Part shown: positions 1-64,000 of the stretch, piece after piece
How the letters are laid out: each line of letters begins with the position of its first letter
How positions within the stretch are numbered: the stretch's first letter is position 1
NCBI GenBank assembly: GCA_905250025.1
Contig: CAJNOJ010000358.1
Location: forward strand, 30,308 to 94,307
DNA from: Adineta ricciae
Lineage: Eukaryota; Rotifera; Eurotatoria; Adinetida; Adinetidae
DNA length: 64,000 nucleotides
Direction: 5' to 3'
Notes under the pieces: generated by a model
What the model saw: the letters and a program-made list of their open reading frames with translations, nothing else
Told to the model about the DNA's origin: nothing
Databases searched by the model: none
Translations under genes and position numbers: made by a program

Positions 1-1180
1 GGGGTGAGTCGAGGGGTGTGAGTAGAGCTATCATGAATAGTTTCATCTTCTGCTCGCGGAAGATTCATTAGATGGCTTATGATTTCACTAGATTTCATTC
101 AAAATAGACATTTTCAAAAGAGAAAAGACGTAGAATACGTTCGGGCAGGATTCTACATTTTCTTGAGCGGATTCGTTTCATCGTAGGTTCCAATCAAACC
201 AGCACTGACTCCAACTACAACTTAATGAGCTCTACCTGTTCCAATCATTAAAAATTTTCACCCCACCCACACCTTCACCCACCCTGTCCAGTTTATTCCA
301 AATATAGCAGATCAATTCATTTCAAAGGTTTGTCAGGCTAATATTCGTCTGTTTCATGGTCGATTCAAACAAATAAGTGTTAATGAATTCAAGAGTGAAC
401 TGCTTTTATATAACAATAAAACAAAGCAAGGTTAGATATGCTAATCATCTACAATTTTTGTTTGGCAAAGGAGACATCTAGCAATCCTAGAAAGTCAAAC
501 ACTATACTTGCCCATACGTTCTGTCCTTTGTCAAGAACCGTGTTTTTTTTTGAAGCACTGGAATAAATATGAATGCATATAATTAGATATACGGCCACGT
601 GAAGGCCATATTGGCCATATTTTATCAGACACACAAAAAATGACACTCTATTTCTTATACGACAACGGTTCGATTTTCACTGTAAATTTCGGTTTGAGAG
701 AAAACAAAGACTTAATCACGAATTTTTTATGTCCACATCTGAGAAGTCAAATTGACTGAGGTAAATATAGCCATGATGAAAAGAAAAAGAAAGGATAAAG
801 TGTCTTGATTCTCATATCTAACTCCGTCAAATATTAAATTTCTCCCATTAGGTTCGGTAGTAATTTATCAGACTGTTAGATTCTTGACCTTCGGCAATAA
901 TGTTATACGGTAAACATTGATGCCGAAGTTGTGGCAAAGCTGTCAATTTCCATTGTGATGACCAAGTACAGTTTAAAATTTACTTTGATTTATATCAAGA
1001 GTCTTAGCATTATATGAAAGAGGAGTGAGCCTGAAAGTCTTTATAGTGTCTTAGAGTTTTGATATAGAGAAAGATTTGTATAAAACAAGTACGTTAAATA
1101 TGACTGGAGTTCAATAGTTCTTTTTAGCAGAGTAAAAGTACGATAGAATAAAAAGATAATATTTTCTGTTGATTTGTTGT
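1..1180. other. No gene recognised
   Basis: AT-rich sequence with only short open frames, for example about 65 codons on the minus strand near 449-646, none with a recognisable domain or splice-consistent continuation. A C-rich patch near 258-290 is purine/pyrimidine biased but is not a clear repeat array. Confidence 0.5.
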
Positions 1181-2203
1181 TCAATTTGTACGTGTGATGA
1201 TTCGTTGACATGGATAAACTAATTTTTTTTTAATAATCTTTTTCAATTCTCGTCGAAATATATCTGATGTTAATATAAAAATTGGAAATGTTAAAGCATA
1301 ACCAAGATAAATCATATCATAGAATAAATTATTCATAAATGTATCCATCACAGCACGCCATCTTGATAATGTACTAATACTAATATATGATCGATAAATA
1401 CCGTATACTGGCAGAGGAATATTGAAAATTAAATAGACAATGACTTGATTAATCAACATCTTATGTAATTGTGTTTCTTTTCTTAATACAAGAGTGATGT
1501 TACCATTTTCACTTCCATTAATTGATTCTGTTGTTCTTATACGTCGTTTACTTTGATGAATATTACGAATAGTGAGTAATCCAAAGATTGACATTGGAAT
1601 TATTGGAAGTAAACCATTTTCAAATGTAATAAAATAATTAAAATAGGTGAAAAAGCTTGTTGAATGAATTCGACATTTATTACTTTGAACATCATACATG
1701 ACGAGAACTTGAATGTAGAAGAGAATCCAAATGATAGCATCAATAATAATAAGGCGAAGAGCAACTTTTGATGAACTCCATTGACGAAGATTAATGCTTT
1801 GAGAACTCGAAAAATAACGATCCGCCGATGCAAAAATTATGTTATATCGAGCATTAGCCATTGAAACATAATAAATATAAAAACGAATTCTACAAAACCA
1901 TGCAGGAAGAGAATTAATCAAAACACCATAACCATACTGAATCATTCGAATAAAAGTTGCAAAATTAAAAATGAATAATTGTGAAAAATTTGAAGCTGTA
2001 ACATACATAGCACAAGGACTTTTACGAAATATCGCTTGATGAAACACAATACAAGTACAAATTGCTCCAATATTTCCAATAATCCATGCAAAACCATCCA
2101 AGCATTGTGAAAAAGTTTTAATTAAAACATTAAACAGAATTGTTAATCGAATTTGATCATCTACAGTACCAAATGTAGTAGTAATCACTGTAATATTACT
2201 CAT
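1181..2203 (-). CDS. Rhodopsin-like 7TM receptor (orphan)
   Basis: A 340-residue single-exon protein with seven hydrophobic segments and an N-terminus carrying the sequon NIT, so it should be a plasma-membrane G-protein coupled receptor. Family signs are a GN pair in TM1 (IIGNIGAIC), a conserved Cys before TM3, a DRY-like motif ASADRYFSS at the end of TM3, and a basic tail (RRELKKIIKKK) after TM7. The usual NPxxY of TM7 is replaced by a degenerate LTFPIFI. The ATG at 2203 starts a short extracellular leader of ordinary length. Bdelloid genomes carry many such divergent peptide-type receptors; the ligand cannot be predicted. The gene is isolated, with no operon-like neighbour. I am sure of the receptor class, not of the subfamily. 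Confidence 0.8.
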   Translation of the reverse strand: MSNITVITTTFGTVDDQIRLTILFNVLIKTFSQCLDGFAWIIGNIGAICTCIVFHQAIFRKSPCAMYVTASNFSQLFIFNFATFIRMIQYGYGVLINSLPAWFCRIRFYIYYVSMANARYNIIFASADRYFSSSQSINLRQWSSSKVALRLIIIDAIIWILFYIQVLVMYDVQSNKCRIHSTSFFTYFNYFITFENGLLPIIPMSIFGLLTIRNIHQSKRRIRTTESINGSENGNITLVLRKETQLHKMLINQVIVYLIFNIPLPVYGIYRSYISISTLSRWRAVMDTFMNNLFYDMIYLGYALTFPIFILTSDIFRRELKKIIKKKLVYPCQRIITRTN

Positions 2204-2513
2204 GGGTAAAAATTAACGTTGAATGTTTCAGTAGTCTCTTCTAAGTCAAATCAAAAATAAAATTATAATAAAGTCGCAATCGTATAGTGGAAGTCTAGTT
2301 TTTTTTTTTAAATAGATGAAGGCGGGGTGAGGGTGCCCATGATATAATGCAAGTAACGCGAGTACGACTGATCATGAGTAGTCGACAAAACTGCAAGAAT
2401 GAATAGTAACTATTTTAGTATATCAAGTAAATTCAGACGTCAAAAAAACAAACGCGTTAAGAAATATATTCATAAACATTCAATAACTTACTATACGATC
2501 CAAGTTTTGAACA
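2204..2513. other. Short intergenic stretch
   Basis: No gene seen. It separates the receptor from the left target-site copy of the MITE. Confidence 0.5.
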
Positions 2514-2521
2514 ATCATTGG

Positions 2522-3034
2522 TAGTGGCGTAACCAGAAGTTGGCGACTGAGCAGGGAACACCCTACCAAGCATAGGTGGATCCGGTCTACCGGCAAAAAA
2601 TATTTGTTCAACTGATGATTGACACATATCCCGAACATTTTACTACAACTCAACCTACTAATGGTGTCTCTGAATCTTTAGTATCTGTAATAGAACGAAG
2701 ATAGAAATGTTGCTGTACGATAAAAGTCGAAAAGCGGAAAATTTAGATCAGTAAAAAACCAATAGACATACCGGTTCCATCTATACTACCAACTTCCAAA
2801 ATAGACCTCCGAATACGATTTTTTGCAACACAGAAATCCTAAGTTTAGAGAAAACTTATCTGACATTCCAAGCTGAAGACCAAAAAAGCGCTGTACTCCG
2901 CTTTTCTCAGGTTTGAGCACAGTCACAGAAAACCATAATATATTCCTTAAAAACAGGAAAGCAGACGTAGCACCATGTTTTTGTACCGATGAGTAGGCGG
3001 CGCCTACTCATGCTCTACCCTGGTTACGCCACTA
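2522..3034. mobile_element. hAT-like MITE, 513 bp
   Basis: A non-coding element bounded by perfect 15-bp terminal inverted repeats, TAGTGGCGTAACCAG at 2522-2536 and its reverse complement at 3020-3034. The flanks carry an 8-bp target-site duplication with one mismatch: ATCATTGG at 2514-2521 and ATTATTGG at 3035-3042. The 8-bp duplication and the GTGGCGTA-type end suit the hAT superfamily. There is no transposase frame, so this is a deletion derivative or MITE that depends on an enzyme made elsewhere. The one mismatch in the duplication suggests an old insertion. Confidence 0.85.
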
Positions 3035-3042
3035 ATTATTGG

Positions 3043-4713
3043 AATTTTAACATAATTATGAGAAACTATTATAAAAACTACCTGAGCCTTTGCTTTTTAC
3101 AAGATATATTTTGGCTTATCAAACGTCGATGAACTATAGCATATATATATAGATAGAAATCATCTTACTCTTCTATTGATTCAGATAGTTCACATCGTAA
3201 TCAGTATGTTATTTCTAAAATTCCATCTATAATGATAAAAGAAATAATCGTAAACGAATTTATTATTATTATATTGAATATAAAGAACATCATATCAATT
3301 GAAAAAAACGCCCTTTTCGCATTCAATCTAAAATTATTTGAACAAAGAAGTCATTGGTTGATTATTTCTTCGATATCACTATATTCCACGTTTTAACTAA
3401 TAGAGATAGCATAATGAAAAGAAATAAAAACATGAAATTGACAACTGAAAATATTTGAATATCATTTTACGTAAAACATCTTGCGAAGATAATTGCCATT
3501 TGACTGAGTACGTGCCCCCAATTAAACTACTGATGCAGTAGAGAACGTGATGTTGAATGTTGTTCTTCTCAGATTCTTGAAAGAAGAGATTAATATGTAA
3601 ATATTCTATTCGTATTCTAAATAGAAGTCTAGAATTGTTCGAAGAATAATTTATTTTCTCCAATACTAAACCAACCATTTTATTAAAATCTTATCAGGAT
3701 CAAATAATAAAAAAAATAATTTTTCTTTCTGAATTAATTCCTACAAATATCCAATTAAGATGGGCGAGGATCATTTTAATTTAAACATTGTTTCATAACT
3801 AGATAAATCATTCCAATTTACTTTTATGACAGCTTCTAACTAAAATTAAACGACTTGAACTAATTTTCAAATAAAGAAAACAATAAGAAATTGAACCAAA
3901 AACAAAATAAAAAAACTGAAATAATATTTGACAAGAATTCATTTTTTAAAATCTTCACGTGAAATTAAATGGTTTAGTTCATTGCCTCGACTATGGAGGG
4001 TCATGTCGAAAAAAAAGTAGTAAAAAAACTCAAATCCGTTTGTGTGTGTCGCAGGTCAAAGGCCAATATTTATCGATATTTTTAAGACTTCACAGGACAT
4101 GATTTGGGAGGGATCTTGCGGCTCGATGCAGGTTGAAAGGGTATTTACAGAGCATTAGAATCTGGGAGGAGCAGCGAAATTGCTTAGTTATGCCCTACAT
4201 CTTATCCAGATGCAGTTCATAAGATCGATCATTACTATATGATCGTATATGTGTTATATTCTCTTTCATTCTCCTTGATATTCTTCTTCTTACATATGTA
4301 TTATCTTCTCTGTATCGATTGACATTTTCCTTTCTGTTCTTCTTCATATATATAGGGATTTCTCCTTTTGCCAACCTATATATAGTTGGTTATTTTGTGT
4401 CGAGAGGTGTGTGGAAAAATAAACATCAAACGAAAAAGCAAGCATAACAGTAGAACAATGAGCGCAGGCACATCTACTTAACCGAAAAGAAATCAAATTT
4501 ATCTATTACATGTGTGCAGTTCCACCGGAAATCTCCCACTTTATACAAAAGTATCTTCAATCAGGCTGAAACTTCTAGCATTTGGATCTCTCGTTAATTT
4601 ATTTATATGATAAAAAAATTAGCTTCCTAACTCATTGGCATCCTACTTTTTTCGGTGCTATGAAATCTCACTAGATCATTAGTTGCACACACCCTCGAGA
4701 AAATGAAGAAAGT
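3043..4713. other. No gene recognised
   Basis: AT-rich intergenic DNA with short frames only. The longest is about 93 codons on the minus strand near 3397-3678, hydrophobic at its end but without recognisable motifs. A small AT dinucleotide run lies near 3140-3155. Confidence 0.45.
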
Positions 4714-6576
4714 TCATTCTCGAAGTGAGTATTGTATTCCGATCTGCTTGACCCAATCTTCTACTTCACCATAAATTCCACAAACTCGATAGTCACCGTG
4801 ATCAGGAACCGTCAGTTCATGTTCACTTCCACCGTTAATATTCCCAAACCATTCACTACGTTTTTTATTAGTCATAATCTGTACCGCATCGATCCAAGCA
4901 CCACTTCTGACACCAAAACCTTGAATAAACTCCCCATTCTCCATGGGAAAGTCGTGTGGTGAACCACCACGCTTTCCAAAGAGAAATGAGCGTTCTCTAG
5001 TGACAAATTCCAAACCATCCAAAGCAAAACCTGAATGAACTACGACTTTGATCAAGGGGTCAGCAGGCAATAGAATCGTTGATGGCGAACCAGTCTGTTG
5101 TCCAAATTTCATTGATTTCCAAACTTTTCCTATTTCAGGAATGTGTTGAGTTTGCAGTAAATCATCAATGTCACCGATAGTAACATCCGTTCCATCAGTA
5201 GCGATGACATGTACGTTGATTTTTCCTTCTCCATTAACTCGATTTCGTAATTCTTCTTTCCAAAGAATAACCTCAGCAGCTGGATTTTCAGTGTAATCTA
5301 CCCATGATTTTGCAACTTCATCATGTTCCAGGTAGAATTCAATAGCCAAAATTCCGTTCGCTGATTTCAGTAGAATACCTTCATCAATTGCAACACATTG
5401 TATATGACTTTTCCAGAACGATTCATCATCGGGTAATGCAAAACATGGATGGATGCGAAATCGAATCATATCCATTCGATGCCATGAGCATTCATTTCCA
5501 TCGAGAGCTGGTGGACCAGGTGGTTCAACGGCACAGAACGATCGATTCAAACGAATGTAATCTCTCATCATCACACCATCCGGTTCATGTGGACAACCGA
5601 GTGCATGTCCGATTTCGTGCAGCATCGCTCCAAGACCAACATTGCATGCGATCCAATATTTATCACCTTCGGCATCAATACCGCAATACTTTGTGTCAAC
5701 AGTCCGTTCATTCGTAAAACATGGAATGACGTCTTCCAAAGTTGTTGGCCACGAAAAAAGAGTATGAGAACCAAAGATTCCTACGGAGTATTTTGCATTA
5801 ATACCTCCTGACCCTAATGCCGCATGACCTGTAATCAGATTATTGTCATAATGTGAATCTAAGAGTAGGACTGCGACATAATTTCTCTCTTCTTGAAATT
5901 CAGAACGAATGGCTTCTAACGCAATATCGAATAGACTGTCTTTGTCTTTTGCATTTGAATTTTGTTGTGCTCGGTTTGGATCTCGAATTTCAGCAGTTGT
6001 ATATCTACTTCTGAGAATCCGAATGTTTACCGTGTTTCTAGATGATTGATCTACACTACTGAGTGTATCAGGTTGATATGATTCATCAAGACGGAATGTT
6101 CGATGATTGAAGCCATTGGAAAACATTTGAGAAGCGGTATATGATTGCCATAAATAGCCTGCGAGACGTAATCTTTTGATAGCTGTCTCTAGATCTGGTG
6201 GATATTCACAATCGGGAGTGTCGTCGAATGTAAGTGGTGAATCACACGCAACGAGAATGCATAAATTAAGTGGAGGAATTTGTAAAAGTGGAATGTAATT
6301 AACTGGCCAAATCGATTCCCAAGTTTGCTGCCTATCAATAAAATTCAATTGAATCAAATTTTCACCAGATGATAAATGTATTAATGCTTTGAAGCGTCCA
6401 TTTTTCACTGGAAATGTTTGCGTTGGAAAATTATTCTCATGTGCAATGATTTGAATGTTGCCATTGGCTGTTGTTGATGATCCACATGTTCCTTCTACCA
6501 GAAGTAAACGACAATGAACTTCACTATCTGCAGGATGTGAAGTGATACACGGCGTGAAATCCACAGTATTCGCCAT
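4714..6576 (-). CDS. Zinc metallopeptidase (YIL108W/PF12044-like) with jacalin-like lectin domain
   Basis: A 620-residue intronless protein. The catalytic region carries an extended zinc motif HEIGHALGCPH at residues 320-330: H320, H324 and H330 as ligands and E321 as the general base. It follows a predicted N-terminal all-beta region (1-100). Residues about 500-620 look like a jacalin-type beta-prism (GKRGGSPHDF, GVRSGAWIDAVQI, DYRVCGIYGE). This order and length match the fungal putative metalloproteinase family typified by yeast YIL108W, whose role is unknown. No signal peptide is seen, so it is probably cytosolic. The start at 6576 is the only ATG giving the full N-terminal domain. The lack of introns, among neighbours that have them, and the fungal-type architecture suggest horizontal acquisition, but that is an inference. 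All catalytic residues are present. Confidence 0.88.
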   Translation of the reverse strand: MANTVDFTPCITSHPADSEVHCRLLLVEGTCGSSTTANGNIQIIAHENNFPTQTFPVKNGRFKALIHLSSGENLIQLNFIDRQQTWESIWPVNYIPLLQIPPLNLCILVACDSPLTFDDTPDCEYPPDLETAIKRLRLAGYLWQSYTASQMFSNGFNHRTFRLDESYQPDTLSSVDQSSRNTVNIRILRSRYTTAEIRDPNRAQQNSNAKDKDSLFDIALEAIRSEFQEERNYVAVLLLDSHYDNNLITGHAALGSGGINAKYSVGIFGSHTLFSWPTTLEDVIPCFTNERTVDTKYCGIDAEGDKYWIACNVGLGAMLHEIGHALGCPHEPDGVMMRDYIRLNRSFCAVEPPGPPALDGNECSWHRMDMIRFRIHPCFALPDDESFWKSHIQCVAIDEGILLKSANGILAIEFYLEHDEVAKSWVDYTENPAAEVILWKEELRNRVNGEGKINVHVIATDGTDVTIGDIDDLLQTQHIPEIGKVWKSMKFGQQTGSPSTILLPADPLIKVVVHSGFALDGLEFVTRERSFLFGKRGGSPHDFPMENGEFIQGFGVRSGAWIDAVQIMTNKKRSEWFGNINGGSEHELTVPDHGDYRVCGIYGEVEDWVKQIGIQYSLRE

Positions 6577-7038
6577 TGCAGACGGTTCTTTTTTAATGGA
6601 GAAAGAGTTAAAACTATTGCCTTAGATAAATAAAGGAGAAAAACGAAAAAAGCGCTGCGCTCTTATACAAGTGAATGTTGTTTTTTTTCTACATAAAGAA
6701 TGAATAAGACATGAGTCGTGTGACTCAGTTTATTTGAAGCAAAGTTTCAAATGATGAAAAAACAAAAATTCTGAATCACATGTGTGACAATCTTTTTCGC
6801 ATGGTCTGTACGCATGCTATTTGTCCCTACTTTGGTGCATTTTTATGTACTTTGGCCTTATCCTTCCTTCCTTTCTATCGAGAGAAGGGTATATAAACGT
6901 GTGTTTTGTATTAGAACGAGGCGATTGATGATAGGAAGAAATAAAGAAAGACATGATTCTACCGGGATACACATCTCTTCCATCAGAATTCGTCACAACA
7001 TGCACATGGGACACTGCAACAATTGTAATGGAAACAAC
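6577..7038. other. No gene recognised
   Basis: Spacer between the metallopeptidase start and the SGNH remnant. Several short frames on both strands overlap here, but none resembles a protein family. Confidence 0.45.
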
Positions 7039-7441
7039 TTATTCTGATCGAAGGTAATTAGCAACAACTTCTCCATTTCTAGCATGTCCTTTCGTATTTG
7101 GATGAAAATAATCATCAGCGTAAGGGCTGTATATACACCTCTATTAATAATTTGATCAAATGCTTCAACCAGGTTCATGTCATTTCCATCAATGGTAATA
7201 ACAACATGAGTAACGTTGGATAAGATATTCTTATACCATCTCGAACAACATTTCTCGCGGACCATCCTAACAGATTAGCTGCAACGATTGGATACAAAAT
7301 AGGATAGCCGCCAGCAGTACTAGCTGCAGTATCTGATACCATACGATATGATTTCCCAAGTACCTTTCTGCATGAGAATGGGGGTGGAAGGGTATTCAAA
7401 AGATCGAGAGAAGAATGATGAGAACGTACCTTGCAGTACAA
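7039..7441 (-). pseudogene. SGNH/GDSL hydrolase remnant
   Basis: Three minus-strand frames together spell the landmarks of an SGNH esterase. Block I appears as VLGKSYRM (normally GDSY), then GGYPILYPIVAANLLG. Block III appears as VVITIDGNDMNLV (the GND signature). Block V appears as YADDYFHPNTKGHARNG, keeping the catalytic D-x-x-H, and ends at a TAA at 7039-7041. Frame changes occur between blocks I and III and just before block V. The roughly 80-100 residues expected between III and V are missing. A canonical 62-bp intron can be read upstream (7368-7429). The block I Asp is replaced by Lys. It is therefore a decayed, internally deleted copy, probably of bacterial-type origin, with no expected activity. 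Confidence 0.7.
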
Positions 7442-7578
7442 ATCATCCCTATATGGAAAGCTGTAATCAAATACTTTAATATCTGGATTTTCTCTGCTTT
7501 TCTATTTTTAAAAAGATTATGTTAATCCTCGACTGTTAAATAAAGAAGACTTAATTCATTATATAGTCTATACCAAAT

Positions 7579-7976
7579 ATGAATAACGCATCGAATGAGA
7601 ATGAAACAGAATTATATACTGATGCGATAGTTTCGTGTCGATTTCGATTTTGGCCTTCTCTCTTTTCGAATCCATTTTCTCTCAGTTTTTGTTTATTTAT
7701 ACTCTTTACCATTTCCTATTCGATCGAAATCTTCATCAATCACTCAATTCTAATTCTCATTCAACTATTGAAAGACACGTTCTCATCTTTCACGATCATT
7801 GGTTAGCGACTCGAAGACGATGTTTCTTGATTCATTATTTACCGTTAATTCTAATTAGTATGTATAGTTTGATCTATTGTGCTGCTATTATATTCGTTCC
7901 ATTATGCTCGCGGTTAACTTTTCAATTATCTATGCACGGTGTTTATTATCCAATAAATTGCTATAAGTGCGTTTGA
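7579..7976 (+). pseudogene. Truncated bdelloid-type 7TM receptor
   Basis: The second of two overlapping plus-strand frames carries TIERHVLIFHDHW, the DRY-equivalent block of a receptor family common in bdelloids, followed by a TM4-like segment (HYLPLILISMYSLIYCA) and the start of the next loop. The first frame carries a TM1-like stretch beginning FWPSLFSNPFSLSFC. TM1 is followed almost directly by the ERH block, so TM2 and TM3 are missing, and the frames are out of register. The sequence stops before TM5. It is a dead fragment; the family is recognised from memory of such proteins, not by a search. Confidence 0.6.
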
Positions 7977-8626
7977 TGTTTAGACTACAGGAAGTTCAGG
8001 GAAATAATTAAATATATACTTAGCGCTGTTACATAAATATCAATTCAACTAAACGATCTGGAAGGTGCTCAAGTTTATTCAGTATTGATCTAATTCGAAA
8101 TAGCTTTAAAACTCTGCTCTTTATTTATCTACAACTAGAAGAATCAAACTTGTTACAATTCGTTCATGTTTTTTTAACTGTTTAGCTAATAAAGAAAAGA
8201 AAACGGAAAAAACAAGACTTGCAACGACCGTCAAGATACTATCTAGAAGAATATTCATTGCGTTGGTATAATTCTCGATATTCTCCGATGTTATATTCAG
8301 TTTATGGCGAACATAATAAATGATTTCATATGGATGATCCATCGTGCTGACACGTGTACATTTCTAACGAATACATTTCAAGTCACAGAACAAAGCACAG
8401 TATTTCCAAAATAGAAAAGCTCAGAGCGATTTTTGTTCCACAAAAAAGTGACAGGTAGCTTCTGCTTCTATCTCCTATTCAGTCGTACAAAAATTCCCTT
8501 TCCTTTAATATCGTCCGACTAACGTAAAAATAAAATTTGTTCATTGTTTCAGTTTGATACATTCAAATATTGTATGTTGCAATACGAGAGTCAGAATTAT
8601 CTTTTTTATTTGGACAATCATTTACT
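7977..8626. other. Intergenic; one doubtful small ORF
   Basis: A 73-codon minus-strand frame (8121-8342) begins MDHPYEIIYYVRHK and has two N-glycosylation sequons and one hydrophobic helix. Nothing else supports it as a gene. The rest is AT-rich with no features. Confidence 0.3.
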
Positions 8627-8790
8627 ATGGCAATAAATAAAAACGAGTGGAATCGTATGTTAAATCCGAACTCAATACTGACATTTCTCATGCGAGCTTG
8701 TGTTTAGGATCATTATTTGGTTGTACGGATAATTGTAGTTCATGTTGTTATGGATTTTGGTGTGAACTTTGTCTATTTGGTAGATGCTGA
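8627..8790 (+). pseudogene. PLAC8-like Cys-rich fragment, two exons
   Basis: The ATG at 8627 opens a 28-nt exon (MAINKNEWN), then a canonical 53-bp intron (8655-8707, GTATGT...TTTAG). The second exon is in phase and reads SLFGCTDNCSSCCYGFWCEL, followed by CLFGR. This is the core of the PLAC8 family, small Cys-rich proteins usually about 100 residues and often membrane-associated. The frame ends after Cys36 at a TGA. The bases beyond read ADLYLK in another frame, the continuation expected after GRN, so a small deletion near 8784 probably truncated the gene. Only half of the domain survives. The unspliced frame hides it completely. Confidence 0.55.
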
Positions 8791-9523
8791 TTTGTATTTG
8801 AAAGTTTATTAACAAATAGATACTGAAAAGCTATCTCAAAGATAAACTTTTCTACAATAAAGATTGCGGATGAATTTGTTTCGTTCATACAATAGTTGAA
8901 TAACCCTTTACAATACAGTTTATCGACTTTTTCGTATTTCTTTCACTTTGACGAAGTTATGAGAAATAACAGACGAATCTATTTTTGTTATTTTTTTTTA
9001 AGTAGAAACGTCTTCCGATGAAAAAAAATTTTAACGGCCCTTACACAGTTCTTCGAGGTAAATTTAGTGATTACTTTCTTTTCAAGCAAAATTCTTCATT
9101 TAGTAAGATGTTTCTCGTTAAAAACAAATAAAAACTCTCATATAGAGACAGCGCATGTAAACGATGTAGATGGGCGTGAGGAAAGCAACATTATGATGTT
9201 GCTTGAAATACCTAAGATGTTTTGCGAGCAAGTTAAATTCTCTGTTTGTGTCTTTGCCGTTCTTATGTTTTCTTTGATTATAATGTACAAATGCGTACCT
9301 TGTTGATGCTAGCTGCCGGTCTGTTTTTTTCTTCAAGTGTTTGAATGGAAGACATTCGTTTGAATCTATATGTAGGCAAAAATTTCGATCGATCTCGTTG
9401 CTGTTTGAAGACTTTTATGTAAGAGAAGTATTTTTCAGATTGACACAGGTTTTAGTTTATACTCGAATCGGTAGAAATTGTCTAGTTATACGTCTAGAAG
9501 AACAGGATTGAATTTCCAGCCAA
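8791..9523. other. No gene recognised
   Basis: Intergenic, AT-rich. Overlapping 70-80 codon frames on both strands at 9067-9336 look like mirror images of each other and neither has a recognisable motif. Confidence 0.45.
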
Positions 9524-10397
9524 ATGTCAAACAAAGTTCGATCAAAAGATCTCACTCTCAATCCTTCCCAATTGGTAGATAAAAACTCTCATTCATATTC
9601 AAAAGGTGCTCCAGCAGATAGTGCTATCGACATTCCATCGGTTTCATCAAAACCAAATTCCAAGTCAGTATGAGATGTGTGAAATCTTCTGGTTGCTTAT
9701 AATGATTAAATGAATAGATGTTCCGTTTCACGAGTACTCTGTATTCAAGGATTGATTATACTATTTCTTCTGACACTGGCAGCTGTGATTATACCTATCG
9801 TAGTTTTAGTAATGGGTAAGTCGGCAAAGCATCGGATCAGTCCATTCCTAATGAATGAGAAAGCGTTCTTTGGATACCGTTTCTAATAAATGTTTTCTTT
9901 TTTTGTTTAGACACCACCAACAGAGGATCACGTAAGCCGTTGTGACTTATTCGGTCAATGATATTATTCTTGTTGTTAATTTAGCATGTGCTACAACCTA
10001 TTCACAATCGTTTGTATACAACACTATTCCAACGACACAATGTGCAGCGTGGCAAACATTCACATCGACGTTGACTTGTACAAAGTATACACTCCTCCGT
10101 ATGTACGGCTCGAATGATCCAGTTGGTATTACTCTAACAGATCCTTCGATTGTTACCGCAATTGCAGTAGGTCTACGTTATAACACTACTATTAGTGCTA
10201 CTTCGAATGGAGTTAATTGGAGAGTTGGTTCGTGTTGGTGGAGCGTCCCGGGCGAAATAACTACAGTAGGAAGTATCTGTTCTAATTCTTATGGTTACAC
10301 AATCAGACCGTGCGTTGCTTATGCAGGATATTGGGGTGGTATTTTAACACAATCATGTTATGGTGCGAGTCAAACATTGTCTCTGTATCTCGAATAA
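9524..10397 (+). CDS. Single-pass (type II) membrane protein with Cys-rich ectodomain, four exons
   Basis: Predicted exons are 9524-9663, 9718-9815, 9911-9931 and 9985-10397. All introns are GT-AG and the phases agree, giving 223 residues. Exon 1 is a polar cytosolic head (starting MSNKVRSKDLTLNPSQL). Exon 2 encodes one hydrophobic helix (LIILFLLTLAAVIIPIVVLV). Exon 3 is a 21-nt microexon. Exon 4 is an extracellular domain with several Cys and Trp residues (CAAWQTF, WRVGSCWW, RPCVAYAGYWGG, LTQSCYGASQTLSLYLE). The domain resembles a repeated bdelloid surface module of unknown function. There is no signal peptide, so the orientation should be type II. An AATAAA-like signal lies shortly after the stop. 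Reading exon 4 alone from an upstream ATG would give a false start in an intron. Confidence 0.7.
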
Positions 10398-10642
10398 ACA
10401 ATAACGAAACACTTTTTAGACAAAAAACTGTATCGTTTCTTTTTATTTCTAACGAAGAAAAATAAATATTCTAAGATTTATTATTTATCGTTGTCGAGCG
10501 ACATCTAAACAAAATGATTCAAATGGAGTGACGCTTACTTTTCATATAGGATTCTGATTGGTGATATGTTTTTTTCCCCAGATCGTACAGTGTAGTCATT
10601 GATGTGAAATTTCCAATCTCAGTTCATCGATTTACAACCGAC

Positions 10643-12418
10643 ATGTCAACAGCGATCGAAAGATTGCCGACGGAAACACTACATCAGATTTTGGATAATC
10701 TCGATGTTGAAACCATTGTCATTTCTTTGAGGCAAGTATGCCGAAGGTTTCGTTCAGTTATGCAAAGTTACAATCGTTATGTGTTCGAGTTCCGACAGAC
10801 TTCGAAATCAAATTTGAGCCTTATTTATCGACTAGTTCGTCCTGAGAGCGTTATTTCATTGGTGCTGAGCGATGATAGAACACCCGGTCAAGTTAGTTTC
10901 TTCTTTTCATTGCCTCAAATTCATAAATTTTCTCGACTTCAATCACTCGTTCTTCGGGATATTCATGAACCACAGGTGGTTAGAATTTTGAGACGAATAA
11001 AACTCGACCAGCTGAAGTCAGTGGTAATCAAAATAGACAAATACGATGGCCGACGAAGAATGACAACTGTTAACTTTTTGAGATCCGTTGTCTCCCAACC
11101 GAATCTTCGCAAACTTGACTTACAAATCAACAGCAGGAGATTTCATCTAATACAATGGTCACGACCAAATACCCTTCGTGATTTATCAATTGATGGAAAT
11201 ATGGATGGTGATCACTTATACAAAATTCTGCAGTGTTCACCCCTCTTACAAACACTAAAACTAAGACAAGGGCTCCCACTTACAAATAATTGGAACAAGT
11301 CCATATGTTTTCCAACATTGACTTCGCTTACGCTCGATGAAATAAGCATAGACATCGATGAGCTTCAATCTTTCCTTCTGTTCACTCCACGACTCGCCCA
11401 TCTGAAAGTGATTGGCAGTGTAGATTATTTTAGTGGAACAGAATGGGAGCAATTTATTCAAATACATTTACCAATGCTTAATCAATTCGAAATCTTTCTG
11501 TTGATACGATTTATGTCGTTAACTTCTTCTCAAGATGCCGAATCAATTATTGGGCCATTACGATCTCCATTTTGGATCGAACATAAAAAATGGTTTTTCA
11601 CCTGCGAACAAGGTTTGCAGTCGTGTCGCGCATACCTTTACTCGTTACCAAGTTGCCAGTCGACAATGAAATACATAATACCATCACAGAGAATCCTCCT
11701 CTCTACCTTGCCTCCTGATTCATCAACGATGGACAATATGAAGAATCTGACTGTGGCGTTGACAAACGAGTTAGTCGATGAGTTATTAGAGAAAGTATGT
11801 AATACAAGACGGACTTTAAAGGAAGGATAATAGCACATCGAATATTTTTAGAAGCCACAGCCTGTACTTCTCAATACGATTAAACTCTTGGTGGATGTAA
11901 AGAGCGATCGGCTAGTTATTCCGCTCGTTTCACTCACAATTTTAGTCGACCTATCACATCTTGTTGAAATTGAATTTGGAGAGTGTTATCCTATATTATC
12001 AGATGGAGATTTTGATGTAGATGCATTTTCTGATATGAAGACTTTACTTCGACAAGCGCCTAATCTTTCGTCCCTCCTGATCAGCGACCAATTCGCTTAT
12101 GGGTTCGGACTGAGTACGATGGATATTTGTTATCTTCTTTCACGTCAGATCAAACATTTACAACTACCTGTTAGCGATTTAAATGATATCAAACTTGTTT
12201 TGGAACAATGTCAGTATTTATCAACTGTGCGATTCACTGCCCGTCAAAGGAAACTTCCGACACAGATTGTTCGATGGATAGACGAGAATACAACCGGTTC
12301 AACATGTCGAAAGAATGCTGATTCTGTTCAAGTATGGCTTGGCAAGAATAATATCGAGTCAAGTGAACCCGAAGCCACGTGTAAACGACCTAAATTGAGT
12401 TCTGGTGATATTTATTAA
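10643..12418 (+). CDS. F-box protein with LRR-like C-terminal region, two exons
   Basis: Exon 1 runs to 11794. A 57-bp intron (11795-11851, GTATGT...TTTTAG) then joins in frame to exon 2, 11852-12418, giving about 572 residues. The F-box lies at the N-terminus (ERLPTETLHQILDNLD, then VCRRFRSVM). It is followed by irregular leucine-rich segments (LRKLDLQI, LTSLTLDEI, IKHLQLPV). F-box proteins bind Skp1 and choose substrates for SCF ubiquitin ligases; the substrate is unknown. The ATG at 10643 sits directly before the F-box; an ATG at 10604 would add 13 residues. Reading through the intron gives a false stop at 11830, so the gene looks split unless spliced. A decayed paralogue lies at 15.2-16.9 kb. 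The C-terminus is Lys/Pro rich (CKRPKLSS). Confidence 0.78.
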
Positions 12419-12499
12419 TATAAACTCGAAATGACATGTATAGTTTATGAGAAATATGTATTTTTACTTGCATTCATTGCTGTAGAAATAAACCAGATT

Positions 12500-13291
12500 T
12501 TAGTCTTCTGATTTTTGTAAACGTGCAAGTTCATGTCGAATCGAGTTTTTCATTGATTCAAGTGCCTGATGATCTTGCCAGAGTTCTTCATTTATATTGA
12601 GTGTATCGATTGAGTTCTTAATTATCGTTGCGATTTCCGATCCGGATGGTTCATGCGTTGGATTCTCAAAATAATTCGGAAACGATTTGGCTAAAGTCGA
12701 GCGACCAAAATCAAAAAGTCTTCGAGGAGCCGTATACACATCGATTGACATAATTTTCCGAATAAAACAGTGCGTAGCAAACGCAACAGCGAGCAATGGA
12801 GCAAGAGAAACTGCTAAAATGCTCTCGATTCCCAATTGTGGGAAGGAACCTGGATGGCAATGAACAATAACCAATCCGATAGTAATTCCAACCAGAAGTG
12901 ATGAAGCAACACTGCCGGTTATAATACAAGCATATTTTGTTTTCATTCCTTGATCACTCTGAGACAACACGCCGAGCATTTCAGTCAATGGACCAGCGAT
13001 AACTTTACATTGTCCTACTAGGTTTTCAAAGGCCAGTGCCCATGCTTCACGAATTTGGACAATTTTTTGTGGATCCGATGTTTGCAACGCCTCTTCGATC
13101 AAAAACAGTGCTTTGTTGAGAAATTGGATTTTCAGTCGTTTGTGTTCATCTTCCACTTGTTGGCAAATCTTCATGCAATTCGTACGATCATCGTCAGTCA
13201 ATCCTTTTGTCTCTTCAATATCTTTTCGAATTTCAGTAAGTAAGTCTGTACCGTGTATGGGGGTAAAATCTGCAAGTTCTTCATTTGCCAT
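12500..13291 (-). CDS. Two-TM protein of unknown function, divergent paralogue A
   Basis: 263 residues in one exon. The N-terminal half is charged and probably helical (LTDDDRTNCMKICQQVEDEH, residues about 31-50). Two hydrophobic helices follow at about 125-145 and 155-175, then a polar C-terminal domain (IIKNSIDTLNINEELWQDHQ). I do not recognise the family. The strong match to the next gene over the whole length, in the opposite orientation, shows that it is a maintained gene pair and not a chance frame. It is probably an intracellular-membrane or plasma-membrane protein with both ends on the cytosolic side, by inference. Its end lies 81 bp from that of the convergent F-box gene. Confidence 0.7.
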   Translation of the reverse strand: MANEELADFTPIHGTDLLTEIRKDIEETKGLTDDDRTNCMKICQQVEDEHKRLKIQFLNKALFLIEEALQTSDPQKIVQIREAWALAFENLVGQCKVIAGPLTEMLGVLSQSDQGMKTKYACIITGSVASSLLVGITIGLVIVHCHPGSFPQLGIESILAVSLAPLLAVAFATHCFIRKIMSIDVYTAPRRLFDFGRSTLAKSFPNYFENPTHEPSGSEIATIIKNSIDTLNINEELWQDHQALESMKNSIRHELARLQKSED

Positions 13292-13752
13292 ATTTTAATC
13301 TAAAATGGAATATTCTCGCTTTGTAGAAAAGTGAAAAGAGTCAGTGTCATTTGTCACAGAAAGAGAAAAGTCACCCCCATCATTCACACAATGAATTTAG
13401 AGTATTAGATTGTCTTTTATGAAGTCCCTCAAGAAAATAGGAAAGTTTCAAGATATTATAAATGCGCAACACTCAATAAGATGAGGAAAAAGCCATGATG
13501 TAGGCATTTTATCTCCAACATACAGCACAGTAACCTTATATCAATATTTGCGAACCAATCACAATTCCGTGAGATGCGTCAATGATGTTTTGGTATTTAT
13601 TCTAGGAGGGTTTTTTCACATTATCGTGTGCAAGATATAACCAATACACGCGTTTTGAGAGTTTCTACCAGATTGCTTGAGACGACGGTATGAGCTACAT
13701 AGCGTATCTTCAAAATTATATATCGCAATGAGATTTCGTTTTAGATCGTAAA
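13292..13752. promoter_or_regulatory. Shared intergenic region of a divergent gene pair
   Basis: 461 bp between the start codons of two head-to-head paralogues. It must contain both 5' ends and so may be a bidirectional promoter. I see no clear palindrome or repeated operator. The region contains AT-rich runs and a CACCCCCATCATTCACACA stretch near 13371-13389. The promoter role is inferred only from the arrangement. Confidence 0.4.
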
Positions 13753-14544
13753 ATGGCGAAGGCAACTGAAGAACTTTTGAGTATGATCACAAAGGAGACC
13801 AAAACTTTATTGGCAGAAATTCATCAAGACATTCAGGAGACGAAAGCATTGACTGATGATGATCGTACGAAATGCATGAAGATTTGCCAGCAAGTGGAAA
13901 ATGAACACAAACGACTGAAAATCCAATTTCTTAATCAATCAATATCATTGATCGGTCAAGCACTGGAAACATCGGATCCACAAAAAATCCTCCAAATTCG
14001 TCAAGCATGGGCATTGGCATTGGAAAATCTTGTACGTCAATGTAGAACTATTGCTTGTCCATTGTTGGAGTTATTAGGAGTCTTATCTCGGCAAGACGCA
14101 AAACTTGGGAAGAAATATGCAGGTCTCCTCACGGGCGCAGTTTTGAGTTCTTGTTTGTGCGGTGCAGCCATCGTAGTATTAATTGCTCATTATCATCCCG
14201 GTTGTTGTTTCCAGCTAGCAGCCGAGGCTGTACTTGTAGTTGCAGGTGGAGCATTGTTAGCCATAGCAGTTGCTGTTGGCTGTATCACAGGCTGTGTAAC
14301 GGTGGCAAGACTACGCACAGTCTATAGCAAATGTTCGGATTCCGTTCGATTGATGTTGGTTAGTTGTTTTCCATGCTGCTTTGATGGCTCAACTAAAGAT
14401 CCAAATGAAGCAGAGTTGGCAAGTATCATCGAAAAAGCGATTAACACTCTCAATATCAAGGAGGATACATGGTTCAACCGTCCAGCGCTAGAAATGTTGA
14501 AAGGATCCGCCGAAACCGAACGTGATCATTTGACAAATTCATGA
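13753..14544 (+). CDS. Two-TM protein of unknown function, divergent paralogue B
   Basis: 263 residues, the same length as its partner on the other strand. It shares near-identical blocks (ALTDDDRTKCMKICQQVE, EHKRLKIQFLNQ, TSDPQKILQIRQAWALALEN). The membrane part is less conserved and richer in Cys (CLCGAAIVVLIAHYHPGCC, SCFPCCF), which could be palmitoylation sites. Two hydrophobic helices are followed by a C-terminal IIEKAINTLNIKEDTWFNRP block that aligns with the partner. The helical N-terminal domain is the most constrained part and is likely the functional core. The function is unknown. The ATG at 13753 follows an in-frame stop closely. Confidence 0.7.
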   Translation: MAKATEELLSMITKETKTLLAEIHQDIQETKALTDDDRTKCMKICQQVENEHKRLKIQFLNQSISLIGQALETSDPQKILQIRQAWALALENLVRQCRTIACPLLELLGVLSRQDAKLGKKYAGLLTGAVLSSCLCGAAIVVLIAHYHPGCCFQLAAEAVLVVAGGALLAIAVAVGCITGCVTVARLRTVYSKCSDSVRLMLVSCFPCCFDGSTKDPNEAELASIIEKAINTLNIKEDTWFNRPALEMLKGSAETERDHLTNS

Positions 14545-15197
14545 CTGGCATGTCCTCGCACAATATTTTATTTCGAAATAAAAATACGGTCAATCAAAGA
14601 TTTCTCACACAGTAAAAGAACACATTCCCTTCTACGATACCGAGTATGACATGAACCATAGTCGTGTTGTCCTGAGACTAAAATCAGTGACAATATTAGA
14701 GTATTATCATGTGCTCATAAATAGTTTATCGATCAATTTATCAATCATATAACGACACTGATTTGTTTCTTACTGCTTAGAACATAAGGGTATGATTACT
14801 TGAGAAAAGGAGTATGTCGACGCGCATCTTAGCACTCGAGATGGAAGAAAAATCAGACTGGATAATAATTCGTCGTATAAAGCTTTGTGTACATGAGTCA
14901 TCAAAAATAGTATATATTGTCATCAGCTGGAATGAGAGGAAGGAAAATGACGTCATATATGGATTTATTCCTCCTCTTTCCATGCTTTCGGTTATATCCA
15001 ATTCTATTCGTTTTTTGTCATCAAAGTTGGGGAAAAGCCAGCAGAATGTTAGTGTATAAATCACGTGGAATTAGATGCTCTCATATCATTTACGCATCAG
15101 ATGTTGATAGACACAGTAAAACACATCTCCTAGCAAACCATTTGATATGTTTCAGATAAAAATCTATTAGAAATTTTCCTCATTCCTTCAAAGATTC
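14545..15197. other. No gene recognised
   Basis: Intergenic. Overlapping frames of 80-95 codons on both strands at 14777-15159 have no recognisable domain and probably reflect chance. Confidence 0.4.
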
Positions 15198-16870
15198 ATG
15201 TCTAATGCAAACGAATCTCACCTTGATACAGTACCAACGGAAATTCTTTATCGGATTTGCGACGGACTCGATGCAGAGACAATTCTTTTTTCGTTCCGTT
15301 GTGTATGTAAACGATTTCATACAATCAGCAAAAGTTACGATCATTATCACTTGGATCTACGTCGGATGGAGTATTTAACTGATCCTAAAACTGTCACTTC
15401 GCTTACATTGGCAAACGAAGACAAATCAACTCGTTCAATGGAATACTTCTTCGACCACTTTTCTCTTCAAACGTTTTAGCCAATTGGCTTTAATAACTTT
15501 CGCTTTGCATCATAGCATCGATTTCGATAGGATTTCAAAGTTTATTAAACAATCATCTTTGACAACATTCTCAATATGGCTTTGTAACTACGATTTCAGA
15601 AGCTTTAAAAGTTTAATAGAAGCACTCAAATCGTGTCGATTAAAGAATCTGATCATCCTTGATATGATTGACTGGCCAAATCTAGCATTTACCATCAGTA
15701 CGTTAACTGACTTATAGAAATTAGTTTTGAAATCGTTTCACAAACAACCGTTCGATCAGTTTATTGAGTCACAGCTCAACAATGAGGAAGTCAGCAGTTT
15801 AACTTCATCGTCAATAAACATGCAAACTGAAGTCGTCATACAATACATCGAATCGATTCTAATGCGCTGTCCTCAATTGCAATATCTTCAATTGGACAGC
15901 TTAGGAAACCAAACGGATAAATCGTTATTCGACGGTTACAAATGAGAGAATTTGATCGAAACCAGATTACCTTTATTGAAACAATTCGAATTCAATTTTT
16001 CTTATCACCCACCTAAATTTGGAAACACTTTCAATGTTGACGCATCGTTCGATGCGATTACGTTGCTAATGAAGATAAGAAATAGTACGATGTTTATTCA
16101 GTACCAATGAATATTCGAGAGGAATTCGATTATTCTTGTCATCGAATGACAGTCTTAGATTCAGTGTCGCCAACCATCGATGAAAATAAAGCGAACGTCG
16201 TTTATGTACATCGATTAATTTTGAATTTGAATCAATTAATGATTGAAAATACTCAAGCGAGGGTAATTGTCATCTGAAGTTTCAAGAAAATCATACAGAG
16301 TTTTTTTTTACTTCTAGACTAATTTAGTAACGAAGTATCAATTTCGAAATGTGAAAGAACTAGTTTTGATCATTAATCGAGAATGGTCAAACAATGCCAT
16401 CGAATGTCTTTCGACAATGATTGTTTTATCAAATCTCGAGAAGGTACATTTGAAAATCGACGATAAATGTAAATTTGTCAGAGATTTGGATGTGAAATTG
16501 AAAGTTCTACTCAAACAAGCATGGGATCTTCGTTCGTTGAAAATAACTTGTACGAATGCTAAAACAAGAAAACTGATCGTTCGAGATAAAATCGCGTTAT
16601 ACCGACCAACTTGATATTGAAGTCCAAGATTTGGATGATGTCAAAACAGTATTGAAAAACGAGAAATACTTATCACATGTCACATTTCGCCCTATCCAGG
16701 ATGACAATGTTAACTTGGTTGATGAAATTGAAGATTGGCTTCCACATATGAAAAAGAATTATAATTTACTTCAAGCAAAGGAGTGTATATATGGCTCGAC
16801 TAAAGTACGAGTGCAAACGTTTGTTTTTATTTTGCAAGAGTTTTGCATACGTATGGGCCTTATTTCGTAG
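15198..16870 (+). pseudogene. F-box/LRR pseudogene, paralogue of the 10.6-kb gene
   Basis: The N-terminus is a good F-box (DTVPTEILYRICDGLD, then FRCVCKRFHTIS). The frame then breaks repeatedly: a frameshift near 15470, in-frame stops at 15715-15717 (TAG) and 15943-15945 (TGA), and further frame changes beyond 16070. Between the lesions, LRR-like segments persist (CPQLQYLQLDSL, RSLKITCTNAK) and the C-terminal block matches the intact paralogue (VKTVLKNEKYLSHVTF versus IKLVLEQCQYLSTVRF). A 55-bp intron at 16263-16317 appears to sit near the position of the intron in the intact gene, which points to DNA-level duplication rather than retroposition. No product is expected beyond perhaps the F-box itself. 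Confidence 0.75.
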
Positions 16871-16938
16871 ATAATAAAACTTTTATTTCTAAATGAGTTT
16901 TTCTATGCATGTTGAAATACGAAAGTTCTACTTAAAAA

Positions 16939-19852
16939 TCATGCACTTCTCGGAGTATCAACATATACCAAGTGTACGATTGTTTTCGGCTTTGAACTCT
17001 TTTTTCGCCGTCGATATCGTCGATGTTTTGCCACTGGATCAATTTTGAAGAAATACTTCAATACATCCATTATAACAATACCAGAGAGTACACACCCAAT
17101 CGCTATGATTGCTATATATACAAAAGATTGTTTAACGATGGTTTTGATCATAAGACTTGTGCTCTTTACTTCACAAAATCGCCCAGTAAAATCAGGCGTT
17201 GTGCATTCACAAGTAAAATTCAGTAGTATTGAGCGGCATTGACCATTGTTTTGACAGGTAATGTTTTGACAATAATCGATTGTTGATTCACAATGAATGC
17301 CGTTGTAGCCAGAATGACATTTGCATTGAAACGTCGTGGCACTAGTTTGATTACAAACACCACGATCGAGACGAGTCCACGGTTGACATGGTCGATTATC
17401 AATTTCACAATTAGATCCAATAAAATCTTGCATACATGCACATCTGTAAGAAGACGGTGAGAGATTTATACATGAACCGTTATTAATACATGGTTTCGTC
17501 ATTTGACAAAGATCGACACTAACATTACAATTGAGACCGATGTTGCCATTTGAACATGTTGGTATGTATAAGACTGATACATTAGATGCGAGTGTAGTTT
17601 GAATTTTACCAGTACTGATTACCATTGTCGAAGAGGAAGATGCTTCACTTGTATTTGGATCATCGATCGAAGTAGTAGGTATGGTAGTTGGTGCAGTCGA
17701 GAAAAATGGTTCGGAAAGATTTTGCCCACAAATAGCGTGGAAATTTGGAAATAAATTCGACGACAGATAATATGAGACGTTTGTTCCTATTTGTAGACGT
17801 GCGGCGTTGATTGTTCGTGATATATCAATCATTGTTATACTTCTGTTGAAAAAACAATCTAATGGACAATTATAAAGAATCGTATTTGTTGTAATATTTG
17901 CATTCGTAAAATTGGACGGTCCTAAACATTTAATATTGAACACTTGACGAGTATTTTCGAAGACTATATTGCAATTATATAAATCAACAATATCGAAATT
18001 AGTTGGAATGGTTGGATTGCTTTGGATGGTCGTATTTAATAATTGGTATGGACTTTGTGAGGCTGTGAGAAAATAAGAAAGCATCTGTGGCATGCAACAT
18101 ACGAAGTCATGTGAACATACCCTTTCCACAAGCACAACAATTCAGCTCTGGAAAATTAAATCGTTCTCCTAATGTCCACTGATTACCTGAGGTAAAACTT
18201 CCATCTGCACAGAACTTGAAAATAACCTCATATTCAAAACAACTCCATCCACGCGTAGTGGGACTTCCGGAATACTTATTTGTCCAATTTGATGTGTCAA
18301 TACAATCTATTCAAGAAAATCAAGACGTATAAATTAATTCTAATCAAATATATTTACTTGGTGGTATGTATCGATTTGTAACGGCTGTTGATAAACATTG
18401 AATAAAATCATGTCGGCATAGCATCGAGGCATTCTGTGATGCTTGTATACCTTTGCACGACAAATTGTAATCACTTGTTGTCCAATTCGTAAAGTATAAC
18501 AAATAATTATCTTGAGGAATCGTAATAGCATACGTTACCGATAAATTCATTGTGTCGATGACTAATGTACAATTGAATATTGTAAAATCGATATTGGAAA
18601 CGGTTTCAATCGCTGTCACTGGATTTGTAAATAATTTACATGTCATATTGCATGCATAGCTATTCCCGTATGTATCAATGCAAAGAACATTAGTACCACT
18701 CGTATTATAATGTGCATTGCTCATTAGTTTGGGAACAACTTTTGTTGATGCGTATCCTGATGATGGAACGAACCATAGCGGCCATCCTAGAATATATTGA
18801 GAATACTGTAGAAGTTTTCTTTGCAATTTAGGTATTACCTTTGCCGCAACCGCAACAGTTAAACTCTGGGTATTTGAAAAATGACCCTAAAGTCCAGTGA
18901 TAGTTTGTTGTGAAAGTTGCACCATAACACCAGGCAAGGTTGGTTTCAAGATCAGAACAAGTGTATTGGATAAATATATGATTTACAAGAGAATTATTGT
19001 TTGTCCACTGTGGTGTGTCGAGACAATCTAAATGAGATGCAAGTTTTCTCAATTCGATATTGTAAGAGCCGAAAAGTATACCTGACGATGCGCATCTATA
19101 TGTGGTTGTTGTTGGTAAACATTGCGCAGAATTGTGACGACATATCATCGAAGAATTTTCCGGTAAAGTTGAGTTGAAACATGTAAAATTGTAATCACTA
19201 TTCATCCAATTCGTGAAAAAGATCAAGTAACTATTTTGTGGAATGTCCAAAGCGTATCTCATTGAAGTGTCAGCTGTTTGTGCAATCAATGTACAATTAG
19301 ACGAGTTAAAGTTATTGTCGGTAATAGTTGACAACGATACGACTGGACTCATCCATGTTTTGCATGTCATATTACATACGTCAGAATTGCCAAGAACATC
19401 GATGCATTTCAGATTATTGCCAGTTGAATTGTCGAGTCTTTTTGTGTGTTTAGGAATCGCTTTCAAAGCTGCACTACCATTTTTTGGTGCAAACCATATT
19501 GGCCATCCTAGACACACCTTAGCAAATAGATGATTGACAAACTCTTAATTTACCTTTCCCACAGCCACAACAATTAAATTCCGGGTAACGATAGATACTG
19601 CCTCCTGTCCAATAGCTGTCCCATGCAAAATCACCATTAGCACACCATGATTTATTGAACTGATAGTCAGTACAAGAATGAGCAGGATTTCCATTAAGCC
19701 AATTGTTAGTATCATTGCAGATAGTTACGTTCAATGCTCTATAATCGAAGTCATTTTATTCATGAAAAACGAAGACAAACAATTTAATTCACGTACATAT
19801 GCGATGAAAAAAACAAACTGATAATAACTACTTGATATTTTAAGAACACCAT
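16939..19852 (-). CDS. Multi-domain Cys-rich/EGF type I membrane protein, seven exons
   Basis: Exons 19852-19797, 19738-19554, 19507-19082, 19027-18839, 18786-18358, 18306-18121 and 18062-16939 join in phase (every intron phase 1 except the first) to give 864 residues. Exon 1 is a signal peptide (MVFLKYQVVIISLFFSS). Exons 2, 4 and 6 each encode a roughly 62-residue Cys module ending PEFNCCGCGKG or a variant. Exons 3, 5 and the start of 7 encode a second, roughly 142-residue module (GWPIWFAPKNG, CNMTCK, FTNW..SDYN, CRH). Three EGF repeats follow (672-788), then one TM helix (about 802-823) and a basic 41-residue tail ending HLVYVDTPRSA. Many N-glycosylation sequons fit a surface ectodomain. 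Its ligand is unknown. The EGF-TM-tail end is shared with the NHL gene at 56-59 kb. Confidence 0.8.
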
Positions 19853-21201
19853 TTAGTACTTTTTTCTAACTCAGACCGATCTTCCATTGTTCAAATGAAA
19901 CAAAACTAACAATTTAAAATAACGCACATTCATCGACATTTAAGACAGATTCTATTTCTGTTCGATTATTTGAACAATATTTAAACAAAGAAAAATCAAC
20001 ATTATGCGCACTTTCATCTAACTTCTATTCTATGGGTGTTTGTATTGATTTTTCTCAAATTTACAATTGTCACGTATATAAAACAAATGTAAATATCAAT
20101 TGAAGACTCAATTGGTGACAAAAACTTCCTGATGGGAAGAACCTCGAGAATTATTGTTCGAAAGAATCTTGAAGGCGAGGGAAAGGAATGCAAAATGTTG
20201 TGTTCAGTCGGTGAAGTATCATTTATATTTGCATAGAATTAAATGAGATCTTAACTAGTGAAAAGTAATCAAAATCATAGAACAAATAACAATAATATTA
20301 TGCGGCGGAATATTTTATAAAAAAAAAGTTTGATAAATTCGATGGTTGTTGTTCATGTGAATCTTATTAGATATCTTTCTTATCGAAGTTTGAAGAGCAG
20401 TGATTTGTATATGAGCAACGTGACATACTCATCTATTTCTTGCTTTATATAAAAAACACTACTTTGTTTTCAAAGTAACAGGACTTATGTTTTCAATTAT
20501 CATCATCATATGTCATTTCAATGAACAGATGTAAATAGGCAAGTGAATGAGATCGTTCTCCTTAATTATTTATTCCTATATTTAATTCTGAAAAAGGATA
20601 GAAGAAAAAGTCTAATAGAAAAAACAAAAGTTAACAATAAATATCGTTACTTATTTCAGTTAAATAAGTTCAAATGGTAATGCCCCTATCTACTATTGTC
20701 AATTCAAGTCTATTTAACTATTGCAACACCACATTTCAATCTTCATCATACAGATTGGACAAACGAACATGAAATTGATGTTACATTACAACATGGTTGC
20801 CTTAACGTTTCAGCTACAACTGAGGGCGTGGATGCGAGTGCAGCCCGCAAGAGGGAAGTCACCCACAGCCTTAGCATGATTCATAACAATTAGTTCCCGA
20901 TCGCCGCGTAGTTCATTGATTGATAGTTAATAATCAGTTAGTTAACGATTCATAATCAATTAGTTACAAGGTTAAAAGCCGACAACTCGAAGAAGACATT
21001 TAATACTCGAATCGAGTTAACGATTTGTACACTACTCAGGTTGATAGGATATTTCGAACATGAGAGAGTAATTTTTATTTCAAAAATCGAACAAATTACG
21101 TTTTTATGTAATTAGAAATGTGCAGGAATAGAGTCGATATAAAAATGTCTTCATATTAACCTCTTTAATATAAATAAATCGCCAGTAGTCTTTTCCAATA
21201 A
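19853..21201. other. No gene recognised
   Basis: About 1.35 kb of AT-rich DNA. A 65-codon plus-strand frame at 20696-20893 has no motif. Near 20900-20965 a short degenerate repeat of TTAGTTAAYGATTCATAATCA type is seen, too short to name. Confidence 0.4.
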
Positions 21202-24200
21202 TTACAAACATGCATTCAGAAAAATGGTAATATCACCAGATTTCTTATTTGTAACTACTAAATCGATTTTTTTATCTTTATTGAAATCAGCTGAAACCAA
21301 AGCACTTGGCCAGACATGTGTTGCATATGTTCTTTGAAAAAGAAGACTTGTGGTTCCATTGCCAAATAATATGCTGATGTCGTTGGCTCCTTGGTTGACA
21401 ACAGCGATATCGATTTTGTCATCCCGATTAAAATCACCTGAGAGCAAAGTAGTAGGTCCGGTTCCTACTTTGAATTTCATTAATGTCTGAAAAGTTCCGT
21501 TCTGATTACCATACAAAATACTAATCGTATTTTCACCCTGATTGGCGGTAACTAAATCCATATAGTGATCATTATTGAAATCAATAGATATGATGGAATA
21601 TGGATTGGGACCAGTTTTGTACATAATATGAGACTGGAATGTTCCATTACCCCGTCCAAATAATACGCTGACATTTTTTCCATAATAATTACTCACTGCT
21701 AAATCTAAGATGTTATCATCATTGAAGTATCCTGCAGTTAGCGAAGTTGGCTGATTACCCACCGGAAATTGGAAGTTATTACTGGTATTGAAAGTATGAT
21801 TTTTCCTGGCCAACAGTATAATGATGGAGTTGTTGTTTTGATTAGTCAATGCTAAATCCAAATTTGAATCACCATTGAAATCGGCAGTTAATACAAAAGT
21901 AGCATTGAATGGAAGTGAATAATCTATTTGATTTCCAAGCGTACCATCTGCGCTACCATATAATATACGAAGCATGTTATTGTTATAGATTAGAATTAGA
22001 TCTAACATCTTATCATTGTTAATGTCACCTGATGTCATAAATTGATGATTTTGTTTCATTGCATACGGTACTCGCCCTTCAAAAAGTCCGTTTCCACTGC
22101 CTAATAGAATGTAATTTGCTGCATCTCCGTGGCAGATGATAACTAAATCCAGATGATTATCTAGATTAACATCGAATGACACCAATGATCTTGGTCCGGA
22201 ACCAACGGCATATTTCGTTTGTGACTGAAATTTTCCATTTCCACGGTTGAGAAATACACTAACAGTTCTGTCGTTGACGTTAGTCACTGCTATATCCGTA
22301 TAGTTATCATGATTAAAGTCGCCAAAAGCAACACCGCTAGGAATAGCTCCTGCAGGATACGGCACACAATCCTGGAAAGTACCATTTAAATTTCCAAACA
22401 ATACACAGAAAGTATTCGAACTCCAATTAGGAACTGCCAAGTCTAGTATGCCATCATTGTTAAAGTCAGCAGCATTCATGCTATTTGGCCCAGACTGCGT
22501 GTCAAATGTGTACTGATCTTGAAATGTTCCATCACCATTACCTATCAGTATACCAACGTTGTCATATTCAAAGTTCGATACTGCTAGATCCAGTATGCCA
22601 TCATAGTTAAAGTCACGTGTTATCGAATTATCTGCGCCTGGATAAACATAATAAATAACTTGGTCCTGGAATGTAGCATTGCCATTACCAAGTAATATAC
22701 TAATAGTACCATTATCCTGATTGACTATTGACAGATCGATGATTGAGTCATTGTTAAAGTCACCTGTCGCTATTGAACGAGGCCGCTGGCCAGTTGGATA
22801 TAATGTACGGTCAGAGAATGTTCCATCACCAACACCTAATAGAACGCTTACGGTATTTTCTTTAAGGTTAGTTGCTACAAGATCTAGAATTCGATCATTA
22901 TTAACATCAGCTGCCGCAACGGAACCCACACTGGCACCAATTTGAAATCGAGTCTGAATACCAAATGAGCCATCACTATTAGCAAGAAGTACACTGAGTG
23001 CATTGTCGTCTTCGTTTCCTATGATTAAATCCGTAATGTTATCTTTGTTCAAATCAGCTGCTGCAATACTAATGGGAGAAATACCAGTTACAAAAGTTAT
23101 TTCAATTGGAAAAGTTCCTGCACTGTTGCCAAATAAAATGTAAAGCGGATTGGTATCTTCGGTAAGAACTGCTACATCTGAGTTTGTGTCGTTATTAAAA
23201 TCTGCCACCACCAGATAGCTTGGAGAAGATCCAATTGTGAAACTTGATGAGGTTAGATATGGTTCCATACAAACATATGCTGTAATTAGATAGGTCAGCG
23301 CCGTATATTTAGTATAAGTCTTTATCGAAAGACATACCTGGTGTTTTAGTCGTCGATCTTAGACCTAACACACATCCCAGAATAATTGCTCCAACAACTA
23401 AAAGTGCTAATAAGCATATTGGAATGTTATACCTTTTCTTGCGATACCATGAACGTCTAAAAGAATATTTTAGAATTTCTTGTCAGATGTGAAAGCAGGG
23501 TTTACTTGATCTTTGGATAGATATGAGCGCCTAAATATAGAAGTTAACTAACTCGTGAAAGTGAATCGAAAAGCTCTTCGTCTACCTTCGAAAGGAGGTT
23601 CGAGTAAGGTTACTTCAGGAATCACTTGTTTCAAATGGATAATATGAAGATCAGGTGCTGGACTAAATAATGATTGAACAATCATATGAGTACCAGGTAG
23701 AAGAAGTATTTCCTCTTCCGTGACAAAGTGAGAATGAGCACGTATTGTTCGGCCATTGAACACTTCGACTGAAAACAGTGTTCGACTACCTTCGTTACCC
23801 AAATACATATTATTTTCCAGAACAGTCAATTCAGTCGTACACGACGAGAACGCCCACCATGTAACAGGAGTTCCAGGAGGAAATTCTGCGCTCAAGTTTT
23901 TCGTCACACCTCTCCAAACTGTCAATGGTGGAACACATGGTAATTTCACCAGAGCACTTAAGAAAAGTTTCATGTATTTGAAATAAGGTTGCAGTTCCGA
24001 ACGAGGGCACGTCTTCAATGTGTAGTTGAGCATGGAATAAAGACTACGATGTGGTGCTGCCCATTCAATTGAATATAGACGAATAGCTGCACTCTCATCT
24101 ATGGTTAAATCATCTGGCGGTTCCTTTGGTGTTTCATCAAGTGCCATTTGGACATAGAATGACAAATTATAGAGAATACTATCTAGTGGAGCACAAGCCT

Positions 24201-24621
24201 CTCCAAGTGATAAGAGAGGTTCTTCGGCGTATTCGATGAGAGGATCGAGATCTGTTGGAGGAGGGTTGTCCGCTGTTGTATTTTTTGTATATGGATCTTT
24301 TGCATCAAGTTCAGCATCTCGATTATTTACCATACCACCATCATTGCCGATAGTGTCTAGTGACTTGTCCAACCTTTTATCATCGATATCCATTATAAAA
24401 GTCTGAGAATCCATTCCGCGAAGCTCATTAGAGAACACAGTAACATCCTTAGTCTGTGTACGAGCATTTCTTGTCTTTTTACGCGGTTTTTCATAACGAG
24501 TCCGTGGATCATACATTGGTTGAGGCTCAAAAATCGCATTGTCCTCGTGGAAATTGAACATTGGTGAAGTTTGATTGTGAATATTTCTTGTGTGCAGTTT
24601 GCTCTTGTTATCGTAGTCCAT
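21202..24621 (-). CDS. ADP-ribosyltransferase - TM - FG-GAP repeat fusion, four exons
   Basis: Exons 24621-23586, 23530-23506 (25 nt), 23456-23338 and 23279-21202 join through three GT-AG introns (55, 49 and 58 bp). The frame stays open throughout: 1085 residues. Residues about 130-340 are an arginine-specific ADP-ribosyltransferase fold with the R-S-E signature: R237 (VWRGVT), S259-S260 (FSSCT) and the E-x-E as EEE 302-304 (TEEEILLLPG). NAD-dependent mono-ADP-ribosylation is expected. Residues about 365-386 are a TM helix preceded by RKKR, so the enzyme should face the cytosol. From 398 on there are 14 FG-GAP/VCBS repeats with Ca-binding DxNxDxxxD loops (FNNDGILDLAV), the integrin-alpha propeller type, predicted extracellular. 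If the first intron is retained, translation stops at 23548 and a soluble 357-residue enzyme results. Two adjacent genes cannot be excluded, but neither piece alone has a sensible start or anchor. Confidence 0.72.
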
Positions 24622-26594
24622 CAGGTTAAGCTATCGAATTTAAAATGTCGATGTAACTAGTGCTTCTAAAGAAAAAAGTAAATAAGATTTAATTTGACTA
24701 AAACTATTGTATCATATCGTGAGCGTTAGATTAAAAGTGATTATTTCATTCCTCTTTTGTCACAGAAGTCTTTCGCGAAAATTACAGTATATGAGGACTG
24801 TATGAAATATTTGTATTAGCAAAAATATTCTTAGGCAAGTCAATAAGGCGTCACTACATTTCCTTTATTCGTGCTGATAAGAAAAACTGCTTTTCTGGTA
24901 AAAGATTGAAAGTAGTCTCGACTTCAATTTCTCGTTCGTAAACGATGTTATGTATTGATAAAGAAAAGTCGACTCGTATGCTCTTAACGCACTCAGTTCA
25001 CCATGAATATTTCACATAAACAAATGTAATCGAGCAATAAATCGTCATCGTATACTTCAGTTTCACTCTTCTCTCCTTGTTCAAATTAGATGTTCCACTA
25101 TCTCGCAGCATTTTACAAAACTATTGATAGTTTCACAGATACTCTGTCAATATTCCTTTAAAAAAAAGAGAATTTCTCGATCATACTTTTGATTCTGACG
25201 GGATTTCAAATATGATTGATACAGCCGTGATAATTAATGATGATCTGTGTTTGAGAACGACTCAAATCGAAGCTATGGTGATCAATGAAACAGCCAATAG
25301 TTAAAACAAAAATAGAAAAATAGGTAAACATTACAAAAAGAATGACTTTTATATCCGTATTTTGTATAGTAATCATCGAAGCGTGGTTTAATTTTCGCCA
25401 ACTATTTCGTAAAAACATCCGATGTTGAGGAGCCCTCATCACAAAAAAGTGTATTTCTCCCTATGCGAGGTATATACTTGTCACTCAACTGACAAAAAGA
25501 ACGAAAGTATATTATTTTTTTCCTATATGTAATAGGTGTAATATTTATAAGGGATGACTGGAAAAGACAGGAAATCAAAATATCGAAAACTAATGGCGAT
25601 AAGACAATTGTCTAAAATGATAATATCGAAAAATAAAATATTCAAAGCATCGTTTTTGTATAACAAAGCAAAATATATTATTGTTGACATTTTTTTGCTT
25701 AAACTTTTTTCATGTCCGATATTTATTTTTCAACAATTTGTCTTTCGACATTTTGTTTGTCGGTGTTTTAGCAGTAGACCGTTTATAATGTATAGATATA
25801 CATTGGATGATCAACAGCCCATTCTACGCATAAATATCGTCGACGTTACCTGACGATTGGGACGGTGAGAGGATTATTTTCAACCTATGCATTTATGTTG
25901 GCTTCTAACCATCTTACAAGGTAAACACGTTTTTATCGCAGATATAAATCGAAATGTGCAGGAAAGAAGGATTAATGGTCGCGAGTTATGTAATTTATAA
26001 TGTTTTTAGTTTGATTCGTTGTTATATGCAGAAATGATAAATCAAACAAGACAAGAATGAAATGATTGCTAATATGGTCTTTTAAATATCAACGATAAGA
26101 ACATTTCACATTTAAATCAGTAAATCTGTTTTTAAGTCAAATAGGATCTGCTTCATGTATAGTTGTCACTTTCACATACTCCTAGTCGAAAGTAAAACAA
26201 CGAAAAGACTTGTGACGTAGATCAAGATCATTTCGAAACCCATAAAAATGATTAATATAAAAAAATAATCGCACGTCCTATTTTGTCTTCTGTTCGATTT
26301 TGACAGATATTACTTATCGTTCAGGCCGTAAGATATAGAACAGTATGATAAGAATGGGAATCGATACAGATGTCATACTCACGCATTAACGTATGATAAA
26401 ATCTTGAAAATAAGACGACATAGCCAGGCACATAAGATTAAAATCGTAGTAGATACCATCACCATATCCACACTATCTATCCTAAAAGCCAATATCTCAT
26501 CTTTCGAAAGTAGAAATATCGTATTGGTAGAAGAAGAAGAGTGCCATAATCAAACAAATACATGTAACTGATAAATACCGTATTGCGTTCTGAA
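24622..26594. other. No gene recognised; one doubtful ORF
   Basis: Almost 2 kb of AT-rich DNA. A 78-codon minus-strand frame (25206-25442) has one TM-like helix (ILFVMFTYFSIFVLTIGCF), and a 99-codon plus-strand frame (25554-25853) is low-complexity. Neither has further support. Confidence 0.4.
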
Positions 26595-27002
26595 TTACTG
26601 AACTGATAGCGAATAGTTAATTTCCTTTCCTTTCACATGAACGCTCACGACACGATCCATAATGCTGAGAGTAGCAATGAACACGATTGAATATAGAATC
26701 GACACAGCATTTGATTGCTGGGAAAATAAAGGAACGAAACATAATGCTGTAAAAACCAAGAGCACTACTAAGAAAAAACCAACGATGAGTGCAAATGGCT
26801 GTTCAAATATGACATGTATACCATGAATGATATTCATCATTTCATTATTTCTGTTAGATTTCCCGCGATGCCTGAGATTACCATCCGTGTTAAGTGCCAT
26901 TTGGGTATCATGTTCTTTTCCACTGAGTGTGCTGTAAATTTCTTCTAGACCTTTTACAACGGCAGCAGCAATGAATATTCCTGTTATCGCTTTAAGACTC
27001 AT
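26595..27002 (-). CDS. Hypothetical small membrane protein
   Basis: 135 residues with a hydrophobic N-terminus (MSLKAITGIFIAAAVV), a polar segment (LRHRGKSNRNNEM), and two close hydrophobic helices (LIVGFFLVVLLVFTALCFV and VSILYSIVFIATLSIM). The family is not recognised. Its length is above chance for this base composition, and the alternation of polar and hydrophobic regions is protein-like. No intron or partner gene is evident, so this rests on the open frame only. Confidence 0.4.
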   Translation of the reverse strand: MSLKAITGIFIAAAVVKGLEEIYSTLSGKEHDTQMALNTDGNLRHRGKSNRNNEMMNIIHGIHVIFEQPFALIVGFFLVVLLVFTALCFVPLFSQQSNAVSILYSIVFIATLSIMDRVVSVHVKGKEINYSLSVQ

Positions 27003-27181
27003 CTAACTCGAAAATTCGATTTTGTCTGATATGAAGAAAGAAAATAATATGTAAAAAGTAGTCAAAGAATGGATTTGTTCTCTCAGATCCAATAAATTGG
27101 ATGTGATATTTATGATAAGAACGAAACGGCACCATCAAATCCGGTATAAAAAAGTCTAATCGGTTTGTGAGTCCTATAAAC

Positions 27182-27517
27182 TTACACGTGCGTTTTTGTT
27201 GTTGAAACTGAAGTGTTTAGAAAGTTCCTATGAATAAAAGACGAATTCCTTTGTTTGTGCTTTTGCGATATTCTGTTTACAATTGATAGATGTGTGAGAC
27301 ATGGGAACGAACGAGAGATTTCAATGAAGAAATCATGCTCAAAAGCAGAATAAATTTCCATCAGTGATATACCGTGAATGTGAGTAAATAATCCTCCCGG
27401 AAATTTGTTGCCTATGCTGTGAAGCTCGCTTAATGTATATGGAATGGAATGTATGAAATCGAGCTTTGCCACGTGGATATTTGTCAATGTAACAAATGAG
27501 TTCATGAGATTTTCCAT
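27182..27517 (-). pseudogene. F-box/LRR protein fragment
   Basis: 111 codons with KFPGGLFTHIHGISLMEIYS, then FEHDFFIEISRSFPCLTHLS. This resembles the characteristic late segment of bdelloid F-box proteins (an FEHEFF..I..SFP block). The N-terminal F-box and the C-terminus are absent on both sides. It is a truncated relic on the minus strand, unrelated in detail to the F-box genes at 10-17 kb. Confidence 0.5.
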
Positions 27518-28323
27518 TGTAAACTATATGTTGTATTTGATTAGTCTTTGTGCTGATATGAAATAAGCGAGAAACTTTTCATAGTCCTTTACTTATTTTT
27601 CTCATCTTTGTTGCTCGATCGAAACATTATTGAAAAGAATTTTAAAAATCAATGAAACGAATTCGAACGACAATGAGACCATGGCGACCATAAACAAATA
27701 TACAATCAAACAAAAACATTGTTTTGAATTGATAACATTTCTAGGAAGTGACCTGGCGGATGTCATTTTTGTTTCTTACTCACAAGAATTCAATCTTTTC
27801 ATCTTCCTTCGAATACTGATTGTATACAACTCTCTTTCTTATTCATCATATCTTCATCTTCGTTGTATAATCATTATTCACATTGTTAATTCGCTACATG
27901 TTGCTCTATAACACTAGTAAAAAAGAATAATATACTTATGCTTTTTTATTCTTCCACATTTCGTTGACACCCGACACAGTGATTCAAAAAAGGGAGCTTG
28001 TGAATGTATATTACAAACAAATATCAGTACTGTAGCAAGGTGAAAAGTTTCTTCCAACTTAACGTGAAGCGAAGGAAAGAGAAACACAATTATATTGAGT
28101 TTAGGGTGTATCACACTGAATAAAATATTCTGTTATCATGTATTTTTAATGCGTATTGCATCTAGGAAAGATAAGCTGTGGGAAAGAACATTAACTACAA
28201 CATATATTTTTACAACATACATTGTATATCTACTCTCATTCAAAGATAAGCGTGTGTATTTCTTTCTCAACAGCAGAAAACTTGAACACGCTACCAGTAC
28301 ATACTACATTGATTCGATCAATA
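27518..28323. other. No gene recognised
   Basis: AT-rich spacer. The short frames at 27630-27911 and 27914-28114 have no recognisable features. Confidence 0.4.
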
Positions 28324-28917
28324 ATGGCGGCTTTTGTTCCTTTAATAGCATCCGCTGGTTCGTTTGTTGTTCGAGTATTGGGTGAATCCGATATCAACGA
28401 AAACACAACCCAGTTTTTGGCCAAGAAAATCAATATCGAAGTGGCGACTCGAATAATATCTGAAAATATTACATACTACGTTTCAATAGTTACTTTCAAA
28501 GCTGTATGTGATATTATTGTGGTATCTGTAGTCGGTCGAAAACTTTATCATATGTTTCAACAGTTATGGAAAATTCTAGAACCCTTGTTGAAATTGGGTC
28601 TCAAGGGTTTCATCGATGGTATTGCGAAATGTGAAAAATGTATTCAAGCATCTTTGAAGGAGTTACTTGAAAAAGGCGTTTCTTTTCATACCATTTATGA
28701 TAAAGTTCGCCCTCACACAACAGTCAGTAATGTATTAAAAGCGCTTGATGGCATTTATAAATTTATTTGTAGCGCGAAGGCTGGATTTTGCTATACAATA
28801 AAATTTGAATTAACTAAATATTATCTTGAGATCGTCGGTTTCATACGAGCTTTATGCGAAAAACTTAATATAAATTTTTTGAAATACTTAGCACAAGCTG
28901 ATGTTGAATCAAAGTAA
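28324..28917 (+). CDS. Hypothetical amphipathic protein
   Basis: 197 residues from the ATG at 28324 (MAAFVPLIASAGSFVV). The N-terminus is hydrophobic, a central segment is hydrophobic (YYVSIVTFKAVCDIIVVSVVG), and the rest is helical and Lys/Leu rich with scattered Cys (IAKCEKCIQASLKEL). The family is not recognised; perhaps membrane-associated. It ends 21 bp before the DnaJ-like exon. A splice from inside this gene into that exon would have to start in phase 1, and the only such GT I see near the end (about 28840) is weak, so I treat them as separate. Confidence 0.5.
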   Translation: MAAFVPLIASAGSFVVRVLGESDINENTTQFLAKKINIEVATRIISENITYYVSIVTFKAVCDIIVVSVVGRKLYHMFQQLWKILEPLLKLGLKGFIDGIAKCEKCIQASLKELLEKGVSFHTIYDKVRPHTTVSNVLKALDGIYKFICSAKAGFCYTIKFELTKYYLEIVGFIRALCEKLNINFLKYLAQADVESK

Positions 28918-28938
28918 ATACTTCCATCTTGTTTTCAG

Positions 28939-29602
28939 GAACTGCATTTGTCTTTTTGTACAGTAACGGCGAAGATCACGCAATAGAAGAAAACGATGGG
29001 CCACTTACATATCTTTTCGAAGTTTCACTTGAACAACTTCTCCAAGGAACTGAAGAAAACTTGCCAATCACCCGTGAAGTCCAAAAAATCAACCAGCCGA
29101 TCCGACAAGAACGTCAAATTTATACTATTAAAATTGAACCAGGTTGCAAAGAGGGTCATGTTATTCGTCTCCCACAAGTTGGTAATCGAGATCCAATAAA
29201 TATCCCGGCTGATCTTTTGGTTACTATCCGGTCCAAGCCTCACCCATTATTCAAGCGTGAAGGCGCCAATTTAATTTATGTCAAAACGCTTAGTTACGCG
29301 GATGTAAGTGTCAAGTTTATTTTTTATTATTTTCTATATAGTTTCTTTAGTCTCGAAGTGGTAATCGAATAGAAGTTCCGTTACTCAGTGGAGAAAAAAT
29401 ACTCGTCGATCCTAAAGGACCTATCGATATTAACAAAGAGCTGGCTATTCCTGGACACGGGCTACCCAATCCGGATCGGAATGGTGAACGCGGTCAACTT
29501 CTTGTTCGTTTTGACATTCAAGCGCCGACCAATCAAGTGCTTTGCGACGATATCACCGTGTTAACGCCAACTGAAGGAATTTCCATTGACCAAATTCACT
29601 AA
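28939..29602 (+). CDS. DnaJ (Hsp40) C-terminal substrate-binding region, 5'-incomplete
   Basis: Exons 28939-29303 and 29351-29602 flank a 47-bp intron in phase 0. Both C-terminal beta-barrels of class B Hsp40 are present: CTD I (SLEQLLQGTEENLPITREV, IKIEPGCKEGHVIRLP) and CTD II (PHPLFKREGANLIYVKTLSY, IPGHGLPNPDRNGERGQLLV). A zinc-finger region is absent. The J domain, which stimulates Hsp70, is not seen upstream. No ATG opens the frame: it runs back into a TTTTCAG acceptor at 28938, so an upstream exon is needed but not identified. It is either a J-less co-chaperone fragment or a truncated duplicate. An AATAAA signal lies near 29650. Confidence 0.65.
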
Positions 29603-29669
29603 ACTATATGAATTTACTCATTAATCTTATATTAACGTACAATTATCACAAATAAATAAAAACTTTTGT

Positions 29670-31561
29670 CAATGATTCTGTGTCGTATTGATACGGTCTA
29701 TTTCTCTTCGTTGCTGTGAACTTTGATAGATCTTTGCACTACTACACCTTTCTGTCGTGTAAGTGTTTCGTTCCGAGGAATGTTGCATACAAGCATCCGA
29801 TGTTGTTGAACGATAATCACGCTCTGATTAATTGTTGACACAATTGATCTTGTGTAGAAGCACTTCGTTGAATACTTCTCGCTTGAGTTTTAAGAAGTTT
29901 CACTGATCGATCGTAGTCAGTTTCGCTCATAGCCTGTTTTAGCACCGCTGCTGTTTGTACTCGATTTCGTTGGATATCAACTGCTTGATTAACTTGACAA
30001 AGTTTAGTTGATAAAGACGAACTTTGTACAAGATGAAAAGGAACAGGTAATGAAGCAAACGTCTCACTATACTATTTGGTTCGAGATAAGTGATTGATAC
30101 ATAACCTAAATAGCAGTGAAAATATTTCAAACGGTCATTACTGATAACAACACAAACCAATAATATGATTCTGTTGTGATTTATTGATTGTTTGACTCCA
30201 TGCTGGAATATTTTGTTCCTCTGATATCGAAAAAGAAGATTTCGTTTTTCTTCGATACTGAGATCATTTAATTTAACAATCACCCTTGCCGATGGTAATT
30301 GTTCTGGCTCATGTTGGTAATGTGAAAGACTTTCTATGACTTGGTTTCCATTATAAAATTCCATTTCAACTCGAATTTGTTTCGCTATACATGTTAACAA
30401 GCCAGCCATCGCTGTCGCAAAAGCAGAAGCATTTACTTCAGGTTTAACCTCAAATGTCAAATACAAGATTTCAATATGATATGTCCTTTCTATCACTTAC
30501 AATATAGGTGGAATGTACCTCCATTGCCCAATTCAGCTATTCTCACTAATAGAGCAGATGAGTGATCAGATCCATATCCGAACGTGTGACAATTGGTATT
30601 TTCTGGTAATCTTCTCATTAGTTGGGAATAATCACAAGGATTGTTGTCTTCACCATCGGTGAACAAAAGTAGCGCATTGAGTGGGTTTTTAGTGCGATGA
30701 TTGACGAATAAATCAATAACCAAACTACAATGGAATATATAATGGATGAAGTACGAAAGTTATGCGACTTACTTTTGTTCATTCATACGTTTAAGATTGT
30801 GAAAACGATCGAAAGCTCATCTATCAAAAGAAACAATAGCTAGTCGATCGAATTCATTCAATCGTTCGGCAACATAAGTCAATGTTTGTTTTAATAAACT
30901 TATTCTTCTTCCGCAGACATCGAACTACTCTGATCGACAACGCAAATCAAATCAATTGGAGTGTGAAATCTTCTTGATAGTTCACTACCCGAAGGCGCTT
31001 CAAAGGTGACAAGTCTGTGTATCGTAGACTCTTCAGTCGACAACTGACCACCGAATTCTAGCGTAAGTGGAACGGTAATGAAGGGCATATCCGATAAAGC
31101 ATTAGTTAGTTGAGCTCCAGGGAGCTCATTGGACGCAATTTGAGAAGTCCTTTCATGAACAGGATCTACCACCGAAGGAATAATCTAACTAAGTGGCAGA
31201 GTAAAAACACCCTTCAATTCTTAGTCACATCTTAACTTGCATTAGTAGAATCTCGTACAAATCGATCATTTCTACCAGTAGATGGTAGCAATCTACTTCG
31301 ATTAGGATTTATTCCGATGAAAAAGCTGCGAAGTGTTAGTTTCGACTTTCTACTATTTGAATCAACTGTGGTTCGACACAGCGGACATTGATGATTGTCC
31401 GCTTGCAAATTCAATGCAAAGCATTCCAGATGAAACTTATGGCTGCATGGCAGCGTCAATAGAGGTGCACCGGGTATCAGAGCGCACAAACAAATTGAAC
31501 AATCGTCAGGCGTTGCTGCAGCAGAAGAAACTCGCGACATGTATGCTGTGTTCAAATACAA
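29670..31561 (-). pseudogene. RING - VWA domain protein, broken
   Basis: Minus-strand pieces in order: a RING-H2 finger (CSICLCALIPG, LPCSHKFHLEC, CPLCR; 31232-31561), a VWA domain with an intact metal site DQSSS (30900-31172), its continuation (SLLKQTLTYVAERLNEFD, near 30800-30895), LLLFTDGEDN (30493-30723), and a helical C-terminus (VNQAVDIQRNRVQTAAVLKQ) to about 29670. RING-VWA proteins of this sort are putative E3 ubiquitin ligases. Lesions: a frameshift directly after SAEEE (about 30898), a TGA in VSFDR*AFDRF (about 30819), a missing stretch before the LFVNHRTKNP block, and further frame changes near 30480 and 29820. The intron at about 30724-30772 survives. It is not expected to make a full product. 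Confidence 0.72.
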
Positions 31562-31711
31562 AAAGGAATTTTATATGTTACAAATTAGAAAAAGCCAAGT
31601 GAAGTGATTTGAGTGTGCGTTTTAAATAAGTAAACAAAAGGATGTTGGAAAACAACGTACACATTTTCAAAGTCAGTTTTTTATTTAGAATAGAAACACA
31701 CTGATATGTTT

Positions 31712-32728
31712 TCATTGTAAATTGCGTGCGTTGGACACATTTCGTAACTTGATTTGTGCAACAACATGAGGCTGCGTATTTCCGATAGCGACTCCTACTA
31801 CCGCTCTTCTTGGCATCAAATAAAATGACGCGCGACGGAATTCAGTGAATGTCATCAGATAGATCGGAAAGTTCAGAACAGGAAATGTGTATAGAATCAA
31901 ATTACATACGACAATCACACTACGACCCACCCCACTTGCGAAAAGAGTATAATAGAAGAAAGAATAGATGAGCGAAGATGGTGTTCGTGTCATCACGAAC
32001 AGGAAACTCGTGATGATGAGAGTGATCGTAATTGATCGATGAAGAATTTTCGAATTGCGTATGCTTGTCGTATGTCGTAGTTTATAAAGATGATATATTG
32101 AAATGCCGTTGAATGACAGGGTCAATGTCGATGGAATAAGATTATAAACACATAGATGTATCCTTTCAAATGTAGGATATAAACTGAACAGCCGAGCGTT
32201 TTGATTGATGCTTCCGTCAAGATCTCTGTAGCAAGCAAAGACCAAGAGAGGAAAATCGAGAAGAAAAAAGATTCCAGCGATGCAACCAATGATGATCAAG
32301 ACACTTTTTGATCGATTGAACCATGTTGTTGGTTGTATCCGACTCATAAACAAATATCGATCAAAAGAAATAGAAACGTGCAACCATGCCGAGATCTGCA
32401 GCGTCCAGTAATTGAAAAACAGAAAGAACTTACACGATGCAACTGTATACGAATAATTCAGTGTAAATCCATAGACAGCATCAAAATAAGCATCAAGAGT
32501 CCATCCATACAGACCAAGAAAGTCAATTGCTGCTATGGCACGCATGTAGTGAATCATTGGACGAACCTGACTATTTCGAAATGTTGTTCGACATAAGACA
32601 GTGAGTGTGAAGAGATTGAATATTGTACCAAGCACAACCATCGATAAGCAATAGTAGCCCATGAAAGTGAAGGGATCGGGTTCTGAGTTACTTGCGTTTG
32701 ACATATCAGTGACGTTACTGGTGTTCAT
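31712..32728 (-). CDS. Rhodopsin-like 7TM receptor (orphan)
   Basis: 338 residues, one exon, seven hydrophobic segments. The N-terminus has three N-glycosylation sequons (NTSNVTDMSNAS). TM1 contains GTIFNLF with the conserved Asn, a Cys precedes TM3, and SFDRYLFMSR is the DRY motif. TM6 is preceded by basic residues, and TM7 ends FPVLNFPIYLMTF, a NPxxY variant. It should couple to G proteins at the plasma membrane; the ligand class is unknown, perhaps peptide. It is not closely similar to the receptor at 1.2-2.2 kb. The start at 32728 gives a normal-length extracellular head. Confidence 0.82.
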   Translation of the reverse strand: MNTSNVTDMSNASNSEPDPFTFMGYYCLSMVVLGTIFNLFTLTVLCRTTFRNSQVRPMIHYMRAIAAIDFLGLYGWTLDAYFDAVYGFTLNYSYTVASCKFFLFFNYWTLQISAWLHVSISFDRYLFMSRIQPTTWFNRSKSVLIIIGCIAGIFFLLDFPLLVFACYRDLDGSINQNARLFSLYPTFERIHLCVYNLIPSTLTLSFNGISIYHLYKLRHTTSIRNSKILHRSITITLIITSFLFVMTRTPSSLIYSFFYYTLFASGVGRSVIVVCNLILYTFPVLNFPIYLMTFTEFRRASFYLMPRRAVVGVAIGNTQPHVVAQIKLRNVSNARNLQ

Positions 32729-33440
32729 GTTGTTGTTTGAGAACTATGTTGAAATAAATGAGTCTGTCAGCTCTATTTGATGCAGTCTACTACATTTCGC
32801 TATACATGTTGAAAATAGATTAAACATGAAATACCGCTGTTTGGCAGAAGTCACGCCTTTTAAACCACATGAGCAGAATGAGATTATAAGCAAACTCAGG
32901 ATTTTTGTTAGAAGAGTTTAATTGGTATTCGGTAAAGCTAGTTCTTTAATGTGCATTTTTTAACTTTTAGTTGCTCGAAGTAATTAAATTTATGACGTCA
33001 AAAAAGCACGATTCGGACACAAGTGTTCTTTGATATGTTAGTGCTATTTTCAAAACTACGATTTAAATGTATCGTTTTATAGTGAAACACCGTACAGTTT
33101 CTAACAATGGTAGAAGACCAAAGACGAGGAAAGATGCGCTCGTTGAATTTTTTATCCACCATAGCCAGTCACTTTGATGGAAATGCTTTCATTGTAATGT
33201 AAAAATAAAAAATCCTGAGGAAAAAAAGAAATGCTCACATCTACTCTCATTGAATATTAATAATGCACAAGTGATTCTTTTTATATCAATGTTTGTTCAG
33301 ATAGTCGGAAAGTGTTGAGTTGGATTTATACATCTCTTCAAATATTCTTCACTTAGGAAAAAAAGCTTTTATAGATTGGAGATGAGGATTTCTCTAATTC
33401 AGTCAGATTAGATCGACTGGTAAAGTGAAAATCGAAAATC
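32729..33440. other. Intergenic between divergent receptors
   Basis: No gene seen in 712 bp between the 5' ends of two receptor genes on opposite strands; it presumably holds both promoters. Confidence 0.45.
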
Positions 33441-34323
33441 ATGAGTGTCGAATCATATGTCAAAGCTTCACTTATCATTGGCTTATTCGGTTTAATCGCA
33501 ATTTTATCCTTGGTATACTTGCTAACAATTTTACTTATTCCTCGCTTTCACAATTCGAATAATTTCTTCATTGTCAACATATGCTTTAGTACGCTTGTCA
33601 CTTCCGTATATTTTATGATATTCTATACATCATATTACATAACATCTCGTGATATCTTCACTTTGAATGGATGTGTCAGGTTATATTATATCTTCAATAT
33701 TGCCAGTGTTGCAATTCCGTTTGCATTTGTGGCGTTTTCTGTTCATCGATATTGTTCTATCAAATATCTCAATGAATCTTTATTTCAAACAAAAAAGTGG
33801 ACTGCAACATGTATCATCACACAGTGGGTCGCAGTTCTGATGATTTCATTGCCATCTGTGTTTCAAAAAACAGACGTAAGTTGAAAAGAAAAATCTTTTA
33901 TGAACTTATTTCTATTTGTAGGTTTGCGTCAATGTCCTATGGTTACGAATTTATACATTAATCACAGCTGTAGTGCTGCCATCGATCGTAAATATTACTT
34001 TGAACGTTTTGATTTTTCATCACGTTCGATTATCTACACGTCGTGTTCAACCTCATACCAATCAAAAGATGAATTTCAGTCGAAGAGACATCTCGTTACT
34101 TCGACAGATGATTTCCATGTTTATCGCATTCATCGGCGGATGGAGTGGAATATATATCAGTATAATTATCACTCAATTCCTCAAGATTAATGAGTGGATT
34201 CGTCCCGCTCTGGTCATCTTCAGTGATTTGTCAATATTGGCTATACTTATTAATTTATTTATTCACAATCACGAAGTGAAAAGTTATTTATTTGACAAAA
34301 TTCGTCGCAATTTTCATCATTAA
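33441..34323 (+). CDS. Short rhodopsin-like 7TM receptor, two exons
   Basis: Exon 1 (33441-33875) and exon 2 (33922-34323) join across a 46-bp GTAAGT...TAG intron in phase 0, giving 278 residues. TM1 follows a very short head (MSVESYVKASL). The DRY-equivalent is VAFSVHRYCSIKY (HRY). Seven hydrophobic stretches can be counted, the last two in exon 2 (MISMFIAFIGGWSGIYISII and VIFSDLSILAILINLFIHN). The C-tail is short and basic. This compact type recurs in bdelloids; a truncated relative with the same start lies at 61166. Without splicing, the frame ends falsely three codons into the intron. Confidence 0.78.
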
Positions 34324-34664
34324 ATCGTCTTAAATTTTTAGAAATATCAATTCGCACACAGATGGACGCTGTCTAAGACTAATGAAAACTAGAGGTTTAT
34401 GCGTGAAACAGTGTACTTGGAAGCAAGAACTTCAGATTGAAGGTTTTGTTGTTGTGCTTTTTATAACAGAAGGATGCTACATAAAAGCTTTCAAATAGAA
34501 ATTCACATGATTTCAATAAAAACAGCTATTTTTTCCCTTCAGTAATTGCACTGTCATATTGAATGAGTTTGAGTGTTTCATAATGTACATTAAGTTTTCA
34601 TATCTTCCATTATAGAACATCGCAAAATACTCTTTTGTAATCACGCATTTTCTTGTGAGCAATC
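34324..34664. other. Upstream region of the first NHL copy
   Basis: No gene. The last few bases before the ATG (CTTGTGAGCAATCATG) are the same as before the other two NHL copies at 39228 and 45357. Confidence 0.4.
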
Positions 34665-36469
34665 ATGCCTTTGACACAACTTTATCTCTTCTCCCTCATC
34701 ATCTCCGCTTGCTTCAGTCTCAACGAATCCATCCATCACTCGTTGATCAAATTAACTGATACTGGTTTTCAATTCCTACCGATTAACTACCAAGCTCAAC
34801 TCCTATCGACATCCATCATTCAGACTAATCTCTTCAAAACATGTTTCATGTTATGTAATAATGACATTTCATGTCGAATCTACGATATCAATGCACTCCT
34901 ACCCAACCAATGTCGACTCTTTCAAGGTGACATCAATCTGCATGGTACTATCGTCTCATCCTCATTCACCAACTCAAGAGTTGGCTCCGTTCAGTATTCG
35001 GCTAGTCTCTATTCGAACTATGGCCANNNNNNNNNNNNNNNNNNNNNNNNNNNNNNNNNNNNNNNNNNNNNNNNNNNNNNNNNNNNATTTCATGTCGAAT
35101 CTACGATATCAATGCACTCCTACCCAACCAATGTCGACTCTTTCAAGGTGACATCAATCTGCATGGTACTATCGTCTCATCCTCATTCACCAACTCAAGA
35201 GTTGGCTCCGTTCAGTATTCGGCTAGTCTCTATTCGAACTATGGCCAATCATGTACTGCAAATACAATCGAAAATCGATATCTTGTTTGTGGAAGTGATT
35301 TGACATGGACATGTCCACCGAACACATACTGGAACAGTTTGACATTGATGTGTTCACCTCAATCACCAATACTTGGCTCAACTTGTCAACAGAACATGAG
35401 TATGTGTCGAGAAGATCTCAACTATACATGTCTTCGATTCAATCAATGTGGACGTATGTATATTGAGACACCTGCTCGCAGTATCCCAATCTTTGTTATT
35501 TCAGCTCTCAAAGTACTGGAAGGTACGACGATAGTCGATGGCAATACAGTCGTTGCAAAAAGTGCGACTATTGGTTTATCTGGTCCGACGAGTATTTTGG
35601 TTAACAAGACAGCGGATAATGCTATCATTGTGGTTGATAGTGCTTATGGACAAGTGATAAGTTTTCACGACGATGTTTCCAATATCAGCAATGTGACACT
35701 CGTGGCCAAAAACTGGACTGGTGGGAATATGTTCAACACACCCTACACTGCATTCATTCATCCAAGTCAAAAGTCAGTATTATATGTTAGTGACTACTAT
35801 GGTCATTGTATTTACAAGATCGATAATATGCAAGTAGTGTCTCCAGTACCAAAGGTGGTAGCTGGTGTCGAAGGATCTTCAGGGAGCACAGCGAATAAGT
35901 TGAATTGTCCATATGGAATAGCAGTTGATAGTGCTGGTAATCTGTATGTGGCCGATAGCCAAAATCATCGTGTGATGCGTTATGCTGCAAACGCCACTTC
36001 AGGAGTTAGGATAGCCGGTACAGGTACAGCCGGTAGTGATTCTCTTTCTCTAAATCGACCATATGGAATGTATCTGGATGAAGAGAATTCTTATATCTAT
36101 GTGGTTGATGCATTGAACGGTCGCATTCAGCGTTTTTCATTGTCCGGTGGATCACCGAATAATGGCACGACTGTCGCTGGTGGAAACGGTGGAGGAAGAG
36201 GCAACAATCAACTTTATTTTCCTTTTGATATCTGCTTAACGAAAAACAAGAGAACAATGTACATTGCGGATGCTGGGAACAATCGAATCGTACGATGGAA
36301 TATCGGCGAGAAATCTGGTGTTAACATTGCTGGAGATGTGAATGGAAATTCTGGCAGTAGTGCAAGTATGTTGAATTATCCGTATAGTATGGGTCTGAAT
36401 GATGAAGAGACATTTCTGTATGTCGTCGATAACGCAAATAAGCGCATTATAAGATTTCAGCTTATTTAA
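34665..36469 (+). CDS. PAN-like/NHL-repeat secreted protein, copy I
   Basis: Signal peptide (starting MPLTQLYLFSLIISACF), then a Cys-rich PAN/apple-like domain (LFKTCFMLCNNDISCRIYD) and a second Cys region (CPPNTYWNS, CREDLNYTCLRFNQCG). About five to six NHL/beta-propeller repeats follow to the stop (YGIAVDSAGNLYVADSQNHR, YIYVVDALNGRIQRFS, MYIADAGNNRIVRWN). There is no membrane anchor, so it is probably secreted or attached to other surface proteins. The frame is interrupted only by the assembly gap at 35027-35086. If the duplicated 161 bp are merged, the frame is continuous. A 51-bp GTATGT...TTTCAG segment (35454-35504) is probably an in-phase intron. This is the only copy in the tandem set without a disabling change. 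Its role is unknown; NHL propellers usually bind proteins or glycans. Confidence 0.78.
34866..35026 (+). repeat. 161-bp direct duplicate, left of gap
   Basis: Matches 35087-35247, immediately on the other side of the 60-N gap. The most economical reading is that two contigs overlap here and were not merged. Confidence 0.85.
35027..35086. other. Assembly gap (60 N)
   Basis: Run of 60 unresolved bases inside NHL copy I, flanked by a direct duplicate. The gap is likely artificial: the two contigs overlap, so no sequence need be missing. Confidence 0.95.
35087..35247 (+). repeat. 161-bp direct duplicate, right of gap
   Basis: Second copy of 34866-35026. The correct continuation of the gene is 35026 to 35248. 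Confidence 0.85.
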
Positions 36470-36541
36470 CTGTTTTATTCTAGCGTATGCAGAAGACACT
36501 ATCTCTTTTATTATTATTATTGATAAAACTTTTCGTTCTTG
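36321..36541 (+). repeat. 221-bp block repeated at 40045-40265 (left copy)
   Basis: The 3' end of NHL copy I plus its downstream flank. The same 221 bp recur with no difference that I can see at 40045-40265. This copy stops exactly at the single N at 36542, and the other begins exactly after the N at 40044. Confidence 0.85.
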
Positions 36542-36542
36542 N
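36542..36542. other. Single-N contig join
   Basis: One unresolved base joins the downstream flank of NHL copy I to the middle of another NHL copy. It is probably a scaffolding join, not a real junction. Confidence 0.8.
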
Positions 36543-37387
36543 TGGTTTATCTGGTCCGACGAGTATTCTGGTTAACAAAACAGTGGACAATGCCATCATT
36601 GTGGTTGATAGTGCTTATGGACAAGTGATAAGCTTTCACGACGACGTTTCCAATATCAGCAATATCACACTCGTGGCAAAAAACTGGACTGGTGGAAATA
36701 TGTTCAACACACCGTACACTGCATTCATTCATCCAAGTCAAAAGTCAGTTTTGTATGTTAGTGACTACTATGGTCATTGTGTTTACAAGATCGATAATAT
36801 GCAAGTTGTGTCGAAGGATCTTCAGGGAACACAGCGCATAAGTTGAATTGCCCATATGGAATAGCAGTTGATAGTGCGGGTAATCTGTATGTGGCCGATA
36901 GCCAAAATCATCGTGTGATGCGTTATGCTGCAAACGCCACTTCTGGAGTTAGGATAGCCGGCACAGGTACATCTGGAAGTGATTCTCTTTCTCTGAATCG
37001 GCCATATGGAATGTATTTGGATGAAAACAATTCTTATATCTATGTGGTTGATGCATTGAATAGTCGTATTCAACGTTTTCCCTTGTCTGGTGGATCACCA
37101 AATAATGGCACAACTGTGGCTGGCGGGAACGGCGGAGGAAGAGGCAATAACCAACTTTATTTTCCTTTTGATACCAGCTTAACGAAACAGAAGAGAACAA
37201 TCGAATCGTACGATGGAATATCGGCGAGAAATGGGGTGTTAAAATTGCTGGAGATGTGAATGGACATTTTGGTAGCAGTGCAAGTATGTACAATTATCCG
37301 CATACTATGGCTCTGAATGATGAGGAGACATTTCTATATGTCGTCGATAACGCAAATGTACGCATTATAAGATTTCAGGTTATTTAA
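36543..37387 (+). pseudogene. NHL-repeat pseudogene, 5' end missing
   Basis: Begins in mid-gene after the N (GLSGPTSILVNKTVDNA) and lines up with copy I to its stop. Two deletions break the frame. A 28-bp loss at 36810/36811, with a GTGTC repeat at the ends of the missing piece, gives the false end KDLQGTQRIS. A 25-bp loss at about 37200, with a GAACAAT repeat at its ends, gives the false end YDGISARNGVLKLLEM. The last repeat survives out of frame (ETFLYVVDNAN). Identity to copy I is otherwise high, so the decay is recent. No function is expected. Confidence 0.85.
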
Positions 37388-37639
37388 AGATTTTTAACAT
37401 GCATGCCAAAGATGACTTTAGTGATGACGAACAGAAATAAACTTCACCGACGTGTTCATGATTGTTAAACATAATTTTCGATATTGAAAGCTCATAGTCA
37501 TAAAGAGGTCACTATTGCAAATGATTGATGAAAGTATCCAAATTCTGCGAAAGCGATGTTAATGAAGCATTTCCACCGGGCCTCTTCTTACACAGTATCT
37601 CATACAAATATGCTCGTATAGACTAATTATTCACTGAAC

Positions 37640-39227
37640 CTTAACACAACAAGCGATTGAGAAAGATTCATCACTTTCACCGACACTGACTTGCTCGTTG
37701 TTGAATACTGCCCTCTACGATAAAAACACTGAGTAGTTTTTTGGAACATATCCGCTCTACTCGCAACGTAAACCAATAATAGGTCAAAGACGAAGAAATC
37801 GAAAACCTGCCGATTTATAGAACTAGCAATACTAATACGCAGAATGAAGAACAACGCATTTTATATGTGTGATCTGTTGTTATTTCATACTGTGAATAAG
37901 AAGTATTCTTTGTGAAGAGGTGTGATATTGCGAAACAAAAGAATCTATTTTAAACAGGAATAACGAGAAAATTTTGAAATTTACCAAATGAATTGAGACA
38001 TTAAGACACTAAAGAGTGAAAATTCAACAAGCATAGAGAATATATTTTATCGATGCTAGTTTTTAGTGAAGCAACGTGCCGTGCAAAACACTATATCAAC
38101 AGGTTGATGCCAACAAAGCGATGATAAACTCACGGCAAATACCATCATTTCTAATAAATCTCCCCACAACATTCATTGTTTCCGTACGTGATCTATAGTC
38201 GACGATCATGCATTTTATATGAGTGTTCCATTTTTGTCATCACACTAATTGACGGTCGAGATGCACCATGGAGACGGGAGATTCCATCAAAAACCATATT
38301 CTCATATAAATGCAAAGCTCAAAAGAGACATATCTAGGAACATCTTGAAATGTGTCGATGTGCAATTAAAAACGCTAAAGTACTTTTCAATGAACGTTCT
38401 GTTCTTAACGTGAATTGGTGGGAAAATGTTGTGACGCATTAAAATACATTTACCTCTAGTCTATATAACAAATTTCATAGATTATTCGTCTAAAACTGAT
38501 CAGATACAGAGTAGTTGCATATCGTCCGTACACAAGTTTAGAAATAATTTCAGCAATCTTTTGATTTGATCAAAACTTGCAGATCGCAATCAGCTGATTC
38601 AGATACCATCAGAGATAGAAAAGTGACAAGCATATAGTTTGCATGCGAAATCATATGATAATTATTGGAAAGGAATGGAACAACGCGTTGTATTCGAGTT
38701 GGTAAAGCCCAATACTATATATTATCACTGAAGGTAAGGAATTTTTCATTCGTCACGGCACTATTGTAATGGTAACTTGATCATTTCAAGTATGAAGCGC
38801 TTGAGACACATTTATGATCGGCTCCGCTCTAGAAAAATCCTCACACGGGTCCTCACTGTTCCTGTTTAAATTTGTTTCAATACGCGACCACTTCCATATC
38901 ATCTTTGAAGTGTTTTATTCCACTGTCGTATTTTTACCACTATTTAATACTTTGGCATACTGATGAATAAAAAGGTTTTTGAAGTATTCTGTTTCTAGAA
39001 CTAAAAAAACATCGTTTCAAGTGACGACTCTTTAAACACGCTTGCTTTTCTCTCTACAATTAAATCATCACCTCCTACGGACACAAGAATACTAATGACT
39101 TACCACTTTCTAATTTTCTATCAAAGTGTGCCCAGCACAAACTTATCTCATAATCATTCCGAAAAAAACGACATTTCCATATCACTCTGCACAATAATAA
39201 TTTACTCCCATCTTCTTGTGAGCAATC
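37640..39227 (+). repeat. About 1.6-kb duplicated upstream region, copy 1
   Basis: Non-coding sequence upstream of the NHL gene at 39228. It is homologous along its length to 43745-45356: a block around CTGACTTGCTCGTTGTTGAA near 37690, ATATCAACAGGTTGAT near 38092, and GGAACAACGCGTT near 38676. The last roughly 200 bp before the ATG are almost identical in the two copies and likely hold the promoter and 5' leader. So the duplication unit was the gene plus its 5' flank. Confidence 0.75.
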
Positions 39228-40193
39228 ATGTCTTTGACACAACTTTATTTCTTCTCTCTCATCATCTCCTCTTGCTTCAATCTCAACGAATGCATCCGTT
39301 ACTCGTCGATCAAATTAACTAATACTGGTTTTCAATTCCAACCGATTAACTACCAAGCTCAACTGCTATCAACATCCATCATTCAGACTGATCTCTTCAA
39401 AACGTGTTTCATGTTATGTAATAAAGACATTTCATGTCGAATCTATGATATCAATGCACTCCTACTCAACCAATGTCGACTCTTTCAAGGTGATATCAAT
39501 CTACATGGTACTATCATCTCATCAGCATTGACCAACTCACGAGTTGGCTCCGTTCAGTATTCGACTAATCTCTATTCGAACTATGGTCAATCATGTGCTG
39601 CAAATGCAATCGAAAATCGATATCTTGTTTGTGGAAGTGATTTGATATGGACATGTCCACCGAACACATACTGGAATGGTTTCACATCGATGTGTTCAGC
39701 TCAATCACCAATACTTGGCTCATCTTGTCAACAGAACATGAGTATGTGTCGAGAAGATATCAACTATACATGTCTTCGCTTCAATCAATGTGGACGTATG
39801 TATATTGGCATACCTACTTCGAATATCCGAATCTTTGTTTTTTCAGCTCTTAAAGTACTGGAAGGTACGACGATAGTCGATAGCAATACAGTCGTTGCAA
39901 AAAGTGCAACTCTTGGTTTATCAGGTCCGAGGAGTATTCTGGTTAACAAAACAGTGGACAATGCCATCATTGTGGTTGATAGTGCTTATGGACAAGTGAT
40001 AAGCTTTCACGACGACGTTTCCAATATCAGCAATGTCACACTCNTTAACATTGCTGGAGATGTGAATGGAAATTCTGGCAGTAGTGCAAGTATGTTGAAT
40101 TATCCGTATAGTATGGGTCTGAATGATGAAGAGACATTTCTGTATGTCGTCGATAACGCAAATAAGCGCATTATAAGATTTCAGCTTATTTAA
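39228..40193 (+). CDS. PAN-like/NHL-repeat protein, copy II (chimeric at an N)
   Basis: An intact N-terminal half: signal peptide (MSLTQLYFFSLIISSC), PAN-like Cys domain, second Cys region and first NHL repeat. It is joined through a single N at 40044 to the last repeat (NIAGDVNGNSGSSASML). About 780 bp coding for the middle NHL repeats are absent compared with copy I. The sequence after the N repeats 36321-36541, so the short gene is probably an assembly product: 5' from copy II, 3' from copy I. The 5' part itself shows no lesion. It contains the 51-bp in-phase candidate intron at 39796-39846. The real copy II may well be full length. Confidence 0.6.
   Translation: MSLTQLYFFSLIISSCFNLNECIRYSSIKLTNTGFQFQPINYQAQLLSTSIIQTDLFKTCFMLCNKDISCRIYDINALLLNQCRLFQGDINLHGTIISSALTNSRVGSVQYSTNLYSNYGQSCAANAIENRYLVCGSDLIWTCPPNTYWNGFTSMCSAQSPILGSSCQQNMSMCREDINYTCLRFNQCGRMYIGIPTSNIRIFVFSALKVLEGTTIVDSNTVVAKSATLGLSGPRSILVNKTVDNAIIVVDSAYGQVISFHDDVSNISNVTLXNIAGDVNGNSGSSASMLNYPYSMGLNDEETFLYVVDNANKRIIRFQLI
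40044..40044. other. Single-N contig join
   Basis: Joins the 5' half of NHL copy II to a 221-bp block that also ends the contig before 36542. Confidence 0.8.
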
Positions 40194-40265
40194 CTGTTTT
40201 ATTCTAGCGTATGCAGAAGACACTATCTCTTTTATTATTATTATTGATAAAACTTTTCGTTCTTG
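40045..40265 (+). repeat. 221-bp block repeated at 36321-36541 (right copy)
   Basis: Same sequence as the left copy, starting at the N at 40044. Together the two copies suggest that the contigs ending at 36541 and starting at 40045 overlap, and that 36543-40043 was placed between them. Confidence 0.85.
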
Positions 40266-40311
40266 TATCACTCTAAAAGTTCGCAATAAACGCATAACGA
40301 ATATTTGAATT

Positions 40312-41002
40312 TTAAGTTAATTTGAATCGTGGCCCAAAGAAATTCTCATATTTCTCCGGTATTTCAATCAGATCACTGATCCAGACGCACATCAGCGGTA
40401 CTTCACTTCGCGTTTTTGCTTGAAATTGATAATAATCAGTTTGAGATAGTTTATCAGGTGTTTGAGTTAGAAGAAAAAGACGATCTAAATCATCCCGTCC
40501 TGATTCACTCACATCGGCCTTACTGAAAACTGCATCAAATAAATCGGGGTGGATTTGTGCACAAGCCTTGCGTAGTTCTTCGACACATTCTCCAATATCT
40601 TTATCAACCATAACCAAAGCAATTAATCGATTAACATTTGGCGGGATCGTGAACTGGCGATGGTCATCGATCGAACCATCAGAATGAAATGAGAGACCAA
40701 AAAAAGCTCTTTGTAAAGCACATTGAACACGTTGGGCTGTGAGTGGAGTTTGAAAGTCAATGCAAAGTTCATTAATACGATAAAATGTTTTCAAATTACC
40801 TAAAAATGAAAGAAGATTATCAAAGTCATTATCCGGTTAGCAATTGAGACCAACCAACAACATCCAGAACAATTGGCCATTTCGACAAATCTTTCAATTT
40901 TTCCATCTCACTCGGTATGACTTGTTTCATTTGAACATATTTCATCGGTGGAACTGATTTTTCATCACTTTTATTTGTGGACGCAGCATTTTTACTCGAC
41001 AT
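40312..41002 (-). CDS. Hypothetical protein, two exons
   Basis: Exon 1 41002-40855 and exon 2 40799-40312 join across a 55-bp intron in phase 1, giving about 211 residues. The donor GTTGGT is weak but keeps the frame; an unspliced reading stops a few codons later. The start MSSKNAASTNKSDEK is polar. The body has mixed alpha/beta character (PNVNRLIALVMVDKDIGECV, VPLMCVWISDLIEIP) and no membrane helix or signal. I do not recognise the family. It is probably cytosolic. It lies antisense between two NHL copies. An open frame further upstream (41095-41301, minus, MILKTIPNENLLFLIHQ) looks protein-like but could not be joined. Confidence 0.55.
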
Positions 41003-41668
41003 TTCGCTCACATCGATCGCATAAAATTTACTGTGAAAACTGAAATATTTACACACGCACAAGAAAGTATCGCACGTGTAACAATGATTCGGTTTCATTT
41101 ATTCTCTTTTCTGCATAGCAACCGTAAAAACATATTTGTAATCAAACATTTACTGTGTCGGTTAAAGTTTAATGATGTGCCTGAAACTTTCCTCAGCAAC
41201 AGTTGTTCATCTTTTCGAACATCTCTGTCGTCGGGTGAATAAACATCGATCTGATGTATCAAAAACAACAAGTTCTCATTTGGAATCGTTTTCAAAATCA
41301 TAATGTTTCGTTGATTTATATTCTGAATTGCTGCTGAAGGTAGTTAAACTGTTAATTTCTCATCATTGAACGAAATAGATGTTCACGAGTATGATATATG
41401 CTTTTCTTGATCAAACGAGCTCATATGAATCATTAGCGCAACATTTTTGCTCTGGACTCTAGTTTTGTTCGTCACGAATATTAAGAGAAGAATGTCTTAT
41501 AACCTCTTTCGTGTAGAACACTCCGGGTAAAATCGATTCTGAATTGTCATTTTACAGTATGAGAATATAGCTTACAATCTTACAATAGTCGTTAGTGACA
41601 TCCGTGTTGGTACAGAAACATTGAAGACAGTTGTGGCAGTCAACATAGAATCAGAAAAATTGACTGCT
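41003..41668. other. No confirmed gene
   Basis: Contains a 68-codon minus-strand frame (41095-41301) with protein-like composition but no start, splice or family support. Otherwise AT-rich spacer. Confidence 0.35.
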
Positions 41669-41887
41669 ATGGTAAACGTCGTGCTGCTATTAATATTGAT
41701 CGCATTTCTTGTGCAGCACCTTCATGTTGTGAGTCAATGAAAGAAAATATTGATAATTTTTGCAATCCTAACTTCTATTTCTATATATTACTGCTAAATA
41801 TGTCAAAAAATGCTTCCACAGACGATCAGGGTTAATTACTATGACAAATCGGAAAAAAGACGAATATGTTGTCATGTTAATCTGTAA
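41669..41887 (+). CDS. Candidate small secreted peptide, two exons
   Basis: Exon 1 (41669-41728) encodes a textbook signal peptide (MVNVVLLLILIAFLVQH). A GTGAGT...CCACAG intron of 93 bp then joins in phase 0 to exon 2 (41822-41887), which encodes TIRVNYYDKSEKRRICCHVN plus a final Leu. The mature peptide would be about 21 residues with a basic KRR site and two Cys. The structure is consistent, but such short models can arise by chance, and nothing known matches. Confidence 0.3.
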
Positions 41888-42675
41888 AAATCATTCTCAA
41901 TTTTAATGACCTTGGGCGCTTATGATTACTCTCTTTTGCCTACGTTTAAAACAGCTTTTCTTTATATTTTATATCATTAAAGAAGTATGGAAGAAGATTC
42001 AAAATCATATTCTGATGTTTGAACACTCGATAACAGATACGGAATCACTGTTATTCTATCTAGAATATTGCTTTACAGTTGTAAGTGACAATTTAAATCA
42101 AACTGTGTACTCAGAAAAAAAAAGAAAAAAAAACAAGCAATTTGTTCTTACTTCATCTGCCATTCATCTTGTATAATATTTGCTCAGATAATGTCTGAAT
42201 ATGTTGTCACATTCTGAACAAATGGGTTTTATTGGACAGGAATTGAGCGCTGTTTATTGCGATATCATGTTCGACTAAGCAGCTATGAATGGAATTGTTG
42301 CATGATGAATCGGCTACATAGTCTCTTCATCACATTTGCAGTTGAAAAAAGAGCGATCGACATCCGAACTAGGACGAAGAATTAATGATTAAAGGAACAT
42401 GGAGACGAGAATAAATGTATAGAGAGAGATATACAATGTTAACATAGAGACCTAGGATTGTGCAATGCAATCATAGAAAATACATAGAATCATGTGTATA
42501 AGACCTAAATACGAAATACACATTGTATGGAGAAACACATATGTCAATATTATGAAAACTGTTTAGCCTGTAATTTTTTACTGAAGTAATAAGAGCACCT
42601 AATTGTTTTCTACCTTTGTCGCTTATTTTATTTCAATGATTCAGAATGTCGTGAACAGTTCGAATTTAGACAAAA
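41888..42675. other. No gene recognised
   Basis: AT-rich spacer. An 84-codon plus-strand frame at 41922-42176 ends in a low-complexity Lys run and is not supported. Confidence 0.4.
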
Positions 42676-43648
42676 TCAAAAGTCAGGTATAGGTGTGGCC
42701 ATGGTTTGAATTGTACCTGTCCAGAAAGGAATCGGTATACGAGCAGCGTTATTACCGAGTGGTGCTGAACTGGTAATGAGTTTTGACTCCCTGTAACGAC
42801 GCCATGGTGGTGAGTTCCACGATGGTTTCCACACGGAAACTCTCGTAGCTGTACCTGCTGCACTATTATCGAAACGAATCTGAGTAGCGCCGTTGTTCCA
42901 AACGCTGACATCGATTAAGTTGCTGCTCGTGTTGGCATTGAGAAAAAGGCCATAGCCGACATTATCGTAGATAATGACATTGCTGATATTCGTAATGCAG
43001 TCATTGACATTAGCAATGCCGTTGTCGTTAGCCCAGAAACGACCAGTTCTAATCGTAGATGAGATTGTGTCATGTGAGGAGAAACCTTCATCGAGATTGT
43101 TATAGCCAGTTATATTCTCAAACACGAGGTCGGTACCGTAACCGTGAAGATTAAAACCATCGTTTAAGGCTCCAGTAGCGACTATGTTACGATAGACATG
43201 GTGAGAAGTACTAGTGATAGCCACAACGAACCAACGAGCAGAAATTTCCCATCCGTCAGTTGAAGTGCCAAGAGCCAGTTCGAAAGTTTTCCCATCTTCC
43301 CGTAGTTTGACAGGCCCAAGAAATTGACCGGTAGTTTGATTCTGAAGGATACGTCGACCGTCTTTTGCAATAACGACTGGATCCTCCTCGAATAGTTTCG
43401 GAAGTGTGTGGATCCAAGCTTTTCCATCGAAAGTAAATCGCATTAAATCAAAGCCAGTGATGGTCTCACCGTGGCCCTCAACTATAATTGGCGCGGCGGC
43501 AGTACCATTTTTTCTAATATTGAGAGTCTCGCGATATGGACCACTACCTATGGCCAAGATGATTGTGTCACCAGGACCGGCGGCAGAAGCTGCGGCAACA
43601 ATTGTCTTGTACGTAGCGCCACCACGCTGATCAACGAACAGTTGACGA
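42676..43648 (-). CDS. Right-handed parallel beta-helix protein, 5'-incomplete
   Basis: The frame is open from a TTTTCTAG acceptor at 43649 to the stop at 42676, about 323 residues. It begins RQLFVDQRGGATYKTIVAAA and GPGDTIILAIG, the usual entry of bacterial beta-helix (pectate-lyase-like) proteins. Rungs follow: APIIVEGHGETITG, HHVYRNIVATGALNDGFNLH, DLVFENITGYNNLDEGFSSH, NISNVIIYDNVGYGLFLNAN. Such folds often act on or bind polysaccharides; I cannot assign catalytic residues. A possible upstream exon ends at 43703, with a 54-bp intron, but meets an in-frame stop about 70 bp further up, so the start is lost or not found. Base composition is more balanced than that of its neighbours. The bacterial-type sequence suggests horizontal transfer (inference). 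Its 5' side abuts the duplicated NHL upstream block. Confidence 0.65.
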
Positions 43649-43744
43649 CTAGAAAATAGAGTTGAACGTAAGCTTCTCTACAGTTATTTCGCTTTCTCAC
43701 ACCCAGATCCGAGAGTGTTAAAGCGCACTGCTACAATAAGAGGC

Positions 43745-45356
43745 TCAGAAAGATCGATGGTTTTTTACCGAGTCTGACTTGCTCGTTGTTGAATATCTCG
43801 TTCTACAATAACACATCATAGATTTTTGCACGATAAAAAACGCACAATGATTTCTAAGTACATACCCGCTCCACTCGCGACTCTGACCAATAATAGGTTG
43901 AGAACGAGATAATGGAAAACCTGCTGATACATGGAAATATAAATACTGATTGTCCGACGGAGAACAACACATTTTATATATGTGAATGCTCTGTAGTTAT
44001 TCGATACGGCATACGCAAAGTATTTATTTTGAAGAGGCATAGAATTGAAAAACAAAGGATTATATTTTCGATAGGAATATCGACAAAATTAATTAAAACA
44101 TTAAGACACCAGCGAGCAAAAACTAGATAAGTGTAGAGGATGTACTCTCTTGACACTTTTTTCTATTGAAACAAGATGTCGTACACAACATCATATCAAC
44201 AGGTTGATACCAACCAAGCGACGATAAACTCACTGCAAATGCCATCATTGCCAATAAATCTCTCCACAACATTCACTGTTTCCGTACGTGACCTGTAGTC
44301 GACGACCGTACGTTCCATATGATTGTTCTATTTTTGTTATGATATCAATTGGCGGTCGATGCATAATGAAGACATGATATTCCGTCTTGTTCAGGTGCAT
44401 TTTGCGACGCAACTGAAATCATTTAAGTTACTTTCTATTGAACATCATACGCAAACAGGTGCACCTATTTGAAAATGTTTTGGTAGATCAAAGTATGTTT
44501 GATTCTAGAGATTATTTGTGTCGTGTTTATGAACAGACAGTTATCTTCATATAAAACGATTCAATGTGGGTGATTAATTATATCTCACTATTTATAGATG
44601 TTAGGTAATAGTTTCAACAGCCTATAGATGCAGTAAAACCAAACTGTTTAGAACTATATGACATATTTCAACGTCATTCCATAAAGGATATATCAAATTT
44701 AATCGAATATAGAGCAAAGAGAGAAACACACTGTTTCCATGCGAAATTATATGCTAAACGATCAAAACAAATGGAACAACGCGTTACATTTTGACTTGGT
44801 ACGTCACAGCAGTGCGTATCGCCACTAAAGGGAGAGATTCAGTTCATTCATGAGGATACGGTCGTGACAGTGAGTGAATTACTTTAATTACGACGTGTTT
44901 GTCCGGCATTAAAACCTTCTTTTAGCCTAGAAAAAAGGGTACACAAGTTCCTATTCTTATTCTTTCTCGAATATTTTGTTAAATTCAGGCACAACTTGAA
45001 TATCAACTTCGAAAAACTTTATAAAATTAGTACATTTTTACTTTTATTTCATGATTACAGAAACTGACTACGTCACACATTTTTAAGATATTCTCTTTCT
45101 AAGACAATGGAGTATATAACATTTAGAATTAGAAAAAACATCATTTCAAGCGGCGACTCTTTAAACACGCTTGCTTTTCTCTCTACAATTAAATCATCAC
45201 CTCCTACGGACACAAGAATACTAATGACTTACCACTTTCTAATTTTCTATCAAAGTGTGCCCAGCACAAACTTATCTCACAATCATTCCGAAAAAAACGA
45301 CATTTCCATATCACTCTGCACAATAATAATTTACTCCCATCTTCTTGTGAGCAATC
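43745..45356 (+). repeat. About 1.6-kb duplicated upstream region, copy 2
   Basis: Homologous to 37640-39227. The last roughly 200 bp before the ATG at 45357 differ from copy 1 at only a few positions (for example CTCACAATC versus CTCATAATC), while the distal part has diverged much more. The contrast suggests either conservation of a promoter or recent gene conversion of the gene-proximal part. Confidence 0.75.
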
Positions 45357-46798
45357 ATGTCTTTGACACAACTTTATCTCTTCTCTCTCATTATTTTCTC
45401 TTGCTTCAATCTCAACGCATGCATCCGTCACTCGCTCATCAAATTAACTGATGCTGGTTTTCAATTCCAACCGATTAACTACCAAGCTCAACTCCTATCG
45501 ATATCCATCATTCAGACTGATCTCTTCAAAACGTGTTTCATGTTATGTAATAATGACATTTCATGTCGAATCTATGATATCAATGCACTCCTACTCAACC
45601 AATGTCGACTCTTTCAAGGTGATATCAATCTACATGGTACTATCATCTCATCATCATTCACCAACTCACGAGTTCGCTCTGTTCAGCTCAATCACCAATA
45701 CTTGGCTCACCTTGCCAACAGAACATGAGTATGTGTCGAGAAGATATCAACTATACATGTCTTCGCTTCAATCAATGTGGACGTATGTATATTGACATAC
45801 CTACTTTGAATATCCGAATCTTTGTTTTTTCAGCTCTTAAAGTACTGGAAGGTACGACGATAGTCGATGGCAACACAGTCATTGCAAAAAGTGTAACTGT
45901 TGGTTTATCTGGTCCGACGAGTATTCTGGTTAACAAAACAGTGGACAATGCCATCATTGTGGTTGATAGTGCTTATGGACAAGTGATAAGCTTTCACGAC
46001 GACGTTTCCAATATCAGCAATGTCACACTCGTGGCAAAAAACTGGACTGGTGGAAATATGTTCAACACACCGTACACTGCATTCATTCATTCAAGTCAAA
46101 AGTCAGTATTGTATGTTACTGATTATTATGGTCATTGTGTTTACAAGATCGATAATATGCAAGTTGTGTCTCCAGTACCAAACGTGGTTGCTGGCGTTAA
46201 AGGCTCTTTTGGTAATGGTACTAACAAGCTGTATTATCCATATAGGATAGCAGTTGATAGTGCGGGTAATCTGTATATTACTGATAGTCGAAATCATCGT
46301 GTGATGCGTTATGCTGCCAACGCCACTTCAGGAGTTATGATAGCCGGCACAGGTACATCTGGAAGTGATTCTCTTTCTCTGAATCGACCATATGGAATGT
46401 ATTTGGATGAAGACAATTCTTATATCTATGTGGTTGATGCATTGAATAGTCGTATTCAACGTTTTTCCTTGTCTGGTGGATCGCCAAATAATGGCACAAC
46501 TGTGGCTGGCGGAAATGGCAATGGATTAGACAACAATCAGCTCTATCTTCCTTTTGATATCTGCTTAACGAAAAACAAGAGAACAATGTACATTGCGGAT
46601 ACTGGAAATAACCGAATCGTGCGTTGGAATATCGGTGAGGCATCTGGTGTTAATATCGCTGGAGATGTGAATGGAAATTCGGGCAGTAGTGCAAGTATGT
46701 TTGATCAGCCATACAGCGTAGCTCTGAATGATAACGAAACATTTTTGTATGTGGCCGATAAAACGAACAGTCGTATTATAAGATTTGAACTTATCTAA
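45357..46798 (+). pseudogene. PAN-like/NHL-repeat protein, copy III, frameshifted
   Basis: The 5' part has the signal peptide and PAN-like domain. Compared with copy II, 142 bp (39558-39699 there) are missing at 45686/45687, and a GTTCAG repeat lies at the ends of the missing piece. The loss shifts the frame to a stop at 45726-45728. The second Cys region is lost. The NHL part then stays open from 45725 to the stop at 46798 (LVAKNWTGGNMFNTPYTAFI, YYPYRIAVDSAGNLYITDSR), in all its repeats. It contains the 51-bp in-phase candidate intron at 45783-45833. The coding region after the lesion is well preserved, so the event is recent, or the 3' half is still translated from an internal start. Confidence 0.75.
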
Positions 46799-47135
46799 AC
46801 ATATCTCTTCATATATGAACTTTTATGTTCTAAACTAAAAATCATGGCAAAATTTATTTACACAAATAAACCTCGTTGCTGTTGTGGCCTCATCAACATT
46901 TCAATTGCTACTCAATATTGAAAGTTCGTAGTTAGTGGAACATATTGAATTGATTTAGAGAGGTTAATTTTCCATCCGATCTGTACAAATATCAAAAAAG
47001 TGAATCGAAAAATTTCAGTCTTCTGTATTCGAAAGCTTCTCTAAAGATATTCGATGAATATGTAGAAAATCATGCACTTTATTCGAATAAAATCGAAGCG
47101 GAAAGCAGGAAATTGTATAGGTTTATATTCGATGT
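46799..47135. other. Spacer between convergent genes
   Basis: 337 bp between the ends of NHL copy III (plus) and the NHL-REJ gene (minus). No feature seen beyond AT-rich runs that may serve as polyadenylation sites. Confidence 0.4.
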
Positions 47136-50100
47136 TCAATTGATTGAAAAGCATTGTGTTTGATAAAGATTAGTTAAACGTCCAACTACTAACCGATTAG
47201 ATTGCCAATTGTTATTCGAATCGAGATAAAAGCAACTTGATTGATAAAGTCGAATCTCATAATCCGATGAAAACTTTCTCGGTTGATCTACGATTGGAGC
47301 AACTGTTTTGTTAGAACAATATTCATTCATTTCTTCGAATACTAATTCACGAATGCCATACACGATTGAATGATGATTCGACGTTTGTCGATTGTCGATA
47401 AAATGAAGATACGTTTGATCAGATGTGAAATCTGAAGGACATAAGAAAGTCCAATTTTGTATTGGATTCATTTGAGGTTTATCGTCGAATTGGTGAATCA
47501 AGAAATAGGAAATGTTTGGATTTAGGGGATGAATTTCGAAATGAATGGAAAATGTTTGGTTTCCATTCGTTTTTGTTAGGTTATATGAATAGAAATGAAA
47601 TAAAAAGTTTTTCTCATTCATTATCGTCACATTTTGATAAAACATTGGTGGAACGATCCAATTTGGATCTCGCGGAATGACAAATTCCATTCGATTAGCT
47701 TGAATATCATGTTGATCCTCATCAAAAACAGAGAAAGAAAATGATCGAGATAGATTCGTGAATAACTGCGTAGAATTCCCATACGGAGCCAATGGTTGTG
47801 TCATCATTCGGATCAGAACCGTCGAATTTACTGAAAAATCAGCTTTACAATGATCGGAAACAAATGAAGATGATGTTTTCTTTAATAGAAATGATATCGA
47901 TGATGTATTGATGCTTAAGCATTGATTCAAATGCAAATGGATATCCAACACTGATGTTATCATCGAAAGAATCTCGTTAATTTCACGCGTTACTTCATTC
48001 GCCTATGAAAGGGTTCGTGTTGAGATGAACAGGGAAGTGCAGTTCGTCTTACCAGTTGCTTTTGATATTCGAAGTTTGAATGATGAAGATCGTGTTCTCC
48101 TAAAATATCGAATTAATTCGTTTTGAGGTAAAACGCTTTTACCTGTGAAAGAAAAGTCTTCGAGATCAAACTGAAGAACTTGCATACGCTGCTGCAAAGG
48201 ACCGTTGATACCCTAAAATCGCTGTGAGAGCTTCATTATGCGCAATAAACCAACTTACAGTATGAATATGTGTGATGGACTCGAGAATGTGCATTGCGAT
48301 GAAATGAGTGTCTTCGTATGCGAGTTTATTTTTATAAGATTGAAGAAAAAAAGATAATTGTGAAGATTTGTTCAGTGCATTGATCTAGAAAGTCGATTTG
48401 AAATGAATGCAGAAGAAAAAAAAATCGATTTTACCAAGGTTTTTCGGGTTAATTGATTTGTTGTTTCGGTTAAGATTGAAATCATTGACGATTGAAGTTT
48501 CACATCGTTGAATGTTGTCAACGACAAATTACTGATCATCATCATTAATTCCTCACGAATGCTTGCATGTTGATTGATTTTTCATTAAATTCGATAGATC
48601 GGAATGAAATGGTGTCACGAAGATTTCATCCACAATGTTACGACTAATTTCATTTAGAAGTTCAGATAGTAGGATAATATTTGACTCAATGTTCGATTTT
48701 TCCTCAAATAGAACACCAATTAACGAAGAATTCGAAGTGATTGTCACTGATGTGAGATCAACTTCAGTGACACAACCAAATGTATCCCGAATTTGAGCAA
48801 GTAGATCAGTGTTCGTAGGTAATCGAAGGGAAATGACTGAGTTTGTTGACGAAGTCAGCAACAGTTGTCTTTGGGAATAGATTTTCCGACCTGACGAGAA
48901 AACCTTACCGTAGATTGAAATTTCTTTGATTCCATCTTCATCGAATCAATTCGAGCAATTTATTGTAAACAAAGTCAAAACTGTGCCGTGTTTTGGATCG
49001 ATCGAACAAAAGCCATCGCGCGGTCCATCATTGAATTCTACATCGAATGTACTTCGGCTTATTCCTGATTGAAATCCATAAATAACTTCAAAACGCCAAT
49101 ATTGATCGATCAGAACATCTTTCATCACGAGTAAATTTGTCGTGTTTATACCTGAAAATCAAACATTGCGGGATAGGAAATATTTTCCAAGATGATTTAC
49201 CGAAGAAAGATGATGTTGATAGTGGAGTAAACAAATCCCATTGAGTAGTCGTATTTGATGTATTCATCGTTCTTCGATAGACGTTCCAAGTGCTATTCAT
49301 TGCCTGCGAACAATTATTTAAACAAAACGAGGAAAGTGAAAATTGTGTATGACGATTGACGTAGTAAAATTCGTCGTTTAATGCACACATTGTTGTAATG
49401 AGACACCTAAAAGATGTATGAAGACAATTTTCATTATAAACAAGAACATACTGAATAATGATGACAGGCGACTGAAGATTTTCAACTTGGACAATTAAAT
49501 AACCAAATGACTGTAGGGAAAAATTCCGACGATGAAGCATTTGAACCATAAATTGATAAGTTTGATTCAGCTGCAATGCGTTATGAAAAATCGTTACAGA
49601 CGATTGATTTGCATCGTTGTAAATCCATTCACCCAGTAAACAGGCTTGATTTGCGCTTTCGAAGGTTTCGAATTCTTGAAGGTTTGATGAATAAATTCGA
49701 CAGTAATATTCATAATACCAATCCTAAACAGAGCGACTATCAAAGGGAATTTTCTGCAGAAAACTTACGTATTGATTGAATTGAACTGAGTTTTGGTCGT
49801 AAGAATATTTACCAGGATTAAGAATAAGATTTTCTCCATAATTATGTCTCGCGATGCGTGTTTCATAGGAAACAAGATTAGTGATGATATTTGGTGGAGT
49901 GATTTCAATATCAATGAATGATGAAGATTCTATCGTAGGGCAATTAGTCAATGTTACTGTTAATTTGAACCGATAGAGACCATATGAAAGAGATCGAGAA
50001 GGAACATGAAAATTAGTGTTTGTTTGATTGGAACATATTGATGAACAGTTAAGAATCCACCACCGGCTTGAGAATGGTTCAGATAGACCATCTTGAAGAT

Positions 50101-50968
50101 CAATTTTAGAACTAATGTGAAAACCTTGGTTGTGTCGAAATCTTAATCTCTCTCCGAATGGAATAAACTTGATCATGGGTAAATTGCGTTCTTCGAAAGA
50201 AATCAGAATATTTAATAAATTATTCGAAGCACTTAGAATTATCATATATGTATGTATGCTATTTTCTATTAGTTGTAACATTTTCATTTATACCTACCGT
50301 CAGAGCTAGGCTCAATGCGGAATCTCTGAACACGACGATTTAATTCATCAGCAACGTATAAGTTTCCAATACTATCGAATTGAAGAGAATATGCAAAGTT
50401 AAGTTGGTTTGATGTCCATCCTCCTATCTTTGTGCAACCAGCAATGCACTCAAAGTCACCATCTCCTACTCGAATTATACGATTATTCTTATTATCAGCT
50501 ATGTACAAAAACCCATTTCCATCCAATACCACATCCGTGGGCTTCTTTAATAGTAAGCCATTAGGAATGTTCTTTCCAGCAACAATAGTTCCATTCCGTT
50601 CTCCTCGTCGAAATACCTGGATTCGATCGTTCTCTTGGTCACTCACATGTAAATTAAAATTGATATCCACATATATTCCCCAAGGATACTGAAGCTCATG
50701 TAATTGTGATCCTGCTGATCCTGTTCCTGCTATTGTCACCGCTGAACGATTGTTATCAGAAAGTGATGCTGTCACTACTCGATGTTCTCTATGTAGAGAA
50801 CAGTAGAGAGTATTCCGAATGTCTACAAAAAGACCATAGCAGTTTCCTGAAAACATCGTCACAAATTGACTGGTGTTTGAGTTTGATGAAAACTTGTCGA
50901 TGCGACCTGTTTGGGTACCATTTTGAAAATAAATGTCGCCATTCAGTGTCACAAATAAACCAGTGTAT
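47136..50968 (-). pseudogene. NHL - REJ - GAIN (polycystin-1-like ectodomain) gene, copy B, truncated and broken
   Basis: On the minus strand, in order: NHL repeats (YPWGIYVDINFNLHVSDQEN, 50968-50299); an REJ-like region (SRSLSYGLYRFKLTVTLTNC; DWYYEYYCRIYSSNLQ); a helical GAIN-like region (NLMKNQS, TNQLTRK) with short introns; and the pre-GPS segment (CFYLDSNNNWQSNRLVVG, YQTQCFSIN). The family, polycystin-1/PKDREJ, normally continues through the GPS with HLT and into membrane helices. Here a stop follows CFSIN at once, so no membrane part is encoded. Two lesions relative to copy A: TGG to TGA at 48948-48946, and a 29-bp deletion at 48570/48571 causing the false end NQSTCKHS. The NHL part starts at the N at 50969, so the true 5' end is unknown. 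Confidence 0.72.
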
Positions 50969-50969
50969 N
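50969..50969. other. Single-N contig join
   Basis: Joins the NHL part of copy B to the inner part of a second REJ-GAIN copy. Compare 52461. Confidence 0.8.
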
Positions 50970-52460
50970 TTTGGATTTAGGGGATGAATTTCGAAATGAA
51001 TGGAAAATGTTTGGTTTCCATTCGTTTTTGTTAGGTTATATGAATAGAAATGAAATAAAAAGTTTTTCTCATTCATTATTGTCACATTTTGATAAAACAT
51101 TGGTGGAACGATCCAATTTGGATCTCGCGGAATGACAAATTCCATTCGATTTGCTTGAATATCATGTTGATTCTCATCAAAAACAGAGAAAGAAAATGAT
51201 CGAGATAGATTTGTGAATAACTGCGTAGAATTCCCATACGGAGCCAATGGTTGTGTCATCATTCGGATCAGAACCGTCGAATTTACTGAAAAATCAGCTT
51301 TACAATGATCGGAAACGAATGAAGATGATGCTTTCTTTAATAGAAATGATATCGATGATGTATTGATGCTTAAGCATTGATTCAAATGCAAATGGATATC
51401 CAACACTGATGTTATCATCGAAAGAATCTCGTTAATTTCACGCGTTACTTCATTCGCCTATAAAAGGGTTCGTGTGTGAGATGAACAGGGAAGTGCAGTT
51501 TGTCTTACCAGTTGCTTTTGATATTCGAAGTTTGAATGATGAAGATCGTGTTCTCCTAAAATATCGAATTAATTCGTTTTGAGGTAAAACGCTTGTACCT
51601 GTGAAAGAAAAGTCTTCGAGATCAAACTGAAGAACTTGCATACGCTGCTGCAAAGGACCGTTGATACCCTAAAATCGCTGTGAGAGCTTCATTATGCGCA
51701 ATAAGCCAACTTACAGTATGAATATTTGTGACGGACTCGAGAATGTGCATTGCGATGAAATGAGTGTCTTCGTATGCGAGTTTATTTTTATAAGATTGAA
51801 GAAAAAAAGATAATTGTGAAGATTTGTTCAGTGCATTGATCTAGAAAGTCGATTTGAAATGAATGCAGAAGAAGAAAAAAATCGATTTTACCAAGGTTTT
51901 TCGGGTTAATTGATTTGTTGTTTCGGTTAAGATTGAAATCATTGACGATTGAAGTTTCACATCGTTGAATGTTGTCAACGACAAATTACTGATTATCATC
52001 ATTAATTCCTCGCGAATATTTGCATGCTGATTCAATGTTGTTATATTGAAGACATGTGATTGATTTTTCATTAAATTCGATAGATCGGGATGAAATGGTG
52101 TCACGGAGATTTCATCCACAGTGTTACGACTAATTTCATTAAGAAGTTCAGATAGTGGAATGATATTTGACTCAATGTTCGATTTTTCCTCAAATAGAGC
52201 ACCAATTAACGAAGAATTCGAAGTGATTGTCACTGGTGTGAGATCAACTTCAGTGATACAACCAAATGTATCCCGAATTTGAACAAGTAGATCGACGTTC
52301 GTAGGTAATCGAAGGGAAATGATTGAGTTTGTTGACGAAGTAAGCAACATTCGCCTTTGGGAATATATTTTCCGACCTGACGAGAAAACTTTACCATAGA
52401 CTGAAATGTCTTTGATTCCATCTTCATCGAACCAATTCGAGCAATTTATTGTGAACAAAG
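50970..52460 (-). pseudogene. REJ-GAIN fragment, copy A (inner part)
   Basis: Homologous to about 47514-48966. It reads through both sites that are broken in copy B (SNWFDEDGIKDISVYG; NQSHVFNITTLNQHANIREE), so this copy gives the ancestral state of the region. It lacks both ends: it starts at the N at 52461 and stops at the N at 50969, before the GPS. It is placed between NHL segments, but the join is only a single N on each side, so its position may be wrong. The small introns (for example near 51450-51660) match those of copy B. I label it a pseudogene only because it is incomplete; the retained sequence shows no lesion. Confidence 0.6.
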
Positions 52461-52461
52461 N
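52461..52461. other. Single-N contig join
   Basis: Joins the REJ-GAIN fragment to the NHL part of copy A. About 1.5 kb present in copy B between these points is missing here. Confidence 0.8.
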
Positions 52462-54671
52462 AACCAGTAATGCACTCAAAGTCCCCATCTCCTACTCGAA
52501 TTATACGATTGTTCTTATTATCAGCTATGTACAAAAACCCATTTCCATCCAATACCACATCCGTGGGGTTCTTTAATAGTAAGCCATTAGGAATGTTCTT
52601 TCCAGCAACAGTAGTTCCACTGCGTTCTCCTCGTCGAAATAACTGAATTCGATCGTTTCCGTGCTCAGCCACATAAAGACTAAAACCGATATCCACAAAT
52701 ATTCCCCAAGGATACCAAAGTTGATCTGATTGTGGTCCTGCCGAACTTGTTCCTGCTATCGTCACTGCTGAACGATTGTTATCCGAAAGTGATGCTGTCA
52801 CTACTCGATGTTCTCCATGTAGAGAACAGTAAAGAGTATTCCGAATGTCTACAAAAAGACTATAGCAGTTTCCTGAAAACATCGTCACAAATTGACTGGT
52901 GTTTGAGTTTGATGAAAACTTGTCGATGCGACCTGTTTGGATACCGTTCTGGAAAAAGATGTCGCCAATCAGTGTCACAAATAAACCAGTGTATTCGAAC
53001 AAAGTAGCAGACAGTTCACGTGATGGATAAGTAGTGTGATCGTGCCAGATGAGAATTCGACTGCTGACATAGTCAACTAGATAAAGAGTGTCATTTGAAT
53101 CGATGAAAAAGCCGCGCACAAATGAACGAGAGGTAGTTTTATCGATGAAAGTCACACCACATTGACTCCATGTTGCATTGGAGTCGAGATTCGGTTGATT
53201 GTATGGAACTACAGAAAAAATACAGAATGCAGATGAGTAGAAATATTTACCGTCAGAAACTATTGTCTATAAAAGCGATCCCATTTTGTAACCATTGGAC
53301 AACTCACCTGGATAGTTGAGAAGTTCAAACTTTTGTACTCTGTTGTTTAGCCACTCGCTCACATAGAGTGACCCAAAACTATCGAATGCTAATGAGTGAG
53401 GCTGGTGGAGTTGATTTGGTCCAGTTCCTGTTGTCCCCGAACATGCGACGATACATGTTCCATAGGATGAGTGAGGAGCCCATCGGGTGATCCGCGAGCC
53501 AATCGCTTCAGTGATATACATGAATTCATCCTCATCAACAATCACATCCGTGGGTGAATTCACTTGTGTTAAACTGTAACCAGATGTTCCATCACCAGCC
53601 ACACGGATGCCAGATGACGCTCCTGCGAGCCATTTCATGATTTGATTATTACTGTGATCTGCAACATAGATGGTACCGTTGTCGCTCACGAATATTCCAT
53701 ATGGCCAATTGAATTGTTCATTAGCAGATCCTGCAGTCCTACTACCAGCAATTCTGGTACCATTTGTAGAATTTGGTCGAAAAACAAACACACCATGATT
53801 GCCCCTGAACGTGACATAAATATTTTCATATGAGTCAACATAAAGATAGAGTGGTTGTCCTAGACTGGTTGTGTTATACGCTACAGTGAGATTTGAACCA
53901 TCCAGTCTCATATTTTGTATTCTGTTGTTGAATTCGTCTGTGATGTAGAGTGATGAATTGAAAACGAAAACATCAATAGGCTTGTTGAAACGGCCGAGCG
54001 CAGAACCTTGTTTAGAGCCGATAGCAAAGGTGCTGGTAGTCCGAGAAAGATCAATAACAACGACTCGATGATTGAATTGATCAGAAATATAAAGGATATC
54101 GTTGTCTGTAATTGATATACCGACGGGCCTATCAAGTTCTGAGAGTGAGGACCCTTTTTTTCCAGATGCATTTCCTGCCACTGTGGTGCCATTTTGATTC
54201 CAATATAATTCAGATGATAACTTTATTTTGCCTGGAAAAGGATTTTCAGAAAAATATTCACTTTGTGCTTAACAAATAGGAGTTAAAATTCGTTTCTAAT
54301 TAACCAGACAAAGCTGAGTGCAAAGAGAAAGAAACAAATGTCACTCAAACAACATTTCGACGTTGAAGTAGTAACATAGATAATAATGCTGGACTTAAAA
54401 CTGTTTTTTTTTGAATAAAAAAGTATCAGCTGAAAACATGACTTCTCTTTATACTTTTCTGATCTACACAGTCTTTAAAATCACAATCGAAAATCTTCTT
54501 TTAAAAACTTGTTTTCGAGAGAAGAAATAAAACTATCTTTTCTACACCATTCATTTTCAAAGGAAATCCGTTAAAACTAGGAGAAGAATCCTGAGGTTGA
54601 TAATTACTTTCAGATCTAACATGGATGCACAAAATGGTCAAGTACAGAGCGATGTAGTGGTGCGATTTCAT
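52462..54671 (-). CDS. NHL-repeat surface protein, copy A, 3' end cut by a join
   Basis: Exon 1 (54671-54608) is a signal peptide (MKSHHYIALYLTILCIHVRS). After a 376-bp intron, exon 2 (54231-53308) encodes about five NHL repeats (RPVGISITDNDILYISDQFN, YGIFVSDNGTIYVADHSNNQ). After a 98-bp intron (donor GTGAGT), exon 3 from 53208 encodes the second NHL set (YPWGIFVDIGFSLYVAEHGN), stopping at the N at 52461. All phases agree. The exon order is the same as in the plus-strand gene at 56-59 kb, so the N-terminal propellers are a shared module. By analogy with copy B it should continue into REJ and GAIN. It is likely an extracellular binding domain. Confidence 0.75.
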
Positions 54672-55977
54672 TTGAAACTTTGAATAACTATTAAAGAATG
54701 ACATGGGAAAACAAATCAGTAAAAATAAATGTTGTCTGGAGTCGTGATTACAAGACTAGAACGTGTTTTTTTACAATTTTCTTGGGTTTAACGGCATTTT
54801 GTTTCCAATGTCAGGTTTTCAATCGAAATTTAAAGCAACAATCAATCGAAACAGATTTTGTCGATCTTGAACATTCCGAACGAAAATTCAATTATTTGAT
54901 CTCGTTACTGAACTTTAAAAAACTTGATACAAAGAAAGTAAATTAATTATGATTTCTCCGATTGACGTCAATTGATATTTGATACTGTATACTTTGGAAG
55001 TATTCTCTGTTATTTGCCTTTGTTGCCGACTGTTTAAATCAATATAGAGACATGTATGTGATTAAAACACAAAAAAATTGTTAAAATATTATCAAAATAG
55101 AGAGTGTGGATATCGAATGACAAGGAAATAGAAAGGAAAAAGCCTTGTTAAGGTTGTCCAATTCTGATGTGATTTCAATCCACGAAATATCGAGTAAATA
55201 ATAAAAGTTTTTATTCTCGAAAAACGTTTTCTATTGAAATGATCTGAATGAACATCAGAAAGACAACATTGTTCCAAGTTTTTCTCATACACAGTGTTCT
55301 ATATAAATCTGTTCGTCAAGACAATCTTTAGAAGCTTTGTCATTGGCATCAAATCAATGTCATCTCCAATCACGTTTCGAATATGAATGTAAACTGATCA
55401 AGAGCATCCTTTTCTGGATGTGAGAATTCCATTAGTGTAATAATCTGTTGATGATATCACACGCCAAACTTCACTTTTTTTATCAGATCGATTTCTTTTC
55501 AGGAAGAGAAAACAATCAAATATTTATTTTATGGCAGAGAATGGAGAACGGTAATTCAATCGAACTATTCTATACTATTCAGAAGCGTGATAATTAATTG
55601 GAAAAAGAGATTATTTGTCAAAGTATGACATATGTCTGGACGTCAATATATATTTTGTTTCTCTAAAAGAAAAGTCTATAGCGAATGTCATGCCTTGAAT
55701 GAGTTAGATTATTTTGTGATCATCAATTTTATCTTAGACAAAAAAAACATTATGGAATCATGAAGAGAATCTGAATAAGATTCCAGTACAAGATATGAAT
55801 ATAAATCTGTGTGGATTTGTAGAACGATGTTGGAAAATTGCAGAAGGAGAGAATGTCAATATTGAATAACAGACGGAAAGACATAGAAAAGGAATTATAT
55901 GAGAAAAACATTGTGTTGCATATGTTCTAAATCGTTAATAGGTGACAGAAAAGTCATTTATCCGTGAGATTTCCTGA
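54672..55977. other. No gene recognised; divergent NHL promoters
   Basis: 1.3 kb between the signal-peptide exons of two NHL genes on opposite strands. An 82-codon plus-strand frame (54698-54946) and a 66-codon minus-strand frame (55092-55292) have no support. The region should contain both promoters. Confidence 0.4.
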
Positions 55978-58900
55978 ATGGCGATGAAAATTAATTTTCT
56001 AATATGTGTAATAATGATAACGATGGTCAAAGAAATATCTAGTAAGTGCTTACAGAATTTTCATGTTGTAAAATGTTTCATCAGACAAATCGAACAATAA
56101 AAAAGATTCGGTATACTCTTTTATGATGTAACACCAGCTATCATACATATATTCTTCAATAGCTCTCACAACGATAATATACAACTTCTGATTTCCTTCA
56201 AAATTGACAGAAGCAACTGAGATAATATCTCACGTACTATACTTTTCGTCGCCTGAGTGCATAAAGGGCGTATTTGCGACATTTACAACTGACAAGTTTC
56301 TACTTCCTTGGCAAAGATAGGAGTTAGTCCTTGGGCTGTGCTATAGAATGTATTCTATTTTTACTTAACGATGTATCAATTCAGCAAAAGAGTGAATGCT
56401 CATATTGGAGATGGTAGTATTATTATTCTCTCATCATTTTTAATGAAAATCAAACTATCATCTCAACTATCGTGGAATCAAAATGGCACCACAGTGGCAG
56501 GAAATGCATCTGGAATATCAGGATCATCACTCTCAGAACTTAATCGTCCCGTCGGTATATCAATTACAGACAACGATATTCTTTATATTTCTGATCAATT
56601 CAATCATCGAGTCGTTGTTATTGATCTTTCCCGAACTACCAACACCTTTGCTATCGGTTCTGAACAAGGTTCTGCGCTCGGCCGTTTCAAGCAGCCTATT
56701 GATGTTTTCGTTTTCAATTCATCACTCTACGTCACAGACGAACACAATAACAGAATACAAAATATGAGACTGGATGGTTCAAATCTCACTACGGCGTATA
56801 ACACAACCAGTCTAGGACAACCACTCTATCTTTATATTGATTCTTATGAGAATGTTTATGTCACGTCCAGGACCACTCATAGTGTATTTGTTTTTCGACC
56901 AAATTCTACAAATGGTACCAGAGTTGCTGGAAATGGGACTCAAGGATCTACTAATGAACAACTCGATTGGCCATATGGAATATTTGTGAGTGACAACGGT
57001 ACCATCTATGTTGCAGATCGCAATAATCATCGAATCATGAAATGGCTCGCAGGAGCGTCATCTGGCATCCGTGTGGCTGGTGATGGAACATTTGGTTACA
57101 ATTTAACACAAGTGAATTCACCCACGAATGTGATTGTTGATGAGGATGAATTCATCTATATCACTGAAGCGATTGGCTCGCGGATCACCCGATGGGCTCC
57201 TAACTCATCATATGGAACATGCATCGTTGCATGTTCGGGAACAACAGGAACTGGACCAAATCAACTCAACCAGCCTCACTCGTTAGGATTCGATAGTTTT
57301 GGTTCACTCTATGTGAGCGAGTGGTCAAACAATAGAGTACAAAAGTTTGAACTTCTCAACTATCCAGGTGAGTTGTCCAATAGTTACAAAATGGGATCGC
57401 TTTTATAGACAATAGTTTCTGACGGTAAATATTTCTACTCATCTGCATTCTGTATTTTTGCTCTAGTTCCATACAATCAACCGAATCTCGACTCCAATGC
57501 AACATGGAGTCAATGTGGTGTGACTTTCATCGATAAAACTACCTTTCGCTCATTTGCACGCGCCTTTTTCATCGATTCAAATAACACTCTTTATTTAGTT
57601 GACTATGTCAGCAGTCGAATTCTCATCTGGCACGATCACATTACTTATCCATCACGTGAACTGTCTGCTACTTTGTTCGAATACACTGGTTTATTTGTGA
57701 CACTCAATGGCGACATTTTTTTCCAGAATGGTAACCAAACAGGTCGCATCGACAAGTTTTCATCAAACTCAAACATCAGTCAACTTGTGACGATGTTTTC
57801 AGGAAACTGCTATAGTCTTTTTGTAGACATTCGAGACACTCTCTACTGTTCTCTACATGAAGAACATCGAGTAGTGACAGCATCACTCTCTGATAACAAT
57901 CGTTCAGCGGTGACAATAGCAGGAACAAGTTCAGGAGGACCACAATCAGATCAACTTTGGTATCCTTGGGGAATATTTGTGGATATCAGTTTTAGTCTTT
58001 ATGTGGCTGACGAGGTAAACGATCGAATTCAACTATTTCGACGAGGAGAACGCAGTGGAACTACTGTTGCTGGAAAGAACATTCCTAATGGTTTGACGTT
58101 GAATAAGCCGACGGATGTGGTATTGGATGGAAATGGGTTTTTGTACATAGCTGATAATAAGAACAATCGTATAATTCGAATAGGAGATGGTGACTTTGAG
58201 TGCATTACTGGTTGTGCAAAGATAGGAGAATCGGCATCAAACCAACTTAACCTTGCATATTCTCTTCGACTAGACAGTGTGGGAAACCTGTATGTTGCTG
58301 ACGAAGCAAATCGTCGCATCCAACAATTCAGTGTGTCAAGTAATTCATGTCGTAAGTGTCTTCATACTTTTCAGCTATCTCAATTAGTATTTTGATAACT
58401 GCCCATCGTTATTCTTTTACAGAAACATCTTCTTTCGTCACGACTGCATTGACATCGACACATCCAGGTATGTCATGAGAACTCCTTATTCCTCCACATC
58501 AATCCTTTCCCTTTTAGATAATTCAACATCATTGTTCTGGAATGCACATTCATGTGGTATTAATACCTCATACATTGGTTCATATTGTAACATCTCTGGT
58601 AACATTTGCCATGTACAAAATCCCTGTCTCCATACTGGCAATTGCACTAGTCTGAATAACAATCAAGACTATTATTGTTCGTGTCCACTTGGTTTCTCTG
58701 GCAAACGGTGTCAAGTTGACGAACGTCCTTGTAAGCCGAGCAGATGTCTCAACAATGGTGAATTCTCTTCTTCCTCTGAATAGATCAAAAAGAGTTTTGT
58801 ATTTGTAGGCATTTGTAATACGACATCGACCTCCACCTTCAACTGCACATGTTCATCTGGTTACGAAGGAACGAGATGTGAAACTAAGATTAACTATTGT

Positions 58901-59227
58901 TGGAGTGTGACATGCGAAAATAGAGGTGTTTGTCGTCCATTGTTGGGAGGATATAGATGTGAATGTCTTAGTGGAACAGAGGGTGAACATTGTGAACAAG
59001 TAACAAGAAAGCTTTTGATTTACCGGATTATGTCAAAATCTTTTGCTTTCATTGCGATCGTGGCAATGGGAAGTGTCGCACTGTTTGTGATCGTGATGGA
59101 TGTGCTGAAGTACTTTTTTGGTGTTAACATAGCTCTACCACATGGACGAACAAAACGACGCACCCCATTGAATCAGCGTTTCGTTTATGTAAATGCAATA
59201 CCTGCTCGAACTAAAGAAACACTTTAA
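55978..59227 (+). CDS. NHL-repeat - EGF - TM surface protein
   Basis: Exon 1 (55978-56041) is a signal peptide (MAMKINFLICVIMITMV). The main exons are about 56411-57367, 57467-58351, 58423-58467, 58518-58757 and 58809-59227, all phase 1, together about 869 residues. They encode two sets of NHL repeats (PVGISITDNDILYISDQFNH; YPWGIFVDISFSLYVADEVN), three EGF repeats (CHVQNPCLHTGNC; CNTTSTSTFNCTCSSGYEG; CENRGVCRPLLGGYRCEC), one TM helix (SFAFIAIVAMGSVALFVIV) and a basic tail with RFVYVNAIPAR. It is a type I membrane protein. The acceptor used by the paralogue at 63109 (TTTTTAG) reads TTTTTAA here, so the start of exon 2 is uncertain: an AG at 56410 keeps the frame. Otherwise intact, and the best preserved of the two-set NHL genes. 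Confidence 0.8.
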
Positions 59228-59877
59228 GCGATAGTAGGAGAAGAAGACGAAGGAAAGGATGTGCTTACATATGGGCGAGTGAAATGGTGGACAATATTGA
59301 AAAAAATATTTTGGAAGATTGTAAATAATATATTGAAGAGATGGCTGGCATCTGAAAAGCTTGTTGAAACAGAAATTAGCTCTATACAGATAACGATTTA
59401 GGTAGCGAAGAATAAACTCGACATATCGGAGTTGTGTTTGTTCCTCCACGTGTATGAAACAATACTAAGAATATGCAAAACAGAAAGGTTTGTCTTATTA
59501 ATAACAACAATCGGTTTTTGCTCACAGTCAGAATGTGCATTGTTTGCTTGTAGCTTAACGGAATAGCACGCATACACTAATTATTGAGCCTGTTAAAGGT
59601 AGAACATTATATAAATCTTACGAATACACTATTCATTAGAGAAAGGGAAGTGCAAATAATTACCGCTAATGTAAGAGCGGCTAAGTATATATGTTCTATG
59701 ATTTGTTTTTGTTGCATAGAAACATTTTACAAATGGTAACAGCGCCGATTGAATTTAAAATATTCGTACTAAATAAGAAACATGCGGAATTGTTGATTGC
59801 TCGTATACTCAGGATCGGCAATCGCGTCAGCCAATCTCAATGGTGAAAAATGATCAAACTGCTTATTTTCGTTGCCA
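59228..59877. other. No gene recognised
   Basis: Downstream flank of the NHL-EGF gene. Minus-strand frames at 59135-59573 lack motifs and overlap the tail exon in antisense. Confidence 0.4.
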
Positions 59878-60750
59878 TATGTATGCAATTGAGTTCATGC
59901 CGATCCAAAGTATGAGGAACTATGCCTACCGGAGGTTTCTTATCGTATATTTGTCTCATTATATAGAATCGATAGCTATGGGATATGATTGATGTTATTC
60001 GACGCGACATCATTTTGCTTTGAAACAGTCCTATGGATCGCCTAGTGATTTCAAACGATTTATTGACGAGTGTCATAGGCGTGGAATTCGCGTGATTTTA
60101 GATGGAGTGTATACATTCTCTAATAAGGACTATCCGTTGCTGCAAATAGATAAGAACTATTGGGTAAGTATACAACAAAAACTAACCTGCACTTATGAAC
60201 GGCTACTTATACGATTTTCAGTATGATACTAATCGCCACAACCCAGATGGTAAGGTCTCTGAAATTGTCATGTCTGTTTAATTCTCTATATTTCGCACTG
60301 AAAGATCCACATTACTGACCACCAGAATTCAATTATGAATATGACGGCGAGCAATTGAAGATGAAACCAAATTGTGAAATGATTTGGATGGGAACGGAAC
60401 TGGGTGATGCGAAAGATGTGACAAGTAAGACAAAAAGACACATATTATTTTCAATTTTTCGATTCGTTAAGTAGGTGATCAACATCAAAAAGAATTGAAA
60501 ACGAATTGACACGTATTAGATGCTCCTGAATCACCTTACCGTACTCTGCTTAACATTTTCAAAAAAGCGATTAAACTGCGACGTCAACTGGCAGCATTAC
60601 GGAGTGATAGTTTAGACTTTTTCTATGAAAACTATGGTGATCGAGTTCTGGCGTATAGTCGGCGATCGAACTAGAACGATTTAACGATTATTATTGCTCA
60701 CTTTTCCGCGAATAATAGAGATGGATACACGTTAAAGAATGTTCCTATGC
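59878..60750 (+). pseudogene. GH13 (alpha-amylase superfamily) remnant with introns
   Basis: YAIEFMP near 59884 and, after frame breaks, YGSPSDFKRFIDECHRRGIR and VILDGVY (60030-60110) are the early barrel strands of a GH13 enzyme. Exons ending at 60163, 60222-60249, 60326-60424 and from 60520 join in phase to give YDTNRHNPDEFNYEYDGEQL, then MIWMGTELGDAKDV and, in the C-terminal part, YRTLLNIFKKAIKLRRQLAA. Between KMKPN and MIWMG roughly 200 residues are missing, including the catalytic Asp, Glu and Asp. A TAG stops the frame at 60672-60674, with recognisable sequence (NDLTIIIAHFSAN) after it. Relatives I recall are bacterial enzymes, so this may be a transferred gene that gained introns and then decayed. 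Confidence 0.68.
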
Positions 60751-61165
60751 TAAGGAAAGTGCACAGTTCACTAATGGAATGAACGAAAGTGAAAGTATTA
60801 ATACAAAAATAATAATAATTCATCGACACAGTCCCTTCGACTGATTCTAATTGAATAACAAGAAGCTAAAATTTTTTTATGCGTCCATTAATTAAATCAG
60901 ATGAGAAAATTGCGACTTTTAAAATAAAAGTCTGTCGGAGACGGTTTCATGTGTATTCATTAAATCATGTAGAATGCATTTTAAGTATAAATGAATATGT
61001 GAAAGAGAAGAGATCACATTAAAAGAGTATTCATAATGCCGGACTCTTTCTTTCCCATGAACATTGAAACAAACATTTTCTCTGGAGGATAACAACAGTA
61101 GATTGAATTAACGAAAAATTCTTTTCTTACCATTTCATTCTTTAGTCAAAATACCCTTCGGGACA
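60751..61165. other. No gene recognised
   Basis: AT-rich spacer between the GH13 remnant and the receptor fragment. Confidence 0.45.
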
Positions 61166-61315
61166 ATGAGTGTTGAACTATATACCAAAGTCTCTCGCAT
61201 AATCAGTTTGTTTTCTGTAACCGTACTCTTATCTCTCATATATTCATTCTTAATCTTACTCATTCCTCTTTATACACATCACTTTGTCTTATTGACTACA
61301 CTATCTTCACTCTAA
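61166..61315 (+). pseudogene. 7TM receptor fragment (TM1 only)
   Basis: 49 codons starting MSVELYTKVSRIISLF and containing LLSLIYSFLILLIPLYTHH. They align with the first 45 residues or so of the intact receptor at 33441 (MSVESYVKASLIIGLF, LLTILLIPRFHNS). The frame ends at TAA 61313-61315 and no further receptor sequence is seen. It is a truncated duplicate. Confidence 0.65.
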
Positions 61316-61451
61316 ATTCACACTCACACCCACCCTCTAAGATTTTGGATTTATCTGTAGTTCAATGGCATTGTTCATTTTAGAAAATAAAATCGAAAAA
61401 AAGCTTTTTCCTTCACGACGTAATGTACACAGAGAAACTGAATTTTCAGAA

Positions 61452-61732
61452 TCATGTGTGATTATTATTGTGTTGCGCCAGTCGATGCCATTCAGCCCAC
61501 TCTTCAGAACTTAAATCATCGGGTTCGTTTTCAGGTCCTTCTATCCATTTCAATCGTTGTCCGATCTCTAGTAGTATAAAAAGTAATATCATAATTCCAT
61601 AGCCAACGGTGAATCGCCATCCATCATCATTCTTTTGATATAAAACACCGACGTTCGATGAATGAATTAAGCCGAAAAAAGCGAGAAGTCCTGCTAATAA
61701 TGACCATACAGCGCCTCGAATAAACTTTCGAT
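61452..61732 (-). pseudogene. C-terminal fragment of an NCS2-type purine permease
   Basis: An open minus-strand frame from the N at 61733 to the TGA at 61454-61452: GAVWSLLAGLLAFFGLIHSS, FTVGYGIMILLFILLEIGQR, then an acidic tail. The FFGLIH motif and last helix resemble the C-terminus of xanthine/uracil-type permeases. Only this end is present, because the contig stops at the N. Whether the gene is dead or just cut by the assembly cannot be told. Confidence 0.5.
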
Positions 61733-61733
61733 N
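61733..61733. other. Single-N contig join
   Basis: Joins a minus-strand permease end to a plus-strand EGF-protein tail; neither gene is complete at this point. Confidence 0.8.
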
Positions 61734-61999
61734 TTATTTACCGGATTATGTCAAAATCTTTTGCTTTCATTGCGATCGTTGCAATGGGAAGTGTCGCACT
61801 GTTTGTGATCGTGATGGATGTGCTAAAATACTTTTTTGGTATTGACGTCACACGGCGTGAAAGGGAAGAAATTCGACGAAAGCGTGGAGAAAAACGACGT
61901 AAACCATTGATTGAACGATTCGTTTATGTAAATGCAATACCTGCTCGGACTGAACGAACACTTGTGACAATAAAAGAGGAAGAAGGGGAACGTGCTTAG
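61734..61999 (+). pseudogene. TM-tail fragment of an NHL-EGF type gene
   Basis: Starts after the N in the same place as 59018 and reads MSKSFAFIAIVAMGSVALFV, VIVMDVLKYFFGIDVT, then a longer basic and acidic tail with RFVYVNAIPARTERTL. It is nearly identical to the gene ending at 59227 up to the helix, then diverges in the tail (an extra RRKRGEKRR and an acidic end EEEGERA). The EGF and NHL parts lie beyond the N and are not seen. Confidence 0.75.
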
Positions 62000-62908
62000 A
62001 TATGAAAGGACGAAGTGGTGAATTGCGTTGAGAAAATAAATGTTTATGCCTCAAATGAGACCGTCAAAAGTCTTCGATGTGCAATTGTATCAGAATGGCC
62101 TTGTTGGGAATATATCCTGATCGAAGTGTACGACAGCGTGTGTTTCTTTCATCCGAAGTATAAAGGTATAGCTTATTGAAGAATAGTAGTGTTCGAAAGC
62201 TCAGGAGACAAATGATGAAATAATTTCAATTTTGATTGTTTAAAACTTTTGTATAGGAAGTAGAAATATCAGACTGAAATCGTTTTTTGCCCATATTTCC
62301 ATTCCAGTGGAATATGGAAAAAGAAAACACTGTCGGCGACATTGAACGTATATGACGTACTTAATTTATTCTCTTAGTTTGTTGACAATGATTGTCAATA
62401 CCATCGGTAAATAACACGGAACAAAAGAAGCGGTGAAAAATAAACTTCATCGGTCGCTGCAATTTAACAACTGAAACGTTTTTTTTTTCGTCAATTGCAA
62501 ATATTCCGAACGAGAGAATTAAATGATTTCTATGCGTAATATTCTTTGTGTGTAATGCTTCCCTGACAAGGAATGATTGACAAATTGAAGTTTGGCTTTG
62601 TTCTTTAAAGAAAACGATCGACATAGTAACGTCATTATAACTCTTTTTTTGCCTGATAATATTTAATGCTATTGAAGATCTGTTGCCTAAATTTGACAAA
62701 TTCCATGTGCAAATGATCTTAGCGTACACTTCGACTAGTTCATATTGGATGATGCTATAGAGAAACTTTTCCATTATCACAGATAAAGAAAATGCCGAGA
62801 CAAAATAGTCAACGCAAAGGAAAAGGTTTTAATAAATTATCATTTGGTTACTTTTAGATCGTGACTATATAATGCAAGAACAATTTTTCTAGCGCTTATC
62901 GAATCACA
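62000..62908. other. No gene recognised
   Basis: Spacer before the last NHL gene. A 139-codon minus-strand frame (62361-62780) has no recognisable motif and uneven composition; I do not call it. Confidence 0.4.
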
Positions 62909-64000
62909 ATGGGAAATTTTCCCCTGCTGTGCCTAGTTCTGACGCTACTCGTGAAAACAATTTCAAGTAAGTACGCTAGATTCTTCGTTCGAAAACAATT
63001 TTGCAAATTCAAAAAACGTTACATGAGCCACTTAAACTTATATAAGTACATCACTCCAGAAAACTGATCATCATCACCGCGTAGAATGCATTCTATTCAT
63101 ATTTTTAGTGAAAATCAAACTATCATCTCAACTATCGTGGAATCAAAATGGCACCACAGTGGCAGGAAATGCATCTGGAATACCAGGATCATCACTCTCA
63201 GAACTTAATGGTCCCGTCGGTATATCAATTACAGACAACGATATCCTTTATATTTCTGATCAATCCAACTATCGAATCGTTGTTGTTGATCTTTCTCGAA
63301 CTACCAACAGCTTTGCTATCGGCTCTGGTCAAAGTCATGCAGCCGTTCAAGCTATCTACCCTATTGATGTTTTCGTTTTCAATTCATCACTCTACATCAC
63401 AGACGAATTCAACAACAGAATACAAAATATGAGACTGGATGGTTCAAATCTCACTACGGCGTATAACACAATCAGTCTAGGACAACCGTTCTATCTTTAT
63501 ATTGATTCTTATGAGAATATTTATGTCACGTCCAGCAACAATCATAGTGTGTTTGTTTTTCCACATAATTCTACAAATGGCACCAGAGTTGCTGGTAATG
63601 GGACTCGAGGATCTACTAATGAACAACTCGATTGGCCATATGGAATATTTGTGAGCGACAACGGTACTATCTATGTTGCAGATCGCAATAACCATCGAAT
63701 CATGAAATGGCTCGCAGGAGCGTCATCTGGCATCCGTGTGGCTGGTGATGGAACATTTGGTTACAGTTTAACACAAGTGAATTCACCCACGGATGCGATT
63801 GTTGATGAGGATGAATTCATCTATATCACTGAAGCGATTGGCTCGCGGATCACCCGATGGGCTCCTCACTCATCCTATGGAACATGTATCGTCGCATGTT
63901 CGGGGACAACAGGAACTGGACCAAATCAACTCAACCAGCCTCACTCGTTAGCATTCGATAGTTTTGGTTCACTCTATGTGAGCGAGTGGTCAAACAATAG
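62909..64000 (+). CDS. NHL-repeat surface protein, 5' part, runs off the window
   Basis: Exon 1 (62909-62966) is a signal peptide (MGNFPLLCLVLTLLVKTIS). A 142-bp intron (62967-63108, acceptor TTTTTAG) joins in phase 1 to exon 2, open from 63109 to the end of the window. It encodes the first NHL set (SQLSWNQNGTTVAGNASG, DQSNYRIVVVDLSRTTNSF, YGIFVSDNGTIYVADRNNHR). It is closely similar to the gene at 56-57.4 kb, with a diverged patch at 63330-63360 (GSGQSHAAVQAIYPIDV). The architecture beyond the window is expected to be a second NHL set, then either EGF-TM or REJ-GAIN. Confidence 0.82.

Follow-up and report, generated by a model that had tools for sequence, protein, structure and literature searches.

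Here we describe a gene on the minus strand of the window, the 64,000-nucleotide stretch of Adineta ricciae DNA analysed in this study, that is predicted to join an ADP-ribosyltransferase (ART), a transmembrane (TM) helix and a set of FG-GAP repeats in one chain. Reading of the locus together with comparison of its paralogues makes it nearly certain that two open frames, 24621-23548 and 23358-21202, form a single gene with a conserved splice pattern, whose product comprises 1085 aa from the ATG at 24621 and contains no internal stops. Exon 1 (23586..24621), defined by its open frame, Pfam and dN/dS, encodes a hydrophilic N-terminal tail (aa 1-118) followed by the ART domain (aa 119-345). It is followed by a 25-nt microexon encoding (G)AHIYPKI(K) (23506..23530), by the 119-nt exon 3 (23338..23456), which on the evidence of hydropathy and flank charges encodes a basic stretch and the TM helix, and by exon 4 (21202..23279), where a 718-aa open frame and the Pfam FG-GAP_3 match mark the ectodomain, ending with the stop codon. 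The three intervening introns (23531..23585, 23457..23505 and 23280..23337) are 55, 49 and 58 nt long, follow the GT...AG rule and lie in phases 1, 2 and 1 respectively, the third marking the junction at which the ectodomains of paralogues differ. A sequence-only reading had already proposed this fusion, with its microexon, intron lengths and joints at 23586/23530, 23506/23456 and 23338/23279; all of these are present in the sequence, and both the anatomy of the locus and the paralogues agree with the proposal.

The splice pattern was compared among the 30 closest ART loci of the same genome, counting the window's own. Introns 1 and 2 each share position and phase in 26/30 loci, the figure for intron 2 taking in a decayed copy (L059), and the full arrangement of both introns in phases 1 and 2 around a 25-nt microexon occurs in 24/30. 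Three paralogues lack one intron each: in L054, without intron 1, the ART and the microexon peptide share one frame, and in L057 and L058, without intron 2, the microexon and TM share one exon. Linker queries built from these three recover the window splice sites exactly, and each returns the same 25-nt microexon in 24 of the 27 remaining loci, window included. When the L057 linker peptide is combined with the start of the window's FG-GAP part as a query, the window scores 332, whereas the best of 100 dinucleotide-shuffled linkers scores 261; this control and the conservation across loci rule out chance splice sites. By alignment to the window gene, 16 of the 30 loci have intron 3 in phase 1 and at the identical residue; in the others it is placed elsewhere or ambiguous because the start of the ectodomain diverges. 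Full-length models without stops were obtained for C121 and C641 and, on allowing one additional short intron, for C407.

The opposing possibility, that a soluble ART and an FG-GAP protein are encoded by two adjacent genes, could draw on an in-frame stop within intron 1 (23550-23548) and on ART frames without a clear TM elsewhere in the genome, but it is largely refuted, and in our view extremely improbable, because the linker exons keep fixed phases in 24/30 loci and the frame stays continuous in paralogues missing one intron. The separate transcripts that the sequence-only reading had named as its alternative also have little room, since the 306-nt linker between the ART and FG-GAP parts contains neither AATAAA nor ATTAAA, and signals of this type lie at 21169, 21079 and 21004, beyond the stop codon of the FG-GAP part.

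The ART domain matches the Pfam ART family (PF01129) weakly yet above the curated cut-off (24.3 bits versus 22.3), and its R-S-E-x-E catalytic motif is complete. R237 in the first motif (W-R-G; 23911..23913) is retained in 30/30 close ARTs, S260 and S259 of the second motif (F-S-S; 23842..23847) in 29/30 and 28/30, and both glutamates of E302-x-E304, the E-x-E of arginine-specific ARTs (23710..23718), in 29/29 intact copies, so that the identification of an R-S-E ADP-ribosyltransferase stands. The exception at S260 is the decayed copy L059, which has a stop codon within the E-x-E stretch; L049 has T at S259. Arginine-type mono-ADP-ribosyltransferase activity is predicted for the domain, with the caution that an intact motif gives no guarantee of activity, since human ART4 with the motif restored remained inactive (PMC2576468). 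Searches of the PDB with phmmer gave no match for the ART part or the FG-GAP part, NCBIfam gave none for the ART part, and a 13-row profile gave weak matches in the PDB, including rat ART2 (1gxy; E = 0.23).

C-terminal to the TM helix, 14 FG-GAP repeats (21205..23241) follow each other at a period of 48-50 aa, each with a DxNxDxxxD-like calcium loop, the eleventh having Y for the first D. Pfam FG-GAP_3 scores 275 bits over 13 stretches, and the original count of 14 integrin-like repeats is borne out by the loop positions. The repeats would adopt a propeller fold, with the blades grouped about 2 x 7; this assignment is drawn from Pfam and the repeat period because single-sequence structure models of both the ART and FG-GAP parts failed (pLDDT 38). 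The FG-GAP part also contains a match to the NCBIfam XAC2610_fam domain (46.4 bits).

The protein has a single strongly hydrophobic segment, the TM helix (aa 365-386; 23360..23425), with a hydropathy (KD) of 2.96 compared with no more than 1.45 in any other 19-aa window, and the flanks of this helix carry charges of +7 / +1. By hydropathy, the first 75 aa contain no signal-like segment (best 15-aa mean -0.33). The inner flank is the more positive in 27 of the 29 loci with a TM, and 8-Cys repeats lie C-terminal to the helix in one paralogue (L037). Together with the absence of a second hydrophobic segment, these observations support the type II topology first proposed, and it is likely that the ART faces the cytosol and the C-terminal half lies outside. 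N-glycosylation sequons, considered as a topology test, were uninformative or mildly contrary and did not favour the propeller side: the ART side has 6 where 2.4 are expected (reached in 13/500 shuffles) and the FG side 16 where 12.1 are expected (69/500).

This excess of sequons on the ART side is one of three observations that would suit an extracellular or lumenal ART, placed like those of vertebrate ecto-ARTs and holding a C143-C229 disulfide. The two cysteines co-occur, being kept in 30/30 and 29/30 TM-type ARTs and in 0/29 at the aligned columns of other ARTs; they could form a disulfide, which would then be evidence against a cytosolic ART. In addition, the open frame of L047, alone among the 30 loci, includes a hydrophobic stretch (mean 2.20) close to its first ATG, the putative start. 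We nevertheless regard a lumenal ART as distinctly improbable, given that the window protein lacks a signal-like segment in its N-terminal part, that a basic stretch precedes the TM, that the calcium-loop repeats, like the 8-Cys repeats of L037, are on the other side of the helix, and that, where rat ART2 has K-T-C-L-G, the weak alignment places no cysteine in the window protein.

In a tree of 59 ARTs the 30 close copies, of which 29 have a TM, group together as a single clade (support 1.0). FG-GAP lies downstream of the ART at 25 of these 30 loci and follows an ART at four more places, for which the TM was not read; within the examined flanks of the 30 best PF01129 places it was found in none. 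In one member the same ART-TM part is followed by a Laminin-G-like ectodomain (Pfam Laminin_G_3, 50.4 bits), and in L037 by a Cys-rich one that contains the 8-Cys repeats. Both of these ectodomains are readings of genomic sequence with fitting phases and are joined through phase-1 introns. The best reading of these loci is a putative family of enzyme-linked receptors with swappable ectodomains.

Across the sequences compared, the ART exon shows strong conservation and partial homogenisation among copies, and the ectodomain diverges. Between the window and C121 and C407, dN/dS is 0.07-0.09 in the ART and 0-0.08 in the microexon and TM (48 codons), versus 0.37-0.41 in FG-GAP; against the more distant C641 the FG-GAP value is just 0.13-0.21, with silent sites saturated. 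Within the ectodomain, repeats 9-14 have values of 0.17-0.23, versus 0.46-0.58 in repeats 1-8. All dN/dS values are below 1 and thus give no sign of positive selection. FG identity is lower than ART identity in 253/253 pairs (23 loci), and for some pairs silent sites rule out protein-level selection alone as the cause: dS is 0.019 in the ART and 1.92 in FG for L035/L036, 0.061 and 1.17 for L042/L043, and 0.114 and 1.10 for L045/L048. Silent sites here follow the FG divergence, and exchange or conversion is therefore needed in these pairs; in L042/L043 the ART is not the more constrained part (dN/dS 0.26 vs 0.22). The pair L051/L053 was left out of the dS argument, the frame used as the L053 FG-GAP not being its own, and L034/L059 has no FG value.

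As the best explanation we favour, with moderate confidence, a type II ART receptor family with ligand-driven ADP-ribosylation inside the cell. The N-terminal half would be a cytosolic arginine-type mono-ADP-ribosyltransferase and the C-terminal half, lying outside the cell, would form a calcium-dependent double propeller from its 14 FG-GAP blades. Were a ligand or an adjoining surface to engage the propeller, the ART domains would be brought together or opened, and would then ADP-ribosylate arginines of nearby cytosolic proteins, using NAD. Members would share the ART-TM part and vary their ectodomains through propeller divergence or by swapping them at intron 3, which is in phase 1. In this scheme the protein is predicted to sit at the surface, bind a ligand, be regulated in its catalysis and modify targets, and it may, as was suggested at the outset, represent a new type of receptor. 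More tentatively, at somewhat less than even confidence, we propose a whole class of surface receptors signalling by ADP-ribosylation, in which gene conversion keeps the ART-TM chassis partly uniform and phase-1 exon shuffling supplies FG-GAP, Laminin-G-like or Cys-rich ectodomains, so that a single animal genome would hold tens of NAD-dependent receptors.

Two other accounts of the same architecture are, to our mind, unlikely, and about equally so. In one, the enzyme resides at the surface or in the secretory pathway and its ectodomain serves adhesion: the propeller anchors the protein to matrix or partner cells, and the ART modifies juxtamembrane cytosolic proteins constitutively, with no ligand-gated signal. 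FG-GAP propellers serve integrins as adhesion modules, and the greater constraint on repeats 9-14 than on 1-8 suggests a possible structural role for some of the ectodomain; however, recognition fits better with ectodomain types that vary over a constant ART-TM part and an ectodomain that changes faster than the ART. In the other, the ectodomains detect non-self or microbes; by modifying the cell's own cytosolic targets or by depleting NAD, the ART would then bring the cell or the intruder to a halt. Such a role in defence or self-recognition accords with the many copies, the faster ectodomain and the partly homogenised effector exon, and PMC3846280 proposes defence, signalling and recognition for expanded repeat families of A. 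vaga. Rapid ectodomain change would equally fit adhesion or chemosensing, though, and with dN/dS below 1 no positive selection is shown.

The favoured receptor family can be set against several known systems. Enzyme-linked receptors, including receptor tyrosine kinases and receptor guanylyl cyclases, have kinase, phosphatase or cyclase outputs. The window family resembles them in its ectodomain, single TM, inner enzyme and sharing of one enzyme module among varied ectodomains, and differs in that the enzyme is an ADP-ribosyltransferase, that the order is inverted, with the enzyme N-terminal, and that signalling is a prediction. If the protein works as it looks, it would add an ADP-ribosylating output to such receptors and link surface recognition to NAD. 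Nearly identical ART exons on different ectodomains, together with one chassis bearing three ectodomain types, would constitute a natural experiment, and the family may illustrate how an animal can multiply and re-equip a receptor through exon shuffling and gene conversion. A search of the open-licence literature did not find the ART-TM-FG-GAP combination; automatically annotated proteins of such layout may exist in databases.

Integrin alpha has an FG-GAP calcium-loop propeller outside and one TM, with seven blades, a type I orientation and no enzyme. The window protein shares the outside propeller and the single TM, but departs from this type I, single 7-blade, enzyme-free plan with 14 repeats of the FG-GAP_3 type, an N-terminal enzyme and, by charge, a type II orientation. 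With vertebrate ecto-ARTs (ART1-5) it has in common an ART domain with R-S-E-x-E, the profile match to rat ART2 being weak as noted above. In chicken ART4 a signal peptide and GPI anchor are predicted (PMC2576468). In the window protein, by contrast, hydropathy shows no signal-like segment, the TM is internal, and the C-terminal part is a large ectodomain made of repeats. We know of no folded ectodomain in PARP16/ARTD15, which also differs from the window protein in belonging to the PARP/ARTD family and in being located in the ER. The likeness lies in an ART anchored in the membrane: PMC7695420 describes PARP16/ARTD15 as an ADP-ribosyltransferase with a membrane tail helix that is needed for ER-stress signalling.

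The ART and FG-GAP frames of the gene under study (24630-23548 and 23358-21202, both on the minus strand of the window) can be joined by three short GT-AG introns, as the sequence-only reading had proposed: exons 24621-23586, 23530-23506, 23456-23338 and 23279-21202 give a stop-free product of 1085 aa, with introns of 55, 49 and 58 nt in phases 1, 2 and 1. Pfam matches in this protein comprise an ADP-ribosyltransferase (ART) domain at aa 167-311 (24.3 bits, cut-off 22.3), FG-GAP_3 (275 bits, 13 stretches) and FG-GAP (137 bits). The sole strongly hydrophobic segment lies at about aa 365-386, with no further 19-aa window above 1.45. A polypyrimidine tract with a TTTAG end, about 45 nt upstream of the ATG (24680-24666, minus strand), may be an acceptor site, either for trans-splicing or in the 5' UTR.

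Searching the genome (130.46 Mb, 1033 contigs) with the ART part returned at least 121 matches, 117 of 307 candidates being scored, and the 30 closest, including the window copy (L031), were taken as loci L031-L060. Spliced alignment with the window gene as query placed intron 1 (phase 1, at the homologous residue) and intron 2 (phase 2) at 26 of the 30 loci each, and both introns flank a 25-nt microexon at 24. Intron 1 is present and intron 2 absent in L057 and L058, L054 has only intron 2, and L053, L059 and L060 do not fit the pattern; L060 has a longer linker in which the peptide GAQLLPIQ, read by eye, takes the place of GAHIYPKI in the window. Since this query was the model of the sequence-only reading itself, the alignment was repeated with linker peptides from L057 and L058, in which the microexon and TM segment come from a single contiguous frame, and from L054, in which the ART end and microexon do; each of these queries keeps one joint of our own making, and jointly they cover both joints. 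All three place the window introns at 23585-23531 and 23505-23457, and each recovers the identical microexon at 24 of the 27 remaining loci. When the window linker was shuffled (query: L057 linker plus the start of the window's FG-GAP part), none of 100 shuffles reached the observed 332, the best being 261. The splice sites and microexon claimed earlier are upheld by these alignments, and on this sequence evidence the two frames are parts of one predicted gene.

FG-GAP sequence was found by tblastn downstream of the ART at 25 of the 30 close loci, and at none of the 30 best PF01129 places (L001-L030; flank up to 1.5 kb). When 55 of the at least 121 ART places were compared with 104 FG-GAP matches, 23 had a same-strand match within 2.5 kb, one gene, on contig C407, being counted twice. 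Two places on C73, together with C221:63133 and C677, add to the 25 and bring the ART/FG-GAP places to at least 29, a figure that includes alleles and homeologues and in which these four are recognised by ART and FG-GAP only. The full-length copies on C121 and C641 are clean; that on C407 is so only if a further gap of 44 nt is allowed around aa 97-110. A midpoint-rooted tree of 59 ARTs unites the 30 close ones, 29 of which have a TM segment, in a single clade (support 1.0). Two further arrangements were seen. L061 (C407:76800-79999), an FG-GAP copy in which the ART is reduced to roughly its final 24 aa, followed by the microexon and TM exon, is a 5'-truncated duplicate, and the frame ahead of the remnant (103-1143) is 7TM-like by eye, with no Pfam match. 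L051/L053 (C350:24297-26314) are tandem ART copies, the upstream one lacking its own TM and ectodomain; their 100% identity is at least partly due to overlapping stretches compared, and their ART exons have a dS of 0.098.

Two loci carry other sequence beyond intron 3, the junction between TM exon and ectodomain. In L060 (C211; L060:2-1060, minus strand) the TM exon is followed by a 56-nt phase-1 intron and a Laminin_G_3 frame (50.4 bits, cut-off 27.6), whose sub-threshold matches to Laminin_G_2 and a clostridial receptor-binding lectin model are taken as reflecting a shared lectin fold. In L037 (C142; L037:3057-3765, plus strand) a 557-nt phase-1 intron leads to four Cys-rich repeats of the form C-N-D-G-V-x-N-G-x-E...D-C-G-G-x-C, divided by phase-1 introns of 49-50 nt. 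Three of these repeats are complete, with 8 Cys apiece, and the stretch read covers only part of the fourth; no Pfam family matched this unit at E 0.1. Both joints are read from genomic sequence at one locus each, with queries derived from those same loci. If they are right, the ART-TM part would be a chassis and intron 3 its joint.

The R-S-E motif recognised from the window alone is conserved, with R237 in 30/30 close ARTs, S260 in 29/30, and E302 and E304 in each of the 29 copies that are intact; in the decayed L059 a stop interrupts that stretch. A 13-row profile matches ART structures weakly (4xzj, E = 0.05; 1gxy, E = 0.23), its W-R-G, F-S-S and E-x-E falling near their motifs. The window ART is likely to be active; for human ART4, one study reports that putting the motif back did not regain activity (PMC2576468).

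Several features bear on the type II orientation, with the ART in the cytosol. At 27 of 29 TM loci the 15 residues preceding the TM segment carry more positive charge than the 15 following it (L057 is a tie, L052 reversed), and the N-terminus of the window protein is free of hydrophobic stretches; of the 30 loci, only L047 has a strong one (mean 2.20, in a reading frame with a provisional start). The disulfide-type repeats of L037 and the calcium loops of FG-GAP suit an outside location. On the other side, C143 and C229 are present in 30/30 and 29/30 close ARTs and in 0/29 other ARTs at the aligned columns (a Cys does lie close to the second of these columns in L001, L012, L015 and L017), which counts against a cytosolic ART, although they may be two inherited changes and not a selected pair, because the close ARTs form one clade. 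Sequon enrichment is seen on the ART side and not on the FG-GAP side, a further, mild point against a cytosolic ART. On balance, we consider it likely that the ART domain is cytosolic, as first proposed.

Between the window copy and those on C121 or C407, dN/dS is 0.07-0.09 for the ART, 0-0.08 for the microexon/TM part (48 codons), 0.30-0.32 for the N-terminal tail and 0.37-0.41 for FG-GAP; for these three copies against the distant C641, where silent sites are saturated, it is 0.07-0.08 (ART) and 0.13-0.21 (FG-GAP). FG-GAP exceeds ART in all five close pairs similar over their whole length (L046/L047, L031/L033, L050/L052, L041/L044 and L055/L056). Among the three pairs of C358 (the window's contig), C121 and C407, repeats 1-8 reach 0.46-0.58 versus 0.17-0.23 for repeats 9-14, and 98 of 126 variable FG-GAP sites (among 679) fall in repeats 1-8. 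In every one of the 253 pairs among the 23 loci that have five or more loop motifs, FG-GAP is less alike (mean identity 0.40) than the ART (mean 0.72). The ectodomain evolves faster, with every dN/dS below 1, values that do not show positive selection.

In some pairs the two parts have decoupled histories, the ART exons being almost identical and the FG-GAP parts widely separated at silent sites. On C81, L035 and L036 lie 12 kb apart in inverted orientation; their identity is 96-100% over a stretch that starts 700 nt ahead of the end of the ART exon and runs about 200 nt past it, and is 44-80% across the following ~550 nt. Among L042, L043, L045 and L048 (on C482 and C448), FG-GAP dS is smallest for L042-L045 (0.116) and L043-L048 (0.120), about 1.1-1.3 across, and ART dS for L042-L043 (0.061) and L045-L048 (0.114). 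The FG-GAP nucleotide tree recovers both of its pairs (1.0 each); the ART nucleotide tree groups L045 with L048 (1.0) and does not recover L042 with L043, and the ART protein tree joins L043 with L048 instead (0.975). We read this pattern as gene conversion of the ART exon, or its exchange, in mixed tracts; decoupling is absent from the five whole-length pairs.

What the sequence shows is the anatomy, from which a receptor mechanism might be proposed: a ligand would bind outside, the propeller would rearrange or cluster, ART domains would be brought together inside the cell, and nearby proteins would be ADP-ribosylated on arginine. This reading competes chiefly with two others, which overlap: an anchored enzyme that is constitutively active, and a device for defence or recognition. 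The ART with FG-GAP layout was not found among the open-licence papers listed on bdelloids, rotifers and Adineta (including PMC3482391), and no such paper on bdelloids was found that names ADP-ribosyltransferase; one that mentions both ART and FG-GAP is unrelated. FG-GAP is listed among the families that are expanded in A. vaga (PMC3846280), and ADP-ribosylation is an enriched GO term for A. vaga genes changing in spaceflight, or under desiccation and radiation (PMC12220480, PMC10809525); the latter fits expressed ART families, although the ART-TM-FG-GAP family is not named there.

Another repeat family inside the window is that of NHL repeats, in plus-strand frames at 35006-36469 (which includes a stretch reading X, from N), 45623-46798 and 56347-57408 (Pfam 58.9, 68.8 and 78.1 bits). 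At 4717-6621 (minus strand) a Metallopeptidase (PF12044, 426 bits) carries a Jacalin-like lectin domain at its C-terminus (43.1 bits).
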